Of a stretch of 64,000 nt of DNA, positions 1 through 64,000 are shown piece by piece. The translations under genes and the position numbers were made by a program. Below the pieces are notes generated by a model that had not been told where the DNA came from, made no database searches, and saw only the letters and a list, made by a program, of their open reading frames with translations. Numbering within the stretch: position 1 is the first letter of the stretch; each line of letters starts with the position of its first letter. The stretch comes from Haloferax marinisediminis (lineage in GTDB: Archaea > Halobacteriota > Halobacteria > Halobacteriales > Haloferacaceae), in contig NZ_WKJP01000001.1 in NCBI RefSeq assembly GCF_009674585.1, positions 1,984,001 through 2,048,000 of the forward strand, given 5' to 3'.

Positions 1-24
1 CTCGTCGTGAGTCGGGGTACGCAT
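1..24 (-). CDS. Possible gene start cut by the left edge
   Basis: Eight codons are visible, starting at an ATG at 24 and reading M-R-T-P-T-H-D-E off the window. A TATA-like ATTTATC on the minus strand (49-55) lies about 28 bp upstream of the ATG, the spacing expected for a leaderless haloarchaeal gene. Too little is present to assign a family. The call rests on promoter spacing and an open frame only. Confidence 0.4.
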
Positions 25-161
25 TGTCTGCGATTGCACTTCGGCGCTGATAAATGCAACCCTTCACCTCGCCGTTGCCGGTGTTGCGCTGTCTGACGCC
101 TGTCATCGGCCGCGTCGCTCTTCGGAGGACGAGATTGTCAAAATGTGGCGTGTGACCCGGG

Positions 162-335
162 TTAGCGGGCCGCAGCGCGTTCGTATGCGTTACCAGTCGT
201 CTCGACGAGACGACGAATTGGGAGGGTCACGCCCATTCGGCGGGCAGCGAGTGCAATCGGCAGCAGCGCGATTCCGGTCGCGACTGACAGCTGATAGGCG
301 GCGAATAGGACGTATTTCGTCAAGCGGTGGATCAT
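162..335 (-). CDS. Small membrane-anchored hypothetical protein (57 aa)
   Basis: This 57-codon frame starts at an ATG at 335 and ends in TAA at 162-164. The protein opens M-I-H-R-L-T-K, continues with one hydrophobic segment of about 20 residues (roughly 8-30) and ends in a basic tail rich in Arg and Ala. That layout fits a single-pass membrane protein with a positively charged cytoplasmic tail. A good TATA element, TTTATAATC on the minus strand (372-380), lies about 40 bp upstream, so a short 5' leader is expected. Codon use is only moderately GC-rich. No function can be assigned. Confidence 0.6.
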   Translation of the reverse strand: MIHRLTKYVLFAAYQLSVATGIALLPIALAARRMGVTLPIRRLVETTGNAYERAAAR

Positions 336-673
336 TACCGTGTGTCCTCAGTTGGGGCTCGGGCGACCCCTGATTATAAAGCTTCTCACCTCGGCGAAAA
401 GCCACCTCGCCGCTGTCTTGCGATTCAAGTACACTTGTACATTCTCCAACACGAGCGACTATTCCAGGTGGGTAGTGCGTGGCCAGTCTGGTGCATTCTC
501 ATAACTTATGGAGATAATATCGGTTGCATGCGCAGTAGGTGCGCGCTCGCGTCGGATTTTGAGAGTTTCGTCGGCAGGTGACTTCTACGTGAGAATTTCA
601 CACGGGTGGAACTCTCTCTCACCCGTCCGCGCGAACCACAAGACACGAAACCCCACGGGCGCGTAACGAATGT
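336..673. other. Intergenic region without a recognised gene
   Basis: No convincing coding frame was found. The stretch holds the minus-strand promoter near 371-381 and an inverted repeat, ACGGGTG (602-608) and CACCCGT (620-626), with an 11-base spacer. The repeat lies 48-72 bp before the UPF0212 gene and could be an operator or a 5' hairpin. Confidence 0.5.
371..381 (-). promoter_or_regulatory. TATA promoter of the small membrane protein
   Basis: On the minus strand the sequence reads GCTTTATAATC, a strong archaeal TATA box. It sits in otherwise GC-rich DNA about 40 bp before the ATG at 335. Confidence 0.5.
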
Positions 674-1033
674 ATGAGCAACTATCTCGTCGCGATGGAG
701 GCGGCCTGGTTAGTTCGGGACGTCGAAGACATCGACGACGCCATTGGTGTCGCCGTCAGCGAGGCCGGAAAGCGCCTCAACGAAAAAGACAAAGAGTACG
801 TCGAAGTCGAAGTCGGTGCGACGCCGTGTCCGGCCTGTGGCGAACCGTTCGACTCCGCGTTCATCGCGGCAAACACCGCACTCGTCGGTCTCCTCCTCGA
901 GATCAAGATCTTCAACGCGGACGGCGAGAAACACGCCTCGCGAATCGCGAAGAGCGAAGTCGGTGGCGCACTCCGTGACGTTCCCCTCGACGTCATCGAC
1001 ATCATGGAGTTCGAGTCCGACGAAGACGCCTGA
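674..1033 (+). CDS. UPF0212 (DUF555) family protein
   Basis: The 119-residue acidic protein matches the archaeal UPF0212/DUF555 family in length and content. It has an N-terminal block ending W-L-V-R-D-V, a central C-P-A-C pair followed by G-E-P-F-D, and a C-terminal D-V-I-D-I-M-E-F segment. The two cysteines could bind metal, but only two are present. The function of the family is unknown. The start at 674 (M-S-N-Y-L) is chosen because the overlapping frame at 670 has no family resemblance. An HTH-CBS regulator follows 42 bp downstream on the same strand. Confidence 0.85.
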   Translation: MSNYLVAMEAAWLVRDVEDIDDAIGVAVSEAGKRLNEKDKEYVEVEVGATPCPACGEPFDSAFIAANTALVGLLLEIKIFNADGEKHASRIAKSEVGGALRDVPLDVIDIMEFESDEDA

Positions 1034-1075
1034 GCGACCAGAACCTTTTTTCATAACCGTGGGTTATCCCTCGGC

Positions 1076-1615
1076 ATGGAACTCCCCACGCCGCAGGACC
1101 TACGGGAACGCCGCAAGTCACTGGAGTTGACCCAGAGTAAACTCGCCGATATGGCGGGTGTCTCGCAACCCCTCATCGCCCGTATCGAGGGCGGTGACGT
1201 CGACCCACGGCTTTCGACGCTCCGTCGAATCGTCGAAGCACTCGACGAAGCGGAGGGTCGCATCGTCCGCGCAGAAGACATCATGAACACGAAGGTTCGG
1301 AGCGTCGCGCCCGACAACTCCGTCCTCGAAGCACGCGACATGATGCTCGACGCCGGATTCTCGCAGCTGCCGGTCATCGAAAACGGCCGTCCGCTCGGCA
1401 TCATCTCCAACGCGGACATTCGCCACGTCCAAGAAGACAACGTCGCAGAGCGCCCGGTCAACGAGGTCATGTCCGAGAGCATCACGACGGTCGAACCTGA
1501 GACGACGCTCGACGAAGTCGGTGTCTACCTCGACCACAACTCTGCGATTCTCGTCGTCGAGGGTGGCGAGACGGTCGGAATCATCACTGAAGCAGACATC
1601 GCCGCGCATATCTAA
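1076..1615 (+). CDS. HTH-CBS domain transcriptional regulator
   Basis: The 179-residue protein carries an Xre/Cro-type helix-turn-helix at about residues 5-60 (L-T-Q-S-K-L-A-D-M-A-G-V-S-Q-P then I-A-R-I-E-G-G). Two CBS repeats follow, roughly at residues 65-120 and 125-179. CBS pairs usually bind adenine nucleotides, so this is probably a DNA-binding protein that senses cellular energy or a nucleotide ligand. This fusion is common in archaea. The second CBS motif ends at the C-terminus (G-I-I-T-E-A-D-I). It is convergent with the P450 gene. Confidence 0.88.
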   Translation: MELPTPQDLRERRKSLELTQSKLADMAGVSQPLIARIEGGDVDPRLSTLRRIVEALDEAEGRIVRAEDIMNTKVRSVAPDNSVLEARDMMLDAGFSQLPVIENGRPLGIISNADIRHVQEDNVAERPVNEVMSESITTVEPETTLDEVGVYLDHNSAILVVEGGETVGIITEADIAAHI

Positions 1616-1669
1616 CGTCGGCAGACGCGCTACTGGGGTGCTACTGACGGCAGACGCGCTGCCGGTGCG

Positions 1670-2968
1670 CTATCGACGACGGACGACGAGGGGAGTCGCT
1701 CCGTCCGGTTGGGTCGTCATCTCGGGTGTGATTCCGAGCGGTTCGTCTGTCCCCCACTCGAGTTCGAACTCGCGGAGGACCGTCGCGAGGACGAGTTTTG
1801 CCTCGGTGAGGGCGAACGCCCGGCCGAGACAACTCCGTGGACCGGCACCGAAGGGCAGATACGCGTACTTCGGTCGGTCACTGGCTTCGGTCCATCGCTC
1901 GGGACGGAACTCGAGTGGGTCGTCGTACCAGCGTTCGTCGCGGTGGAGACGGAGGACAGAGAGTTGCACGTCGGTCCCTGCAGGAATAGTACATTCACCG
2001 ACCGAGAATGAACGCGTCGTCTCACGAGGAATCGTGTGTATGGGTGGGTACAGCCGAAGTGATTCTTTGATAATCCGTTCGAGGACGGCGAGGTCGTCTA
2101 GCGCACCTGCTGTCACTGGACCGTCTCCGACGACGCGGTCGACTTCGCGGGTCGCGCGGTCGTGAATGTCCGGGTTCGTCGCCAGTGCGTAGAACGTGAA
2201 CGTGAGCGCAAGCGCTGTTGACTCGTGACCGGCGAAGATTATCCCAATGAGTTGGTCCTCCATCGACTCGATAGTTTCCGGATAGTCACTCCCGAGTGCA
2301 GTGGCAAGTTGTGCTGCGAGACTCCCTTTGTCCGCCGTCTCAACGAGGCTCTGTATCTCCTCGCGGAGAATATCCTTCGCCTTGTCGAAGCGGCGGCGGC
2401 TCGGTGTCGGAATCCAGTCGGGAAGCACCCACGACGACGGCGTGAACCGTTCGTTGAGGCTGTCTGCGGCGTGGCGTAATCGGTCGTCACCATCCAGTTC
2501 GAGTTCACGCCCGAGGATTGTCACGAAGATAATGTCCAGCGTGAGATTCTTCATCTCGGATTCGGCCGAAAGTGTTCCCTCGTCGGGCCACTCTGTGAGT
2601 CGGCGTTCGACTTGTTCGCGCATCTGCGGAACGTAGGCAGACACACGGTCCCAGCGGAAGAATGGGTCTAATTTGTCCCGTTGGCGGCGCCATTTGTCGC
2701 CTTCTGTTGCGAAGATACCGTCACCGAACGCTGCGTCGAACTCGTCTCCCTTCGAGACGGCGTCTCGGTTGGTCACCAGTGTTCGTTCGAAGTGGTCCGG
2801 ATGTGCGAGAACGTATATCTCGTCCATACCCAGAATGTCGAGACCGACGGCGCCGTCGACGCCGTGGTCAGCCAAGAGGTCGTCGATGAACCCAAACGGG
2901 TCGGCCGCAAACTCGACGGTGTGTCCGAGAAACGGCAATCCGTCGGGTGTCGGCGGTCGTCGTGTCAT
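1670..2968 (-). CDS. Cytochrome P450 (CYP174-like)
   Basis: This full-length 432-residue P450 monooxygenase shows the family marks in order. The I-helix oxygen-activation motif A-G-H-E-S-T is near residue 245, the ExxR pair in E-S-L-R-L-Y near 300, and the heme-thiolate loop F-G-A-G-P-R-S-C-L-G-R near 377, with Cys as the axial ligand. There is no signal peptide or membrane anchor, so it should be soluble and need separate ferredoxin-type electron donors. No redox partner is next to it. Haloarchaeal P450s of this kind are often placed in CYP174. The substrate is unknown. It starts 42 bp downstream of purM on the same strand. Confidence 0.9.
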   Translation of the reverse strand: MTRRPPTPDGLPFLGHTVEFAADPFGFIDDLLADHGVDGAVGLDILGMDEIYVLAHPDHFERTLVTNRDAVSKGDEFDAAFGDGIFATEGDKWRRQRDKLDPFFRWDRVSAYVPQMREQVERRLTEWPDEGTLSAESEMKNLTLDIIFVTILGRELELDGDDRLRHAADSLNERFTPSSWVLPDWIPTPSRRRFDKAKDILREEIQSLVETADKGSLAAQLATALGSDYPETIESMEDQLIGIIFAGHESTALALTFTFYALATNPDIHDRATREVDRVVGDGPVTAGALDDLAVLERIIKESLRLYPPIHTIPRETTRSFSVGECTIPAGTDVQLSVLRLHRDERWYDDPLEFRPERWTEASDRPKYAYLPFGAGPRSCLGRAFALTEAKLVLATVLREFELEWGTDEPLGITPEMTTQPDGATPLVVRRR

Positions 2969-3010
2969 AGCTCTTCTATGAAAAACCGCACTGAAGAATG
3001 GTTCGTCTCG

Positions 3011-3985
3011 CTACAGGTCGAGGCCGCGAATCGAGACACCTTCGCCCGGTTCGACGTGGCCGATGATGCGACCGTCTGTCGCCTCGACGAGTGCTTCGGC
3101 GTTGGCTTCGGGCACCGCAGCGACGAACCCAGTTCCCATGTTGAACGTCTTGTGCATCTCTTCGTCGGAGACGCCGCCTTTCTCCTGGATGAACTCGAAC
3201 ACCGGCTGTGGGTCGAACGCGTCTTCGACGACGTAGTGGAAGTCACCCATCCGTTCGAGGTTGGTCCAGCCACCGCCAGTGACGTGGGCCGCGGCGCGCG
3301 TCTCTGCGGCGCGCAGGTCGTCGAGGAGATACGTGTAGATTCGCGTGGGTTCGAGGAGGGCCTCACCGACCGTCTCGTAGTCGTCGCCCTCCCAGTCGTC
3401 GTCGTAGTCGCCATCGGACGTGGCGGCTTTGCGCGCGAGGGTGAGCCCGTTCGAGTGGATGCCCGACGACGGGAACCCGACGAGCACGTCGCCCGGTTCG
3501 GCCTCGCCCGGGAAGATTGCGTCTTTCTTGGCGAGTCCAGCGCAGGTCCCGGCGAGGTCGAGTCCGTTGATGACCTCGGGCATGACGGCCGTCTCGCCGC
3601 CGACGAGTTCGATGTCTGCTTCTTCGGCACCCGCTGCGAGGCCCTGTCCAACTTGTTCCGCGAACGTTTCGTCCGGCGCGTCGACTGCGAGGTAGTCCAC
3701 GAACGCGACGGGGCGAACGCCTGCGGCGACGAGGTCGTTGGCGTTCATCGCGATGCAGTCGATGCCGACTGTCGAGTAATCGCTGAGTGCTTCGGCGACG
3801 AGGAGTTTCGTCCCGACGCCGTCGGTCGCGAGTCCGAGATAGCGGTCGCCGATATCGAGCAGACCGGCGTAGTCGCCCGACCCGCCGCCGACCTGTGCGA
3901 CGAGCGCCGCGGTGGCGGCCTCACTCGCCTCGATATCGACACCAGCCTCGGCGTACGTCATCCCCTCGGAGTCGTCTTTCGTCAT
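3011..3985 (-). CDS. purM: Phosphoribosylformylglycinamidine cyclo-ligase (AIR synthase)
   Basis: PurM converts formylglycinamidine ribonucleotide plus ATP to aminoimidazole ribonucleotide, the fifth step of purine synthesis, in the cytosol. The 324-residue protein begins near M-T-Y-A-E-A-G-V-D and has the N-terminal A-T-D-G-V-G-T-K-L block, the D-C-I-A-M-N-A-N-D-L motif, G-G-E-T-A-V-M-P-E and the C-terminal H-V-T-G-G-G-W-T-N-L block. The ATG at 3985 is preferred over upstream in-frame starts. A TATA-like element (TTTTATATTT on the minus strand, about 4005-4015) lies 25 bp before it, and family homology begins there. The frame extends upstream without resemblance to the family. Confidence 0.95.
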   Translation of the reverse strand: MTKDDSEGMTYAEAGVDIEASEAATAALVAQVGGGSGDYAGLLDIGDRYLGLATDGVGTKLLVAEALSDYSTVGIDCIAMNANDLVAAGVRPVAFVDYLAVDAPDETFAEQVGQGLAAGAEEADIELVGGETAVMPEVINGLDLAGTCAGLAKKDAIFPGEAEPGDVLVGFPSSGIHSNGLTLARKAATSDGDYDDDWEGDDYETVGEALLEPTRIYTYLLDDLRAAETRAAAHVTGGGWTNLERMGDFHYVVEDAFDPQPVFEFIQEKGGVSDEEMHKTFNMGTGFVAAVPEANAEALVEATDGRIIGHVEPGEGVSIRGLDL

Positions 3986-4453
3986 GTTCGTGTACGAGAT
4001 AGGCCGAAATATAAAATCACAGGGTACGAGTGATGCACGAATTCGCATACATTTGCTGAGTCTGTCGTTCGTGAGGGCGGCAGTCGTCTCACCGGGTGTG
4101 AGTTCCAGATGTCTCGCTCGTCGCCGACAAACTCGCCCCGCACGTCGCCACCCAACTTGCCCCGCTCGTCCCCGCCCCAGCCTGTCCCGAACGTCGACCA
4201 GTTGGTTCCGCCGGACATTCCTGTAATTCGAACCTGTCACCGGTCGGTTTGTCCTGTCTGATGTGCCTGTCTCTCCCAATTCAGAGAAAAAGAACGAGAG
4301 GCGTTTATGAACTTTCTCGGCGTCTCTCACGAAGTTATAAAACGTTTCAAAACGGTCCTAACCGCGTTTTTTCGGTGGCTAAAGAGTGTGAAAACCATCC
4401 GAATTTACCCTAACGCTCGGCCCCTTATATGATGGTTCCAGCCGTATGGATGA
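3986..4453. other. Intergenic region with two promoters and a doubtful small frame
   Basis: The region holds the purM TATA element near 4005-4015 (minus strand) and a plus-strand TATA-like CTTATATGA near 4422-4430. A 51-codon Pro/Ser-rich plus-strand frame (4109-4264) has GC-rich third positions but no recognisable domain and is not called. The DNA from 4330 to 4420 is unusually A/T-rich. No RNA gene was recognised. Confidence 0.5.
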
Positions 4454-4696
4454 ATGACGATGTCCGGAATACCCTCCACCACCGACTCGATCGCCCTCGA
4501 CTTCGCCTCCACTGTGGGCCGACTCGCGTTCGAACCGCTCGAAACTGTCGCCTTCTGGTCGGCAGTCGCCCTCCCAATCGCGTACCTCCCACTGCTCGCG
4601 AATGGTCTCTCCTCCGCTGACGTGCCCCTGTTCGTCGGCTTACTGGCCCTACACGCGGCTGCCCTGGTCCTCGGACGCGGTCACGGACAGAACTAA
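4454..4696 (+). CDS. Small two-helix membrane protein
   Basis: The 80-residue protein has two hydrophobic segments, about residues 32-50 (W-S-A-V-A-L-P-I-A-Y-L-P) and 55-74, and a short charged end (G-R-G-H-G-Q-N). It probably crosses the membrane twice. A TATA box (CTTATATGA, about 4422-4430) lies 27 bp upstream, which supports leaderless expression from 4454. An alternative ATG at 4460 would remove two residues. No function is known, and it stands alone between purM and the M50 gene. Confidence 0.6.
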   Translation: MTMSGIPSTTDSIALDFASTVGRLAFEPLETVAFWSAVALPIAYLPLLANGLSSADVPLFVGLLALHAAALVLGRGHGQN

Positions 4697-4818
4697 CCGA
4701 GACACTCGTCACACCCACCACACGTCGACCACTCCCCTCGACCGGACTCGTCTCGGTGCCCCTCAATACGCCCGTCCCCTCCGGGCGTCGATTGGTCCCG
4801 TTCACCACCACAACCGAA

Positions 4819-4859
4819 ACTGCAACGACATCGTCCCCCTCAACGACTGCAACGACATC
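4819..4859. repeat. Short direct repeat
   Basis: ACTGCAACGACATC occurs at 4819-4832 and again at 4846-4859, two perfect 14-base copies with a 27-base period in a non-coding stretch. No role is evident. Confidence 0.4.
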
Positions 4860-4937
4860 TGTTCTCTGTGGTTCTCCATTGCTCTCTGCTGGTCTATCGA
4901 CTCGTCGCCTGACCTCGTCTGCATGTACTAGCTGAAC

Positions 4938-4959
4938 AAAAAAAGCGGGCTCGGCGAGC
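4938..4959 (-). terminator. Candidate terminator of the TraB-M50 operon
   Basis: Just after the stop of the M50 gene, the minus strand has a small GC stem (GCTC and GAGC around GCC) followed by seven consecutive Ts (4944-4938). A T-run after a GC-rich segment is typical of haloarchaeal 3' ends. Confidence 0.5.
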
Positions 4960-4965
4960 GGGGGT

Positions 4966-5589
4966 TCAGAACCCGACGAAGAGCAAGAGCCCCACTGTGA
5001 GGAGGATCGAGACAACGAGTACGACCGCGAAGACAGGCGTGCTCCACGCTTTGACCGTCCGGCCGTCGAGCGACGCGAACGGGAGCATGTTGAACGCCGC
5101 GAGGAACGCGTTGATGACGAGGCCGCGCGCGCCGACGAGTTCGAGCACGCCAGACCCGAGGACGACGCCTGCGACGAAGAGCGGCGCAAAGGCAAAGAGG
5201 AGCAGTAGGTTCGTCGCCGGCCCAGCGAGTGCGATAAGTCCGTGTTCACGCTCCGTGAGCATCCCGCGGTGGTATACGGCACCAGGTGCGGCGAAGATGA
5301 ACCCCACAAGCGCGCTCATGATGGCGATACCGAGCATCCCGTAGTCGGCGCGGAACTCGGCGAGTTGTCCGAATCGAACGGCGACGACCTTGTGTGCGAC
5401 TTCGTGGAGGAGGAAACCCACACCTGCGGTGAGCAGGCTCACGACGAGCGCGAGGCCAAACGACCCACCAAAGAGCATCGAGATGGCTCGCTGGCCGCCG
5501 CCGGCGAAGAAGATGGCGAACGCGACGCCGAGTGCGAGCCACGCGACCACGAGGTCACGAAGTTCGCGCGAGGAGAAGCTGATGTTCAC
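4966..5589 (-). CDS. Site-2 protease-like M50 membrane metallopeptidase
   Basis: The 207-residue integral membrane protein has five or six hydrophobic segments. The zinc-binding motif H-E-V-A-H lies in the second or third segment (about residues 62-66). A second motif, F-N-M-L-P-F-A-S-L-D-G (about 160-170), corresponds to the family N-x-x-P-x-x-x-x-D-G and supplies the third zinc ligand. M50 proteases cut substrates inside the membrane, often anti-sigma or stress regulators, but the substrate here is unknown. The start codon is GTG, overlapping the stop of the traB-like gene as GTGA, so the two are almost certainly co-translated. Confidence 0.9.
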   Translation of the reverse strand: MNISFSSRELRDLVVAWLALGVAFAIFFAGGGQRAISMLFGGSFGLALVVSLLTAGVGFLLHEVAHKVVAVRFGQLAEFRADYGMLGIAIMSALVGFIFAAPGAVYHRGMLTEREHGLIALAGPATNLLLLFAFAPLFVAGVVLGSGVLELVGARGLVINAFLAAFNMLPFASLDGRTVKAWSTPVFAVVLVVSILLTVGLLLFVGF

Positions 5590-7262
5590 GTGAGGGTCCT
5601 CCAGATGAGGTCGGCGCTGTTCGCTGCCCCATCGAGCATCAGGTTCGTGACGCCGGTGACGCCGCCGAGGTCAGCCGCGATGACCGGGAGGACGTAGGTG
5701 ACGAAGAGGAAACTCGCGATGATACTCCCGATGTTCGTCATCGCCACGACCATGATGAGTTTGAACAGCGGCACGTCGAACAACTGTCCGATGAGGTCCG
5801 CAATCGGCGTCTCCTCGTCGGAGAGAATCTTGTTCAACTTCCCGATATCGCCGACGTTGACGGGCGTGTGGCGAAGTTCGACGTAGCCCGTGAACCAGCC
5901 GGGTGCGAGAAGCGGGTTGATGGAGGTCATCCACGCGACAGCACCGCCGACGAGTGCAGAGGTCCAGCGAGCGCCGGCGAGTTTGGCCAGTCCCGCGGCG
6001 AAGACGCCGTTGATGAGGAACCACGCGGCGAAGATGGTCAAGAGCCGCTCGTTGCCGACGCCTGCCATCGCGAGGAGGACGAAGAAGGCGACGAACACGG
6101 CGGTGATGCCGAATCCGACGACTTTGCCCCACGGGAAGCCATTCTTCTCTGCGACGCCGACGAGTGACTCCATCGGGGGGAGTGTCTGCGGGTTGTCGAG
6201 GTAGCCCTCGATGCCGGCTTTGTGTCCCGCGCCGACGACTGCGACGACGCTGCGACCCGACTCTCGGAGCGCGACGAGTTGGTGGGCGATGTAGGCGTCT
6301 CGTTCGTCGATGAGGGCTTCTGCTCCCCCCGGACTGAACCGGCGGAACTCTTCCATCATCGCCGACACCACGTCGCCGTCGGTGAGGTCAGCCATGTCGA
6401 ACTCTTCGACATCGGTTCCCGCTGCTGGTGTGAACAGTCCGAGTGCGTTCAGTACCGTCCCCACGGCGACGCCGACTGCGACGCCAGCGAGCACACCGAC
6501 GACGAGACTTCCGACGATGGTCGTCCCGAGTCCGCCGAGAATCGACGTGACGAGACCCGTTCCGTAGCCAAGTCCGAAGCCACCGATAAGTCCGACTGCT
6601 GCGCCGCCACCGAGGCCGGCGAGCAGGGCGTCGTCGCCGCTGAGCGAGAAGGACGCAATCGTGTACAGGAGGTACGACGCCACCGCGCCGACGACTGCCC
6701 CGGTGGCCACGCGAGTCAGGAAGAGGTCGGTGATTCCGACTGCGTCGCCGTAGAGGCCGACGAGCGGGCCGAGAAGGACCCCGACGGCGATACCGGCAAT
6801 CGCACCGACACCGCGCGCGTCGGCGACGCCGAACGCGAGGTCACCGGCCATGCGCATCTTTTCGAGCGTTCCCATCCGCCGCCAGAAGCGCTGGATGGTC
6901 GTCTGGATATCACGGTCCACGAGCGCGACGTCGAGACCCTCTTCTTCTGCGGTCTCGACGGCTGCGAGCATGTCTGCACCGGGCTTTACGTCGAACTTTT
7001 CTCCCATCCGCGACTGGACGTACGAGAGCATCCAGTAGGCGATAAACTGGAAGACGGTGTTCCCGCGGAGGAGGTCGCGCGCTTCGATGTCGTCGGGCGT
7101 TCCACCCTTCAACTGTCGGTACCGACCCTCGTCGAGTTCGACCGCAACAACGTCTGGGCGTTCCGATTTGACGGTCTCTTCGACCTCTCGGACGCTGTCG
7201 GCCGAGACGTGGGCCGTCCCAACTACTCGGACGTGACCCTCGCCGGGCGACGAATCGTTCAT
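5586..7262 (-). CDS. TraB/PrgY-family membrane protein
   Basis: The 558-residue protein has an N-terminal TraB domain with V-G-T-A-H-V-S near residue 14, an E-L-D-E-G-R-Y block, and V-G-A-G-H near residue 350. The fold is related to TIKI metalloproteases. A glycine- and valine-rich run of membrane segments interrupts the domain (about 150-270), and at least four more segments fill the C-terminal third. In bacteria PrgY limits pheromone activity, but no haloarchaeal role is established. The ATG at 7262 is preferred because the promoter for both this gene and gckA lies at 7263-7315. A longer frame from 7310 would start inside that promoter. It is fused by overlap to the M50 protease gene. Confidence 0.85.
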   Translation of the reverse strand: MNDSSPGEGHVRVVGTAHVSADSVREVEETVKSERPDVVAVELDEGRYRQLKGGTPDDIEARDLLRGNTVFQFIAYWMLSYVQSRMGEKFDVKPGADMLAAVETAEEEGLDVALVDRDIQTTIQRFWRRMGTLEKMRMAGDLAFGVADARGVGAIAGIAVGVLLGPLVGLYGDAVGITDLFLTRVATGAVVGAVASYLLYTIASFSLSGDDALLAGLGGGAAVGLIGGFGLGYGTGLVTSILGGLGTTIVGSLVVGVLAGVAVGVAVGTVLNALGLFTPAAGTDVEEFDMADLTDGDVVSAMMEEFRRFSPGGAEALIDERDAYIAHQLVALRESGRSVVAVVGAGHKAGIEGYLDNPQTLPPMESLVGVAEKNGFPWGKVVGFGITAVFVAFFVLLAMAGVGNERLLTIFAAWFLINGVFAAGLAKLAGARWTSALVGGAVAWMTSINPLLAPGWFTGYVELRHTPVNVGDIGKLNKILSDEETPIADLIGQLFDVPLFKLIMVVAMTNIGSIIASFLFVTYVLPVIAADLGGVTGVTNLMLDGAANSADLIWRTLT

Positions 7263-7315
7263 CGCCGGGTTTACCGGCCCACGGTTTTTATCCGTGTCGG
7301 CATCTCCCACGAACT
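7263..7315. promoter_or_regulatory. Shared divergent promoter of the traB-like gene and gckA
   Basis: Only 53 bp separate the two opposing ATGs. The single AT-rich element, GGTTTTTATCC (7281-7291), is about 27 bp from each start and can be read as a TATA box in both directions. The genes are probably both leaderless and may compete for the preinitiation complex. Confidence 0.55.
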
Positions 7316-8638
7316 ATGCAGGATTTCGATGCGCGGACCCCGACGTCCGCACACGAGACAGCACTCGAGTGTCTCCGAACCGGCGTCGAGGCCGTCCTCC
7401 CCGAACGTGTCGTCCGCGACTCAGTCTCTCTCGACGGCGATGCGCTCTCTATCGCAGATTCGACGTACGACCTCTCGGCGTACGACCGAATCCTCGTCGT
7501 CGGCGGTGGAAAAGCGGGCGACGGCGTCGCAGACGCCCTCGAAACGGTTCTCGGTGACCGAATCGATGCTGGAGCGGTCGTGACCCCGAACCCGGGCGAC
7601 GGTGACAGAATCGAGCGCCTCCCCGGAGACCATCCCGTTCCTTCGGCGCGCGGCGTCGAGAGTACTCGCCGCCTCGTCGACCTCGTCTCTGACCTCGACG
7701 AGCGGACCCTCGTCCTCGTCGCCGTCACCGGTGGTGCGAGCGCGGTTCTCCCCGCCCCGGCAGACGGAATCTCGCTTTCGGACCTCCGAACGACCACGGA
7801 CCAGTTGCTCGAAAGCGGTGCCGAGATTCACGACCTCAACGCGGTTCGCAAACACCTCTCGACACTCAAGGGCGGCGGCCTCGCACGACTCGCGTCGCCA
7901 GCGACGGTCGTTGGCCTCGTGCTCTCCGACGTCGTCGGAAACGACCTCGGCGTCATCGCGTCAGGACCAACGGCCCCCGACGAGACGACCTACGACGACG
8001 CGCTCGACGTCCTGGACAGATTCGACCTCGACGTCCCGAAGTCGGTCAGGACACGTCTCGCGCGCGGGTCTGCTGGCGACTTCCCGGAGACGCCGAAGCC
8101 CGGCGATTCCGCGTTCGACACCGTCGATAATCACATCCTCGCCGACACGTTCACCGCACTCGACGCGGCCCGGCGTGTCGCCAGCGACCGCGGATACCAA
8201 CCACTCATTCTCTCCTCTCGCGTCCGCGGGGAAGCACGCGAGGCGGCGAAGACGCACGTCGCCGTCGCCGAAGAGGCTCTCGCTACCGGGAATCCGCTGG
8301 ATACGCCCGCCGTGATTCTCTCGGGTGGAGAGTGCACTGTCACCGTTAGGGGCGACGGTTCGGGCGGTCCCAACCTCGAATTCTGCCTCGCGGCCGCGCC
8401 CGAACTCCCAGACGACGTGGTCCTCGCCAGCATCGACAGCGATGGTCTCGACGGCGGGACAGACGTGGCAGGTGCTATCGTCGACGCATCTTCGGTTGCC
8501 ACCCGAGAGGTACACACTGCGCTGGCAGCGAACGACGCCCTGCCGGTGCTCGAAGACGCGAACGCGCTCATCGAGACGGGGCCAACCGGAACCAACGTCA
8601 ACGACCTGCGGGTGCTGGTCGTCGGTTCGAGTGAGTAA
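7316..8638 (+). CDS. gckA: Glycerate 2-kinase (MOFRL/DUF4147 family)
   Basis: This 440-residue kinase phosphorylates D-glycerate to 2-phosphoglycerate with ATP, as in archaeal semi-phosphorylative sugar and glycerate use. Visible marks are G-G-G-K-A-G near residue 63, V-T-G-G-A-S-A near 139, the K-H-L-S-T-L-K-G-G block near 180, L-S-D-V-V-G-N-D near 202, and the C-terminal MOFRL region with S-G-G-E and S-I-D-S-D-G-L-D-G-G-T-D-V-A-G. Length and motif order match the family. It shares a promoter with the opposing traB-like gene. The end N-V-N-D-L-R-V-L-V-V is typical, so the protein is complete. Confidence 0.93.
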   Translation: MQDFDARTPTSAHETALECLRTGVEAVLPERVVRDSVSLDGDALSIADSTYDLSAYDRILVVGGGKAGDGVADALETVLGDRIDAGAVVTPNPGDGDRIERLPGDHPVPSARGVESTRRLVDLVSDLDERTLVLVAVTGGASAVLPAPADGISLSDLRTTTDQLLESGAEIHDLNAVRKHLSTLKGGGLARLASPATVVGLVLSDVVGNDLGVIASGPTAPDETTYDDALDVLDRFDLDVPKSVRTRLARGSAGDFPETPKPGDSAFDTVDNHILADTFTALDAARRVASDRGYQPLILSSRVRGEAREAAKTHVAVAEEALATGNPLDTPAVILSGGECTVTVRGDGSGGPNLEFCLAAAPELPDDVVLASIDSDGLDGGTDVAGAIVDASSVATREVHTALAANDALPVLEDANALIETGPTGTNVNDLRVLVVGSSE

Positions 8639-8707
8639 CTGGGACCAGACGAATTCCGTGACTGGCGGGACAACAAGTTTGTATCCTCCGGTGTAGTATC
8701 ACATCGT

Positions 8708-9325
8708 ATGGCAGGTTTGCTGCCCTCCGCTCCGGACACCTCCTCTGCAGACGAGGCATCGCCTCGGGTCATCGGCCTCGGCGACGACGAGGCATCTGAC
8801 CTCCTCTCGGCGCTCTCGTCTACGACCGCCCGTCACATCCTCGCTGCGCTCCACGAGCAACCGACGAACGCCGCGGAACTCGCAGAGCGTGTCGAGACGT
8901 CCCTCCAGAACGTCCAGTACCACCTCCGAAAACTCGACGACGCCGGCCTCGTCGAAGTGGTCGACACCGTCTACTCCGAGAAGGGACGAGAGATGAAAGT
9001 GTACGCCCCCGCCGACCGACCACTCGTCGTCGTCGCGGCCACCGAAGAGACTCGTTCGGGTGTCGCGAGCATCCTGAGTAGTCTCCTCGGCGGTGTCGCC
9101 GTCTTGGGTCTCCTCGCGGCACTGGTCCAGTGGTTCGCGACACGCGGCCTCGGTGGAGTCTCAACGGTTGCAGAATCAGCCAGCGCTGACGCCGAAGCAG
9201 TGACTACCGCGGCCGTCGAAGCGGCGCCCGCAATCTCGCAAGGAATCCCGCCGGGTGTCGCGTTCTTCGCAGGTGGCCTCGTCATCCTGCTCGCCATCGC
9301 AATCATCCAGTTCTCTCGCCGCTGA
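8708..9325 (+). CDS. ArsR-type winged-helix regulator with membrane tail
   Basis: The 205-residue protein has an ArsR-like winged helix at about residues 30-105 (S-S-T-T-A-R-H-I-L-A-A-L-H, then L-Q-N-V-Q-Y-H-L-R-K-L as the recognition helix). A short loop follows, then one hydrophobic segment near 120-140 and another at the C-terminus (about 178-202). It is therefore probably a membrane-tethered DNA-binding protein. No metal-binding cysteines are present, so the ligand is not the usual metal. Similar HTH-membrane proteins are frequent in haloarchaea. The targets are unknown. Confidence 0.82.
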   Translation: MAGLLPSAPDTSSADEASPRVIGLGDDEASDLLSALSSTTARHILAALHEQPTNAAELAERVETSLQNVQYHLRKLDDAGLVEVVDTVYSEKGREMKVYAPADRPLVVVAATEETRSGVASILSSLLGGVAVLGLLAALVQWFATRGLGGVSTVAESASADAEAVTTAAVEAAPAISQGIPPGVAFFAGGLVILLAIAIIQFSRR

Positions 9326-9422
9326 CGGCGGTCTACTTCCTCTTTACACCTTTTCCGTCTCGTACCGTGCCTCGACCAGTTAGTGGGGTAACTATTCGTA
9401 CTCCCCGCAACTACTGAGTACC

Positions 9423-9866
9423 ATGAAACACCGTGCCGTGGTCCGTGGTATCGGGGTCGGTGTCGGTGAGGACGGGTCGAACGTCCCTGCGGTTATCCTC
9501 GAGGCCCGCGACGAGTTCCTCCCGATTGTCATCACCTCGGACCAGGCCCAAGCAATCCAACTCGGTCTCACTGGCGAGCAGTTCGAGCGACCGTTGACGC
9601 ACGATTTACTCGTCGAGATGGTGACGGAGTTCGGGGGAGCCATCGACAGCATCCGTATCGACGACATCTCGAACGGGACGTTCTACGCCAAAGTCGACGC
9701 CGAGCGCTACCAGCACGGTGAAGCCCAGACGTTCGTCTTCGACGCACGCCCGAGCGACGCGATCTCGCTCGCGATTCGCGTCGACTGCCCGATTCTCATC
9801 TCTGACCGTGTCCTCGACGCCGCAGGGCAACCTCCGGAGGCCTTCGACGCCGACTTCGACGAGTGA
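9423..9866 (+). CDS. Bifunctional nuclease family (DUF151) protein
   Basis: The 147-residue protein has the DUF151 fold. It has a first half with V-I-L-E-A-R-D-E-F-L-P-I-V-I-T and Q-A-Q-A-I-Q-L-G-L, and a second half with the diagnostic A-R-P-S-D-A-I-S-L-A-I-R-V block. Some members have DNase and RNase activity in vitro, but the cell role in archaea is unproven. Its length is normal for the single-domain type. The thioesterase gene follows 56 bp downstream on the same strand. Confidence 0.88.
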   Translation: MKHRAVVRGIGVGVGEDGSNVPAVILEARDEFLPIVITSDQAQAIQLGLTGEQFERPLTHDLLVEMVTEFGGAIDSIRIDDISNGTFYAKVDAERYQHGEAQTFVFDARPSDAISLAIRVDCPILISDRVLDAAGQPPEAFDADFDE

Positions 9867-9922
9867 CGCCGCCGGTCTCTCCGTCCTACGATTTCAAGCA
9901 CCCTCGGTACGACGATTCTCGC

Positions 9923-10408
9923 ATGAGCGAACGGACTGCCACCCTCGCAGAGTCGCAAACCGAGATGACCGAACTCCTTCTCCCGAACGACACCAACAAC
10001 CTCGGACGCGCCCTCGGTGGCGTCGTACTCCACTGGATGGACATCTGCGGTGCGATTGCAGCGATGCGGTTTTGCAACCGCCAGTGCGTCACCGCCTCGA
10101 TGGACCACGTCGACTTCATCGGTCCAATCGACCTCGGGGAAGTCGCAACCATGGACGCGTACGTGTTCAACGTCGGTCGCACGAGCATCGACGTGAAAGT
10201 CGACGTTCACGCGGAGAATCCGAAGACCGACGAGCGACGCAAGACGACCACGTCGTTCCTGACGTTCGTCGCGCTCGACGAGGACGGAACGCCGACGCCG
10301 GTTCCGCGCCTCGTCTGCGAGACTGACGAGGAAGAACAACTCCGTGCAGAGGCAGTCGCCGCCCGCGCCGACCAGTTGGAGTCCGTCATCGAACGGATGG
10401 AGCAGTAA
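9923..10408 (+). CDS. Acyl-CoA thioesterase (hotdog fold)
   Basis: The 161-residue hotdog protein resembles the YciA/BACH type of acyl-CoA hydrolase, which releases CoA from acyl-CoA in the cytosol. Marks include N-L-G-R-A-L-G-G near residue 26 leading into the H-W-M-D central helix, a D-H-V-D-F-I-G-P-I-D strand, and V-G-R-T-S-I-D-V-K-V-D-V. The ATG at 9923 is chosen because homology starts right after it, and upstream in-frame sequence has no resemblance. The substrate chain length cannot be read from the sequence. Confidence 0.9.
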   Translation: MSERTATLAESQTEMTELLLPNDTNNLGRALGGVVLHWMDICGAIAAMRFCNRQCVTASMDHVDFIGPIDLGEVATMDAYVFNVGRTSIDVKVDVHAENPKTDERRKTTTSFLTFVALDEDGTPTPVPRLVCETDEEEQLRAEAVAARADQLESVIERMEQ

Positions 10409-10457
10409 GCTCTCGAATCGCCGAACCCTTATCCGGGAAGACGACGCACCCTCTTTC

Positions 10458-10913
10458 ATGCTCGACGTGTCTGTTCCCGACCCGCCGTCTCTCCCGAAAG
10501 TCGACCCTAACCAGTACGAGGACGCGCAGGTGGCGGTCGACGCCGACTTCAAACGAACTGAACTCGAAGCGTTCCTGCACGAGGGCGCGTGGGCGGATGC
10601 GTTCGAGACGTGGGCCGCAGAGACGCCCGTGACCGAAGACCAGTGGCAGGTCGTCCTCGAACTCGACTTGCTCACGTACTTCGACTTCTTCTGGGACGAC
10701 TTCGCCGACCGTGTCGGCTACCACGCGCCGGGAATCCCTGAAGACTGGAAGGAGCGACAGTTACACCCGAAACTGACCTCGTGGGGCCAAGTGTCGTCGA
10801 TAAACGCTGGGCTCACCGAACTCGGTCAGGAAGTGTGCGACGTGCTCAAAGACGACTACATCGACTGGGAGTCGTCGTACGAAGCGCCGGACGACCTCCC
10901 GGACTTCGACTGA
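10458..10913 (+). CDS. Conserved haloarchaeal protein of unknown function
   Basis: The 151-residue acidic soluble protein is rich in Trp and Asp, with segments such as L-L-T-Y-F-D-F-F-W-D-D-F-A-D-R-V-G-Y-H-A-P-G. It has no membrane segment or cysteine motif. Strong third-position GC bias and acidic composition support coding. It lies 49 bp after the thioesterase on the same strand and may be co-transcribed. I do not recognise a functional family. Confidence 0.75.
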   Translation: MLDVSVPDPPSLPKVDPNQYEDAQVAVDADFKRTELEAFLHEGAWADAFETWAAETPVTEDQWQVVLELDLLTYFDFFWDDFADRVGYHAPGIPEDWKERQLHPKLTSWGQVSSINAGLTELGQEVCDVLKDDYIDWESSYEAPDDLPDFD

Positions 10914-11145
10914 GCGCCGGAGGACCTTCGGGACACTGGTTTGCGACGGCAGAGACTCCGCTAGCTCTGCGGATGTACCGGCCGCCGCTGACCGGTGCGC
11001 GAGAGATATTTCCATCGTGGTGGAGCTGCAACGAACGCTGTCTCAGGGGCCACAGCGGGGCAGAAATCGGGGGACAACTGGCGGCATCAGGGTGAGATTT
11101 GGGAAAACCCTCATATCCTCAGTTTCGAACCCCTCTCTCGTCGCA

Positions 11146-12585
11146 ATGACGAACATTAAGCGCCGCGACATGCTCCGAGGAGTCGGAGGTGTCGTTATCA
11201 TCGGTGGACTGGCAGGATGCACAGGTGGAAACTCTGGTGGTGGAGACAGCACTGGAAACGAAACGACGACCGCGATGGACACGAACGAGACGACGTCGAC
11301 GCCGACGCCGGAATCGGGAATGGCCATGGTCCGCGTTGCCCACCTCTCGCCTGACGCCCCCAATGTCGACGTATACGTCGATGGGTCGGTCGCCCTCTCG
11401 GACGTTCCGTTCGGTGCAGTGAGTGACTACCTCTCTGTACCCACCGGAACCCGCTCCGTGAAAGTCACGGCCGCCGGTGACGAATCGACTGTCGCCTTCG
11501 AGGGTGACGTCGAGGTCGAAGAAGCGACCTACACGGTCGCCGCCGTCGGCGAACTCGGTGAAGGAACGTTCCAGCCACTCATCCTGGAAGACGACGTGTC
11601 CATCCCGAGTGACGAGATGGCTCGGGTTCGTGTCGTCCACGCCTCGCCCGACGCCCCCGCAGTGGACATCACAACGGGTGGCCAGACCCTCTTCGACGGT
11701 GTCGAGTTCACCCAGTCCGGAACCGCAGAGGTCCCTGCTGACACGTACACCATCGAAGTACGGGGAGACACCGAGTCGAACGACGGTGACGCCGTCGCCG
11801 AGTTCGACGTCCAACTCGCCAGCGGGACAGTCTACACCATCTTCGCAGCTGGCTACCTCTCTCCGCCCGAGATGGACGAGGACGCCGAAGATGGCGAAGA
11901 GATGGTCGACAAGTCGTTCCGCCCAATCGTCACCATCGACGCCGGAGAGGGCGGCGGCGGCCTCTTAGATGTCTTCGTCCGCGCAGCACACCTCTCGCCT
12001 GACGCGCCCAACGTGGACGTGCTCGTCGACGGAACAGCAGTCCTCACGGACGTGCCGTTCGGTGCAGTGAGCGACTACCTCTCGCTCGCCGCTGGAATGT
12101 ACCAGGTGACGATTCAGGCGACTGGAGACCCCGAAACCGTGGTCTTCGACGAAGAACTCGACCTCATGTCTGGCGCGTACACCGTCGCCGCCATCGGTGA
12201 ACTCGCAGAGGGAGCAGCGAACCCCTTCGAAGTCGTCATTCTCGAAGACGACCGGTCGGCCCCCGCCGACGACATGGCCCGTATCCGTGTGTTCCACGCC
12301 TCGCCCGACGCGCCCGCTGTCGACGTGACGGTCAAATCGGCCGACCTCACGCTCGTCGACGGTGCCGCGTTCGGTGACACGGCGACCGTCGAAGTCGCCG
12401 CAGGCGAGTACACACTCGAAATCCGTGGCGACACCGAGTCGAACGACGGTGACGTCGTCGCTGAGTTCGACGTCGCCCCCGAAGGTGGTCGCGCGTACAC
12501 CGCCATCGCTCAGGGCTACCTGGCACCCCCCGAAGACGCTTCGGACGACGTCGCCTTCGACCTTCAGGTCGTGGCCGACAACTAG
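11146..12585 (+). CDS. Tat lipoprotein with four DUF4397 repeats
   Basis: The 479-residue protein is exported. It has a twin-arginine signal (R-R-D-M-L-R-G near residue 6) with a lipobox (G-L-A-G-C, Cys about 25), then a Thr/Ser/Gly-rich linker to about residue 58. The mature part has four DUF4397 immunoglobulin-like units. Units 1 and 3 (about 60-150 and 276-365) begin with a version of H-L-S-P-D-A-P-N-V-D. Units 2 and 4 (about 157-245 and 379-470) begin H-A-S-P-D-A-P-A-V-D. The A-B-A-B order shows duplication of a two-domain block. DUF4397 occurs in surface proteins and no enzyme activity is known. The upstream ATG at 11017 would bury the Tat signal and is rejected. Confidence 0.9.
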   Translation: MTNIKRRDMLRGVGGVVIIGGLAGCTGGNSGGGDSTGNETTTAMDTNETTSTPTPESGMAMVRVAHLSPDAPNVDVYVDGSVALSDVPFGAVSDYLSVPTGTRSVKVTAAGDESTVAFEGDVEVEEATYTVAAVGELGEGTFQPLILEDDVSIPSDEMARVRVVHASPDAPAVDITTGGQTLFDGVEFTQSGTAEVPADTYTIEVRGDTESNDGDAVAEFDVQLASGTVYTIFAAGYLSPPEMDEDAEDGEEMVDKSFRPIVTIDAGEGGGGLLDVFVRAAHLSPDAPNVDVLVDGTAVLTDVPFGAVSDYLSLAAGMYQVTIQATGDPETVVFDEELDLMSGAYTVAAIGELAEGAANPFEVVILEDDRSAPADDMARIRVFHASPDAPAVDVTVKSADLTLVDGAAFGDTATVEVAAGEYTLEIRGDTESNDGDVVAEFDVAPEGGRAYTAIAQGYLAPPEDASDDVAFDLQVVADN

Positions 12586-12674
12586 GCCCTACGGCACTCT
12601 CTCCCCTCGTCTCGCCGTGTGAACCTCTCAACTGTCCGATGTACTTAGGTCGGTCTCTGACGTAATACGGTGAG

Positions 12675-12953
12675 ATGGAGGGTGTCCTCTGGTACGTGCT
12701 CACTGGCACGCGCGGTGGTGCAAACCGAATCAGAATCCTCCGCGAACTCTCGGAACGCCCCCGGAACGCGAACCGGCTCGCGGAGGAGTTGCACCTCGAC
12801 TACAAGACGGTTCGGCACCATCTCGACGTACTCGTCCAGAACGGCCTCCTCGAACACAGCGGAAATGGGTACGGCTCTGTGTACATCCCCTCGGGCCAGA
12901 CCCGACAGCACTGGGATACGATCGAACAAATCATCGCACAAGTGAACGAATGA
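12675..12953 (+). CDS. Winged-helix DNA-binding protein (92 aa)
   Basis: The short protein is essentially one ArsR/MarR-like winged helix. It has I-L-R-E-L-S-E-R-P-R-N-A-N-R-L-A-E-E-L (helices 2-3), D-Y-K-T-V-R-H-H-L-D-V-L as recognition helix, and a wing around G-N-G-Y-G-S-V-Y. It probably acts as a dimeric transcription factor. A small membrane protein gene follows after 46 bp. HTH plus small membrane protein pairs are a recurrent haloarchaeal arrangement, so joint function is likely but unproven. Confidence 0.85.
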   Translation: MEGVLWYVLTGTRGGANRIRILRELSERPRNANRLAEELHLDYKTVRHHLDVLVQNGLLEHSGNGYGSVYIPSGQTRQHWDTIEQIIAQVNE

Positions 12954-12999
12954 ACCCCTCGACAGACAGTTTCACGATGCACCGTCACGAGCGGTTGCT

Positions 13000-13305
13000 A
13001 TGAGCATCTGGGTGGATATCGCTCGGCTTTCCGTCGCAGTGAGCGCTGTCTTCCTCGTCGTCCTCCTCGGTATCTGGGGGCGAAACCTGCTCACGTTCCG
13101 CTCGAAACACGCACTCGGATTGGTCGTCTTCGGGTTCTTCTTGCTCGCCCAGAGCCTCTTTGCCCTCTACTACTACCTCGTCGACCCGACGCTGTCGGTC
13201 TGGTTCGCCACCGAAATGCCCGACATCGCGTGGCAGGTGTTGATGGGTATCCACGTCCTCCAGGCGGTCGCCCTCGGCGTCCTGCTGTGGGTGACGTGGG
13301 ATTGA
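13000..13305 (+). CDS. Small three-helix membrane protein paired with an HTH gene
   Basis: The 101-residue protein has three hydrophobic segments (about residues 5-25, 36-60 and 77-99) and few charged residues between them. It is an integral membrane protein of unknown function. It lies 46 bp downstream of the winged-helix gene on the same strand, which suggests one transcript. It may sense a membrane signal for the regulator, but this is inference. Confidence 0.75.
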   Translation: MSIWVDIARLSVAVSAVFLVVLLGIWGRNLLTFRSKHALGLVVFGFFLLAQSLFALYYYLVDPTLSVWFATEMPDIAWQVLMGIHVLQAVALGVLLWVTWD

Positions 13306-13335
13306 TTTTTCGGGTACCAGTCTGAACCTCGCTTT

Positions 13336-13926
13336 ATGCGTCGTCGTGCCCTCCTTACGAGCGCTGCTTCGGTTTCACTCGCCGCAACGACTGGCTGTCT
13401 CACCGACGCCCGACAGAGCGTGAGCGGACACATCTATCAGGACCACGGATTCGCCGACCTCCACGCCGCATCGAAGCAGTACGTCTGCGGGTCGTTTCCC
13501 GACGACTCTCCCGTCCGTGGGTGGCTGTTTCCCGACCCGCCGGACGACCAACGAGACGTACTGACCGAACAGGCCATGCAAGGCGAGTTGTCGAACGACC
13601 TCCTGTGGGCCGAGGGTGACTCGTTCGTGCTTCTCCTGGAAGTTCGGATGCCGCGTGAGCAAGCCGTCTTCTACAGCCCATCGGGACCGATTCGGTGGAC
13701 TGGATGGAACAGTGCCGAGATTCCGATTCGACGCTCAGAGACATACTTCTCCGGCGACGACGATGCAGACGAACTCGTCTGTACCGCAATCGCGAAACTC
13801 GACGCAGAGAACGGCGGTGCGCCGACACGGGCGACACTCTTCATCCGCGACCAAGACACCGGGGAACAGTTCGGTCAGTACCGCATCCGTGAGTGGACAA
13901 ACCGGTGTTCAGCCCCGTCAGAGTAG
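13336..13926 (+). CDS. Tat-exported lipoprotein of unknown function
   Basis: The 196-residue protein starts M-R-R-R-A-L-L-T-S-A-A-S-V, a Tat-type signal, and has a lipobox ending T-T-G-C with the lipidated Cys near residue 21. The mature domain is acidic, has further Cys residues, and contains F-V-L-L-L-E-V-R-M-P and a C-terminal I-R-E-W-T-N-R-C block. It would be anchored on the outer face of the membrane. No family with a known role is recognised. It is only 30 bp from the preceding membrane protein gene. Confidence 0.75.
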   Translation: MRRRALLTSAASVSLAATTGCLTDARQSVSGHIYQDHGFADLHAASKQYVCGSFPDDSPVRGWLFPDPPDDQRDVLTEQAMQGELSNDLLWAEGDSFVLLLEVRMPREQAVFYSPSGPIRWTGWNSAEIPIRRSETYFSGDDDADELVCTAIAKLDAENGGAPTRATLFIRDQDTGEQFGQYRIREWTNRCSAPSE

Positions 13927-13940
13927 ACGACTCCCGGAGT

Positions 13941-13952
13941 AAGCGTTATTGC
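13941..13952 (+). promoter_or_regulatory. Promoter of the ileS leader transcript
   Basis: AAGCGTTATTGC is centred about 30 bp before the ATG of the leader frame at 13978, the spacing of a leaderless haloarchaeal promoter. The ilvB leader promoter has a similar GTTATT core at the same distance, and both leaders start with TACGATG. Confidence 0.55.
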
Positions 13953-13977
13953 CGATGCGACACTGCTCTCCTGTACG

Positions 13978-14073
13978 ATGCGACGAGTCGTGCTGACTGC
14001 GACCCACTGCCCTGCGGTCCGTCAGTCGCCACACTCGCTCGTCGCCCAGTCCTCGATTATTGCGGGGCGCTAG
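13978..14073 (+). CDS. Leader peptide of ileS (31 aa, ends S-S-I-I-A-G-R)
   Basis: This short frame starts directly after a leaderless-type promoter and ends in TAG (14071-14073). Its last residues are S-S-I-I-A-G-R, with isoleucines encoded by tandem ATT codons at 14056-14061. ATT is rare in this genome, where ATC dominates. A stem-loop overlaps the stop codon, and ileS lies downstream. The layout matches a translated attenuator that senses charged tRNA-Ile. A partner leader before ilvB shares promoter spacing, the TACGATG start, the ATT-ATT-G..-GGG ending and the overlapping hairpin. Translation has not been shown. The coding claim rests on this two-locus similarity. Confidence 0.6.
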   Translation: MRRVVLTATHCPAVRQSPHSLVAQSSIIAGR

Positions 14074-14079
14074 CCTCGC
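14062..14079 (+). promoter_or_regulatory. Stem-loop overlapping the ileS leader stop codon
   Basis: GCGGGGC (14062-14068) can pair with GCCTCGC (14073-14079) around a four-base loop GCTA, with six Watson-Crick pairs and one G-U pair. The TAG stop lies in the loop and the first base of the 3' arm. A ribosome held at the ATT codons would cover the 5' arm. A pyrimidine-rich stretch follows, but there is no long T-run, so termination is possible but not certain. Confidence 0.5.
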
Positions 14080-14137
14080 ACTTCATCTTTCACCTACCTT
14101 CCGCCTGAATCGTCTCTGAGCGCCCGCAGTACATCGT

Positions 14138-14245
14138 ATGGCACGACACGCGCACCACATGCGACACACGCACCACACCCAACCGACGTATCGACCGCAG
14201 ACCAACCCGCCTGCACAACGGATGCCTCCCTATGTCAGAGAGTGA
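14138..14245 (+). CDS. Second leader frame of ileS (His-rich, 35 aa)
   Basis: The frame begins M-A-R-H-A-H-H-M, is rich in His, Thr, Pro and Gln, and contains T-Y-R-P-Q-T near the middle. Its TGA (14243-14245) overlaps the first in-frame ATG of the ileS reading frame (14232) by 14 bases, so translational coupling is possible. The second frame before ilvB has R-Y-R-P-Q-T at a similar place. The shared Y-R-P-Q-T codons differ only at third positions (CCG/CCA, CAG/CAA, ACC/ACA), which points to selection on a peptide. The match is only five residues, so confidence is moderate. Confidence 0.5.
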   Translation: MARHAHHMRHTHHTQPTYRPQTNPPAQRMPPYVRE

Positions 14246-14286
14246 CACGACCGAACGCCCCGAGGACGCGGACGAGACCCGCCGTT

Positions 14287-14298
14287 TTGATATATATC
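14287..14298 (+). promoter_or_regulatory. Internal TATA promoter of ileS
   Basis: TGATATATATCC is a strong TATA box in GC-rich DNA, 26 bp before the ATG at 14316. It lies within codons that would encode the optional N-terminal extension and uses rare codons there (TTT, GAT, ATA, TAT), as expected of a promoter rather than coding DNA. Confidence 0.6.
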
Positions 14299-14315
14299 CA
14301 CGAGAAGGACGGGGT

Positions 14316-17300
14316 ATGGAAGACATCGCAGACCAGTACACGCCGGCGGACGTCGAGTCCGTCGTCGGCGAGTACTGGGACGAGAACGACGCGTACGAGG
14401 CGACGAAGGAGGCACACGCCGACGACCCGTCGTTCTTCTTCGTCGACGGCCCGCCGTACACGTCCGGACAGATGCACCTCGGCACGGCGTGGAACAAGAC
14501 GCTGAAGGACGCCGTCATCCGGCACAAGCGCATGACGGGACACCAGGTCACCGACCGTCCCGGCTACGACATGCACGGTCTCCCGATCGAGGTCAAAGTC
14601 GAAGAGGAACTCGGCTTCACCACGAAGCGCGACATCGAGGAGTTCGGCATGGAGGCGTTCATCCAGAAGTGCAAGGAGTTCGCCGTCCGCAACCGCGAGG
14701 CCATGGACGAGGACTTCCAGTCTATCGGCACGTGGATGGACTGGGACAACCCCTACGAGACGCTGTCTCCCGAGTACATGGAGGCCGCGTGGTGGGCGTT
14801 CTCGAACGTCGCCGACAACGGCCTCGTCGAACAGGGCAAGCGCAGCGTCAACTACTGTCCGCGCTGTCAGACTGCTATCGCCGCGAACGAAGTCGAGTAC
14901 GACGAAATCACGTCGCCGTCCATCTACGTCAAGTTCCCCCTGAAGGGACGCGAGGGCAACCTCGTCATCTGGACGACGACGCCGTGGACCATCCCGGCGA
15001 ACACGTTCGTCGCCGTCTCCGAGGAGATGACCTATCAGGCCGTCCGCGCCGAGAAAGACGGCGAGAGCGAAGTGCTCTACGTCGCCGAACCCTGCGTCGA
15101 AGGCGTCCTCAAGAAAGGTCGCTACGAGGACTACGAGGTCCTCGACGAACTCACCGGCGACGAGATGGTCGGCTGGGAGTACGACCACCCGCTCGCAGAC
15201 GTTCTCGGTGAGTACGCCGACTTCGAGGGTGCCGGAGAGGTCTACACCGCCGACTACGTCGAAGCAGACCGCACGGGGCTCGTCCACTCCGCGCCCGGTC
15301 ACGGTCAAGAGGACTTCGCCCGCGGGCAGGAACTCGGCCTCGACGTGTTCGTCCCCGTCGACGACAAAGGCGAGTTCACTGAGCAAGGCGGCGAGTACGA
15401 AGGTACCTTCGTCCGCGACGCCAACCCACAGGTCATCGAGGACCTCGACGAGCGCGGCTACCTGCTCCACGCCGGCGAGCACGACCACCGCTACGGTCAC
15501 TGTTGGCGGTGTGACACGGACATCATCTTCCTCGCCACTGACCAGTGGTTCATCACGGTCACGGACATCAAAGACCAACTGCTGGACAACATCGAGGAGT
15601 CCGAGTGGCACCCGCAGTGGGCCCGCGACAACCGCTTCCGCGACTTCGTGAGCGACGCGCCCGACTGGAACATCTCTCGCCAGCGCTACTGGGGTATCCC
15701 GCTTCCCATCTGGGTCCCACAGGACCCCGACGCCGACGGCGCAAAAGAGATGATTGTCATCGGCACGCGCGATGAACTCGCAGAACGCGTCGACCAAGAT
15801 ATCGACGCCGAGACGGTGGACCTGCACCGTCCCTCTGTGGACCCCCTCACCATCACCGAAGACGGCGTAACCTACGAGCGCGTCCCCGACGTGTTCGACG
15901 TTTGGATCGACTCCTCTGTCGCCACGTGGGGCACGCTCGACTTCCCCGGCGAGACCGAGGCCTACGACGAACTGTGGCCCGCCGACCTCATCATCGAGGC
16001 GCACGACCAGACCCGTGGCTGGTTCTGGTCGCAACTCGGTATGGGAACCGCCGCAACCGGTGAATCTCCGTACAAGGAGGTCATCATGCACGGGTTCGCC
16101 AACGACAAGGACGGCCGCAAGATGTCGAAGTCCGTCGGCAACATCGTCACGCCGGAAGAGGCCATCGAGCGCGCCGGCCGCGACCCACTTCGTGCATACC
16201 TGCTCTCGCACGACCAGCAGGGTGTCGACCTCTCGTTCGAGTGGGACGGCCTCGTGGACACGCAGTCGACGCTCAACATCTTCTGGAACGTCTTCCGCTT
16301 CCCACTGCCGTACATGGAACTCGACGGCTACGACCCCGCCGAGGCCGACCTCTCGGAGGGTGAACTCACCGTCGTCGACGAGTGGGTGCTCTCGCGTCTC
16401 CAGACTGTCAAGGCAGAGATGCACGAGGCGTGGGACGACTACGAAGTCCACACTGCACTGAACACGCTTCTGGACTTCATCACGCAAGACGTCTCGCGCT
16501 TCTACGTGAAGGCAATCCGCGAACGCATGTGGGACGAAGAGGAGTCCGACTCCAAACTCGGCGCGTACGCCACGCTCTCGACGGTGCTGGCCGAGTCCAT
16601 CCGCCTCATCGCACCCTACACGCCGTACATGGCCGAGCGCATGTACCAGCGTCTCGACGGCAGCGAGACGACGGTCCACATGCTCTCGTACCCGACCGTG
16701 GACGAGGACCTCCGCAACGAGGACCTCGAAACCAACATGGCGGTCCTCCGTGACGTCGAAGAGGCCGCGGCCCACGCCCGACAACTGGGTGGCCGCAAAC
16801 TCCGCTGGCCCGTCTCGCGCATCGTCGTCGAATCCGACGACGAAGAGGTTGCCGAGGCAGTCGACGCGCTCTCGGACCTGCTCTCCGAGCGTGTGAACAC
16901 CCGCTCGGTGCAGGTCGTCGAGGTGTTCGACGAACTCGTCGAGACGGCCGAACCCCAGATGAGCGTCATCGGGCCGGAGTTCGGTGCCGACGCGCAGAAG
17001 ATTATGAACGCCGTCGAAGGCCTCACCCGCGCCGAAGTCGAAGCAGGCGTCGACGTCGACGGTGAGACGTACGAACTCACCGACGAGATGGTATCCTACG
17101 TCAAAGAGCCGCCGGAGAACGTCGCCAGCGCCGAGTTCGAGGGTGGCTCTGTCTACGTCGACACCACCCTCTCGGACGACATCGAATCCGAGGGCTACTC
17201 CCGCGACGTCATCCGCCGTATCCAGGAGATGCGCAAGCAGCTCGACCTCGACGTCGAAGAAGAAATCGACGTGGGCGTCGTCGTCGAAGACGACCGCGTC

Positions 17301-17447
17301 GCTGGATTCGTCGAAGAGAACGTCGACCTCATCGCCGAAGAGGTCCGCGCCCGCGAGTTCGAACTCGGGAGCGCCGAAGGCGACACCGTCGAAGACTGGG
17401 ACGTCGAAGACGTGTCTGTGACCATCGCAGTCACCCGACTCGACTGA
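14316..17447 (+). CDS. ileS: Isoleucyl-tRNA synthetase
   Basis: IleRS charges tRNA-Ile with isoleucine in the cytosol. The class I signatures are present: P-P-Y-T-S-G-Q-M-H-L-G (HIGH-type) near residue 50 and K-M-S-K-S (16122-16136) near residue 603. The editing domain lies between them and an anticodon-binding C-terminal part follows, about 1,043 residues in all. Two starts are possible. ATG 14316 (M-E-D-I-A-D-Q-Y) follows a TATA box (TGATATATATCC, about 14287-14298) at leaderless spacing and matches where homology begins. ATG 14232 would add 28 residues, partly in rare codons, but it is coupled to the second leader frame. Both may be used: a regulated long transcript and a basal short one. 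Confidence 0.93.
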   Translation: MEDIADQYTPADVESVVGEYWDENDAYEATKEAHADDPSFFFVDGPPYTSGQMHLGTAWNKTLKDAVIRHKRMTGHQVTDRPGYDMHGLPIEVKVEEELGFTTKRDIEEFGMEAFIQKCKEFAVRNREAMDEDFQSIGTWMDWDNPYETLSPEYMEAAWWAFSNVADNGLVEQGKRSVNYCPRCQTAIAANEVEYDEITSPSIYVKFPLKGREGNLVIWTTTPWTIPANTFVAVSEEMTYQAVRAEKDGESEVLYVAEPCVEGVLKKGRYEDYEVLDELTGDEMVGWEYDHPLADVLGEYADFEGAGEVYTADYVEADRTGLVHSAPGHGQEDFARGQELGLDVFVPVDDKGEFTEQGGEYEGTFVRDANPQVIEDLDERGYLLHAGEHDHRYGHCWRCDTDIIFLATDQWFITVTDIKDQLLDNIEESEWHPQWARDNRFRDFVSDAPDWNISRQRYWGIPLPIWVPQDPDADGAKEMIVIGTRDELAERVDQDIDAETVDLHRPSVDPLTITEDGVTYERVPDVFDVWIDSSVATWGTLDFPGETEAYDELWPADLIIEAHDQTRGWFWSQLGMGTAATGESPYKEVIMHGFANDKDGRKMSKSVGNIVTPEEAIERAGRDPLRAYLLSHDQQGVDLSFEWDGLVDTQSTLNIFWNVFRFPLPYMELDGYDPAEADLSEGELTVVDEWVLSRLQTVKAEMHEAWDDYEVHTALNTLLDFITQDVSRFYVKAIRERMWDEEESDSKLGAYATLSTVLAESIRLIAPYTPYMAERMYQRLDGSETTVHMLSYPTVDEDLRNEDLETNMAVLRDVEEAAAHARQLGGRKLRWPVSRIVVESDDEEVAEAVDALSDLLSERVNTRSVQVVEVFDELVETAEPQMSVIGPEFGADAQKIMNAVEGLTRAEVEAGVDVDGETYELTDEMVSYVKEPPENVASAEFEGGSVYVDTTLSDDIESEGYSRDVIRRIQEMRKQLDLDVEEEIDVGVVVEDDRVAGFVEENVDLIAEEVRAREFELGSAEGDTVEDWDVEDVSVTIAVTRLD

Positions 17448-17533
17448 ACGGCCAGTCGCATCGGTTTCACCGTCAAATTTTTGCTCGTTCCCACGCGCAC
17501 AGCCTTCAGCTTGACTAACACTTTTGGTCGAAT

Positions 17534-17543
17534 CACACGTGTG
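17534..17543. promoter_or_regulatory. Palindrome before dhaK (candidate operator)
   Basis: CACACGTGTG is a perfect 10-base palindrome ending 12 bp before the dhaK ATG, around the expected transcription start. It could bind a dimeric repressor of the dha genes. The regulator is unknown. Confidence 0.4.
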
Positions 17544-17555
17544 GTATGATGACGT

Positions 17556-18554
17556 ATGAAGAAACTCATCAACGAACCCGGAGCGGTCGTAGACGAGATG
17601 CTCGATGGAATGGTCGCAGCGCACCCCGAACTGCGCCGACTCGACGGCACGAACGTCCTCGTACGCGGTGACGCGCCGGTCGACGGAAAAGTCGCAATCG
17701 TCTCTGGTGGCGGGTCCGGACACGAACCCACACACGCTGGCTATCTCGGTGAAGGGATGCTCGACGGTGCCGCCGCAGGTGAGGTGTTCACATCCCCGAC
17801 CGCCGACCAGCTGAACGAGATGATTCAGGCGACAGACTCGGGCGCGGGCGTCCTCTGTGTCGTCAAGAACTACGAAGGCGACGTGATGAACTTCGACACC
17901 GCCGCGGAGATGGCGGGGATGGAAGGCATCGACGTCGAGCAAGTCGTCGTCAACGACGACGTGGCCGTCGAAGACTCGCTGTACACCTCGGGTCGCCGCG
18001 GTGTCGCAGGCACCATCTTCGTCCACAAGTGCGCCGGCGCGAAAGCGGCCCAAGGCGCAGACCTCGGCGAGGTCAAAGCAGTCGCCGAGAAAGTTATCGA
18101 CAACGTCCGTACGATGGGGATGGCGCTCACCTCGTGTGTCACACCCGAGAAAGGCGAGCCCACGTTCGACCTCGGCGAAGACGAAATCGAACTCGGCATC
18201 GGTATCCACGGCGAACCGGGAACCGAACGCGCCGACATCATGAGCGCCGACGAGATAACCGAACACCTGACCGAGAACGTCCTCGACGACTTGGACCTCG
18301 ACGAGGGTGAAGAAGTCGTCACGATGGTCAACGGCATGGGCGGGACGCCACTGATGGAACTCTACGTCGTCAACCGCAAACTCCAGTCCATCCTCGGCGA
18401 CCACGGTGTCGAGACGTGGGACGCGTGGGTCGGCGACTACATGACGTCGCTCGACATGATGGGCTGTTCCATCACGGTCCTTCGCGTCGACGACGAACTG
18501 AAAGAACTGCTCGGTGCGCCGGCAGAGACTCCCGCACTCACCGTCTCCGAGTAA
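17556..18554 (+). CDS. dhaK: PTS-dependent dihydroxyacetone kinase, substrate-binding subunit DhaK
   Basis: DhaK binds dihydroxyacetone covalently through a histidine and presents it for phosphorylation by DhaL. The 332-residue protein has the N-terminal block K-K-L-I-N-E-P, G-G-G-S-G-H-E-P-T-H-A-G-Y-L-G (about residues 51-64), and the later G-I-G-I-H-G-E-P-G block. The H-G-E-P-G segment corresponds to the substrate-binding His region of DhaK. It heads a same-strand set dhaK-dhaL-dhaM, with dhaL 78 bp downstream. The product, dihydroxyacetone phosphate, enters glycolysis or gluconeogenesis through the aldolase encoded at 62.5 kb. Confidence 0.95.
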   Translation: MKKLINEPGAVVDEMLDGMVAAHPELRRLDGTNVLVRGDAPVDGKVAIVSGGGSGHEPTHAGYLGEGMLDGAAAGEVFTSPTADQLNEMIQATDSGAGVLCVVKNYEGDVMNFDTAAEMAGMEGIDVEQVVVNDDVAVEDSLYTSGRRGVAGTIFVHKCAGAKAAQGADLGEVKAVAEKVIDNVRTMGMALTSCVTPEKGEPTFDLGEDEIELGIGIHGEPGTERADIMSADEITEHLTENVLDDLDLDEGEEVVTMVNGMGGTPLMELYVVNRKLQSILGDHGVETWDAWVGDYMTSLDMMGCSITVLRVDDELKELLGAPAETPALTVSE

Positions 18555-18632
18555 TCCAGACCGATTCGTTTTTTCGCGGCAGAACGTTCCACCGGGGCAA
18601 GGGATTAACGACCTGCGTGCGAATGGCTGTCT

Positions 18633-19331
18633 ATGGCTGACGTCGATACACAGCGAGAAGCGGTGCTAGATGCCCTCGACAACGTCGCGGCGCGACTCTC
18701 AGAGGAAAAGTCGTATCTCACCGACCTCGACTCTGCAATCGGTGACGCAGACCACGGCGCGAACATGCAACGCGGGTTCAGTAAAGCAGCCGAAAAACGC
18801 GACGACTTCGCCGAGATGGACCCCGACGAAGTCGTCAAGAACGTCGGGACGACGCTCATCTCGAACGTCGGCGGTGCGTCTGGCCCGCTGTACGGCGGGT
18901 CGATAATGTTCGCCAGTCAGGAACTCGAAGGTGGCATCACCGCCGAAACCTCGGTCGCGTTCGCCGAGGCGTATCTGGACAAGGTGAAAGACCGAGGCGG
19001 CGCGCAGGTCGGGTCGAAGACGATGGTCGACGCGCTGGTTCCGGCAGTCCACACCTACAAGAAATCTATCGAACAGGACGACCTGCCACCGCTGGAGGCG
19101 TTGGCGAAGGCGGTCGATGCCGCAGAGCGCGGCGTCGAATTCACCACGCCCATCAAGGCGCTGAAGGGGCGCGCGTCGTTCCTCGACTGGCGCTCTGTCG
19201 GACACCAGGACCCCGGTGCGACGAGCACCCTGTTCATCATGGAAGAACTGCTGGCGACGGCCGAAGCGTACCTCGACGGTGACGTCGAGCGAGACGCCCG
19301 CGCGGAAGACGCAGTACGGAGAGACGAATGA
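18633..19331 (+). CDS. dhaL: Dihydroxyacetone kinase ADP-binding subunit DhaL
   Basis: DhaL carries a tightly bound ADP that is recharged by phospho-DhaM and then phosphorylates dihydroxyacetone on DhaK. The 232-residue protein shows the magnesium-ADP motif I-G-D-A-D-H-G (about residues 41-47), G-G-A-S-G-P-L-Y-G and the C-terminal G-H-Q-D-P-G-A block. It overlaps dhaM by four bases (ATGA), indicating tight co-translation. Length is normal for the PTS-type enzyme. Confidence 0.95.
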   Translation: MADVDTQREAVLDALDNVAARLSEEKSYLTDLDSAIGDADHGANMQRGFSKAAEKRDDFAEMDPDEVVKNVGTTLISNVGGASGPLYGGSIMFASQELEGGITAETSVAFAEAYLDKVKDRGGAQVGSKTMVDALVPAVHTYKKSIEQDDLPPLEALAKAVDAAERGVEFTTPIKALKGRASFLDWRSVGHQDPGATSTLFIMEELLATAEAYLDGDVERDARAEDAVRRDE

Positions 19332-19714
19332 TTGGGCTCGTCGTCGTCTCACACAGCGGCAAAGCGGCAGAAGGAATCGCCGAGGTGGCCGCACAGATGG
19401 GGGGCGGAAAGGCCAGAATCGTCCCTGCTGGCGGTGAAGACGGAGGCATCGGAACGTCTCCCGACCGAATCCGTGAGGGTATCGAGGAAGCCGACGACGG
19501 CGACGGCGTCGTCGTCCTCGTCGACCTCGGAAGCGCCGTCATGAACACAGAACTCGCCATCGAGATGGCGACTGACGTGAACGCGACGATTGCCGACGCG
19601 CCACTTCTCGAAGGAACGCTCAACGCTGCGGTGGAGACCACCAGCAAGAAAGCGACACTCCAGTCCGTCGTCGAGCGTGCTGAAGAGGCGCGTGACTACC
19701 GAAAACTGAACTGA
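19328..19714 (+). CDS. dhaM: PTS EIIA component of dihydroxyacetone kinase, DhaM
   Basis: DhaM takes phosphate from HPr and passes it to the ADP on DhaL. The 128-residue protein is a single EIIA domain of the mannose-like fold. It starts M-I-G-L-V-V-V-S-H-S, where the histidine in V-S-H-S is the expected phosphorylated residue, and has D-L-G-S-A-V-M-N-T-E near residue 60. It lacks the HPr and EI-like domains fused in E. coli DhaM, so it depends on separate HPr and EI. The HPr gene lies end to end with it (19719) on the opposite strand, and EI is at 60.7 kb. Confidence 0.93.
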   Translation: MIGLVVVSHSGKAAEGIAEVAAQMGGGKARIVPAGGEDGGIGTSPDRIREGIEEADDGDGVVVLVDLGSAVMNTELAIEMATDVNATIADAPLLEGTLNAAVETTSKKATLQSVVERAEEARDYRKLN

Positions 19715-19718
19715 GGAC

Positions 19719-19994
19719 TTATGCCTCGTCGCCCGATTCGGGCGTCGAGAGTACTTCTTCGAGCGCGTCGAGTGCAGCTTCGGCGTCGTCGCCGTCCGCG
19801 ACGAGACGGACCTCTTCGCCGTGAGAGACGTTGAGTCCAGTTACTGCGAGCATACTCGCAGCAGAGACGAGTGCGTCGTCTTCGGTGCGGCCGACCTGTA
19901 TCTCGGCATCGAAGGAGTTGGCGGTCTCGACGAACTGGGATGCGGGGCGTGCGTGGAGGCCGTCTTCGGGGACGACGGTGACGATTCGTTCCAT
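19719..19994 (-). CDS. ptsH: Phosphocarrier protein HPr
   Basis: The 91-residue HPr relays phosphate from enzyme I to EIIA proteins. The active-site block D-G-L-H-A-R-P-A-S (His about residue 15) is intact. The regulatory-site region reads A-A-S-M-L-A-V-T-G-L, with Ser at the usual position 46. The start at 19994 gives the standard length, and a longer upstream frame is a different, unrelated reading. It is the last gene of the glpK-glpX-ptsH direction and faces dhaM. It is the only HPr in this window and the natural donor for DhaM. Confidence 0.95.
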   Translation of the reverse strand: MERIVTVVPEDGLHARPASQFVETANSFDAEIQVGRTEDDALVSAASMLAVTGLNVSHGEEVRLVADGDDAEAALDALEEVLSTPESGDEA

Positions 19995-20088
19995 ACGTTC
20001 CGCTACCGACTGCGTCGCGTTATCACTGGCGGTTGCGGAACATCGTGTCGAAAAAATCGAAGTGAGTTGTGTGTGTTCGTGACGTGCG

Positions 20089-21165
20089 TTACATTCCGAG
20101 CGTGGCGACCCACGACGAACTCGGGAAGATTCCTGCGATGGCGAGCATCGCGATGAGGAACGTCCCGAAGACGATTGCAGCTGCCGGTGGGTCCCAGTGG
20201 GTGCTCCCGTGGGAGTAGAAGACACGCTGGAACGCCTCACCGAAGAGGCCACAGATGACACCGAAGATGGCGCCGATGATGAGGGCAACCACGCCGAGTT
20301 CAGCTGCACCGGACGTCCACGCGAGCGCTGCCGTCGAAGCGGGCAGCGCCATGTGGTGGGTGACAGGGATGCGCTCGACGCCGAGGTTCAGGAAGAAGAG
20401 CGTCGCAGCCGAGATACCGAATGCGAGGAATGCACTCCCGGTTGCGAGTGCGATGTACGCCGCCACGATACCGACGACGGCACTGATGGCTGCCACTTCG
20501 CCCCACTTGTACATGTTCGGGAGCCACGGTTCGACTGCCAGTAGGTCTTCGTCGTCGCCACCGTCGGTGACTGCTTGTCCACCGGCAGCTGCTTCACCGC
20601 GAGTCTCGCCGCGTTCGAACGGCGTCATGTCGAAGAGTCCGTCTCCGTAGACCTTCCCGATGATGTCGTAGCCGAAGACGACACGGTGGAGGAGCGCAGA
20701 GAGCGTCACACCCATCGCGATGTGGTCGTACGGCATGCTGAACGATGCCGAGAGGACGGTCAGCCAGTAGCCGATGATACCGAAGATACCACCGACGGCG
20801 AGCACGTCGGGCTTAGACCCGAGTGCGAAGCCGATGTCCTTGGCCTTGTGGTAGTCGAACCCGCTGTCGATGTAGCCGCGGTTGGCCGCGTAGGCTGCAG
20901 CAGCCGCACCGCCAGCGAAACTAATTGCTGGCGAGAACGGGACACCGAAGGCGACTGCCCCGGTGATGCCGACAGAGCCGAGTGCGTTCGGGTCGGCATC
21001 GATGACGTTGCCGAGGGATCTGCTTGCGAGGTTGGCTGCCTCGCCGGCGATGACCATGAACCCCGTGAAGATGAACACGGGAAGCGCACCGATTGCGGCA
21101 CCGAATGCGCCGCCAGCGAAGGCGGCGATAATCATTTCGAGTGCCCACAGGTCGCTTAGTGCCAT
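20089..21165 (-). CDS. Putative glycerol transport membrane protein (H. volcanii GlpX-type)
   Basis: The 358-residue protein has about nine hydrophobic segments, many small residues (G, A, S) and a charged cytoplasmic loop near residues 185-215. It follows glpK directly (stop TAG then ATG with no gap). In Haloferax volcanii the equivalent gene next to glpK has been described as a putative glycerol facilitator called glpX. That name also denotes an unrelated bacterial bisphosphatase, so no symbol is given. It shows no aquaporin N-P-A boxes. The transport role is inferred from position. Confidence 0.75.
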   Translation of the reverse strand: MALSDLWALEMIIAAFAGGAFGAAIGALPVFIFTGFMVIAGEAANLASRSLGNVIDADPNALGSVGITGAVAFGVPFSPAISFAGGAAAAAYAANRGYIDSGFDYHKAKDIGFALGSKPDVLAVGGIFGIIGYWLTVLSASFSMPYDHIAMGVTLSALLHRVVFGYDIIGKVYGDGLFDMTPFERGETRGEAAAGGQAVTDGGDDEDLLAVEPWLPNMYKWGEVAAISAVVGIVAAYIALATGSAFLAFGISAATLFFLNLGVERIPVTHHMALPASTAALAWTSGAAELGVVALIIGAIFGVICGLFGEAFQRVFYSHGSTHWDPPAAAIVFGTFLIAMLAIAGIFPSSSWVATLGM

Positions 21166-22704
21166 CTATTCCTCACCATCTCGTGCCCAGTCGAGGGAGC
21201 GCTCGACTGCTTCTTTCCAGCGTCCGTAGCGGTGTTCGACGTTCTGCGGGTTCGACGGGTTGAACTCGCGGTCGACCTGCCAGTTGTCGCGGAGCTCGTC
21301 GAGCGTCTCCCAGTAGCCGACGGCGAGGCCAGCGGCGTATGCAGCGCCGAGTGCCGTCGTCTCGTCGACTTCGGGGCGGACGATTTCCGTGTCGAGGATG
21401 TTCGACTGGAGCTGGCAGAGGAAGTTGTTCTTGACTGCGCCACCGTCGACGCGAAGGCTCGAGAGGTCGATGTCGCTGTCTTCGACCATCGCTTCGGCGA
21501 CGTCGCGCGTCTGGAACGCGATGGATTCGAGCGTCGCGCGAACGATGTGCTCGCGGCGGGTGCCACGAGTCATGCCGACGATGGTCCCGCGGGCGCGCTG
21601 GTCCCAGTGCGGGGCACCGAGGCCAGCGAACGCCGGGACGAAGTAGACGCCGTCCGTCGAATCGACGGAGCGAGCGAGCTTTTCGGACTCTGCAGCGTCC
21701 TCGATGAGGGTCATGTCTTCGAGCCACTCGATTGCGGCACCCGTGATGAAGATGGAGCCTTCGAGGGCGTACTGGACGGGTTCACCGGAGCGCTGGAAGC
21801 CGACGGTGGTGAGGAGGCCGTGTTCGGACATGACTGCCTCATCGCCGGTGTTCATCAGCATGAACGAACCGGTGCCGTAGGTGTTCTTCGCGTCACCGGC
21901 GTCGAAACAGGTCTGACCGAACAGTGCTGCCTGCTGGTCACCGAGTGCACCCGCAACGGGGATTTCGGCGCCGAGGAAGCCGTCGGCGTCGGTCGAACCG
22001 TAGTGGTCGTCGTCGGACGACGGGCGGACTTCTGGGACCATCTCCCGCGGGACGTTGAACTCGTCGAGGAGTTCGTCGTCCCACTCCATGTCGTGGATAT
22101 TGAACAACATGGTACGGGAGGCGTTCGTGACGTCCGTGATGTGGTTCCCCGTCAGTTTGTAGATGAGCCACGTGTCGATGGTACCGAACGCGAGTTCGCC
22201 TTCTTCGGCGCGCTCGCGTACGTCTGCGGGACGAGAGCGCTGCAGTTTGATGGGGTCGGAGTTGTCGAGGAGCCACTCCGCTTTCGTCGCAGAGAAGTAC
22301 GCGTCAGGTTCGAGACCCGTCTTCTGCTGGACGTCGTCTTTCTTCCCTTCTTCCTCGAGCGTCTCGATTCGGTCCGTCGTTCGTCGGTCCTGCCAGACGA
22401 TGGCGTTGTGAATCGGCTGACCTGTCTCACGGTCCCAGACGACTGTCGTCTCGCGCTGGTTCGTGATACCGATTGCTTCCAGTTGCTCTGGCTCGAGAAG
22501 CGCATCTTCGAGCGCCGCGTTGATGACTTTCTTCGTGTTCTCCCAGATCTCGTTGGCGTCGTGTTCGACCCAACCAGGCTCGGGGTAAATCTGTTCGTGC
22601 TTTTCGTACGCGTTTGCGACCACTTTCCCGTCGTGGTCGAAAACCATAAACCGTGTACCAGTGGTGCCCTGGTCGATGGCACCGACGTAAGTTTCTCCTG
22701 ACAT
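21166..22704 (-). CDS. glpK: Glycerol kinase
   Basis: GlpK phosphorylates glycerol to sn-glycerol 3-phosphate with ATP. The 512-residue FGGY-family enzyme starts with the phosphate loop D-Q-G-T-T-G-T-R. It has N-Q-R-E-T-T-V-V-W-D near residue 80, A-G-A-L-G-D-Q-Q-A-A-L-F-G near 243, G-A-P-H-W-D near 324, and V-D-G-G-A-V-K-N-N-F-L near 400. Residues for substrate and nucleotide binding are all present. It is transcribed with the putative transporter and HPr gene. Its own leader has an inverted repeat at 22723-22745 that may control it. Confidence 0.97.
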   Translation of the reverse strand: MSGETYVGAIDQGTTGTRFMVFDHDGKVVANAYEKHEQIYPEPGWVEHDANEIWENTKKVINAALEDALLEPEQLEAIGITNQRETTVVWDRETGQPIHNAIVWQDRRTTDRIETLEEEGKKDDVQQKTGLEPDAYFSATKAEWLLDNSDPIKLQRSRPADVRERAEEGELAFGTIDTWLIYKLTGNHITDVTNASRTMLFNIHDMEWDDELLDEFNVPREMVPEVRPSSDDDHYGSTDADGFLGAEIPVAGALGDQQAALFGQTCFDAGDAKNTYGTGSFMLMNTGDEAVMSEHGLLTTVGFQRSGEPVQYALEGSIFITGAAIEWLEDMTLIEDAAESEKLARSVDSTDGVYFVPAFAGLGAPHWDQRARGTIVGMTRGTRREHIVRATLESIAFQTRDVAEAMVEDSDIDLSSLRVDGGAVKNNFLCQLQSNILDTEIVRPEVDETTALGAAYAAGLAVGYWETLDELRDNWQVDREFNPSNPQNVEHRYGRWKEAVERSLDWARDGEE

Positions 22705-22722
22705 AGCTAACCAACCTCGATT

Positions 22723-22745
22723 CGAACTCTCTCTCTGAGAGTTCG
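22723..22745. promoter_or_regulatory. Inverted repeat before glpK (candidate operator)
   Basis: CGAACTCTC (22723-22731) and GAGAGTTCG (22737-22745) form a perfect 9-base inverted repeat around TCTCT. It lies between the glpK ATG (22704) and a TATA-like CATATTATTTG further upstream (about 22761-22771), so it could be an operator or a 5' leader hairpin. Confidence 0.45.
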
Positions 22746-22939
22746 ACCATTACAAACAATGTACAAATAATATGATAAATGTTTCTTTACTCCCGAGTTC
22801 CTACCGGTGATACAGTATTCTCCCGAATGCTGGGCTTAGACGGCGAGTAGACGTCATATTATTTCGTACGACTACCTACAACGAGCGATATTCGCGTGTG
22901 ACTACGTGACTGAGAAACGTGTGCGGGGCCGGGGTGCGC

Positions 22940-22961
22940 GTGACACCGAGTGGGGTGTCAC
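22940..22961 (-). terminator. Stem-loop after glpC
   Basis: GTGACACC (22940-22947) and GGTGTCAC (22954-22961) form a perfect 8-bp stem with a six-base loop, starting 8 bases beyond the glpC stop codon. There is no T-run. It may end or process the glpABC transcript ahead of glpK. Confidence 0.5.
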
Positions 22962-22968
22962 GAGTGTC

Positions 22969-24279
22969 TTAGACCAGTGCTTCTTCGAGGAGTTGCAGTG
23001 GGTGTTTGATGTCGTAGCCAGTGCCGTGTTCCATCTGCATGGAGCAGGTGGGACATTCGGTCATGCCGACGTTGCCCTCGGCGTGTTCCATGTGGTCGAA
23101 CATGTCCGCTCCGATCTGCATCGACTTGTCGTACTTCTCTTCTTTCCACCCGTAGGTGCCAGAGATTCCGGAACAGGAGTCGCCGACGTCCTCGATGTCG
23201 ACACCGTCGAGTTCACGGAACAGTTCCACTGCCTGCCGGTCGAGTCCCTGATTTCGACCGTGACACGGCGCGTGGTAGGCGAACGACTGGTCGGAGACGG
23301 ACGCCTCTCGAATCTCACCTTCGAGGTCTTCGTGGATACGGAGGTATTCGAGCGCCTCGTAGGTGTGTTCGGAGAGGTCGTTGATGCCGTCGATGTCGAA
23401 CAGTTCTGGGTACTCCTGTCGGAGCGACATCGAGCAAGAGGTACACGACGCGATGATGTCGTACCCCTCAGGGATGAGTCCAGAGAAGTTCTCGACGTTG
23501 ATGCCGGCGGCGCGTTTCGCGTCGTCCAGCATCCCGTTTGCGAACATCGGCGTCCCGGAACATCGCTGCTTGGGGACGACGACTTCGTAGCCGAACGACT
23601 CGAAGACGCGAACCATCGCCTTGCCGACCTCGGGCGTGTTGTAGTTGGAGTAACACCCGTGGAAGTAGGCGACTCGCTTGTCTTCGGAGCGAACCTGCGG
23701 GCCGCCGCGCTCGTTCCACCACTCGCGGAACGTCTGGGTGGCGAACTCGGGGAAGTCGCGTTCGGCCGTGATGCCGAGGACTTTCTCGTTGATTTTCTGG
23801 ACGACACTGTTCCCCATCATCGTGTTCGTCAGACGGGGGAACATGCTACCCAGCTGGGCGAGCGTCCCGTAGTTTGCGAGGATGCGGTTGCGGATGTACT
23901 CGCGGGAGAGTTTGTCCATCTCCTCGTCGACGTACTCACCACGGGCCGTGTTGTGCATCTGGCTGAGCGGCACGCCCGACGGGCAGGCGTCGTCACAGCG
24001 CATGCAGTTCGAACACGACATGATGGAGTCGTCGACGGCGGCGTCGTCTTTGCGCTTGAGACGCCACTGTTCTGGGCCCTGGAACTTCGGCCCGGGGAAC
24101 TCGTCGTCGACTTCGGCGACCGGACAGGACACGTCACAGGCAGTGCACTTGTAACAGTGGTCCGCGCCGGGACGGAGGTCCATGTCGGTGCTCTCTGGGA
24201 ACACTTCGACGGCTTCGAAGTCGTCTGTCTGTGCGTCTGGGGCCAGTGTCGGATTCGTCGGTGACTCTGCGTCGCTCAT
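22969..24279 (-). CDS. glpC: Anaerobic-type glycerol-3-phosphate dehydrogenase, Fe-S subunit C
   Basis: The 436-residue subunit passes electrons from GlpA to the membrane quinone pool. Two 4Fe-4S ferredoxin motifs lie at the N-terminus: C-Y-K-C-T-A-C-D-V-S-C-P near residue 42 and C-S-N-C-M-R-C-D-D-A-C-P near 93. Two CCG-type cysteine-rich domains follow, with C-S-G-T near 226 and the C-terminal C-P-T-C block. It overlaps glpB by four bases. The complex acts at the inner face of the membrane and forms dihydroxyacetone phosphate from glycerol 3-phosphate. Confidence 0.95.
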   Translation of the reverse strand: MSDAESPTNPTLAPDAQTDDFEAVEVFPESTDMDLRPGADHCYKCTACDVSCPVAEVDDEFPGPKFQGPEQWRLKRKDDAAVDDSIMSCSNCMRCDDACPSGVPLSQMHNTARGEYVDEEMDKLSREYIRNRILANYGTLAQLGSMFPRLTNTMMGNSVVQKINEKVLGITAERDFPEFATQTFREWWNERGGPQVRSEDKRVAYFHGCYSNYNTPEVGKAMVRVFESFGYEVVVPKQRCSGTPMFANGMLDDAKRAAGINVENFSGLIPEGYDIIASCTSCSMSLRQEYPELFDIDGINDLSEHTYEALEYLRIHEDLEGEIREASVSDQSFAYHAPCHGRNQGLDRQAVELFRELDGVDIEDVGDSCSGISGTYGWKEEKYDKSMQIGADMFDHMEHAEGNVGMTECPTCSMQMEHGTGYDIKHPLQLLEEALV

Positions 24280-25544
24280 TGGGAAGCCTCCTCGCCCGCG
24301 AGTCGGCCAGCGACGGCGCCCGTCGCCAGCGAGACGCCGCTCGCGGATTTTTCACGTGCCACGTCGGCGCCGCCGACGACGCCACCCGCCGCACGCAGGT
24401 TTTCGAAGTGTGGTTCGCCGTCTTCGGCGGTCGGTCGGAGTTCGTCGTCGGGGACGACGCCGAAGCGAGCGAACGCGTGGTTGCCGAACGCTTCGGGGTC
24501 GGACCACTCGTAGCGGTCTTCGGGGTGTGGGACGTAACAGTCGAACACGGGTTCGGTGACGTGTTCTCGGTCCGAATCGAGTCCCTTGCCGACGAGACCA
24601 CCCGTCGCGAGGACGATTTGGTCGGCCTCGTACGGCGTCATTCGACTCTTCTGGTCGACGAGAACCGTCTCGATACGGCCATCTGCTGCCTCGAAGTCGA
24701 CTGCCGGGTTCCCCGACGAGATGCGGACGCCCGCTTCGTCGAGTGCGTCGAACAGCATATCTTCGAGTTTGAGGCCGAGGAGACTCGGCGGCCCAGTCGG
24801 AACTTCGAAGACGGGCACGCCGAGTCGGTCTGCGAGTTCGTCGCGGACGTCTTCGTCGTGGTCGTCTCCGAGCATCGCCGGGAATCCGACGCGTGTCTCG
24901 CCGTCTAACTCGGCGGCGACGGCGTCTGCCAGGACAGACCGGACGGTCCCACCAGCGACCGATTCGTCGCGGTCGAGCGCTTTTGCGAACCGCGTAACCT
25001 TCGCATCGGAGCGGAACGACTTGGGGAACCCAACTGTGACTCCTCGGACGTCGAAGGGGACGCCAGCGGCCGTGAGATGGTCGGCCGCGACGGGCGCGTC
25101 GAAGTCTGTGAGTCCTTCGAACCCGACGAGGAGCATGTCTCCAGACGAACTCGTGAGACCGGGTGCGACTGACTCGGGGTAGCGAGCAGTCGGTTTCATG
25201 GTGCCGCCGTGGGTCATGACGAGCGCGTTCGCGTCCGTGTGACCGCCCTGATAGGCGTCGCCAACCGCTTCGTCGAAGATGCGGAGTCCCTCGCGGATAC
25301 CGTCTTCGCCGGCGATGTGGTACGGATGGTCCTCGGGAAGCGAGTCGAGTCCCGCGTACGGGTCGGAGAACGGCCCGTCGCCATCGACGTATCCGAGCAC
25401 GTCGACGAGGCCGCTCGCCTGCCGAAGCGTGCTCTTTTTGTGTGCGAGCAGGCGAACTCGTGCGCCAGTCTCTGCGGCCGAGAGTGCGGCCGTACAGGCA
25501 GCGATACCACCACCGATGACGAGTACGTCGTCAGTTATCGCCAT
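24276..25544 (-). CDS. glpB: Glycerol-3-phosphate dehydrogenase subunit B
   Basis: The 422-residue flavoprotein-like subunit starts with a Rossmann dinucleotide loop, [10 protein letters not shown] (about residues 8-17), and ends [12 protein letters not shown]. The ATG at 25544 places the Rossmann loop at the N-terminus as in the family and gives a 14-base overlap with the glpA end. A longer upstream frame is rejected because that segment is the coding end of glpA. It links the catalytic GlpA to GlpC. Confidence 0.95.
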
Positions 25545-27309
25545 TGGAACCTCCCGTCGTTCTGGTGTCGTCCTGCGGTGTCTGTCCGCCGTCGGCGACA
25601 GCGTCGGATGTCGTTCCCGACGTGCTCCCTCCTTCGGAGGGACTGCCACTGTCGAAGGCCCCGAAGTCGACATCGGTGTCCACCGTGGCGGGGTCTTCGT
25701 CGCGGTTCATCGTCGTGGCGTGAAGCATGTGCTTGAGCGCCGCCTGTGAGAGTTGCTCGCCCCACATGGCGTGGCGTTCACCCTTCCAGCGCTCTTGGTA
25801 CAGGTCGTCGAGCGATGCGCGGACGGTCGCTTCGTCGTACTCGGGGGCGAGTTCGTTCGCCATCCGGTGACAGCACATCGCGCCCTGACAGTTCCCCATC
25901 GAGGCGCGCGTCTGGATGCGGACCGAGTTGAGGTCCGTCCCAGCGCTCTTCAGTGAGTCCTGTATCTCGGCGCGGGTGACGGCTTCACACTCGCACACGA
26001 CTGGATTCGTGTCGAGACTGTTCAGGACCTCGTCGGCACGAGAACCGAGTCGCTGGACCGACCGGCGACCGATGGGCGAGCGGAGGTTGAAGTCGTCCAT
26101 GTAGTCGCGGAGGACGGAGAAGTCCTCGCTCCCCGGCAGCGGTTCGTCTGCGGTACGGCACTCGGCGTCGACGTCGAGTTTCTCGCAGACGTGGTCCGAA
26201 ATCTTCTCGGCCATCATGCGGTAGGTCGTGAGTTTCCCACCGACGATGCTCGTCATGCCGGGTAGCTCGTCGCGCGACTCGTGGTCGAGGAGGAAGAACT
26301 CGCGCGTGATGTCGGTCGGGTCTTCCGTCCCAGTTCCCGGCGGTTCGTACAGTGGGCGGACGCCCCAGAACGAGCGAATCGTCCGTGCGTCTTTGAGCAT
26401 CGGAACGAGTTCAGAGAGCGTGTCTATCATCAGGTCGACCTCCCACCCCTCTTCGGGGTAGTCTTCGGGGTCTTCGACCTCTTCGTCGGTCGTTCCGAGG
26501 ATACACGTCGTCTCGTGGGGGACGATGATGTCAGCGTCTCCCTTCGGCCGACAGCGGTTGACGACGGTGTCGACCTGCCGGGTGTTCATGATGGTCATGA
26601 CACCCTTCGACGGTCGGACTTCGACGTCGACGCCGGCGAGGTCGCCAATCTGTCCCGCCCACGCGCCAGTTGCGTTGACGACGTAGTCGGCGCGAATCTC
26701 TTCGACCTCTCCGGGGTTTCCGTGAACGTACGGTCCGGACCCCGTCTTGTGTGTCACTTCGACGCCGACGACTTCGCCGTCTTCGATGAGGACGTCTGTG
26801 ACCTCGGAGTGCGTCTCGATACGCGCACCGTGTTCGATGGCACTCGCAGCGTTCGCCACGCAGAGTCGGAACGGGTCGATGGCACCGTCCGGGACTTTGA
26901 TTGCTCGTTTGATGTCCTTTGCAAGGTACGGTTCTACCTCGCGGGCCTCTTCGGCTGAGAGGACTTCCGCAGGGATGCCACACTCGCGGCATCCTTCGAG
27001 TTTTTTCTCGAAGTACTCGTCGTCGTCTTCCGGGCGCTGGACGAACAGTCCACCCGTCATCTCGACACAGTGTCCCGCGATTCGTCGGAGGACGCGGTTT
27101 TCTACGATGCACTCCTTCGCAGATGGCTGGTCAGAGACCGCGTACCGACCGCCACTGTGGAGTAGGCCGTGCATCCGCCCCGTCGTCCCGTGTGTGAGGT
27201 TCCCCTTCTCGACGAGGGTCACGTCAAGTCCACGCATCGCGAGGTCACGCGCGATACCTGTTCCAGTTGACCCCCCGCCAATGACGAGGACGCTCGGCGA
27301 TTTGTTCAT
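25531..27309 (-). CDS. glpA: Glycerol-3-phosphate dehydrogenase catalytic subunit A
   Basis: GlpA oxidises glycerol 3-phosphate to dihydroxyacetone phosphate with FAD. The 592-residue protein begins with the FAD loop [10 protein letters not shown] (about residues 8-17). It has the [13 protein letters not shown] block near 43 and a C-terminal 2Fe-2S-like BFD region with C-E-C-E near 436 and C-Q-G-A-M-C-C-H near 475. The tail of about 60 residues after that region is Ser/Gly/Thr-rich and probably disordered. ATG 27309 is chosen because the FAD loop follows at once. It heads glpABC, driven by a promoter at about 27335-27345. Confidence 0.96.
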
Positions 27310-27665
27310 TCGTCTTTGGAGAAGTAGGACCGCCAGCACTTTATTTTACCTTCACTGGATTCACGTTCGGTTTGTCTCAGTGTTTGGATTGATGTTCGGT
27401 GACACTACCGATGTCTCGTACCGTAGAATGCCGGAGAAGGGAGATTGTGCACCGCACAGAAAAGACGAAGAAAATTCAAAATCATCGTTCGAATTAGTTA
27501 CTCCCGGTTCGGCTCAGATCGAGACCACCTCTACTGAACCAGCGGTGAGCGCCCCACCAGTGCCCGGAATTTGTGACTCGTGTTCTCATATAACACGACT
27601 CGTGGCCACAGTGGTTCGATTTTTACAGGTGGACCGGGTAGCGTTGGGACGAGACGTTCACTCAC
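27310..27665. other. Divergent control region between glpA and the AAA ATPase gene
   Basis: This 356-bp stretch contains no convincing gene. It holds the glpA promoter, an inverted repeat TCGTGTT (27578-27584) and AACACGA (27592-27598) whose spacer contains a TATA-like CATATA, and an AT-rich GATTTTTAC (about 27617-27625) before the ATPase gene. Confidence 0.5.
27333..27345 (-). promoter_or_regulatory. Promoter of the glpABC operon
   Basis: On the minus strand GGTAAAATAAAGT provides a TATA box about 30 bp upstream of the glpA ATG at 27309, which fits a leaderless or nearly leaderless transcript. Confidence 0.5.
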
Positions 27666-28832
27666 ATGCGAATCGAAGACCGAATCACGCGGCGAAGACG
27701 GCGCGGCCGGGCCCGCCGAGTCGTCCGTGACCTGAGTGCCTTAGACCCGACGGCCCACCCAGACGAACCGACGGGCCGGGGACCGACGCTCGAACGAATC
27801 CTCGACGTTCTCGACCCTGTCTTCGACGGCACACTGCCGCCCCACGTTCACGTCTACGGCCCCAAAGGCGTCGGGAAGTCGGCAGTCGTCACCTCGCTCT
27901 TCGAGCACCTCGCACGCGCGATTCCCTCCGAACAGTCGGTCATCTACACGACGACGCGGACTGCGGGCACGCCGACAACCTCCTTCGCGTACGTCGACGC
28001 CCGCACGGCACCGACCGAGTTTGCGTTGCTCCACGCGACACTCGACGCGCTCTCTGAGGAGTCGGTTCCCTCACAGGGAGTCGGAATCGAAGCAGTCCGT
28101 TCTCGTCTGGCCGCCAGCGTCTCACACGACGAACGAGCGGTCGTTGCAATCGACCACGTCGGTGAACCGGAGACGTATCCTGCCCGGACCGCTATCGAAC
28201 TGCTAGACGACGTGTCACCGCACGTTTCGGTGCTGACGGTTGGGCGCACGCCGGCCGATGGCCTCGACAACAGGTTCGAATCGGTCGAAGTCGAGAGATA
28301 CCAGCGACACAACCTCGTCGACATTCTCGTCGAACGCGCATCCAACGGCATCGCGCGGAACGCGCTCACACACGAGGCGACGAGCGAAGTGGCCGAGTGG
28401 GCCGATGGCGACGCCCACGACGCGCTGTCTGCGTTGTACGGTGCGGCCCAACTTGCGGCGTCTGACGGCACAGAGACACTCGACACAGACCTCGTCGAGA
28501 AGGCAATCGACGCAGTCCCCGACGATGGCTGTTCGTTGGGCCGGGTGTTCGCACTGCCGGAAAGCCGTCGACAGGTCCTTCGAGCCTTCGTCTCGGTCGA
28601 CGACGAAGACAGATTTTCGGTCACCGCTGCGACAGAAGCCATCGCTGACACACCACCTGTCTCTCTGTCGGCGACGACTATCCGGCGCGTCCTCTACGAA
28701 CTGTCCGACCTTGGACTCGTCCGCCGTGTCCCGGTGAACGGTTCGACTGATGGTCCGGGTCGTCCGGCGACGCGCCCGATCCCGAACTTCTCGACGCTGG
28801 CGTTCCGCGGCCTCGACGACGTGGACCGCTGA
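27666..28832 (+). CDS. Orc1/Cdc6-like AAA ATPase
   Basis: The 388-residue protein has the layout of an Orc1/Cdc6-type ATPase. A basic N-terminus (R-R-R-R-R-G-R-A-R-R) is followed by the Walker A loop Y-G-P-K-G-V-G-K-S-A (about residues 63-72), a Walker B-like V-V-A-I-D-H near 158 and a C-terminal winged-helix segment. The Walker B ends D-H rather than the usual D-E, which may alter hydrolysis. No origin-like repeats are seen next to it. It may be a divergent replication initiator paralogue or a regulatory ATPase. Confidence 0.75.
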   Translation: MRIEDRITRRRRRGRARRVVRDLSALDPTAHPDEPTGRGPTLERILDVLDPVFDGTLPPHVHVYGPKGVGKSAVVTSLFEHLARAIPSEQSVIYTTTRTAGTPTTSFAYVDARTAPTEFALLHATLDALSEESVPSQGVGIEAVRSRLAASVSHDERAVVAIDHVGEPETYPARTAIELLDDVSPHVSVLTVGRTPADGLDNRFESVEVERYQRHNLVDILVERASNGIARNALTHEATSEVAEWADGDAHDALSALYGAAQLAASDGTETLDTDLVEKAIDAVPDDGCSLGRVFALPESRRQVLRAFVSVDDEDRFSVTAATEAIADTPPVSLSATTIRRVLYELSDLGLVRRVPVNGSTDGPGRPATRPIPNFSTLAFRGLDDVDR

Positions 28833-28862
28833 CTCTTTTTCCCCCGTGTCCGTAGCGCGGGT

Positions 28863-29528
28863 ATGGTTCCACCGCTGGTACTCGACATCGATGGGACGCT
28901 CACCGACGCACAGGGTCGACTCGACCCGCGGGCGTTCGAGGTCCTCCCGACGTGGGATGCACCCGTCATCCTCGCCACCGGGAAGGCGTTCCCGTACCCT
29001 GTCTCGCTGTGTCACTATCTCGGACTTCCGCAGACCGTCATCGCCGAGAACGGTGGCGTCGTCCTCGTCGATGGCGAGGTCACGTTCGCTGGCGACCGAG
29101 AGGCCGCACAGGCCGTCGCCGACGAGTTCGTCGCCCGTGGCGGTGACCTCGGCTGGGACGCCGCCGACACCGTCAACCGCTGGCGGGAGACCGAAATCGC
29201 CGTCAACCTCGACGCGGACGAAGAACTCCTCCGGGAGGTCGCTGCGACGTACGACCTCGAAGTTATCGACACCGGATTCGCCTACCACGTCAAATCACAC
29301 GGCGTCGAGAAGGGTGCCGGTCTCGAACACGTCTGTGAGACGATGAAGTACGACCCAGCGGACTTCGTCGCCATCGGCGACAGTGAGAACGACGCATCGA
29401 CGTTCCGCGTCGTCGGCCAATCCTACGCCGTCGCTAACGCTGACGAAGTCGCAAAAGAAGCGGCTGACGAGGTGTTAGAGGAGTCGTACATGGACGGCAC
29501 GCTCTCCGTGCTGAACGCACTCCAGTAG
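28863..29528 (+). CDS. Phosphoglycolate phosphatase (HAD family, archaeal type)
   Basis: This 221-residue HAD hydrolase removes phosphate from 2-phosphoglycolate. Motif I is L-D-I-D-G-T-L-T-D (about residues 7-15), motif II V-I-L-A-T-G-K near 38, motif III K-G-A-G near 155, and motif IV I-G-D-S-E-N-D near 175. The Cof-like cap lies between motifs II and III. It matches the archaeal Pgp length of about 225 residues. It starts 30 bp after the ATPase gene, so the two may share a transcript. Confidence 0.92.
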   Translation: MVPPLVLDIDGTLTDAQGRLDPRAFEVLPTWDAPVILATGKAFPYPVSLCHYLGLPQTVIAENGGVVLVDGEVTFAGDREAAQAVADEFVARGGDLGWDAADTVNRWRETEIAVNLDADEELLREVAATYDLEVIDTGFAYHVKSHGVEKGAGLEHVCETMKYDPADFVAIGDSENDASTFRVVGQSYAVANADEVAKEAADEVLEESYMDGTLSVLNALQ

Positions 29529-29554
29529 TCGAACGGAGTGGTCCCGGCAGCAGG

Positions 29555-29857
29555 CTATCGAACTTCGTCTTCGACCCACGACGTGTACGCGTCGAGGACG
29601 TGTGACTCGTCGAATCGCTCGATACAGGGCACGTCGTAGGGGTGGAGTTCGACGACCCGTGAGACCAGGTCGTCGTATCGCTCGTCGGTCGTCTTCGCGA
29701 GGAGGATAACCTCTTCGTCGTCGTGAACGTCCCCGTCCCATCGGTAGACTGACTGGCAGGGAACGCGGTTCACGCACGCTGCGAGTCGTTCCTCGACGAG
29801 TGCTCGGGCGAGGTCGGCTGCTGCGTCGGGTGGTGCAGTAACGTAGACAGTTGGCAT
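29555..29857 (-). CDS. cutA: Divalent cation tolerance protein CutA
   Basis: The 100-residue CutA1 protein forms a ferredoxin-like trimer. Hallmarks include Y-V-T-A-P near residue 5, L-A-A-C-V-N-R-V near 26, S-V-Y-R-W-D-G near 36, and the C-terminal H-P-Y-D-V-P-C-I. It is linked in bacteria to copper tolerance, though the molecular role is unsettled. It is complete and convergent with the phosphatase gene. Confidence 0.95.
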   Translation of the reverse strand: MPTVYVTAPPDAAADLARALVEERLAACVNRVPCQSVYRWDGDVHDDEEVILLAKTTDERYDDLVSRVVELHPYDVPCIERFDESHVLDAYTSWVEDEVR

Positions 29858-29900
29858 CTCACGTAGTCAGTCGTCGCTCAGATGGGTGGTCGTCTCGAAA

Positions 29901-30089
29901 TCAGGCCGGCTCTTCGAAGGGTGCGAAGCGGCCGTTGATGTCCCACTCGTGGATGCAAAACGGGTTTCCGACCTGCTTTTCGCCGTCTTCTGTCGCGACA
30001 CGCCACGTCGCCGCGTCGTCGTCCCAGCGTTCTACTCGACCACAGCGCTCACAAGCACGCCGCGTCGGTCGTCGAAGTTGGGGTTCCAT
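29901..30089 (-). CDS. HEWD family protein
   Basis: The 62-residue protein has a C-x-x-C pair (C-E-R-C-G-R near residue 14) and the hallmark F-C-I-H-E-W-D-I-N-G that gives the family its name. With the third Cys in the HEWD block it may bind zinc. No function is known. The ATG at 30089 gives the compact family form, and the upstream extension is not conserved in character. It lies 43 bp upstream of cutA on the same strand. Confidence 0.85.
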   Translation of the reverse strand: MEPQLRRPTRRACERCGRVERWDDDAATWRVATEDGEKQVGNPFCIHEWDINGRFAPFEEPA

Positions 30090-30217
30090 ACGTGAGACGG
30101 TGACTGTCAGTATGCAAAAGCCCATCGCCGACGGCAGATTCCCCAGTGGCTACGTTCGTGATGCGCTGAACCAGCCGGGACCGATGATACTTACGCACCG
30201 CCGACCCCACTGTCTGT

Positions 30218-30772
30218 ATGGGCTTTCACACCTTCGACGTTGACGCGGCGGCGAAACTCGACGACCCCGCGAGATATCGGTTCGTCTCCCGCGAAGAACT
30301 CCTCACGTACCTCAGTCCCGGTGAGTTCGACGTCGTCGCTGACCTCGGAAGCGGAACCGGATTTTACACCGACGACGTCGCCCCCTACGTCGACCACCTC
30401 TACGCCGTCGACGTACAGGAGGCGATGCACGATTTCTACCGAGAGAACGGCGCACCGTCGAACGTCGAGTTCGTCACCGCCGACGTGGCCTCGCTCCCTT
30501 TCGATGAGGACCACCTCGACGCCGCCTTTTCGACGATGACCTACCACGAGTTCGCCACCGACGAGTCGATGGCCGAACTCGCCCGTGTCGTCCGTCCGGG
30601 TGGGACGGTTGTCGTGGTCGACTGGTCGACGACCGGTGAGGGCGAGGCTGGTCCGCCGACCGACGAGCGATTCGGCCTCGCGGACGCCATCGACGCCTTC
30701 GAATCAGTCGGGTTCACCGTCACACACGGCGAGACGCGACACGAGACGTTCGTCTGCGTCGCCCGTCGCTGA
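30218..30772 (+). CDS. Class I SAM-dependent methyltransferase
   Basis: The 184-residue protein has the UbiE/methyltransferase 11 layout. The SAM-binding motif I is V-A-D-L-G-S-G-T-G-F-Y (about residues 39-49), motif II Y-A-V-D-V near 62, a D-V-A-S-L-P-F block near 88 and the post-motif R-V-V-R-P-G-G-T-V-V-V-V-D near 128. The substrate is not evident. It stands alone, with an AT-rich inverted repeat shortly after its end. Confidence 0.88.
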   Translation: MGFHTFDVDAAAKLDDPARYRFVSREELLTYLSPGEFDVVADLGSGTGFYTDDVAPYVDHLYAVDVQEAMHDFYRENGAPSNVEFVTADVASLPFDEDHLDAAFSTMTYHEFATDESMAELARVVRPGGTVVVVDWSTTGEGEAGPPTDERFGLADAIDAFESVGFTVTHGETRHETFVCVARR

Positions 30773-30784
30773 GAGCCCGAATTC

Positions 30785-30845
30785 TACAATATCAAGTTTT
30801 CAATCGTGATGTGCGTATGCTCTGTGAGTACGCTATGATATTGTA
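30785..30845. repeat. AT-rich inverted repeat after the methyltransferase gene
   Basis: TACAATATCA (30785-30794) and TGATATTGTA (30836-30845) are perfect 10-base inverted arms 41 bases apart. They lie between the methyltransferase stop and the zinc-ribbon gene. They could be paired operator half-sites or transcript 3' structure. Confidence 0.45.
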
Positions 30846-30914
30846 ATATGTTCCTAGTAGAAGCTAGCCACTATCAGGACAATCGTTTTATTGGGGTCTA
30901 TGTTATAGGTTGTC

Positions 30915-31070
30915 ATGACAGTACACAACTCGGTTATCGACAGCTATCGTGCCACTGAGGGCTACTTCGAGTGCCGTTCCTGTGGGTCGCGCACCGTCAG
31001 TGAGGAACATCTCGCGTCGTGCCCCAGTTGCGATGGGTCGGTTCGAAACATCGCTGTCGCCCGCGAATAA
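30915..31070 (+). CDS. Rubrerythrin-like zinc-ribbon small protein (51 aa)
   Basis: The 51-residue protein has two C-x-x-C pairs, F-E-C-R-S-C-G near residue 19 and S-C-P-S-C-D-G near 36, forming a rubredoxin/rubrerythrin-like zinc or iron ribbon. Small proteins of this type are abundant in Haloferax and are thought to act in regulation or stress, mostly without assigned roles. TATA-like CGTTTTATT (about 30884-30892) lies near 27 bp upstream. Confidence 0.8.
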   Translation: MTVHNSVIDSYRATEGYFECRSCGSRTVSEEHLASCPSCDGSVRNIAVARE

Positions 31071-31198
31071 GTCGTCATCAGCCGACTCGCCATCGACACA
31101 TCATCCTCGTCGCTCGACACGTCGGTGAGAATACACTCTCGTGTCGTTCGCAACTTTCTGTGATTTTTCGGTGGATTCGGTTCCGACTCGGGTTCTCG

Positions 31199-32197
31199 TT
31201 ACGACTCGATAACCGCCGTGTAGCGGTCGACGAGGAGGACGAGTATCGCGCCGACGAGCGCGGCGGCCGCGAAGAGGACGAAGAGGTCGCCAGACCATGT
31301 CTGTCCCATCTCGGCGAGTTTCTCGCTCGTCTTGACGACGGGCGCCCGGAGTGCACCGACGATGAGGCTCACGAGGAAGGCGAGCGTCTCACGCCGGTAG
31401 TGTTCGAGCGCCCAGCGGACGATGTGAGCGATGGTGAACAGCCCGAACAGTGCGCCGAGCATGAAGGCGACGACGATCGTTCCGGGTTCGACGACCGCAG
31501 ACACCGGACCGCCGGTTACCACGCCGATGAGCGTGTCGACGAAGTCGCTGAGTGTCGAGGTCATGTACTCGTACTGCCCGAGGAGCAACAAGAGGAGCGA
31601 CCCAGAGATGCCGGGGAGAATCATCGCACTCACGGCGATTGCGCCTGCGACGACCGTCACGAGGAGTGAGTTTCCGAGCGCGGTTCCGACGGTTCCCGAC
31701 GCGACGAACGCGACGGTGAACCCGGCGACTGCGGCGGCGATTTGCCGGGGTGAGTCGAGCGAGACCTGCGCGTACAACACGACCGCAGACGCTGCGATGA
31801 GTCCGAAGAAGAACCCGAACGTCGGCACCGGTTGCTGGTCGATGGCGACGGTGAGGACGCGTGTGACGGTGATAATCGCAGTCGCGATCCCTGCACCGAG
31901 GACGACGAGGAACCCAACGTCGATTTCGCGTAAGGCGGCGATGGCGTCGCTTCGTCGCCCCGGAAAGACACCGCCGAGAATCCGTTGGATACGGTCGGGA
32001 TTGATAGCGGTCACTGCACTGATGAGGCGTTCGTAGATGCCCGTGACGAGTGCAATCGTCCCACCCGAGACGCCGGGGACGGCGTCTGCAGCACCCATAC
32101 AGACGCCTTTCAGATAGAGAACGAGCCACGAGATGGAGACCGAACGCTCGTCTTCGTGCGTCGACATTTGGTTGTGCGAGTCTTCTTTGGTATCCAT
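31199..32197 (-). CDS. DUF368 family membrane transporter (polyprenyl-phosphate translocase family)
   Basis: The 332-residue protein has about nine membrane segments and the DUF368 marks K-G-V-C-M-G-A-A-D-A-V-P-G-V-S-G-G-T near residue 30 and the mirrored I-L-P-G-I-S-G-S near 210. The two similar motifs reflect an internal duplication. Bacterial DUF368 proteins (PopT) have been shown to recycle undecaprenyl phosphate across the membrane. Here the gene lies beside aglM and the N-glycosylation genes, so dolichyl-phosphate recycling after glycan transfer is a reasonable inference. It is divergent from aglM. A TATA-like AGATATACA (about 32238-32246 on the minus strand) lies upstream. Confidence 0.85.
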   Translation of the reverse strand: MDTKEDSHNQMSTHEDERSVSISWLVLYLKGVCMGAADAVPGVSGGTIALVTGIYERLISAVTAINPDRIQRILGGVFPGRRSDAIAALREIDVGFLVVLGAGIATAIITVTRVLTVAIDQQPVPTFGFFFGLIAASAVVLYAQVSLDSPRQIAAAVAGFTVAFVASGTVGTALGNSLLVTVVAGAIAVSAMILPGISGSLLLLLLGQYEYMTSTLSDFVDTLIGVVTGGPVSAVVEPGTIVVAFMLGALFGLFTIAHIVRWALEHYRRETLAFLVSLIVGALRAPVVKTSEKLAEMGQTWSGDLFVLFAAAALVGAILVLLVDRYTAVIES

Positions 32198-32331
32198 ATC
32201 AGTCCACCGTTACGAGATACGTGGTTGGGCAACAGGTTTGTATATCTGTCCCATCGGTCGTTCGACGCCGAGGTATTTTTCGGGCGGTGACTCGGAAAGA
32301 ATCAAACCTCCGGGAAGAGACAGTTCCCCTA

Positions 32332-33624
32332 ATGAAACTCAGTATCATCGGCAGTGGGTACGTCGGCACCACTGTCGCTGCCTGTTTCGCCGAATTGGGT
32401 CACGACGTGGTCAACGTCGACATCGACGAAGACATCGTGCGTTCCATCAACGCCGGCAACGCGCCCATTCACGAACCCGGCCTCGACGAACTCGTCGAAA
32501 CCCACGCGGGCGACCGACTCCGTGCGACCACCGACTACGAGGCGGTTCTCGACACCGACGCGACGTTCCTCGCCCTTCCAACTCCCTCGAACGAAGACGG
32601 GAGCATCGACCTCGGCGCGATGAAGGCCGCGGCAGCGTCACTCGGAGAGACACTCGCGGCGAAAGATGACTACCACCTCGTCGTCACCAAGAGTACGGTC
32701 GTTCCGACGACCACTGCCGAGGTCATCGGCCCGCGAATCGAGGAGGCATCCGGAAAGACGGTCGGCGACGACTTCGATATCGCGATGAACCCCGAGTTCC
32801 TCCGGGAAGGGACCGCAGTCGAGGACTTCCTCGGACCCGACAAAATCGTCCTCGGCGCGAGTACCGAGCGAGCCTTCGACTGCTTAGACGAGATATTCGC
32901 CCCGCTCGTCGAACGCGCTGGAAACCCACCGGTCGTCAAGACCGGAACCAGCGAGGCGGAGATGATAAAGTACGCCAACAACGCGTTCCTCGCGTCCAAA
33001 ATCAGCCTCGCGAACGACCTCGCGAACATCTGCAAAGAGTTCGGCGTCGACTCGACCGAAGTGCTCGACGCCATCGGCCTCGATTCACGAATCGGGTCGT
33101 CGTTCCTCGGCGCTGGCCTCGGATGGGGTGGGTCGTGCTTCCCGAAAGACACGGCCGCGATTATCGCTGCTGCCCGCTCTCGCGGTTACGAACCACGCGT
33201 GCTCCAAGCCGCCGTCGACGTGAACGACGAGCAACCGACACGGATGCTCGACCTCCTCGCGGACCGATTCGACCCCGACGGTAAACGCGTCGCGGTTCTC
33301 GGCCTCTCGTTCAAACCCGGGACCGACGATATTCGCGAGTCACGGGCGATTCCACTCATCCAGAACCTCGTCGAGGCCGGTGCCGACGTGGTTGGCTACG
33401 ACCCGGTTGCAACCGAGAACATGCGAGAACACTTCCCAGATATCGACTACGCCTCGTCTGCCGCAGACGCGCTCGTCGACGCTGACGCGGCACTCGTCGC
33501 GACCGATTGGGACGAGTTCGCAGCACTCGACAGCGAGTTCGACGAGATGCGCGAACGCGTCGTCATCGACGGCCGCCGCATCGTGACTCGTCGAGACGGT
33601 CTCGACTACGAATCACTCGTCTAA
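32332..33624 (+). CDS. aglM: UDP-glucose 6-dehydrogenase AglM
   Basis: AglM oxidises UDP-glucose to UDP-glucuronate with NAD, supplying hexuronic acids for the S-layer N-glycan. The 430-residue protein has the NAD loop I-G-S-G-Y-V-G-T (about residues 6-13), T-K-S-T-V-V-P-T near 122, N-P-E-F-L-R-E-G near 150 and the catalytic G-W-G-G-S-C-F-P-K-D near 262, with Cys as nucleophile. The ATG at 32332 starts right at the Rossmann strand, and a longer upstream frame is rejected. It is convergent with aglB, as in the H. volcanii agl cluster. Confidence 0.94.
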   Translation: MKLSIIGSGYVGTTVAACFAELGHDVVNVDIDEDIVRSINAGNAPIHEPGLDELVETHAGDRLRATTDYEAVLDTDATFLALPTPSNEDGSIDLGAMKAAAASLGETLAAKDDYHLVVTKSTVVPTTTAEVIGPRIEEASGKTVGDDFDIAMNPEFLREGTAVEDFLGPDKIVLGASTERAFDCLDEIFAPLVERAGNPPVVKTGTSEAEMIKYANNAFLASKISLANDLANICKEFGVDSTEVLDAIGLDSRIGSSFLGAGLGWGGSCFPKDTAAIIAAARSRGYEPRVLQAAVDVNDEQPTRMLDLLADRFDPDGKRVAVLGLSFKPGTDDIRESRAIPLIQNLVEAGADVVGYDPVATENMREHFPDIDYASSAADALVDADAALVATDWDEFAALDSEFDEMRERVVIDGRRIVTRRDGLDYESLV

Positions 33625-33792
33625 ACGAGCCGAGTAACGTCACCGCCGACTGCTGACTTTCGGGTTCGGTTCTCTCCTCGATTTTCGGTCTCACTCGAGA
33701 ACGACCTCACATCTGCAAATTCGAGACTCGCAGCGGGACGCGTTGCTCGGTGGTCGAAAAATAAAGAACGGCTGAACTGACGTGCGTCGGGG

Positions 33793-36700
33793 TTACGCGA
33801 CGACTGCAGTCCGGACGGCGCTGCCGTCGATGGACGCCGACTCGTTCGTCTCCGACTCGTTGGAGGACTGCTCGCCGACCGTCAGTTCTCGTTCGGTGCG
33901 TTCGAGTGTGACCTCGACGGTGCCGTCTTCAGCACCGTTGACGAGGCCTTCGTCGACGCTGACGTTCTGTGCTTGGTAGGTGACGATGGTGCTGTTTCCT
34001 TCGAAGCTCGTTGGTCCGAAGAACGTGTAGTCGCCCGTCGCGCGGACGCTCACGTTGGTGTACCCGTTTTCGGGACCGTAGTCGTCGTAGCCGGTCGTCG
34101 AGTACGGGAGCGTCATCTTGAAGTCGCCGTTTTCGTCGGTCTGGACCCGCTGCGTGTAGGTGAACGTCGTGTTCGTCGTCGGGTCACGCATCTCGACCTG
34201 TGCGGTCACGTTCGTATTGGCCGGCGCACCGGACCCGTCGACAGTCGCGCCGGGGACGCGCTCGAACGTCTTGACCCACGCGGGGTTGCTCCCGATGAGG
34301 GCCTGCGGTTGGATACCGAGGGCGTTCCCGGTGCGGATGAGGGAGTTCTGGTAGGAACCGGACCGAAGCGCCGAACTGTTCGACGACTTCACGAGACGGT
34401 AGTGTTCGAGTGCAGCGACTCGTTCTTCGGGGAACGAGCCGATGCCACCAATCTGCGAGGTCGGGTCGTTCTCGACGTAGGCCTCGGCAGCGCTCATGTT
34501 ATCGAACGTCTTGATCGGCTGCCCGTCCGACGGCGTCACTCGGAACGTGACGTCGCCGTTAGCGGACGTGCGCTCTTCCCAATCGACGACGACTGGGGAC
34601 GGGTCACGAGCACTTCCGTGGTACTTGTAGAGACGCACCATCTGGCTCTCGTAGTACCGCTGGTCGTTGATGTTCGCCGCAGCGACGACTCGCTCCTGCC
34701 CGTTCTGTTCTTGGGTACGGTAGATGCGGTTGTAGAAGTCGGTTCTCGAGATGTTCGACTCGTCGTAGAAGACGGTCGGTGCACCGAACTTCGAGGACGT
34801 CGACACCATCTGCCAGTCGACCATCACGTACCGGGTGTCGTTACCCTCTCCGTCATCAGCCATCGTTTCGAGGACTTGCTCTGCCTGCTGTTCGTCGGGT
34901 GCGAGCAGGTAGTTCGCTGCTTCAGTCGCGCCACCCTGGAACGGGTTCGAGTTCGGAATCCGCTCACCGAGGACGGTTATCCAGTGACCGTAGTCCCACC
35001 AGGACATGACACCGTACGACCCGTCTGGGTAGTCGAAGTCATCTGCGTACTTGTACGTCCCGTAGTACTCCAACTCGTTCGATGCGCCGCCGAAGTTCCC
35101 TTCCTGCGGCGTGTTCTCCTGCATCCAGTCGAGTGGCTCTTCCCACTCGGTGACCGTTCCTGGGCCGGTCTGTGAGGTCTGCATGGCCGTGTTCGTCGTG
35201 CCGCCGTTCCCGAGTTGAATCGGAACGATGAGGACCGGCGTGAGGACGAGCAGGAGCGCAACTGCAACAGCAGCGATACGCCCGTACGAGACGTCTTCCA
35301 GCCGGTCGATGCCGGCGAGACCGATGAAGCTGAGACCGAGGACCTCGCGGAGGAAGAACGCGTTCATCACCGCGACCACGACTGCGAGGTAGTAGTTGAA
35401 ACGAACCTGCGTGAAGGCGGCCGACGTCATAATCGCCGCCCACACGAGGATGAACAGGTGTTCGCTCTCGAAGTCTGCCTGCATCACTGCCCCGACGATG
35501 AGTGCGGTGACGATGGTGAGGCTGACGAGGGACGACTCGACGCCGAGCACGCCGCCGATGGCGTCAGGAATCGCCGGAATCAGGAAGAGAATCCCGATGA
35601 GAGCGAGGCTTCCGGCGACATAGCCGATCTTTCGGGAGTCGCCGTCGCGGACGAGCGGCTTGGCAGTGAGCCAGATCGCCGCCGCGAGACCGGTGAAGAA
35701 CGTAAACCCGTACTCGGACATGATGCGGTCGACTGCCGTCAGACCGCTTGCTTGGAGGATGTTCGCTGCGAGGAACGGTTGTGCCTCCCCGATAGTCCGG
35801 GTCTCTGCACCGGCGCTGAACCCGACGGTACGGAGGAAGTTCCGGGCGATCGTACTGAAGACGTCCGGAAGGATAACCGCGAAGAGGACCAACCCGACGA
35901 GCATGATTCCGCCGACGACGGCGGGGTAGCCACGGTCGTCGATGTCGTTCGACTCCCACCAGCGAGCGAGGGCAGCGAGGAACACTGCACCGAGGCCGAC
36001 ACCAAACGAGAACAGCGGTTGCAGGAAGCCGAAGTCAGTGACACCGAACGTCGGTTCCTCGAACGGAACGAACATCAAGACGCCCGTGACAGCCATCGCG
36101 ACGGCGCCGACGAACGCAGTGTGTTCTGGCGAGCGCCCACGGACGTAGTCGGCGGACATCTTCAGGACCAAGAAGAGACCGAAGATACCGACGAGGAGGA
36201 TACCCGGCGGCCACGACCACATGTAGATTGCGATGGCGACACCGGCGAGCGCGGACCACTTCAGTGGCTCTCGGAGAGCGTCGAAGTCACGTGCTTGGAC
36301 GAGTTCCCACACTGGCTTCTCGCGGTCGGCCACCGTGAGTGCGACCATGACAGCCAGAACCGCGAAGCCCATGAAGAATGGCTCTGCGATGTTGTGGTCG
36401 GCGAAGCCGACGAGGCCACGCTGGAGGAACGTCCCCGGCAGGAGCATGAGGACGAGTGCTCCGAAGAGACCACCGAGGCGACCACCGAGACGCTTCCCGA
36501 TCAAGTACGTCGGGATTGCGACGAACGCACCGAAGAACGCGGGGGCGACCAAGAGCGTCTTCGCGACGAGGTCAGCCGATGGACTGCCGAGTCCGAGGAC
36601 CAATGCCACGGTCGCGACAATCTGGTCGTAAATCGTCCCGAACTGTCCTGCAGTCCGTCCGAATGGGAACTCGGTCCACGGGTCGAACGGCATGGTTGCC

Positions 36701-36912
36701 GGCCAGTTCCGGACAGTGTATTCCACTTGGCGGAGGTGATACCAAGCGTCGTTTCCTGAGAAGAATACCGACCCGTCTCGAATGAACGCGTCATAACTGC
36801 GGAGCCGTATCCACAGCATAACGAGCACGATCGTCGAGAGGACCGGTATGTGATACCAGTCGCGAGCGAGATCCGCTACGGAGGGCGAATGCTCTTGTTG
36901 CTCGTCGCTCAT
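33793..36912 (-). CDS. aglB: Oligosaccharyltransferase AglB
   Basis: AglB transfers the dolichol-linked glycan to Asn in N-x-S/T sequons on the outer face of the membrane. The protein is 1,039 residues, with about 13 membrane segments in the first 570. Loop motifs are G-N-D-A-W-Y-H near residue 49 and A-D-H-N-I-A-E-P near 170. The large external domain has the catalytic W-W-D-Y-G-H-W-I near 637. The start at 36912 (M-S-D-E-Q-Q) follows a TATA-like CTTATGAAAGG at leaderless spacing, and the four extra codons upstream are unlikely. It is transcribed away from aglG. Confidence 0.96.
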   Translation of the reverse strand: MSDEQQEHSPSVADLARDWYHIPVLSTIVLVMLWIRLRSYDAFIRDGSVFFSGNDAWYHLRQVEYTVRNWPATMPFDPWTEFPFGRTAGQFGTIYDQIVATVALVLGLGSPSADLVAKTLLVAPAFFGAFVAIPTYLIGKRLGGRLGGLFGALVLMLLPGTFLQRGLVGFADHNIAEPFFMGFAVLAVMVALTVADREKPVWELVQARDFDALREPLKWSALAGVAIAIYMWSWPPGILLVGIFGLFLVLKMSADYVRGRSPEHTAFVGAVAMAVTGVLMFVPFEEPTFGVTDFGFLQPLFSFGVGLGAVFLAALARWWESNDIDDRGYPAVVGGIMLVGLVLFAVILPDVFSTIARNFLRTVGFSAGAETRTIGEAQPFLAANILQASGLTAVDRIMSEYGFTFFTGLAAAIWLTAKPLVRDGDSRKIGYVAGSLALIGILFLIPAIPDAIGGVLGVESSLVSLTIVTALIVGAVMQADFESEHLFILVWAAIMTSAAFTQVRFNYYLAVVVAVMNAFFLREVLGLSFIGLAGIDRLEDVSYGRIAAVAVALLLVLTPVLIVPIQLGNGGTTNTAMQTSQTGPGTVTEWEEPLDWMQENTPQEGNFGGASNELEYYGTYKYADDFDYPDGSYGVMSWWDYGHWITVLGERIPNSNPFQGGATEAANYLLAPDEQQAEQVLETMADDGEGNDTRYVMVDWQMVSTSSKFGAPTVFYDESNISRTDFYNRIYRTQEQNGQERVVAAANINDQRYYESQMVRLYKYHGSARDPSPVVVDWEERTSANGDVTFRVTPSDGQPIKTFDNMSAAEAYVENDPTSQIGGIGSFPEERVAALEHYRLVKSSNSSALRSGSYQNSLIRTGNALGIQPQALIGSNPAWVKTFERVPGATVDGSGAPANTNVTAQVEMRDPTTNTTFTYTQRVQTDENGDFKMTLPYSTTGYDDYGPENGYTNVSVRATGDYTFFGPTSFEGNSTIVTYQAQNVSVDEGLVNGAEDGTVEVTLERTERELTVGEQSSNESETNESASIDGSAVRTAVVA

Positions 36913-37027
36913 TGTGCCAAACAACTGTTAAGCCTTTCATAAGCCTTGTGATAGGGTATTTCGACCATCTTAGTCGAGTGTTGATGAAAGGCAATCCTTA
37001 TTCGGGCAACCTCGGTAGCACTGGGCG

Positions 37028-37969
37028 ATGAAAGTCTCCGTCGTGGTCTGTACCTACTCGATGGACCGGTACGAGTCGTTCTCCGAAACGGTCGAGAGCG
37101 CGCTGGCTCAGACCCACGAACCCCTCGAAGTTGTCATCGTCGTCGACGGAAACGAGGAGGTGTTCGCTCGTGTCGAAGACGACTTCGGCGACATCGACAA
37201 CGTCGTACTCCACTGTAACGACGAGAACCGCGGCATCTCCTTCAGCCGGACGAAGGGGGCCGAACTGGCCTCCGGTGACGTCGTCGCGATGATCGACGAC
37301 GACGCGACGGCCGAACCCGACTGGATCGAGACACTCGTCCAGACGTACGAGGAGAACCCCGAAGCGGTGGCCGTCGGTGGCACGGTCGTCCCCGACTGGG
37401 TCGCTCGCAAACCGGATTTCTTCCCCGAAGAGTTCTACTGGCTCGTTGGCTGTGACGAACGTGGATTCGGGCAGCACATGGAAGAAGTTCGGAACACCTA
37501 CGGCTCGAACATCTCGTTCAAGCGCGACGTCTTCCTCGACGTGGGTGGCTACGACCCCAACACCGGCCGAAAGGGCGACAAGCACGTGCAGGCCCACGAA
37601 GCCCCGGTCTGCATCCGTATCCACGAGAAGACGGGCAAACGCGTCATCTACAACAAGCGCGCCCGCGTGAATCACAAACTCTTCGAGTACCGGACGGAGT
37701 TCCGGTGGCTCGTCTTCCGGTCGTTCTGGCAGGGCTACTCGAAGCGCGTGATGGACCTGCTGTATCCGCAGGCGTCCGGTGACAAGAACGACTATCTGCG
37801 CGACCTGATGCTCGTCTACGTCGTCGACCGACTGTACAAACTCGCCAAAGAGCCATCGATGGCGAAGGTCGAACAGTTAATCGCCATCTTCGTGTTCACC
37901 GCCGCTGTCGGCTTCGGGTACGTCTACGGACTGTTGACGCCGAATCTGGTCGAAAAGACGAACGCGTAA
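37028..37969 (+). CDS. aglG: Glycosyltransferase AglG
   Basis: The 313-residue GT2 enzyme starts V-S-V-V-V-C-T-Y-S-M-D-R-Y and has the metal-binding D-D-D near residue 96 (A-M-I-D-D-D-A), G-G-T-V-V-P-D-W-V near 118, and a hydrophobic C-terminal segment (about 283-305) for membrane attachment. In H. volcanii, AglG adds the second sugar, a hexuronic acid, to dolichol phosphate. Its position beside aglB matches that locus. The sugar used here is inferred from orthology. Confidence 0.88.
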   Translation: MKVSVVVCTYSMDRYESFSETVESALAQTHEPLEVVIVVDGNEEVFARVEDDFGDIDNVVLHCNDENRGISFSRTKGAELASGDVVAMIDDDATAEPDWIETLVQTYEENPEAVAVGGTVVPDWVARKPDFFPEEFYWLVGCDERGFGQHMEEVRNTYGSNISFKRDVFLDVGGYDPNTGRKGDKHVQAHEAPVCIRIHEKTGKRVIYNKRARVNHKLFEYRTEFRWLVFRSFWQGYSKRVMDLLYPQASGDKNDYLRDLMLVYVVDRLYKLAKEPSMAKVEQLIAIFVFTAAVGFGYVYGLLTPNLVEKTNA

Positions 37970-38013
37970 TCTGACTGTACGGCTTCAACGACCAAGAATT
38001 AGGCTGTCCGCCC

Positions 38014-38904
38014 TCAACGAGCGTTTCCACGCACGTACCGGAGATATTCACGATAGTACCCAAGCGCTCGCACGCCGGTCATCGCCATCGAGAGAACCCC
38101 GAACAGCACCTGTTCGAACTGGGAGTTCTGTTCTGCGCCTTGGTCAGGAGATTTCACACCGCTCGGACGTGGTGGAATCCCCGGCCGACCGAACCGCTCT
38201 GGATGGTGTTCCTGTCGTTGGCACAGTCCCCGACCGACACGAAGCTCCTTTTTGAGTAACGAGGAGAACGAATCTCGAACCGGGTGGGAGAGTGTCGCGT
38301 CTGCTGCGAACGCTTGGCTGTAGCCCGCGTTCGCGACACGGTTTCCAAACTCTGAGTCTCCTCCCGAGACGAGTGCTGCATCGAACAGGCCGACGTCGTC
38401 GAACACCGCTCGCCGAACCAGTAGGCAACACGTTGGTGCGTACTGTTGCTGGCGAATGTACTGTTCGACCGGGAATGCAGTCTGTGCGTCGAACTTCGCT
38501 GCGAGCGTCTCGTCGCCGTCGACGACGAGTTCCACGTCACATCCAAGGTACGCTGTGTCGCCCATCGCCGCGACTGCCGTCTCCAACCACGTCTCGTCCA
38601 TGTACATGTCCGCGTCGACGAACGCGAAGATGTCTCCCGTCGCGTGTTCGATTCCCGTATTTCGTGCGGCGTACGACCCCTGAATTTCGTCTTCGACGAC
38701 TAAATTGACAGTCTCGTGGTCGTCTGCGAAGCGACGGATTACCTCGCGTGTCTCGTCTGTCGAACCGTTGTCTACGGCGAGAATCTCGAGTTGCGCCTTC
38801 GGATACGTCTGTTTGGTGAGCGCAGACAGTGTGTCACTGATTCCGTCTGGGTCGTTGTAGACGGGGACGATTACAGAGACACGAGGGGAGTCGGAATTCG
38901 ACAT
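38014..38904 (-). CDS. GT2 glycosyltransferase (AglE/AglI-like)
   Basis: The 296-residue family 2 glycosyltransferase has [10 protein letters not shown] near residue 9, N-G-S-T-D-E-T near 46, [11 protein letters not shown] near 74, and the metal-binding D-A-D-M near 97. A later G-G-D-S-E-F-G motif is typical of the acceptor region. A hydrophobic stretch near 263-280 suggests membrane contact. It adds a later sugar of the N-glycan. I cannot separate AglE from AglI by eye, so no symbol is given. It lies 48 bp downstream of aglF on the same strand. Confidence 0.82.
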
Positions 38905-38952
38905 TAGAACCTGCTTCTCTTCCTCGAATAAAAAGCCGTGGTGGTTAGCTGT

Positions 38953-39684
38953 CTACTCGGCAGTCTGTGTTGTCTCTTCTTGCAGGCGCCGTTCCGCTTC
39001 GTCTCGGTCTTCGGGATAGCCGATGTCCATCCGCCATCCGTCGATTCGGATGGCGTCGATGGTCCGCCCAGAGCGGATGAGTAGGTCGATTGCCTCACTG
39101 ATTTCGAACTCGCCGCGGTTGGAGGGCTGAACGAGATGGCACGCGTGGAAAATCGCGGGCGTGAACGTGTAGAACCCGGTCATCACGAGGTTCGACGGAG
39201 GCTCTTCGGGTTTCTCGATGACTTCTGTAATCTCGCCGTAGTCGTTGGTCACACAGACGCCGTAGCGGGAGGCTTCGTCCCAGTCGACCTCTTCGACGAG
39301 GAAGGCAGCGTCGGCGCGGTCCTCGCGCTGTCGCTTGACGACGTCACCGAGATTGGCGTTGAAGATGTTGTCGCCGAGCATCAGCATGAAGTCCTCGTCG
39401 ATGTGGTCTTCGACGGTGAGGAGGGCGTGTGCGAGGCCCTTCTGCTCGCGCTGGTGGGTGTACGTGATGGGGACGCCGCGATACTCGTCGTCGTAGTGTT
39501 CGATGATGACCTCTTTCTTGTAGCCGACGACGACGACGAGTTTCTCGGCGCCAAGGTCGACGAGTTGGTCGAAACAGTGTGTGAGGATGGGCTTGCCGTT
39601 GACTTCGACCATCCCTTTCGGTCTATCTTCGGTAAGGGGTCGAAGTCGGGTCCCTTTGCCAGCGGCGAGAACGACTGCTTGCAT
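38953..39684 (-). CDS. aglF: Sugar nucleotidyltransferase AglF
   Basis: The 243-residue enzyme activates a sugar 1-phosphate to its nucleotide sugar. It has the pyrophosphorylase signature A-V-V-L-A-A-G-K-G-T-R-L-R-P-L-T (about residues 3-18), E-D-R-P-K-G-M, and L-G-D-N-I-F near 108. The ATG at 39684 places the signature at the very N-terminus, and upstream in-frame codons have no homology. The H. volcanii AglF acts as a glucose-1-phosphate uridylyltransferase feeding AglM. Confidence 0.9.
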   Translation of the reverse strand: MQAVVLAAGKGTRLRPLTEDRPKGMVEVNGKPILTHCFDQLVDLGAEKLVVVVGYKKEVIIEHYDDEYRGVPITYTHQREQKGLAHALLTVEDHIDEDFMLMLGDNIFNANLGDVVKRQREDRADAAFLVEEVDWDEASRYGVCVTNDYGEITEVIEKPEEPPSNLVMTGFYTFTPAIFHACHLVQPSNRGEFEISEAIDLLIRSGRTIDAIRIDGWRMDIGYPEDRDEAERRLQEETTQTAE

Positions 39685-39946
39685 AGGAGTGATATTTAGG
39701 AATCGGCTACAAGAATCTTGTGTGGCGACGTACCACGGGTGCGTAAGACCAGACCGCGCGTAAGCCACTCTGTGGTCCGACCGTGACGGACGCAAAACGA
39801 ACGTAGCGACGCTCGTCGCTTCTCGGCCACTCACTACTCAGCGATTCTCGCGGAATTCATCAGCTCGGTGTATTGCTTATCGATTGATGTAACTCGTACT
39901 CCCCAATCGGAAATACTATGTCTGGGTATTCTCTGACATCGGTCAG

Positions 39947-40921
39947 ATGGCAACGTCTCTTCGCAAATGGATATCCGAGCACTACGAACAAATTAGAGAC
40001 GACCCGGTCAGAGGTGCCCTCCACGCAGCGTATACGACGTATCTCGGCACGTGGTACACGCTGAGTTCTCGCGTTCCGGTTGGAACGAACGTATTCGACG
40101 AAGACTGGGACGTTCTCGTCATTCTCGACGCGTGCCGCCCGGATGTTCTGAAGGACGTTGCCGACGAGTACGAGTTCATCGACGACGTCGAGACGAAGTG
40201 GTCTGTCGGCAGTCACTCTCACGAGTGGATGGTACAGACCTTCCGGACGAAGTACGCCGAGCAGATTGGGAACACGGCGTACATCAGTGGCAACGGCCAC
40301 ACGCACGAGACGTTCGTAGACAGAGAGTTCCCGCCAGACGAATCCGTTCCGTTCTGCTGGCCCAAGTGGGACGTCGTCGACGAGTCGGCGTTCTTCGAAC
40401 TCGACATGGTCTGGGAACGAGCACACCAGGGCAAACTGGGCGTTCCGCCGCGTGCGATTACAGATAGAACCATCGAGGTCCATCGTGAGTCCGACCCAGA
40501 CCGCATCATCGCTCACTACATGCAACCCCACATCCCGTACATCGCCGGAGCACTCGCAGAAGACCGTGAGCCGACGGAGGTCGAAGCGAAGGGATGGAAG
40601 TTGCTCGAAAGTGGTGAGGCAGACCGCGACGAGGTGTGGAACCTCTACGAGGACACGCTTCGATTGGTCCTCGACGAAGTCGAACTCCTGTTGGAAAACG
40701 TCGATGCCGACGACGTGTGCATCACTGCAGACCACGGAAACGCGTTCGGGGAGTATTCGTTCTACGGACACCCCGAAGGCTCGCCACTTCGCGTCATCAA
40801 GACGGTACCGTGGGTCCGAACTTCAGCCGTGGACAGCGCGACGCACGAACCGTCTGATGAGTATCTAAACGAGACGGCAGTCGACATCCAAGACCACCTC
40901 AAAGACCTCGGCTACATGTAG
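39947..40921 (+). CDS. Alkaline-phosphatase-superfamily (sulfatase-like) protein
   Basis: The 324-residue cytosol-like protein has the N-terminal metal-site strand W-D-V-L-V-I-L-D-A-C-R-P-D (about residues 53-65) and the C-terminal I-T-A-D-H-G-N-A-F-G-E (about 262-272), both typical of the alkaline phosphatase/sulfatase fold. The usual C/S-x-P-S-R sulfatase signature is missing, and the nearest candidate is G-S-H-S-H. No signal peptide is seen. It may act on a sugar phosphate or sulfate in glycan assembly. The exact reaction is unknown. Confidence 0.78.
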   Translation: MATSLRKWISEHYEQIRDDPVRGALHAAYTTYLGTWYTLSSRVPVGTNVFDEDWDVLVILDACRPDVLKDVADEYEFIDDVETKWSVGSHSHEWMVQTFRTKYAEQIGNTAYISGNGHTHETFVDREFPPDESVPFCWPKWDVVDESAFFELDMVWERAHQGKLGVPPRAITDRTIEVHRESDPDRIIAHYMQPHIPYIAGALAEDREPTEVEAKGWKLLESGEADRDEVWNLYEDTLRLVLDEVELLLENVDADDVCITADHGNAFGEYSFYGHPEGSPLRVIKTVPWVRTSAVDSATHEPSDEYLNETAVDIQDHLKDLGYM

Positions 40922-41099
40922 GCCGTTTCCGGTTCGGGAGCTCTTCAGTATCTGGTTGTGCGAGTCCGTATGTAGTATATCTCGACACCGTTGCCCGTCC
41001 AGTCACTACTACAGCTAGTCACAACTAGTTGGTAAGTAATGTTTTTAAGAATGTATTGAAGAAGAAACATCTTTGTGTTGCTCTGTGCAATGTGGGTCA

Positions 41100-42572
41100 A
41101 TGAGTGACTCTAGTCCCAACGTTCTATTAGTCGTCCTCGACAGTTTGCGGGCTGGAAACACGAGTCTCCACGGGTACGAGCGCGACACGACGCCGTTCTT
41201 AAACGAGTTTGCGTCGCGCTCGTCGGTGTACACACAGGCCCGTTCATCGGGGATGACCAGCCTCCCGAGCCACACCAGCCTCTTTACTGGGCTCACGGTC
41301 CCTGAACACGGCGTTCACGACCTTGTAACACATCGATTGAAAGAAGGCGTAACTATCTGGGAACGGTTATCAGCGGAGTACGGATACACCACGGGCGTCT
41401 TCTCTGATAACGTCAATCTAACTGGCGACGACTCGTTAGCGAGTGCGTTCGACCACGTCGTCGGACGGCGAGGTCGCCTGTTCCCCGAAGCGGCGGACCC
41501 AGACATATTTTTCAACAACCCTGAGTATCTCTCGACCAAGTCGAATAAAAGCAAACACGTCGAGTTCCTCGAACACTGCCTCTCCCACGAGAGCCCCGTC
41601 AAATCCCTCGCTAACGGTGCCGCGAAACAGTTGAGCAAGTCCTTCTCGTCTGCGACGATGGAACAGCTTCTCGACCAGTCTGCAGACCGGTTTATCGATC
41701 CGTTCTTCGAGTGGTCTGATTCGACAGAAGAGCCCTGGGCGGCCTGTATCAACCTGATGGACACTCACTTACCGTTCTATCCGGAACGGAAACACGACCT
41801 GTGGGGTGGGTCGAAACTCCAGCGGATGCAAGCCAAGTTGAACCCCGTCTCGTGGAAGGTGTACGGGGGTCAGATAACGTGGGACGAGTGGGTCGCACTC
41901 GAAGACTTATACGATGGAACGATTCGGCAAGCAGACCACTACCTCCGGTACCTCGTCTCCGAACTCGAACGGCGTGGAGAACTAGACGACACGCTGCTGG
42001 TAATCACGTCGGACCACGGTGAAGGATTTGGGGAGACGAGTCGAGTACGACCATCACTTCGAATCGCAGGCCACATCGTAGGACTCGACGAAGCGTTGTT
42101 ACACGTCCCTCTCGTCGTCTCGGCCCCCGGACAGACCGATGGCGAGCAGTACGACGACCTCGCGACACTCACGAACTTCTCTGCTGCCGTGGAGTCTGCA
42201 GTCGACGGTGACTACACCGGTGACGAGTTCGTGGCCGACGGAGAGGTCATCGTCTCTGGGTCGACCGTGGACAAGAAAGCCAAGAGTAAGCAACGGGTCT
42301 CGAAGTACTGTACCGACGTCGACCGATACACCGGTGACTTGCGGGCCGTGTACGAGCAACGAGACGACTCGATTCGCAAGTATCTGACGTGGGACGACGA
42401 TGGGGTGACGTTAGATATTCGAGGGATGCAGGTCGAGGTCGTGGACGGCGAAGACCCACACGAGGTTACCGACCGGGCCTTCTCGAACGTCTCCGACGCA
42501 GGTGTCGCGGTATCGCAGGGTGAAACGTCTCAGTCGACGATGGACCGACTCGAAAGTCTCGGATACGTGTGA
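41100..42572 (+). CDS. Sulfatase-family hydrolase
   Basis: The 490-residue protein is a clearer sulfatase. It has N-V-L-L-V-V-L-D-S-L-R-A near residue 7, S-L-P-S-H-T-S-L-F-T-G near 53 (a serine-type version of the C/S-x-P-S-R active site) and T-S-D-H-G-E-G-F-G near 304. A serine at the nucleophile position needs conversion to formylglycine by an anaerobic-type system or points to a phosphatase-like role. ATG 41100 is chosen, since an upstream TTG would add nine residues without homology. The DNA is visibly less GC-rich than average. Confidence 0.85.
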   Translation: MSDSSPNVLLVVLDSLRAGNTSLHGYERDTTPFLNEFASRSSVYTQARSSGMTSLPSHTSLFTGLTVPEHGVHDLVTHRLKEGVTIWERLSAEYGYTTGVFSDNVNLTGDDSLASAFDHVVGRRGRLFPEAADPDIFFNNPEYLSTKSNKSKHVEFLEHCLSHESPVKSLANGAAKQLSKSFSSATMEQLLDQSADRFIDPFFEWSDSTEEPWAACINLMDTHLPFYPERKHDLWGGSKLQRMQAKLNPVSWKVYGGQITWDEWVALEDLYDGTIRQADHYLRYLVSELERRGELDDTLLVITSDHGEGFGETSRVRPSLRIAGHIVGLDEALLHVPLVVSAPGQTDGEQYDDLATLTNFSAAVESAVDGDYTGDEFVADGEVIVSGSTVDKKAKSKQRVSKYCTDVDRYTGDLRAVYEQRDDSIRKYLTWDDDGVTLDIRGMQVEVVDGEDPHEVTDRAFSNVSDAGVAVSQGETSQSTMDRLESLGYV

Positions 42573-42655
42573 GCACGGCATCGTAGTCGAACCGTTCAAC
42601 TGAAACGGGGTCAGACACCACTACCACGAGTACATTCGGACTGCCCCCTGATATC

Positions 42656-43774
42656 ATGAAACTACGCGAACTCCTCTCTGACGTTGCAGATTCTCAACTA
42701 GAGCGTATCCAAGCCGACGGTTCCGTTCCTGCTGGGCACAACGGGTTGTATCACGACCCAGAGACGCCTGTTCGGAACAGTTCACACTGGCTCGTTACGT
42801 TCGCCCTGCTGTACGACGAAACCGGTGACGAACGGTACGCCGACGCCGCGCAGAAGATTATCTCGTACCTTCGGAGCGACGACGCCCGACCACACGGTGC
42901 GAATCTCCACCATCGAACGATCGAAGGGAAAGACAGGTGCAACGGACTCATCGGTCCGGCGTGGACAATCGAGGCCCTGACTGTCGCCGCACGGGTGTTC
43001 GAAGACCCAGAACTCGCTGCATTTGCAGAAGAGCTGTTTCTCATGCATCCGCAGGACGAAACGTCCGGCCTCTGGAAACGCGTCTCGGTCGAAGGAGAGA
43101 CGCTCTCGTTCGACGCGACGTTCAACCACCAGATATGGTTCGCGGCGGCCGGTGGACTGCTCGCATCTCTCCCGTGGACGTCAGACGAAGTTGACGAGCG
43201 TGTTCGGACGCACTTGGACGAAGTTTCGTCGAATCTGCGACTCTACCCGTCGGGGATGGTGTTCCATCTCGTGATGCCTGACGCCCTTCGGCAGTACGTG
43301 CACCTCGTTCGAGCAGACGAAGGAGGCCGAATCGGACTTACGTTCCTCGGGGGACGGCTACCGATTCCAGGCAGACAACAACAGCTCGCACACAAGGCGG
43401 TTGGCTACCACTCGTTCAATCTGTACGCGTTCGCGTTGCTGAAAAAGGTGTATCCGGAACACGAGTTCTGGGACGGGACGCAGTTCAAACAGATGATTGG
43501 CTACCTGACGTCGTCGGAGTACTGGGAGTCGGTGTGGGACAACGAGTACGGTCCTGCGTACAATCCTGTTGGGTTCGAGGTTCCCTTCGTCATGGAGACG
43601 TTTGGAATCGGGTCGGACGAGGACCGGTCGCGCTGGCTCACCAAACAACTCGCGAACCACTACGATGCCGAGGCGAAACAGATGGACAAGAACACCGAAG
43701 ACGCGGAGACGCTCACCGCACGGATGTATCAGGCAGTTCGGCTCGAAAACAGCTGTCTCAGTGAGCTGAATTAG
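42656..43774 (+). CDS. Helical-barrel (six-hairpin-like) protein of the agl island
   Basis: The 372-residue soluble protein is rich in Trp and His and has repeated helix pairs, such as W-L-V-T-F-A-L-L-Y-D-E-T-G-D-E-R-Y and a later block starting F-N-H-Q-I-W-F-A-A-A-G. This is the pattern of (alpha/alpha)6-barrel glycosidases, epimerases or lyases. No catalytic family is certain. Its place between sulfatase and flippase genes suggests a role on the glycan or its precursor. It follows the sulfatase gene by 83 bp. Confidence 0.65.
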   Translation: MKLRELLSDVADSQLERIQADGSVPAGHNGLYHDPETPVRNSSHWLVTFALLYDETGDERYADAAQKIISYLRSDDARPHGANLHHRTIEGKDRCNGLIGPAWTIEALTVAARVFEDPELAAFAEELFLMHPQDETSGLWKRVSVEGETLSFDATFNHQIWFAAAGGLLASLPWTSDEVDERVRTHLDEVSSNLRLYPSGMVFHLVMPDALRQYVHLVRADEGGRIGLTFLGGRLPIPGRQQQLAHKAVGYHSFNLYAFALLKKVYPEHEFWDGTQFKQMIGYLTSSEYWESVWDNEYGPAYNPVGFEVPFVMETFGIGSDEDRSRWLTKQLANHYDAEAKQMDKNTEDAETLTARMYQAVRLENSCLSELN

Positions 43775-44010
43775 GCTCCCGAGAAGCACTCGTTGGTTGG
43801 CCTGGAGACTGCTGAAGTTGGTGGGGTATCCACGACACACAGAAGATGTCCGTGAGTCGCGTGCTTGCCTCGATGACCTCGATTCGCCCTTCGTATGATT
43901 CGACCGAAACCGTGGTGACGACTCGACCAACGACCGAATGCAATACAACTAAACGACCCACATACCTCGTACGACGCGAATGAGTCCCGGCGCTCTCTCA
44001 GGTGGTTTCT

Positions 44011-45471
44011 GTGAGTGATGAGACCACTCCGTCTGACACGAACCTCGCACGAGAGACCTCACTGGGTGCGCTTGCAAAGACGGCTACGCTACTCCTTGCG
44101 TTTGGTGGGACGATTATCTTCGGCCGAATCCTTGGACCAACCGGGTACGGTGGCTTCTACCTCATGTTGTCGTTAGCCCAGATTGCCCAACAGGGTTCGA
44201 ATGGGTGGGCAATAGCTGGAACAAAACGATTCTCCGAGGACATCAGCAAAGAACAGCGGCGAGAAGTCGTCGGTGCGGGTCTCTTGGGCGCACTCGTCGT
44301 CGTCTGTATCGGGGCACTCGTGGCGACGGCTTTCTCTAGCAGACTCGATTCGTACATCGGAATCGACGGTGCACTCGGTCCATTTCTTGCACTGCTCGTT
44401 GGAATCTCGTTCTATACGACGCTCGAACACTTGACTGCTGGACGCGGTCTCGTGAGTGTCACCAACTGGGGAGAAACGTTCCAGACACTGTTTGCATTCC
44501 CACTGCAACTCGCCTTGGTCTTACTCGGCTTTGGTGTCGTCGGAATGGGGTACGGCTATGCACTGGGCTACCTCCTGGTTATTCCGCTGTTCCTCTACTA
44601 TATCGACATCCTCCCTGCACTGCCTTCCAGAGCAGTGGTGCGTCGTATCTGGGACTTTGCGAGGTACAGTATTCCGAGTTCGTTCTTGGGACGAATCTAC
44701 ACTCGCATGGACGTACTCTTGATTGGGCTCCTCGTTGGACAGGCCGCTGCCGGGTACTACGAAGCAGCCTACCGAATCTCTATCCCTGCATCGTTCATCG
44801 CTGCGGTGGCCGCACCTGCGGTGATGGCCCGGACGAGTGAAAAATCGAGCAAGGGAGATTCGGTCAGCGAAGACCTCCACAACACACTTTCCTACTCTGC
44901 TATCGTTGCAATTCCAATTTTTTTCGGGGCGTTAGTCCTCTCGCGGAATCTCGTCGTCACTCTGTACGGACCAGCGTACGCAGACGCAGCCCTGTTGCTC
45001 ATCGGCTTGACGTTCTACCGGGTTATCCGCACACAAACGAGAATCCTCCTCGAGTTCATCCAGGGTATCAACCGCCCTGATTTCGTGCTCAAATTAGAAT
45101 CCGTGGCGGTTGTCGTCAACATCGTACTCGGTGTGTTGCTGACACTCGAATTCGGTCCTATCGGCGTCGTCATCGCGACCATATTGGCCGAATCTATCCG
45201 GTACGTTGGCTTTATCGTCGTCGTGAGAAACTGGGTTGTACTTCGAGACCTCTTGCCCACGCAACTCGCTCAACAGTCGCTTGCCGGTGCGGTCATGGCG
45301 CTCGCAGTCGGACTTCTCGTCGATACGTTCCCGATTCACTCGTGGTGGGAACTCACCATCGTCGTCGGGGTTGGAGGGCTACTCTATGGCTGTGTACTCC
45401 TCGCGATTAGTGTCCAACACCGACAACTCGTACGCGAGGTACTCTCGAATTTCGACGTCATCAACGGCTGA
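44011..45471 (+). CDS. Polysaccharide flippase (AglR-like, MOP superfamily)
   Basis: The 486-residue membrane protein has about 12-14 hydrophobic segments and the opening L-G-A-L-A-K-T-A-T-L-L-L then F-G-R-I-L-G-P-T-G-Y-G, typical of Wzx/RfbX oligosaccharide transporters. In H. volcanii, AglR takes part in moving dolichol-phosphate-mannose across the membrane. The start is probably GTG 44011 (M-S-D-E-T), and GTG 44002 would add three residues. It is the last plus-strand gene of this block. Confidence 0.85.
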   Translation: MSDETTPSDTNLARETSLGALAKTATLLLAFGGTIIFGRILGPTGYGGFYLMLSLAQIAQQGSNGWAIAGTKRFSEDISKEQRREVVGAGLLGALVVVCIGALVATAFSSRLDSYIGIDGALGPFLALLVGISFYTTLEHLTAGRGLVSVTNWGETFQTLFAFPLQLALVLLGFGVVGMGYGYALGYLLVIPLFLYYIDILPALPSRAVVRRIWDFARYSIPSSFLGRIYTRMDVLLIGLLVGQAAAGYYEAAYRISIPASFIAAVAAPAVMARTSEKSSKGDSVSEDLHNTLSYSAIVAIPIFFGALVLSRNLVVTLYGPAYADAALLLIGLTFYRVIRTQTRILLEFIQGINRPDFVLKLESVAVVVNIVLGVLLTLEFGPIGVVIATILAESIRYVGFIVVVRNWVVLRDLLPTQLAQQSLAGAVMALAVGLLVDTFPIHSWWELTIVVGVGGLLYGCVLLAISVQHRQLVREVLSNFDVING

Positions 45472-45534
45472 CGAGTAGCCACTCACCTATTCTTGAGATT
45501 GGGCCGGCAGTTGGAACCCCAACAGATGGTCCGT

Positions 45535-46239
45535 CTACGCGAGATAATCCGAGATAGAATCGACGGTAGACAGATCAGTGGTGAAGAATTCGACGTTCCG
45601 TCTGATTTTTTCTTCGTCCCAGTTCCACCACGCGATATCTAACAGTTGTTTGCGGACGTGAGATGGGAAACGCCATCCGACACGACTGGCAGGAACGCCG
45701 GCGACGACGGAGTAGGGTTCGACGTCTTTCGTGACGATTGCACCTGCTCCGATGATTGCGCCGTGTCCGATCGATACTCCTGAGAGAATCGTCACACCGG
45801 TTCCGATCCACACATCGCTTCCAATCTCAACTGGCCCTTTGGACGTGTGCGGGAGTTCTGTACCCAACTCGCGTTTGTAAAACCGCATCTGCATTGCAGG
45901 CCACTTTGTGACGTGGTCGCGACCCTGCACGGTGGTGTCTCTGGCGATTGCACAGTAGTTCCCAATCGAAACGTCGCCGATGACTTCGTCGTCACGAACG
46001 AGATTCGTCCCGGTTCCAATTTTGACGTTCCCTTCTAAATGACTCCGTGGCCCAATTCGAGCGCGTTCTCCGACCGTGATGTCTCCAATCATTCGACAGC
46101 CGCGTTCGATCTGTGCGGAGTCGTCTATCGAAACTGTCGTGTCTACCGGCGAGTGGTTGAGAAGAAACTGAATGCTTGGTGGGTAGCGTGTTCGCGCTAA
46201 TACAGAGAGCCCAATCTTTCGTAGCAGTCTCCCGTTCAT
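45535..46239 (-). CDS. Left-handed beta-helix O-acetyltransferase
   Basis: The 234-residue protein has hexapeptide repeats (I-G-D-I-T-V-G-E-R-A, I-G-P-R-S-H-L-E-G-N-V, I-G-S-D-V-W-I-G-T-G-V-T-I, I-G-H-G-A-I-I-G-A-G-A-I-V). The C-terminal Y-S-V-V-A-G-V-P-A is shared with CatB/LacA-type acetyltransferases. An inserted loop with R-F-Y-K-R-E near residue 120 resembles sugar O-acetyltransferases. It probably acetylates a glycan sugar using acetyl-CoA. Its leaderless promoter is a 17-base palindrome (46258-46274). Confidence 0.88.
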   Translation of the reverse strand: MNGRLLRKIGLSVLARTRYPPSIQFLLNHSPVDTTVSIDDSAQIERGCRMIGDITVGERARIGPRSHLEGNVKIGTGTNLVRDDEVIGDVSIGNYCAIARDTTVQGRDHVTKWPAMQMRFYKRELGTELPHTSKGPVEIGSDVWIGTGVTILSGVSIGHGAIIGAGAIVTKDVEPYSVVAGVPASRVGWRFPSHVRKQLLDIAWWNWDEEKIRRNVEFFTTDLSTVDSISDYLA

Positions 46240-46257
46240 CGATGATGACTTTTCTCT

Positions 46258-46274
46258 CGGGTATATAATACCCG
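46258..46274. promoter_or_regulatory. Palindromic TATA promoter of the acetyltransferase gene
   Basis: CGGGTATATAATACCCG is a perfect inverted repeat (7+3+7) with a TATA box at its centre, 27 bp from the acetyltransferase ATG (46239). Because it is symmetric it could fire both ways or be covered by a dimeric regulator. Confidence 0.5.
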
Positions 46275-46351
46275 TACTCTACCGGGAACTGTCGGGGGAG
46301 TTCTCGAACAAACGGTAAATTATTCTATTCCGCGTCGGCATAGCGCTGATA

Positions 46352-47263
46352 ATGCCCGACCCTGACTCCGTCTGTATCCTCGTCCCCACCTACGACGAGG
46401 CCGCGACAATCGCCGACGTCGTTGCCGACTACCGAGACGAAGGATACTCCAACATTCTCGTCATCGACGGTGGCTCAACAGACGGAACGCGCGAACTCGC
46501 TGAAGAGGCCGGCGCACGCGTCGTCGTTCAGTCCGGGTCTGGGAAAGGGCAAGCAGTCAGAGAAGCCGTCGAAGACCACATCGAAGCAGAGTACATCTTG
46601 ATGCTCGACGGTGACGGCACCTACGAGGCGACGGACGCAGAGAAGATGCTTGCACCGCTCGACGACGGCTACGAGCACGTCATCGGTGACCGATTCGCCG
46701 ACATGCGTGAAGGGGCGATGACGAAGCTCAACCAGATTGGAAATAAAATCATCAACCGGGCGTTCGCGTACATCCACGGAGAAGACCTCAAAGACATCCT
46801 CAGTGGCTACCGGGCGTTCACGCGCGAGTCGTTCCTCGAGATGACGCTTACCTCGGATGGCTTCGGCATCGAGACGGAGATGGCCGTCGAGTGTTCGAAG
46901 CGGAACATCGCCACGACCGTCGTCCCAACGACCTACTATCCACGGCCGGATGGGTCTGACACGAATCTCAACCCCGTCCGCGACGGAGGTATCATCTTCC
47001 TCGAACTGTACCGCAGGGCGAAGACGAACAACCCGTTGTTCTACTTCGGGAGCGTCGGCCTCGCGTCGACTGCGACGGGCCTGGGTCTCGCGCTCTACGT
47101 CGCCTACGAGTGGGTCGTCCGCTCGATTTCACACGAGGTCATCGCCGTCGTCTCTGCGGCAGGAATCCTCTTCGGTGTCCAACTGCTGATGTTCGGTGTC
47201 CTCTCTGACCTCATCCTCTCGCTCCACCGAGACCAGATGAAACTCCTCGAAGAACTGGAGTAG
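46352..47263 (+). CDS. aglJ: Dolichol-phosphate glucosyltransferase AglJ
   Basis: AglJ adds the first sugar (glucose in H. volcanii) to dolichol phosphate at the cytoplasmic side. The 303-residue protein has a DPM1-type GT2 domain with V-P-T-Y-D-E-A near residue 11, D-G-G-S-T-D-G-T near 38, D-G-D-G-T-Y near 87 and R-F-A-D-M near 112. Two C-terminal membrane segments follow (about 230-290). A TATA-like AAATTATTC (about 46317-46325) lies near 30 bp upstream. It closes the agl island opposite to aglM. Confidence 0.93.
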   Translation: MPDPDSVCILVPTYDEAATIADVVADYRDEGYSNILVIDGGSTDGTRELAEEAGARVVVQSGSGKGQAVREAVEDHIEAEYILMLDGDGTYEATDAEKMLAPLDDGYEHVIGDRFADMREGAMTKLNQIGNKIINRAFAYIHGEDLKDILSGYRAFTRESFLEMTLTSDGFGIETEMAVECSKRNIATTVVPTTYYPRPDGSDTNLNPVRDGGIIFLELYRRAKTNNPLFYFGSVGLASTATGLGLALYVAYEWVVRSISHEVIAVVSAAGILFGVQLLMFGVLSDLILSLHRDQMKLLEELE

Positions 47264-47299
47264 TTCGTTCCGACGGCGGTCGGTGAATCTCGCCGGTCT

Positions 47300-47626
47300 T
47301 CAGAACGGAACGAGCGACCGAAGCCGTCCAAGGAGACTTTTCGACGCATTGGCCCGGAACTCTTCGAGGACAGGGTGCAGCGCTTCCAGAAGGTCTCGGC
47401 GCGATTCGAACTGGTCTCTCGAAGTTGCTTCCAGCGCCTCGTCTATCGTGACCGTGTTCCCCGCGGCATCGATGGGGACGTCGACGTGGTCGAGCGCCTG
47501 CGCAATCGTCCGTGCATCGGCCGGGTAGTCGATGTCGGCGGCGTCGACATCGTCGGACAGTGCTGCGATGCCGAACTCGATTGCGTTCGGCTCCGACGTC
47601 TCGTTCTGCGGCGGTCTCGCTGCCAT
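47300..47626 (-). CDS. DUF5789 family protein
   Basis: The 108-residue acidic protein has the haloarchaeal DUF5789 pattern, with D-I-D-Y-P-A-D-A-R-T-I-A-Q-A-L in the middle and a helical end (E-A-L-H-P-V-L-E-E-F). It is soluble and of unknown function. It is convergent with aglJ. Confidence 0.75.
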   Translation of the reverse strand: MAARPPQNETSEPNAIEFGIAALSDDVDAADIDYPADARTIAQALDHVDVPIDAAGNTVTIDEALEATSRDQFESRRDLLEALHPVLEEFRANASKSLLGRLRSLVPF

Positions 47627-47758
47627 CGAGTACCAGTAGGGCGGTCGGAAGTGAAAAACCCCCGTCTATTCGAGGCGCTCTGTCGACCCCCTCGCTGGGC
47701 GGGTTCCCATCGTGGGCGCACCGTTGGGATTAACCCTGACGAGCGCCAGATGCCAGCC

Positions 47759-47971
47759 ATGACGGAGTACACGACGGTCTCTATTCCAAAGGAGTTGGCC
47801 GGTCGCGTCGAAGAGACACTCGAAGGCACGACGTTTTCCAGTACGAGCGACCTCGTTCGGTTCCTCCTGCGAAGTATCGTCATCCAGCACGAACGGTCGG
47901 GCGGCGAACTTTCGGAATCCGAGTTCCAGGAGATTGCCGAGCAGTTGACTGACCTCGGATATCTTCGGTAG
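47759..47971 (+). CDS. CopG-type ribbon-helix-helix regulator
   Basis: The 70-residue protein starts with the RHH strand Y-T-T-V-S-I-P-K-E-L, then F-S-S-T-S-D-L-V-R-F-L-L-R-S as the DNA-binding helix region. It should act as a dimer on DNA. The ATG at 47759 gives the short family form, and an ATG nine bases upstream is possible. There is no toxin gene next to it, so an antitoxin role is not supported. Confidence 0.85.
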   Translation: MTEYTTVSIPKELAGRVEETLEGTTFSSTSDLVRFLLRSIVIQHERSGGELSESEFQEIAEQLTDLGYLR

Positions 47972-48065
47972 TCGAGAGCGTCACGATTTCTTCAGGAGCG
48001 TCCGACTGAGCGGCTGCAAAAGCGAACGAGACGTCCCCTGAAGTCGGTGGGTCCGAGTGTTCGAC

Positions 48066-48584
48066 CTATGCGAGTTCTTCTTCGGGCGGTTCGGCGTCGA
48101 GGACGACGAGGTCGAGTTTTCGTCCCGCACGGTCGAACGCGGCGAGCGTGTCTTCTTCCCACGGGGGGACTGCGAGGAGGACCACCGCAGCCAAATCGTC
48201 GCGTTTGGTGAGTTCGAACGGTCCCTGTGGGTGGGTGATGAACCGTGCGCGCCCACGGCCTGCGGGGGTTCCGAGGTCGACACCGAAGATTGCGCTCACA
48301 GACCTTCCTGCTTGCGCCATGTAGAAGTGAGTGAGAACTGGCGTCGTCGAGCCGAGGCCGAGGTCGGTGTCGAAGTCACCTGCAGGTGTCGGGGCGAGAA
48401 CGAGGTTCATCGCCTGTGGTTCGGCGTCTTCGGCCATGTCGAGGAGAACGTCGACCAGTCCGCGGGTCACGTGGATTTGTCGCCGTTCGCCCGGAGTGTT
48501 CGGTTTTGCTGTCGCCGAGTGGCCGGATTCGTCTTCGCCAGTGGTTGGTCCACCGTCTTCGACCGAACGCGTCTCGTCTGTCAT
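48066..48584 (-). CDS. Conserved haloarchaeal protein of unknown function
   Basis: The 172-residue protein has a low-complexity polar N-terminus of about 30 residues and then a conserved-looking domain, R-Q-I-H-V-T-R-G-L-V-D-V-L-L-D-M-A then a C-terminal V-V-L-D-A-E. It does not carry a JAMM zinc motif despite a superficial resemblance to JAB-like folds. Its ATG overlaps the stop of the upstream gene by one base, so the two are co-translated. Confidence 0.75.
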   Translation of the reverse strand: MTDETRSVEDGGPTTGEDESGHSATAKPNTPGERRQIHVTRGLVDVLLDMAEDAEPQAMNLVLAPTPAGDFDTDLGLGSTTPVLTHFYMAQAGRSVSAIFGVDLGTPAGRGRARFITHPQGPFELTKRDDLAAVVLLAVPPWEEDTLAAFDRAGRKLDLVVLDAEPPEEELA

Positions 48585-49270
48585 CAGTCAGAGACCATCG
48601 TCTTGAACGCCTGGAGGTACGCACTGGGGAGGTTCTTCCGAGCGTTCGAGAGCGCGGTCCGGAGTTCGTCACCGGCGTTCTCTGCGACCCCTTCGCCGTG
48701 GCCGACGAGCAGACGGTCGGGGTCGAACGACGAGAGCACTCGGCGCGGCGGGAAGGGACGGAGCATTGGGTGGACACCGAGTGGCTCACCGGCAGCACAG
48801 TAGTAACCGACTGATCCGACCGCTTCGGGAACGACGAGTGTCGCCAGTTCCTCGTGGTAGAACCCGACTTCTTGCCACGGAGGGACCGTCCGGTCGACGA
48901 CGCGGAAGGTTTGGAATCCAGAGTCGGCGAGTTCGCTCCCGAATCGCTCGACGGGCGCGTCGAGGTCGTCGGCGACGCCCGTCATCCACGACGCGACGTA
49001 GACCGGTACCTCGTGGCGGGTGGCGAGTGCGGCAGCATCACGCTTGTGTCGGTCGAGGCCGACGACCACGCCAGCGACGTCACCGAGGTCTTCGAGTAAC
49101 TCGTCGACACCGGGGGCGTCGACTGGGTCGAAGACCCACACGTCACCGTCGATTTCGACGGCGTGGCTGGCACGCTGCATCGCCTCGTCGGGATACGCGA
49201 GCCATCCGACACCGTGGTCCCACCGGTCGATTTCACGGAGCTGAGAGCGGCCGCTACCTTTCATTGGCAT
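48584..49270 (-). CDS. Conserved protein, MBL-like without metal ligands
   Basis: The 228-residue protein resembles a metallo-beta-lactamase fold in strand order, with I-D-G-D-V-W-V-F-D-P-V-D near residue 32 and V-G-H-G-E-G-V near 197. The metal motif H-x-H-x-D-H is absent, so it is probably not a standard hydrolase. The ATG at 49270 is favoured, since a CTTATG element about 25 bp upstream suggests leaderless expression. Longer starts at 49296 or beyond are possible. It is paired with the downstream unknown gene by a one-base overlap. Confidence 0.7.
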   Translation of the reverse strand: MPMKGSGRSQLREIDRWDHGVGWLAYPDEAMQRASHAVEIDGDVWVFDPVDAPGVDELLEDLGDVAGVVVGLDRHKRDAAALATRHEVPVYVASWMTGVADDLDAPVERFGSELADSGFQTFRVVDRTVPPWQEVGFYHEELATLVVPEAVGSVGYYCAAGEPLGVHPMLRPFPPRRVLSSFDPDRLLVGHGEGVAENAGDELRTALSNARKNLPSAYLQAFKTMVSD

Positions 49271-49487
49271 GATAGTACCGTAGGACGGGACGTGCATAAG
49301 CCCTCCTCCACCGGTCGTTGCACCCGGTTCTGGTCGACGGAGGCGGCTCGTTGACTTTTGAAGCTTAGTGTTGCACACGTGCGAACGAGCGCGAAGAAAG
49401 CCAGCGTCGCATCGAAAACTGGTCACACTGAAACGAAATCCGAGTGGAGACGAATACGGCGACGACAGAGAACCGTCGAGCCAGCAG

Positions 49488-49775
49488 TTAGAGGTCGTCC
49501 GTGTTGATATCGACACCCGGCGGTGTGACGACGAGGAACTTCCGGAAGTGCATCAACTGACCACCCATGTCCTTGACGTCACGTGCGAACCCGGACGCGA
49601 GTTTGTTGAGATCGCCTTCGATGGCGAGCATGAGAACGTTCCCGCGAGCGACGGACTGAACCCACTTTTCAGGTGGGGCCGACCCGTCGAGGACGCCGAG
49701 GACGACGTCTCCTTCTGCGTCGTCTTCGTCGAGGTGTTCTTCGGCTGTCTGCAAGTTGAGGTTGAAGTCGCCCAT
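49488..49775 (-). CDS. DUF5779 family protein
   Basis: The 95-residue soluble protein matches the haloarchaeal DUF5779 type. It starts M-G-D-F-N-L-N-L-Q-T and has V-L-G-V-L-D-G-S-A-P-P-E-K-W-V then V-T-P-P-G-V-D-I-N. The function is unknown. It is complete and monocistronic. Confidence 0.75.
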   Translation of the reverse strand: MGDFNLNLQTAEEHLDEDDAEGDVVLGVLDGSAPPEKWVQSVARGNVLMLAIEGDLNKLASGFARDVKDMGGQLMHFRKFLVVTPPGVDINTDDL

Positions 49776-50196
49776 ACCCGGTCGGTTGTCGAGCGACGAG
49801 AAAAGGGTTCGGTCACCCGAGGTGGGACACGGGGTCTCTCGTTCGTCGTGACGCTACCGGGGGCGACACAAAACGTGGTCCACACAGTACCTGTCGACAC
49901 TTCCAGCACCACTATCTGTGAGTCGTGCTGCCTCCTGTCGCACTCCACATTTGTCCAATCGAGGGTGCGCGAAAAGGGGTCGAACTATGATTTCTAAATT
50001 AATTTGAGTTAGATTATCTTATGAGTCTCCTGAATGCTGTTGGGGCGTATCAGGACATAATATGACATGGAATTATATTAGGTCGATTAGGTACTGCGAT
50101 TAGGTGCGAGTGTGTATCTCTCGCAGTCACTGGTGAACGACCATGATACTGTCTGGGAGAAACATTTATATATCAGTTCACACACCGAAATGACAC
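49776..50196. other. AT-rich intergenic region with the leuA promoter
   Basis: No gene is seen. From about 49985 to 50175 the DNA is strikingly AT-rich for this genome. It ends with a strong TATA box, CATTTATATATC (50163-50174), which predicts a transcription start near 50190-50197, next to two out-of-frame ATGs (50190 and 50197). Confidence 0.6.
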
Positions 50197-51436
50197 ATGT
50201 CTCACAACGACACGGAGGATTCGTCGGGTTCCCCGGCGGGTCGAGTTCTTCCAGGGCACATTAGCCCAACAATCTGAAATCGAAGACGTACGAATCTTCG
50301 ACACGACACTCCGCGACGGCGAACAGTCACCGCGAACCTCGTTCAGTTACGAGGAGAAGCGCGACATTGCCGCCACCCTCGACGACATGGGCACCCACGT
50401 CATCGAGGCAGGGTTCCCGGTGAACTCTGATGCGGAGTTCGAGGCAGTTGCTGATATCGCTGCTTCAGCGGACTATTCGACGACCTGCGGATTGGCCCGC
50501 GTCGTCGACAAGGATATCGAAGCCGCGCTGGATTCCGGCGTGGACATGGTTCACACGTTCGTGAGCACCAGCGATGTCCAGTTGGCCGACTCGATGCACG
50601 CCTCGCGCGAAGAGGCTGTCGAGCGCGCTGTCCGCAGTGTCGAACGCGTCCGCGACGCGGGCGTTGAAGTAATGTTCTCGCCGATGGACGCCACCCGGAC
50701 GGACGAGGAGTTCTTGATAGAAGTCGTCGAAGCGGTCTCCGAGGCCGGCGTCGACTGGATCAACCTCCCCGACACGTGTGGTGTGGCGACGCCGACTCGC
50801 TTCGCCCGGATGGTCCGACTGGTCCGCGAACACACCGACGCCCGAATCGACGTGCACGCGCACGACGACTTCGGTCTGGCGTCGGCGAACGCGATGGCCG
50901 GTTTCGAAGCGGGTGCCGCACAGGCGCAGGTGTCTGTCAACGGCATCGGCGAACGTGCTGGAAACGCCGCCTACGAGGAGGTCGTCATGGCCGCCGAATC
51001 CATCTACGGCGTCGACACCGGCATCGACACCACTCGAATCACCGAGTTAGCTCGCATCGTCGAGAAGGCGTCCGACATCCCGATTCCGGCGAACAAGCCG
51101 GTCGTCGGCCGGAACGCCTTCTCTCACGAGAGCGGCATCCACGCCGCTGGCGTCATCGAGAACGCCGACACGTTCGAACCGGGCGTCATGACCCCAGAGA
51201 TGGTCGGCGCAACACGCGAGTTCGTACTCGGCAAGCACACGGGGACGCACTCGGTTCGCAAGCGCCTCGCAGATATCGGGTTCGAACCGACGGACGCCGA
51301 GGTCCGAGAGGTAACCCGCCGCGTCAAAGACTACGGCGCCTCGAAAGAGCGCGTCAACGACACGACGCTCGAAGCGTTTGCCCGCGACGTCGGTGTAACC
51401 CACGAAGACGAGAAAGAGGAGGAGGTCCGCGCCTGA
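50197..51436 (+). CDS. leuA: 2-isopropylmalate synthase, reading frame broken near the start
   Basis: LeuA condenses 2-oxoisovalerate with acetyl-CoA, the first committed step to leucine. The frame from 50242 reads E-F-F-Q-G-T-L then F-D-T-T-L-R-D-G-E-Q-S-P-R (catalytic). It continues through H-A-H-D-D-F-G-L and G-E-R-A-G-N-A and ends at 51436 without the C-terminal LeuA dimer/regulatory domain, so it may be feedback-insensitive. No ATG, GTG or TTG lies in this frame between the promoter and the conserved part. The ATG at 50197 is in another frame that stops at 50275. Loss of one C in the CCCC at 50231-50234 would join it to leuA. The ATG at 50387 would drop catalytic residues. Confidence 0.8.
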
Positions 51437-51490
51437 TGGCGCTGGGCTGTGGCCCTACTGGGCGACCGCCCTGCACTCGTCCCCGGTCTG

Positions 51491-51507
51491 CGTGCAATCG
51501 TTGCACG
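51491..51507. promoter_or_regulatory. Palindrome upstream of the ilvB leader promoter
   Basis: CGTGCAA and TTGCACG form a perfect 7+3+7 inverted repeat ending 9 bp before the leader TATA element (51517-51526). Its place just upstream of the core promoter fits an activator or Lrp-like dimer site. Confidence 0.5.
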
Positions 51508-51516
51508 TCGCGTAAC

Positions 51517-51526
51517 AGTTATTACC
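51517..51526 (+). promoter_or_regulatory. Promoter of the ilvB leader transcript
   Basis: AGTTATTACC is centred 30 bp before the leader ATG (51551), the same spacing and core as the ileS leader promoter (GTTATT). Confidence 0.55.
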
Positions 51527-51550
51527 ACCCGGGAGAACCAGTGCCATACG

Positions 51551-51652
51551 ATGAATCAGCACGACGCACGATTGGCATCCGCTCCGCCGCAGTCCGCGGC
51601 GAGCGCTGCCGACGTCGCTGCTGTTCGGTCGCTCATTATTGTAGGGGCATAG
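51551..51652 (+). CDS. Leader peptide of the ilv operon (33 aa, ends S-L-I-I-V-G-A)
   Basis: The short frame starts at a leaderless-type promoter and ends in TAG (51650-51652). Its last residues are S-L-I-I-V-G-A, encoded CTC ATT ATT GTA before GGG GCA. All three branched-chain amino acids made by the pathway appear in a row, using rare ATT and GTA codons. A GC stem overlaps the stop. This mirrors bacterial ilv leader peptides in logic. The similar frame before ileS (ending S-S-I-I-A-G-R) supports common function. Neither peptide has been detected; this is a reading of the DNA. Confidence 0.65.
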   Translation: MNQHDARLASAPPQSAASAADVAAVRSLIIVGA

Positions 51653-51656
51653 CCCC
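51644..51656 (+). promoter_or_regulatory. Stem-loop overlapping the ilv leader stop codon
   Basis: GGGGC (51644-51648) pairs with GCCCC (51652-51656) around ATA, with the TAG stop spanning the loop and 3' arm. A ribosome paused at the ATT codons (51635-51640) would sit over the 5' arm. There is no T-run after it, so it may act on translation, on RNA stability or as a weak terminator. Confidence 0.5.
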
Positions 51657-51720
51657 CTCACACTCCATCTCTCAGTCCTCGGGTTCGAACCGTTTTCAGA
51701 CACTTCAGCAGTCCCCAACC

Positions 51721-51804
51721 ATGGAGCACCAGTACCACACAATCGACCGACAGCGTACGCATCGATATCGACCACAAACACACTCGCACGGAGGCCACAC
51801 ATGA
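51721..51804 (+). CDS. Second leader frame of the ilv operon (His-rich, 27 aa)
   Basis: The frame begins M-E-H-Q-Y-H-T, contains H-R-Y-R-P-Q-T, and ends in a TGA that overlaps the ilvB ATG as ATGA. Its 3' part carries a GGAGG sequence (51790-51794) six bases before the ilvB ATG, a good ribosome binding site. The shared Y-R-P-Q-T with the second ileS leader frame, with only synonymous changes, suggests it is translated. It probably delivers ribosomes to ilvB. Confidence 0.55.
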   Translation: MEHQYHTIDRQRTHRYRPQTHSHGGHT

Positions 51805-53558
51805 GCGAACGCACCGCAGCCACGACCGACTCCGACGCGTCGTCGACCGACGACGAACCGAAACGGACCGAAGTCACGTCGGGTGCGACCGCAGTCATCC
51901 GCGCACTCGAAAACGCTGGCGTCGAGACGGCATTCGGCGTGCAGGGAGGGGCAATCATGCCCATCTACGACGCGCTGTACCACTCCGACATCCGGCACGT
52001 GACGATGGCGCACGAACAAGGCGCCGCACACGCCGCAGACGCCTACGGCGTCGTTCGCGGTGACCCCGGCGTCTGTCTCGCCACGTCCGGCCCCGGCGCG
52101 ACGAATCTCGTGACGGGCATCGCCGACGCCAACATGGACTCCGACGCGATGCTGGCTCTCACCGGTCAGGTCCCGTCCGATATGGTCGGGTCCGACGCGT
52201 TCCAGGAGACCGACACCACGGGCGTCACCGCCCCGATTACGAAGCACAACTACTTCGCATCGTCTCCAGACACCGTCGGCGACACCGTCGGCGAAGCGTT
52301 CGCGTTGGCCGCGGAGGGCCGTCCCGGTCCGACGTTGGTCGACCTCCCGAAAGATACCTCACTCGGAGAGACTGACCGCGAACCCGGGCCAGCACGAGCG
52401 CCAGAGACGTCCCGTGCACGGACCGACCCTGACGACGCGCAGGTCGAAGCGGCCGCCCGCGCAATCGAACAAGCGGAGAAACCACTCCTCTTGTTCGGTG
52501 GTGGAGTCATCAAGGCCGACGCCACAGACGTCGCCCGAAAGTTTGCGACCGAGCACCAGATTCCGGTCGTCACGACGATGCCCGGAATCGGTTCGATGCC
52601 AGAAGACGACGAACTCTGCCTCTCGTGGGCAGGGATGCACGGCACTGGGTACGCCAACATGGCGATCACCCACACCGACTGCCTCATCGCAATCGGCACC
52701 CGGTTCGACGACCGCTTGACCGGCGGCATCGACACCTTCGCACCGGAAGCAGAGGTCGTCCACGTCGACATCGACCCGGCGGAAATTTCGAAGAACATCC
52801 ACGCAGACTACCCAGTCGTCGGCGACGCCGGCACTGCCATCGAGAAAATCGACAGCGAGATGGAACACAGTCCGGACGCCCGTGAGTGGCGTGAACAGTG
52901 CCTGACGTGGAAAGACGAATACCCGATGGACTACGCAGCACCCGACGACGAACCACTGAAACCGCAGTTCGTCGTCGAGGCGCTGGACGAAGCGACCCCT
53001 GACGAGACAATCGTCACGAGCGGTGTCGGTCAACACCAGATGTGGGCCGCGCAGTACTGGACGTTCCGCGACCCACGTCGCTGGGTCTCGTCGCACGGAC
53101 TCGGCACGATGGGGTACGGCCTCCCGGCCGCCATCGGTGCCCGACTCGCCGCGGACGACGACGAGACGGTCGTCTGTATCGACGGCGACGCCTCGTTCCT
53201 GATGACGATTCAGGAGCTGTCGGTCGCCGTTCGTGAGGACCTCGACATCACCATCGCCATCCTGAACAACCAGTACATCGGGATGGTTCGCCAGTGGCAG
53301 GACGCCTTCTTCGAAGGTCGCCACATGGCCGCCGGCTACGAGTGGTGCCCGCAGTTCGACAAACTCGCAGAGGCGTTCGGCGCCCGCGGGTGGACTGTCG
53401 ACTCCTACGAGGAGGTTCCGGACGCCATCGAAGAGGCGCTCGCGTACGACGGCCCGTCGGTCATCGACTTCCACGTCGACCCGTCGGAGAACGTCTACCC
53501 GATGGTCTCCTCTGGCGCACCGAACGGAAAATTCGCTCTCTCGGAGGACCAACTATGA
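51801..53558 (+). CDS. ilvB: Acetolactate synthase large subunit
   Basis: IlvB joins pyruvate units, or pyruvate with 2-oxobutyrate, using thiamine diphosphate and FAD, at the start of valine/leucine and isoleucine synthesis. The 585-residue protein has a polar tail to about residue 28, then G-A-T-A-V-I-R-A-L-E-N-A-G-V-E. The catalytic Glu lies in H-E-Q-G-A-A-H near 71. The thiamine diphosphate motif runs from G-D-G-D-A-S-F near 462 to N-N-Q-Y near 492. It overlaps ilvN by four bases and is preceded by the two-frame leader. Confidence 0.96.
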   Translation: MSERTAATTDSDASSTDDEPKRTEVTSGATAVIRALENAGVETAFGVQGGAIMPIYDALYHSDIRHVTMAHEQGAAHAADAYGVVRGDPGVCLATSGPGATNLVTGIADANMDSDAMLALTGQVPSDMVGSDAFQETDTTGVTAPITKHNYFASSPDTVGDTVGEAFALAAEGRPGPTLVDLPKDTSLGETDREPGPARAPETSRARTDPDDAQVEAAARAIEQAEKPLLLFGGGVIKADATDVARKFATEHQIPVVTTMPGIGSMPEDDELCLSWAGMHGTGYANMAITHTDCLIAIGTRFDDRLTGGIDTFAPEAEVVHVDIDPAEISKNIHADYPVVGDAGTAIEKIDSEMEHSPDAREWREQCLTWKDEYPMDYAAPDDEPLKPQFVVEALDEATPDETIVTSGVGQHQMWAAQYWTFRDPRRWVSSHGLGTMGYGLPAAIGARLAADDDETVVCIDGDASFLMTIQELSVAVREDLDITIAILNNQYIGMVRQWQDAFFEGRHMAAGYEWCPQFDKLAEAFGARGWTVDSYEEVPDAIEEALAYDGPSVIDFHVDPSENVYPMVSSGAPNGKFALSEDQL

Positions 53559-54211
53559 GTGACAAGCAGACTGGACTGCAGGGGCCAAGACCTGAAGAAC
53601 GGCCCCACCCTGACGGGCGACGGAACGCCCAGGGAATCCGTATCGACCCCAAAGCCGAGTCGGAACACGAACCACGGCGGACGGTCCTGTCGGCCATCGT
53701 CGAGGACGAACCCGGTGTCCTCTCACGCGTCGCCGGCCTCGCCGCCCGCCGACAGTTCAACATCGAGAGCCTCACCGTGGGGCCGACCACCGTCGAGGGT
53801 CACTCCCGTATCACGATGGTCGTCGAAGAACCCGACCCCGGTATCGACCAGATAGAGAAGCAACTCGCAAAACTCAAGCCCGTCATCTCCATCGGCGAAC
53901 TGGACGACGACGCCATCCGTGCGGAACTCGTCCTCCTGAAGGTTCGCGGTGAAGACCCCGACAAGGTTCACGCAATCACGGAGATGTACGGCGGTACAAC
54001 GCTCGATGCAGGTACGGACACTATCACGGTCCAACTCACCGGCGACGAGCGCAAGATAGACGACGCTGTGGACGCGTTCCGTCGATTCGGCATCATCGAA
54101 ATCGCCCGAACCGGCCAGACCGCCCTCGCCCACGGCGCCAAGAAGACCGTCCCCGGAGAGGAACCCGGAACCTCCGGCGAACCGACGAAACCTACCACAA
54201 ACACCCAATGA
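53555..54211 (+). CDS. ilvN: Acetolactate synthase regulatory subunit
   Basis: The 218-residue subunit binds branched-chain amino acids and controls IlvB. It has a polar N-terminal extension of about 45 residues, an ACT domain with [19 protein letters not shown] (about 46-64) and F-N-I-E-S-L-T-V-G, and the second ALS_ss domain with a typical G-I-I-E-I-A-R-T-G near 185. The ATGA overlaps at both ends place it firmly between ilvB and ilvC in one operon. Confidence 0.95.
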
Positions 54212-55248
54212 CTGAATTCACCACGACTGTATACTACGACGACGACGCAGACCGCTCGCAGATCGACGACAAGACCGTGGCCGTCCTCGGCTACGGCAGC
54301 CAGGGCCACGCCCACGCGCAGAACCTCGCTGACAGCGGTGTCGACGTGGTCGTTGGCCTCCGTGCCGACTCTTCGTCCCGTGCTGCTGCACGCGAAGATG
54401 GACTCCGCGTCGCGACGCCCGTCGAGGCTGCCGCAGAGGCAGACATCGTCTCCGTCCTCGTCCCCGACACCGTCCAACCGGCCGTCTTCGAAGAGATTCG
54501 CGACGAACTCGAACCCGGTGACACGCTCCAGTTCGCCCACGGGTTCAACATCCACTACAACCAGATTCGACCCCCAGAAGACGTCGACGTGACGCTCGTC
54601 GCACCGAAGTCACCCGGTCACCTCGTCCGCCGGAACTACGAGAGCGGAGAGGGAACGCCCGGCCTCATCGCCGTCTATCAGGACACGACTGGAGACGCCA
54701 AAGATGAGGCACTGGCGTACGCCCACGCCATCGGCTGCACTCGTGCGGGTGTCATCCAGACCTCGTTCCGCGAGGAGACCGAGACCGACCTGTTCGGTGA
54801 GCAGGCCGTCCTCTGTGGCGGCGTCACCTCGCTCGTCAAGCAGGGCTACGAGACGCTCGTCGACGCGGGCTACTCCCCAGAGATGGCCTACTTCGAGTGC
54901 CTGAACGAACTGAAGCTCATCGTCGACCTGATGTACGAAGACGGACTCGGCGGCATGTGGCACTCTGTCTCCGACACCGCGGAGTTCGGTGGCCTGACCC
55001 GTGGCGACCGCATCGTCGACGAACACAGTCGCGAGCGCATGGAAGAAGTGCTCGAAGAGGTCCAAGACGGCACGTTCGCCCGTGAGTGGATTCTGGAGAA
55101 CCAGGCGGGTCGCCCGTCGTACTCCCAGCTGAAGGAAGCCGAAGAGAACCACGACATCGAGGAAGTCGGCGCCCGTCTCCGCGAACTGTTCGCGTGGGCC
55201 GACGAGGACGACGACACAGAGAAAGCAGAAGCACCAGCAGACGACTGA
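54208..55248 (+). CDS. ilvC: Ketol-acid reductoisomerase
   Basis: IlvC isomerises and reduces acetolactate or acetohydroxybutyrate with NAD(P)H and magnesium. The 346-residue class I enzyme has the cofactor loop [12 protein letters not shown] near residue 28, [10 protein letters not shown] near 132, and the metal-binding E-x-x-x-E region with [11 protein letters not shown] near 196. The last 20 residues are acidic and probably disordered. The loop after the first strand (L-R-A-D-S-S-S-R) suggests NADPH preference. Confidence 0.96.
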
Positions 55249-55261
55249 CAACACCCACCCA

Positions 55262-55570
55262 ATGACACGAAAGAAAAAACGAGACGACGCATCTGAACGA
55301 ATGCGTGACGTCAGTCACACGAACCCGTACACCGGCGAGACGTTCACCACGGTGTACGAACGTGGGCCGGCAGTCACCGACGGGAGTGGTGCGTCCGACT
55401 CGACGCCCGAGATGACTGGCGGTTCCGAGACGATGGAAGACGTCGACCACACGCCCCGAAACGGCGATGGTGCGAACCGCGTCTGGAAACGCGGCAAACC
55501 GGAGGACGACTCGGAAGAACACAGCGAAAGTGAGACCGCCTCTGGAGACGTAGGTGGCGGAGATGAGTGA
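55262..55570 (+). CDS. Small acidic protein of the ilv-leu operon (unknown)
   Basis: The 102-residue protein sits between ilvC and leuC and overlaps leuC by 8 bases, so it is part of the operon. It is hydrophilic and probably disordered. Two similar segments stand out: M-R-D-V-S-H-T ending V-Y-E-R-G-P (about residues 14-36) and M-E-D-V-D-H-T ending V-W-K-R-G-K-P (about 58-81), an internal duplication. No family function is known. It may help assemble or stabilise the leuCD enzyme, but only the position suggests this. Confidence 0.7.
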
Positions 55571-56984
55571 GGGAACGCTTTACGACAAGGTGTGGGAAGA
55601 ACACACCGTCTCCGAACTGCCGACAGGCCAGACGCAGCTGTTCTGTGGCCTGCACCTCATCCACGAGGTGACGAGCCCACAGGCGTTCGGGATGCTCCAA
55701 GAACGCGACCTCGAGGTCGCCTATCCCGAGCGAACGCACGCGACAGTCGACCACATCGTCCCAACCTCGGACCAGTCGCGGCCGTTCCGTGACGACGCGG
55801 CCGAGGAGATGATGTCCGAACTCGAACAGAACGTCCGCAACGCGGGCATCAACTTCTCTGACCCGACCTCCGGCGACCAGGGTATCGTCCACGTCATCGG
55901 GCCAGAGCAGGGGCTCACCCAACCCGGCATGACCATCGTCTGTGGTGACAGCCACACCTCGACCCACGGCGCGTTCGGTGCGCTGGCGTTCGGTATCGGG
56001 ACGAGCCAAATCCGCGACGTACTGGCGACCCAGACCGTCGCGATGGAGAAGAAGAAAGTTCGAAAAATCGAGGTCACCGGTGAACTCGGCCCGGGCGTCG
56101 AAGCGAAAGACGTCATCCTCGAAATCATCCGTCGGCTGGGAACCGAAGGCGGCGTCGGCTACGTCTACGAGTACGCCGGCGAGGCCATCGAGAACCTCGA
56201 CATGGAAGGTCGGATGAGTATCTGCAACATGTCCATCGAGGGCGGCGCTCGCGCGGGCTACGTCAACCCCGACGAGACCACCTACGAGTGGCTGAAGCAG
56301 ACCGACTACTTCCAGAACAACCCCGAGAAGTTCGACGAACTCAAGCCGTACTGGGAGTCCATCCGCTCCGACGAGGACGCCGAGTACGACGACGTCGTCA
56401 CCATCGACGGGTCGGAACTCGAACCCGTCGTCACGTGGGGGACCACGCCCGGACAGGGCGTCGGCATCACCCAACCCATCCCGGCACCCGAAGACCTGCC
56501 CGAAGAGAAGCAGGACACGGCCCGGATGGCACAAGAACACATGCGGGTCACGCCCGGCGAGACGATGGAAGGCTACAAAATCGACGTCGCCTTCCTCGGT
56601 TCGTGTACCAACGCCCGGATGCCCGACCTGCGCCGCGCCGCAGAGGTCGTCAAAGGACGCCAAGTCGCAGACAGCGTTCGTGCGATGGTCGTCCCCGGCA
56701 GTCAGCGCGTCAAGGCCGCCGCCGAAGCGGAGGGTCTCGACAAAGTGTTCAAAGACGCCGGCTTCGAGTGGCGAGAAGCAGGGTGTTCGATGTGTCTCGG
56801 CATGAACGAAGACCAACTGCAGGGTGACGAGGCGTCTGCGTCCTCGTCGAACCGCAACTTCATCGGTCGGCAGGGGTCGAAAGACGGCCGCACCGTCCTG
56901 ATGAACCCGCGCATGGTCGCCGCGGCGGCCATCACTGGGGAAGTGACTGACGTCCGCGAACTGAAGGAGGTGAGCACGGTATGA
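55563..56984 (+). CDS. leuC: 3-isopropylmalate dehydratase large subunit
   Basis: LeuC with LeuD isomerises 2-isopropylmalate to 3-isopropylmalate through a 4Fe-4S cluster. The 473-residue subunit opens [10 protein letters not shown] and has [18 protein letters not shown] near residue 126, and the cluster cysteines in G-S-C-T-N-A-R near 347 and C-S-M-C-L-G near 409. The ATG at 55563 is used. A GTG nine bases earlier would add three residues. It overlaps the small upstream gene and leuD. Confidence 0.95.
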
Positions 56985-57589
56985 CCGACGAGATTCCAGA
57001 GATCCATTCGGCCTCCGGGTCGGGCGTTCCCATCCGTGGCAACGACATCGACACGGACCAGATTATCCCAGCGCGGTTCATGAAGGTCGTCACGTTCGAC
57101 GGCCTCGGTGAGTTCGCGTTCTTCGACCAGCGCTACGACGAGAACGACGACCCCAAAGACCATCCGATGAACGAGGCGCACTTCCAGGACGCCTCCATCA
57201 TGGTCGTCAACGCCAACTTCGGCTGTGGGTCTTCGCGCGAACACGCCCCACAGGCGCTCATGCGCTGGGGTATCGACGCCATCATCGGCGAGTCGTTCGC
57301 CGAAATCTTCGCCGGCAACTGTCTCGCACTCGGCATCCCGACGGTCACGGCCGACCACGACACCATCGTCGAACTCCAGGCGTGGGTCGACGAGAACCCC
57401 GACGGCGACATCGACGTCGACGTCGAGAACGAGACGGTCACCTACGGCGACGAGACGGTCGACGTCACCGTCGACGACGCACAGCGGAAGGCGCTCACCG
57501 AGGGCGTCTGGGACACGACGGCGCTCATGAAGTCGAACGCCGACGCAGTCGCCGAGAAAGCACGCTCGCTCCCCTACATCGATGACTGA
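56981..57589 (+). CDS. leuD: 3-isopropylmalate dehydratase small subunit
   Basis: The 202-residue LeuD supplies the swivelling domain of the dehydratase. It has [13 protein letters not shown] near residue 20, [11 protein letters not shown] near 78, and [13 protein letters not shown] near 100. The acidic C-terminal part D-G-D-I-D-V-D-V-E is adapted to high salt. It overlaps leuC by four bases and leuB by eight. Confidence 0.95.
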
Positions 57590-58556
57590 GGAAATCGTCG
57601 TCATCCCCGGCGATGGCATCGGGAGCGAGGTCATTCCAGCGGCTGTGGACGTACTCGAAGCGGTCGGTGACTTCGAGTTCGTCGAAGCGGACGCTGGCGA
57701 CCACGTCAAAGAAGCGACGGGCGAGGCGCTCCCACAGGAGACGTACGACCTCGTCGCCGAGTCGGATGCGACGCTGTTCGGTGCCGCCGGTGAGACGGCC
57801 GCCGACGTCATCCTCCCGCTTCGTACCGCTGTCGATTCGTTCGTCAACGTTCGGCCGGCGAAAGCCTACCCCGGCGTCGACGCACTCCGCCCGGAGACGG
57901 ACCTCGTCTTCCTCCGGGAGAACACCGAAGGCGTCTACTCGGGTCATGAAGACCGCCTCTCCGACGACCTCTCGACGCTCACCCGCGTCGTGACCACGTC
58001 GGCATCCGAGCGACTCGCAGAGTACGCCTGTGACTTCGTTGGCGGCGAAGGCGGCCACTTCCAGGTCGCGCACAAGGCGAACGTGATGCGCGAGACCGAC
58101 GGCCGATTCCGTGACGCCGTCGTCTCCGTCGCCGAGAAGCGTGGCGTCGAGACCGAAGAAGTCCTGATGGACGCATTCGCGACGCGCGTCTGTCTCGACC
58201 CGACGCAGTTCGACACCATCGTCTGTCCGAACCTCGCGGGCGACGTGCTGTCTGACCTCGCTGCCGGTCTCGTCGGTGGCCTCGGTCTGCTCCCGTCGGC
58301 CAACATCGGCCCGGAAACGGCCCTGTTCGAACCGGTCCACGGCTCCGCACCCGACATCGCTGGCGAAAGCATCGCCAACCCAGCAGCGACGATTCTCTCG
58401 GCCGCGATGTTGCTCGACTACCTCGACTACGGTGAGGAGGCCGACCGAGTTCGCTCGGCCGTCGAAGGCGTCCTCGAAGACGGCCCACGCACGCCCGACC
58501 TCGGTGGCGACGCATCCACTGAGGATGTGACGGCAGCGATTCTGGACCGTCTGTAA
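57582..58556 (+). CDS. leuB: 3-isopropylmalate dehydrogenase
   Basis: LeuB oxidises and decarboxylates 3-isopropylmalate with NAD to 2-oxoisocaproate. The 324-residue enzyme has [10 protein letters not shown] near residue 7, R-E-N-T-E-G-V-Y-S near 110, and [10 protein letters not shown] near 217, where the two Asp bind metal. The C-terminal [12 protein letters not shown] block is the NAD-binding region. It is the last gene of the ilv-leu operon. Confidence 0.95.
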
Positions 58557-58820
58557 CCCACCCCTCACGAACCGCGCGCCGACTGAACGCTTTTTCCGGA
58601 CTACACGCTCACTCGCTCGACTGCAGTGTATCACGTCTGTGAGCTATCGGTTCGGCGCTTTCCGCTGCTCTCTGGGAGCCACCTCTGTTCGAGTCGGGGA
58701 CGAGCCGATTTTCGTTCCTGTGTGAAATCCACCAATTACGAACACATTCACTCGAAATCCAACATAAACAATTAACACCGCTCGTTACCCTACGTTCCAA
58801 CCAACGAGGAACAGCTATCG
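58557..58820. promoter_or_regulatory. Region between leuB and glpR with the glpR promoter
   Basis: A T-rich stretch after leuB (CTTTTTCC, about 58590-58597) may end the operon. ACATAAACAATTAAC (about 58762-58776) is the likely glpR promoter. GTTCC (58794-58798) and GGAAC (58808-58812) form an inverted repeat just before the glpR ATG, a possible self-regulation site for GlpR. Confidence 0.45.
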
Positions 58821-59588
58821 ATGTTACCAGCAGAGCGAAAACGCCGTATCGTCGAACTCGTCTCCGAGTCTGACGGTCGCTCGGTCGAGGACCTCTCCGA
58901 GGACCTCGGCTATTCGAAGGCGACGATACGCCGTGATTTGCGCGAACTCGAAGACCGTGGGCTCGTCGAACGGTCACACGGCGGGGCCGTCCCCGTAACC
59001 TCCGTCGCCCGCGAACAGACCTACGGGCAAAAAGAAGTACAGAACCTCGACGGGAAACGCGCAATCGCGGAACGCGCCGTCGAGGAACTCGGAGAGGGGC
59101 AGGTCGTCTTCTTCGACGCGGGCACGACGACGATGGAAGTCGCCCGAACGGTTCCGAAAGACGGGTCGATTCTGGCCGTCACCAACTCACCACGACTCGC
59201 CATCGAACTCAACGAAGGGGACAACGAGGTGAAACTCACCGGCGGAACGCTCCGACGGCGGACGAAAGCACTCGTCGGGCCGACCGCAGAAGCGTTCATG
59301 AAGCGGACGAACTTCGACGTGCTCGTTCTGGGGACGAACGCCTTCGACATCGAGTCGGGACTCACGACGCCGAACGAAGACGAGGCCCGCATGAAGGAAC
59401 TGATGGTCGAGAAGTCTGCGAAAGTCATCCTCGTCGCCGACACGTCGAAACTCGGCCGTCGGAGCTTCGTCAAATTCGCATCGCTCGAAGACATCGACCT
59501 GTTCATCACTGACGACGAACTCGACCCAGCGACGCGCGAGGAGATCGAGAGCGCTGGCGTCGACGTCGTCGACGGAGTTGCACGATGA
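58821..59588 (+). CDS. glpR: DeoR-family repressor GlpR
   Basis: The 255-residue protein has a DeoR winged helix at residues 1-57 (R-R-I-V-E-L-V then Y-S-K-A-T-I-R-R-D-L-R-E-L) and a sugar-phosphate sensing domain with F-F-D-A-G-T-T-T near 95 and the C-terminal A-D-T-S-K-L-G-R-R-S-F. In H. volcanii, GlpR represses fructose and glucose kinase genes when glycerol is used. It overlaps pfkB by four bases, so repressor and target kinase are made together. Confidence 0.93.
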   Translation: MLPAERKRRIVELVSESDGRSVEDLSEDLGYSKATIRRDLRELEDRGLVERSHGGAVPVTSVAREQTYGQKEVQNLDGKRAIAERAVEELGEGQVVFFDAGTTTMEVARTVPKDGSILAVTNSPRLAIELNEGDNEVKLTGGTLRRRTKALVGPTAEAFMKRTNFDVLVLGTNAFDIESGLTTPNEDEARMKELMVEKSAKVILVADTSKLGRRSFVKFASLEDIDLFITDDELDPATREEIESAGVDVVDGVAR

Positions 59589-60499
59589 TTTTCACTGTTA
59601 CACCAAACCCTGCAGTAGACCACACGATTCACTTCGACGAACCGCTCCAACCCGGCGTCGTCCACCGAACCGACGACGCGGTGTTCACCGCCGGCGGAAA
59701 AGGTATCAACGTCGCCAAGTACGTCTCGGCGCTCGGCGTCGACGCCACGGCCTCCGGATTCCTCGGCGGCCACTTTGGCAAGTTCGTCCGTGACCGTCTC
59801 GAAGCGGACGACATCGCCACCGACTTCGTGAACATCGACGACAACACGCGACTGAACACGACGGTCCTCGCCGAAGATGGCGAGTACAAACTCAACCACA
59901 ACGGTCCGCACATCACCGCATCCGACGTGGACGAACTCGTCGAAGCGGCGCAGGCGAACGAACCCGATACACTCCTCGTCGGCGGGAGTCTTCCGGGTGG
60001 TATGCCCCTTTCAGCGGTCGACAGACTCGCCCACGCAGGTGACTGGCGGACTGCAGTCGACATGGGCGGGAAGTACCTCGCGGACCTCGAAGCCGACTAC
60101 ATCGTCTGCAAGCCCAACCGTTCGGAACTCGCAGAAGCTACCGGCCGAACCGTCGAGACGAACGAAGACGCGATTGCGGCCGCACGAGAACTCCGTGATG
60201 GACAGTTCGAGTACGTGCTGGCCTCACTCGGTGGCGACGGTGCAGTCCTCGTCACCGAAGACGACGTGCTGTCCGCGCCCGCACTCGACGTAGAAGTCGT
60301 CGACACCGTCGGCGCTGGCGACGCCATCCTCTCGGGGTTCATCGCAGGACTCGAACACGGGAAGAGCGACGCAGACGCACTTCGCATGGGTATCCTCACC
60401 GCCGCCCGCGTCGTCGGCGTCGCGGGAACTCGGGTTCCGCATCTCGAAGACGTCCTGACGAACGAAACACACGTCGAAGTGACCACGATTCGAGACTGA
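59585..60499 (+). CDS. pfkB: 1-phosphofructokinase (PfkB family)
   Basis: The 304-residue ribokinase-family enzyme phosphorylates fructose 1-phosphate to fructose 1,6-bisphosphate. It starts V-T-P-N-P-A-V-D-H-T and has T-A-G-G-K-G-I-N-V-A-K near residue 37 and D-T-V-G-A-G-D-A-I near 240, with catalytic Asp in G-A-G-D. In H. volcanii its substrate comes from the fructose PTS. Here those transporter genes are missing downstream, so its source of fructose 1-phosphate is unclear. Confidence 0.93.
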   Translation: MIFTVTPNPAVDHTIHFDEPLQPGVVHRTDDAVFTAGGKGINVAKYVSALGVDATASGFLGGHFGKFVRDRLEADDIATDFVNIDDNTRLNTTVLAEDGEYKLNHNGPHITASDVDELVEAAQANEPDTLLVGGSLPGGMPLSAVDRLAHAGDWRTAVDMGGKYLADLEADYIVCKPNRSELAEATGRTVETNEDAIAAARELRDGQFEYVLASLGGDGAVLVTEDDVLSAPALDVEVVDTVGAGDAILSGFIAGLEHGKSDADALRMGILTAARVVGVAGTRVPHLEDVLTNETHVEVTTIRD

Positions 60500-60665
60500 G
60501 CGATTCCTCTCTCGTCTTTTGTGAGTCACAACTCGGTCAGAAACGAACATCAGTTCTGGCGCTGGTATGTCGGAGTCGTGAGACCGAGGACGGCAGTGGT
60601 GGTCTGGGCGCCGTTCGAGGTGGTTTCGAGGATACGTTTTCCACACTCGAAGCCAAACACCACCT

Positions 60666-62381
60666 ATGGCCGAACGAACTCTCTCCGGTATCGGTGTGAC
60701 ACCACTCTCTGGAGTCGGGACCGTCGTCTGGTACCACCCGGACGCCGACCTTCCAGACCCACCAGCCCCCGAAGACGTCGACGCCGAGGCCGAGCTCGAC
60801 CGATTCGACGAGGCACGGACCGTTGCCGAAGACGAGTTGAAGACGGAGCGGGCACGCACTGCCGAACGAGTCGGTGAGGAGGAGGCCGCGGTGTTCGACG
60901 CGCACGTGCAGTTCCTCAACGACCCACAGATTACCGACGGCGTCACCGACGCCATCGAAGGCGGATTACCCGCGGAACACGCCGTCCAAGAGACCTTCTC
61001 CACGTTCGTCGAGCAGTTCGAGAACATGGGAGGACGGATGGGTGAGCGTGCAGACGACCTGCGCGACATCCGCGACCGACTCGTGCGCGTCCTCTCGGAC
61101 GGCGACCGGGTCGACCTCTCGTCGCTCCCGAAGGGGAGCGTCGTCGTCGCCGAACGACTCACACCGAGCGACACGGCACAACTCGACCCCAAGCGAGTTG
61201 CAGGGTTCGTCACCGTGACGGGCGGCCGAACCTCCCACGCAGCCATCTTTGCTCGGTCACTCGCGTTGCCTGCAATCGTGGGTGTCGGCGACGAACTGAC
61301 GTCCATCGAAGACGGGACGGATGTCGTCGTCGACGGCGAAGCGGGCGACCTCATCGTCGATCCTGACGACGAGACGAAAGCGGCCGCTGCCGCCGATGCC
61401 GACGTACACGTCCGGAGTGGCCCGGTGGAGACGGCAGACGGCGTTGGCATCGAAGTCGCGGCCAACGTCGGAACGGCGGCCGACCTCGAACCCGCAGTCG
61501 ACCGCGGGGCCGACGGCATCGGCCTGTTCCGAACCGAATTCCTCTTCCTCGACCGTGAGTCGCCGCCGGACGAACAAGAGCAGTTCGAGGCGTACGTCGA
61601 GGCGCTGGAATCGTTCGACCACAGTCGGGTCGTCGTTCGAACTCTCGACATCGGAGGCGACAAACCGGTTCCGTATTTGGACCTGCCCGAAGAAGAGAAC
61701 CCCTTCCTCGGCGAGCGCGGAATCCGTCGGTCACTCGGCCCCGACGCGGACCTCTTCGAGACACAAGTTCGGGCACTCTTGCGTGCCGCTGGAAGCGCAG
61801 ACGGGACGCGTCTCTCGGTGATGCTTCCGCTCGTGGCGACGCTCGAGGAACTCCACGACGCCCGCGACCAGTTCGACTCGGTCGCCGCCGACCTCGCCGA
61901 CGAAGGCATCGTCCACGAGATGCCAGAGTTCGGCATCATGATAGAGACGCCTGCAGCGGCGTTCATGGCCGACCGCTTCGCGCCGCACGTCGACTTCTTC
62001 AGTATCGGGACGAACGACCTCGCCCAGTACGTGATGGCTGCCGAACGGGGCAACGAACGCGTCTCCGACCTCGGCGACTATCGCCAACCGGCAGTCCTGC
62101 AAGCCATCGACGCCACCGTCTCGGCCGCCGACGGACACGACTGTTGGGTCGGCATGTGCGGCGAGATGGCTGGCGACCCGGACCTCACCGAACTCCTCGT
62201 CGGCCTCGGGTTGGACGAACTGAGCATGAGCGCAGTCACGGTCCCACACGTGAAGGAGGCCGTGACGAAAACAGACACTGCAGCGGCCGAAGCACTCGCT
62301 GCACACGTCCTCGCTGCCGACACGAAAGCGGAAGTCACTGCCCGATTGACGACTGGCGACACCCCGGCTCAGGAAAATTAA
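60666..62381 (+). CDS. ptsI: PTS enzyme I (phosphoenolpyruvate-protein phosphotransferase)
   Basis: EI takes phosphate from PEP and gives it to HPr. The 571-residue protein has the N-terminal HPr-binding helices, the phosphohistidine G-G-R-T-S-H-A-A-I-F-A-R (about residues 184-195), and the PEP-binding barrel with D-I-G-G-D-K-P, I-G-T-N-D-L-A-Q-Y near 449 and the C-terminal C-G-E-M-A near 497. It follows pfkB after 166 bp. The fructose PTS genes found at this place in H. volcanii are absent. Its only visible partner is HPr at 19.7 kb, which serves DhaM. Confidence 0.95.
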   Translation: MAERTLSGIGVTPLSGVGTVVWYHPDADLPDPPAPEDVDAEAELDRFDEARTVAEDELKTERARTAERVGEEEAAVFDAHVQFLNDPQITDGVTDAIEGGLPAEHAVQETFSTFVEQFENMGGRMGERADDLRDIRDRLVRVLSDGDRVDLSSLPKGSVVVAERLTPSDTAQLDPKRVAGFVTVTGGRTSHAAIFARSLALPAIVGVGDELTSIEDGTDVVVDGEAGDLIVDPDDETKAAAAADADVHVRSGPVETADGVGIEVAANVGTAADLEPAVDRGADGIGLFRTEFLFLDRESPPDEQEQFEAYVEALESFDHSRVVVRTLDIGGDKPVPYLDLPEEENPFLGERGIRRSLGPDADLFETQVRALLRAAGSADGTRLSVMLPLVATLEELHDARDQFDSVAADLADEGIVHEMPEFGIMIETPAAAFMADRFAPHVDFFSIGTNDLAQYVMAAERGNERVSDLGDYRQPAVLQAIDATVSAADGHDCWVGMCGEMAGDPDLTELLVGLGLDELSMSAVTVPHVKEAVTKTDTAAAEALAAHVLAADTKAEVTARLTTGDTPAQEN

Positions 62382-62459
62382 CTCGGTAGTGAACGAACGA
62401 GAACGTGCAAAATCGAAACCGGTTTCCCATAGATTATTACCTTCGCGTTCGTTGCCGAA

Positions 62460-62480
62460 ACACGAGGTGAACGTATAATG
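62460..62480 (+). promoter_or_regulatory. Ribosome binding site of the aldolase gene
   Basis: GAGGTGA (62465-62471) is a good Shine-Dalgarno sequence eight bases before the ATG at 62478. It is unusual here because most genes look leaderless. It fixes the start and implies a 5' leader, with an upstream AGATTATTACC (about 62431-62441) as the likely promoter. Confidence 0.55.
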
Positions 62481-63470
62481 CCGTTCTACGGCGGGGAGGA
62501 ACTCGCCACTGTATACGACGAGGCGCTCGACGAAGGGTTCGGACTCATCGCGAGTAACGTCGCGGAACCGAACGTCATGATGGGTCTCATGGAGGGTGCC
62601 GACCGAATGAACTCGGACCTCCTGTTGCAACTCAGCGGTGGTGCCTGCAAGTTCGCCGGTAACGGTGACCCGGTTGCGGGCCTGAAAGCCATGGGGACGT
62701 ACATCGAGACTATCGCCGAGCAGTACGACATCGGCGTCTTCCTCAACATGGACCATCAGACGAACCTCGAGTTCATCGAACAACAGATAGAACTCGATAT
62801 CCCGTCGTCTATCATGATCGACGCCTCCCACGAACCGTTCGACGAGAACGTCGCGACGAGTCGTGAAGTCGTCGAGATGGTCGACGCCGCCGACTCCAAC
62901 ATCCTCATCGAGGCCGAACTCGGCCAAATCAAGGGTGTCGAAGACGAAATCGAGGCCGAAGAGGCGTTCTACACGGACCCCGAACAGGCCGTCGAGTTCG
63001 TCGATAAGACGGGCGCAGACCTGCTCGCCATCTCCGTCGGTACGCAACACGGCGTCGCCAAGGGCAAGGACCTCGAACTCCGTCCGGACCTCGCCCACGA
63101 CATCCGACAGGAGCTCAGAGACCACGGCCTCGACACGCCGCTCGTCCTCCACGGGTCTTCGGGCGTCCAACCCGACCAACTGCAGGAGATGCTCAAACAC
63201 GGCATCTGCAAGGTCAACAAGGACACGCGCTACCAGTACGAGTACACGCGCACCGCCTACGACCTCTACCGTGAGACTCCCGAAGCCATCGTCCCGCCGG
63301 AAGGCGTCGAGGACGCTCGTGACACGTTCTTCAACGAGACCGAGTGGTCGCCAGACAAATCGGTGTTCGACCCTCGTGTCGTCGGCCGCGACATCCGCGA
63401 GCGCATCGCAGACGTTCACGCTGGCCTGACGGAAGTCTCCGGCAGCGCCGGGCAGACGCTGTTCAAGTAA
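62478..63470 (+). CDS. fba: Class II fructose-bisphosphate aldolase
   Basis: This 330-residue zinc enzyme cleaves fructose 1,6-bisphosphate or forms it from dihydroxyacetone phosphate and glyceraldehyde 3-phosphate. Marks are L-N-M-D-H-Q-T-N near residue 92 (catalytic Asp and zinc His), I-D-A-S-H-E-P near 114, E-A-E-L-G-Q-I-K near 145, S-V-G-T-Q-H-G near 190 and L-H-G-S-S-G near 221. It links the glycerol and dihydroxyacetone routes to hexose metabolism, and sits downstream of pfkB-ptsI on the same strand. Confidence 0.94.
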
Positions 63471-63616
63471 CGCCACGTCGTTCCAGTTGGCGGCACCCGG
63501 TCCGCCGTCTCTTTTCGTGCAGTTCGACTTGTCGCTGATTCGCCTCTCGTCTCCTCGCTGGTCGACTGACGTGACTTCCCCAGTCGCTTAAGGTGTCACA
63601 TAGCGTGAGAGTAGGT

Positions 63617-63766
63617 ATGCCACAAGTGCACCTCGACGACGCGACAGTCGAGCGACTCGACAACCTCCGAGAAGAAGACGAAGACTACGACGAGCTCATC
63701 AACGAACTGATGAACATCTACGAAGCGAGCGAGCGGACGATGTTCCACAGTGGCGACGAGTACTGA
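63617..63766 (+). CDS. DUF7557-type small protein (49 aa)
   Basis: The 49-residue acidic protein starts M-P-Q-V-H-L-D-D-A-T-V-E-R-L-D and ends F-H-S-G-D-E-Y. The opening strand-helix pattern is that of short ribbon-helix-helix proteins. It recurs in haloarchaeal genomes and is often grouped as DUF7557. No partner toxin is next to it. Confidence 0.75.
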   Translation: MPQVHLDDATVERLDNLREEDEDYDELINELMNIYEASERTMFHSGDEY

Positions 63767-63814
63767 GTCGGACGCCCCGCAAACTCGTCGACGTCTCGTC
63801 GTGCGACTGGTGTG

Positions 63815-64000
63815 TTACTCCTGATATGCGACTCTGACCTGTTCCCACTTACCTTTCGTTTCGAGGTGTTCCTGGAGCGCGTCCGCGTAGGCTTGCGTGA
63901 GTCGCTCTGCGTCTTCCAGCTTCTCTTGTTGACTCTGTTTGCCACCGTCGCCGAGGCCGAGCGCCCCTTTGATCGAGTCGACGATGCCGCCGCCGGACGA
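63815..64000 (-). CDS. Hypothetical protein, start beyond the right edge
   Basis: The 3' part of a minus-strand gene ends in TAA at 63815-63817. The visible 61 residues read S-S-G-G-G-I-V-D-S-I-K-G-A-L-G-L-G near the edge and end W-E-Q-V-R-V-A-Y-Q-E, with a charged helical middle (K-L-E-D-A-E-R-L-T-Q). Third positions are GC-rich. The family cannot be named from this part. Confidence 0.7.
   Translation of the reverse strand, partial: SSGGGIVDSIKGALGLGDGGKQSQQEKLEDAERLTQAYADALQEHLETKGKWEQVRVAYQE

Follow-up and report, generated by a model that had tools for sequence, protein, structure and literature searches.

Upstream of ilvB, nearly all genomes of Halobacteria carry a short leader ORF that ends in isoleucine and valine codons and places its stop codon at a hairpin, an observation that was confirmed as real, class-wide and far beyond chance. 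We propose that this leader is probably an Ile/Val-sensing, ribosome-mediated attenuator of ilvBNC-leuCD, which would act most plausibly on transcription and be bypassed by translation coupled to leuA. Its anatomy, conservation, reading frames, covariation and codon constraints were read directly from the genomes. The element was noticed in a 64,000-nt stretch of the Haloferax marinisediminis genome (contig NZ_WKJP01000001.1, positions 1,984,001 to 2,048,000; hereafter the window, to which all coordinates refer).

A domain search showed that the genes located 3' of the leader form the operon ilvB-ilvN-ilvC-(small ORF)-leuC-leuD and that leuA lies immediately 5' (Table 1). The small ORF between ilvC and leuC (55262-55570) is unassigned and has a length of 102 aa. 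In H. volcanii, ilvB1 and ilvC mutants require Val, Leu and Ile (PMC4300041).

Table 1. Features of the leuA-ilvB region and of the downstream operon in the window
Feature	Position	Strand	Remarks
leuA (leuA2); out-of-frame start ATG 50197, putative +1 slip site CGAGTTCTTC 50242-50251	50197..51436	+	
Bridge ORF, 122 codons, leader's -1 frame	51436..51804	+	Frame open in 96/106
TATA-like box TTATTA of the putative leader promoter, 32 nt 5' of leader ATG	51519..51524	+	
Leader ORF (uORF1), 33 codons, MNQHDARLASAPPQSAASAADVAAVRSLIIVGA-TAG, C-terminus S-L-I-I-V-G-A	51551..51652	+	In frame in 105/106 relatives
P1 5' arm (start of leader mRNA)	51553..51566	+	Own vs swapped pairing
P1 3' arm, just 5' of the regulatory codons	51613..51626	+	Own vs swapped pairing
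Regulatory codons CTC-ATT-ATT-GTA (Leu-Ile-Ile-Val)	51632..51643	+	I/V/L before GTA in 106/106
Hairpin GGGGC-ATA-GCCCC containing the leader stop	51644..51656	+	Covariation, mean z -2.75
G-free pyrimidine-rich tract immediately 3' of the hairpin; possible terminator or site of FttA entry	51657..51674	+	
GAACCGTTTTC (class motif GCAYCGTTYTC), T4C candidate terminator	51687..51697	+	
uORF2, 27 codons, from an ATG inside the bridge ORF and in its frame	51721..51804	+	
ilvB, acetolactate synthase large subunit	51801..53558	+	TPP_enzyme N, M, C
ilvN + ilvC	53555..55248	+	ACT_AHAS_ss, ALS_ss_C; KARI_N, KARI_C
leuC + leuD	55554..57589	+	Aconitase, Aconitase_C

The leader and its distribution in Halobacteria

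The first-pass annotation of this DNA had described a leaderless frame of 33 codons ahead of ilvB, with a GGGGC/GCCCC stem overlapping its TAG stop. The frame was found exactly where it had been placed, and the stem does contain the TAG (51650-51652), which falls within its 3' arm. Leaderless initiation from a promoter of its own is the most likely start, since an AT-rich hexamer stands 31-32 nt 5' of the leader ATG in 80 of the 106 relatives, as the TTATTA box does in the window. A frame-blind choice of start, taking whichever ATG comes first after the best TATA-like hexamer, gave an ATG in the leader frame in 105 of the 106 cases. Stops before the hairpin numbered 0 in the leader frame and 63 in its +1 frame. 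The leader thus appears as a short, translated-looking ORF with its own promoter, directly 5' of the operon whose pathway it would sense.

To describe its conservation, 111 ilvB loci were compared, of which 80 came from named genomes and 30 from ten families, the window locus being the last one. The leader, with its frame, its I/V-GTA codons and its stop-containing hairpin, was present at 108 of these loci, and the comparative counts reported here concern the 106 distinct leaders among them. These counts are taken over phylogenetically non-independent loci, tests at the level of sequence clusters being those of stem P1 and of the bridge ORF (see below). The element was missing at three loci, L103, where it is degenerate, L110 and L118. 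The degenerate leader of L103 (genome G010) ends in IRVRAAMAH* and shows a GGGCC/GGCCC stem instead of GGGGY/RCCCC.

At the genome level, a pattern search retrieved the DNA motif in 137 of 145 Halobacteria genomes, covering 10 families and 54 of 58 genera at about one copy per genome, and a reversed control pattern seldom matched. In the rest of the phylum, only 5 of the 61 genomes searched contained the motif, and there the stem had no stop codon. A looser GTAGGGG...CCCC pattern detected three further genome sites besides the leader, all three of which are missed by the stricter ATY pattern; the one that was inspected, L085, held nothing comparable to the leader. Genome G069 possesses two ilvB copies (C1:2243829 and 2347044), respectively 66% and 65% identical to the window ilvB, and only the first sits behind the leader motif. 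No recurring Trp- or His-rich leaders were found upstream of trpC and hisG in 29 genomes, so that leaders resembling attenuators do not seem to be a general haloarchaeal device.

The hairpin, its downstream tract and the bridge frame

The stem region of the window is predicted to fold with -10.4 kcal/mol (z -2.3). The innermost pair of the stem is C-G in 73, T-A in 17 and T-G in 3 of 105 leaders; it is of the Watson-Crick type in 90 of 105, compared to a mean of 61 and a maximum of 74 in shuffles. In several T-A and C-G pairs the partner is not part of the stop codon, so that conservation of the stop alone cannot explain this covariation. In Halorubrum, the stem is extended to GUAGGGG/CCCCUAC. 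The picture drawn by the first-pass annotation was incomplete in that it overlooked the tract downstream of the hairpin, the -1 frame bridge ORF and a second, conserved stem, P1, in which the first nucleotides of the leader pair with a segment located about 10 nt before GTA. Across 55 sequence clusters, the 5' and 3' segments of the same leader paired better than swapped ones (z -5.6). Neither RNAalifold on groups of leaders nor the P1 test revealed a mutually exclusive antiterminator hairpin; none would be required if the ribosome itself masked the 5' arm. Pairing of the GGGG with a TCCCC before uORF2, which would compete with the hairpin, was seen in Haloferax only.

The 15 or so nucleotides following the hairpin contain 4% G and 65-88% pyrimidines, with T reaching 45% at +10 to +15. 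Unlike that of a bacterial terminator, the T tract is short, often interspersed with C and situated about 9 nt behind the stem, and it forms no uniform T run. T4C runs occur within 60 nt past the leader stop in 39 of 106 loci versus 0-1 in control windows; against the 19 obtained in order-1 shuffles of the same T-rich window, this is an approximately twofold enrichment. The motif GCAYCGTTYTC was found about 35 nt past the leader stop in 45 of 106 loci (at most 2 mismatches) compared to 3.6 in shuffles, and was absent from 61 of 106. Intergenic terminators of H. volcanii consist of T stretches ending at C, and termination reached 95% with T5C and 59% with a tested hairpin (PMC7237163).

In the window, the bridge ORF starts at an ATG overlapping the leuA stop (TGATG), passes through the leader, the hairpin and the spacer, and ends on the ilvB start (ATGA), which is the layout of a translationally coupled ORF bridging two genes. 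Among the 106 loci, the -1 frame is open over the intergenic part in 105, over the spacer in 97 and over both in 96, whereas shuffles predict 27; among cluster representatives it is open in 47 of 55 versus 14 expected. In 48 of 55 clusters, the bridge frame has an ATG at or just past the leuA stop, and a single cluster has this ATG in a different frame. The TGA that closes the bridge frame shares nucleotides with the ilvB start codon, as ATGA or GTGA, in 42 of 55 clusters. Only a -1 offset between leader and bridge is possible because the TAG within the invariant GTAGGGG closes the +1 frame. Divergent pairs gave a weak pN/pS of about 0.8 for the bridge ORF, the amino acid sequence of which is hardly conserved, so that this frame seems to be kept open for its translation rather than for its product.

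Regarding uORF2, the ATGs at this place are distributed 100/14/4 among the frames, and the I+L+V content of the peptide in relatives is 3.2% versus 18.8% in the operon proteins, as if uORF2 stayed translatable under a shortage of these amino acids. We dropped the view of uORF2 as a separate leader, the whole -1 frame being open up to leuA. In Haloferax and many Natrialbaceae, GCAYCGTTYTC stands 33-34 nt 5' of the uORF2 ATG (window 51687-51721). It was considered as a uORF2 promoter and discarded, as other genera maintain the distance of about 35 nt to the leader stop and not the distance to the ATG; it may still have a second role as a promoter or initiation signal.

Control could instead be translational: the hairpin, together with a ribosome that is either released or stalled, would then determine the extent of re-initiation at the uORF2 ATG, and thus the translation of ilvB through ATGA, with no termination of transcription. 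The frame of uORF2, the bias of its ATG, the ATGA overlap, the near absence of I/L/V codons and the fixed spacing to GCAYCGTTYTC in Haloferax and many Natrialbaceae all agree with such a scheme. We nevertheless judge it rather unlikely, although worth keeping in mind, as about one locus in five either lacks the uORF2 ATG or has it at a shifted position, no conserved pairing links the hairpin to the uORF2 start, and the G-free T/C tract directly behind the stem fits termination better.

A different use of the open -1 frame would be starvation frameshifting, in which a ribosome on hungry Ile or Val codons slips by -1 into the bridge frame, avoids the leader stop and so reaches ilvB. In most loci no stop interrupts this frame between the leader and the ilvB ATGA, a hairpin lies 3' of the hungry codons, and the adjacent leuA2 itself seems to depend on slippage, for which leucine has been suggested as the signal (PMC8305020). 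However, re-pairing at AUU and GUA is poor once the ribosome has slipped by -1, and the extension of the bridge frame in the 5' direction to the ATG on the leuA stop would be superfluous for a frameshift, which makes this explanation improbable.

Putative control codons and the body of the leader peptide

The codon preceding GTA is ATT in 79, ATC in 24, GTA in 2 and CTC in 1 of the 106 leaders, corresponding to 103 Ile, 2 Val and 1 Leu; nature has therefore made Ile to Val and Ile to Leu swaps at this position. The following GTA-GGG is invariant in all 106 leaders, and the stop has a constant place at the GGGGY/RCCCC stem. It is TAG in 75, TAA in 20 and TGA in 11 leaders; four leaders carry it just behind the stem-loop and all others within it. 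The S-L-I-I-V-G-A ending emphasized by the first-pass annotation is present in the window leader, but L-I-I-V is found in a subset of leaders only: strict retention across all leaders is limited to one or two terminal branched-chain codons, and the conserved core is [I/V/L]-V-G-[A/V]-(x)-stop. The alignment of ilvB leaders that it had proposed as a check, here run over Halobacteria, thus upheld the frame and the stem and did not uphold the invariance of L-I-I-V. Ile, Leu and Val nonetheless account for 60% of the last 7 leader codons versus 13% of the codons before them. ATT and GTA had rightly been called rare, as they represent respectively 10.6% of the Ile codons and 4.1% of the Val codons in the neighbouring operon genes.

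The nucleotide invariance of GTAGGGG in 106 of 106 leaders goes beyond what Val and Gly codons need, so that this stretch may have a role as RNA. One reading would be that the GUAGGGGY-hairpin is recognised, as RNA or DNA, by a protein or a ligand, the short ORF being incidental. We consider this reading very doubtful: no codons other than those for Ile, Val and Leu occur before GTA, the stops change between TAG, TAA and TGA yet stay in frame, the frame is kept in 105 of 106 leaders and the promoter is set to the leader ATG. In addition, Rfam (Rfam 15) gave no family match at the leader loci, a chance hit to Cgb105 being below the cut-off; the T-box covariance model was not matched either, in line with the earlier statement that T-box riboswitches are not known in haloarchaea.

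That the leader encodes a functional small protein, as its conserved frame and end motif might suggest, was rejected as most improbable, since 27 independent pairs gave a neutral pN/pS of 1.01 for its body, with no purifying selection on its amino acids, its length ranges from 19 to 55 codons and neither Pfam nor NCBIfam gave a match. A neutral body fits the leader of an attenuator or sensor, and the leader indeed combines codons for the end products of the pathway beside a hairpin with an otherwise unconstrained peptide. The attenuator interpretation is partly supported, in that all of its comparative predictions that were examined, as to frame, codons, covarying stem, neutral body, promoter and pathway-specific position, were borne out.

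Proposed mechanism and relation to known systems

From these features we infer stalling, termination, a contribution of FttA, read-through and a use of the bridge, in the following manner. The leaderless transcript would begin at the leader ATG. When Ile-tRNA and Val-tRNA are charged, the ribosome would clear I-(I)-V, terminate at the stop within the stem and depart; the GGGGY/RCCCC hairpin would then fold, and transcription would most likely end in the G-free pyrimidine/T tract, probably with FttA/aCPSF1. When Ile or Val is short, the ribosome would stall at the last branched-chain codons with its leading edge covering the 5' arm; by analogy with the bacterial footprint, an Ile or Val codon in the A site would place the GGGG under the ribosome. 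With the 5' arm masked, no hairpin would form and RNA polymerase would continue into ilvB. On transcripts derived from leuA, ribosomes finishing LeuA would resume translation at the ATG that overlaps the leuA stop, follow the -1 frame of the bridge ORF through the entire element and pass to ilvB at ATGA. Bridge translation would thereby bypass the attenuator and couple ilvB to leuA.

The nearest published design is the ilvB leader of actinobacteria (Corynebacterium, Mycobacterium and Streptomyces; PMC1262725, PMC11857589), which has the same short ORF at the head of the same operon, with Ile/Val/Leu codons overlapping a hairpin (PMC1262725). The actinobacterial leaders differ in their intrinsic terminator with a poly-U run, and that of C. 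glutamicum has three hairpins, whereas the haloarchaeal leader shows a leaderless start, a stop inside the stem and a -1 frame bridge ORF, and has no poly-U run. In the enterobacterial ilv and leu attenuators, the leader peptide is rich in the end products of the pathway and a 1:2 hairpin is formed. P1 resembles this 1:2 hairpin and both kinds of leader carry end-product codons, but the haloarchaeal leader contains few control codons instead of long runs, and no antiterminator was found. In the Rho-dependent control of E. coli tnaC, free tryptophan is sensed at the stop codon of the leader; similarly, a ribosome at the end of the ilvB leader could shield an entry site for a termination factor beside the stop codon. 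In archaea FttA is used instead of Rho, to which it is analogous but not homologous (PMC11616081).

The first-pass annotation knew of no established attenuation of this kind in haloarchaea, and our search over part of the literature likewise found no published archaeal case; a review of archaeal transcription-translation coupling leaves attenuation unmentioned. To our knowledge, attenuation mediated by ribosomes is seen as a bacterial invention, and the ilvB leader seems to be the first archaeal example known of a ribosome-sensing attenuator. Weinberg et al. reportedly described in 2017 a leuA-Halobacteria RNA motif, which is a candidate for the cis-regulation of branched-chain genes in this class. 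If the proposed attenuation is true, a whole class of archaea would use coupled translation and transcription for gene control, with leaderless initiation and FttA-type termination replacing the Shine-Dalgarno sequence and Rho or intrinsic terminators. Translation-dependent termination in archaea would then become directly testable at one native locus of Haloferax volcanii. The bridge ORF adds a layout in which two ribosome paths run in different frames over one regulatory RNA, for which we know of no precedent.

A further possibility, which we put forward tentatively, is a dual-coded switch with two inputs, in which the Ile/Val leader is combined with a branched-chain-poor -1 bridge and ribosomes coming from leuA override the attenuator; we are likewise not aware of a precedent for it. 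Within such a switch, it is conceivable, with similar reserve, that the leuA ribosomes are released by leucine-dependent +1 slippage, shortages of Leu and of Ile/Val being integrated through ribosomes that compete on one RNA. The Leu and Ile/Val supplies could meet here because leuA2 slippage may depend on leucine. Indeed, the start-codon and slippage problem of leuA2 has been published for HVO_1510, the translation of which was proposed to be leucine-dependent (PMC8305020). This case belongs to the same operon region and class as the ilvB leader; it involves an out-of-frame ATG and putative slippage, whereas the ilvB leader is a separate, terminated leader.

The 5' ends of leuA were compared at 79 loci (L001-L080). 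At 69 of them, leuA has no in-frame ATG, GTG or TTG within 75 nt, and at all 79 an out-of-frame ATG is present, the frame of which passes through an invariant CGAGTTCTTC. New here for leuA2 is this class-wide invariance of the out-of-frame ATG and of CGAGTTCTTC. Linking this ATG to LeuA needs a +1 slip, for which the CTT-C (Leu) sequence is perhaps the site. At L110 (genome G124), which lacks the ilvB leader, a short ORF, MPHIEGTSVVPADRVLPRAA*, lies about 500 nt before ilvB. At the DNA level this ORF resembles the slip region of leuA2 (CCGGCGGATCGAGTTCTTCC), which looks as though the leuA2 leader had moved before ilvB.
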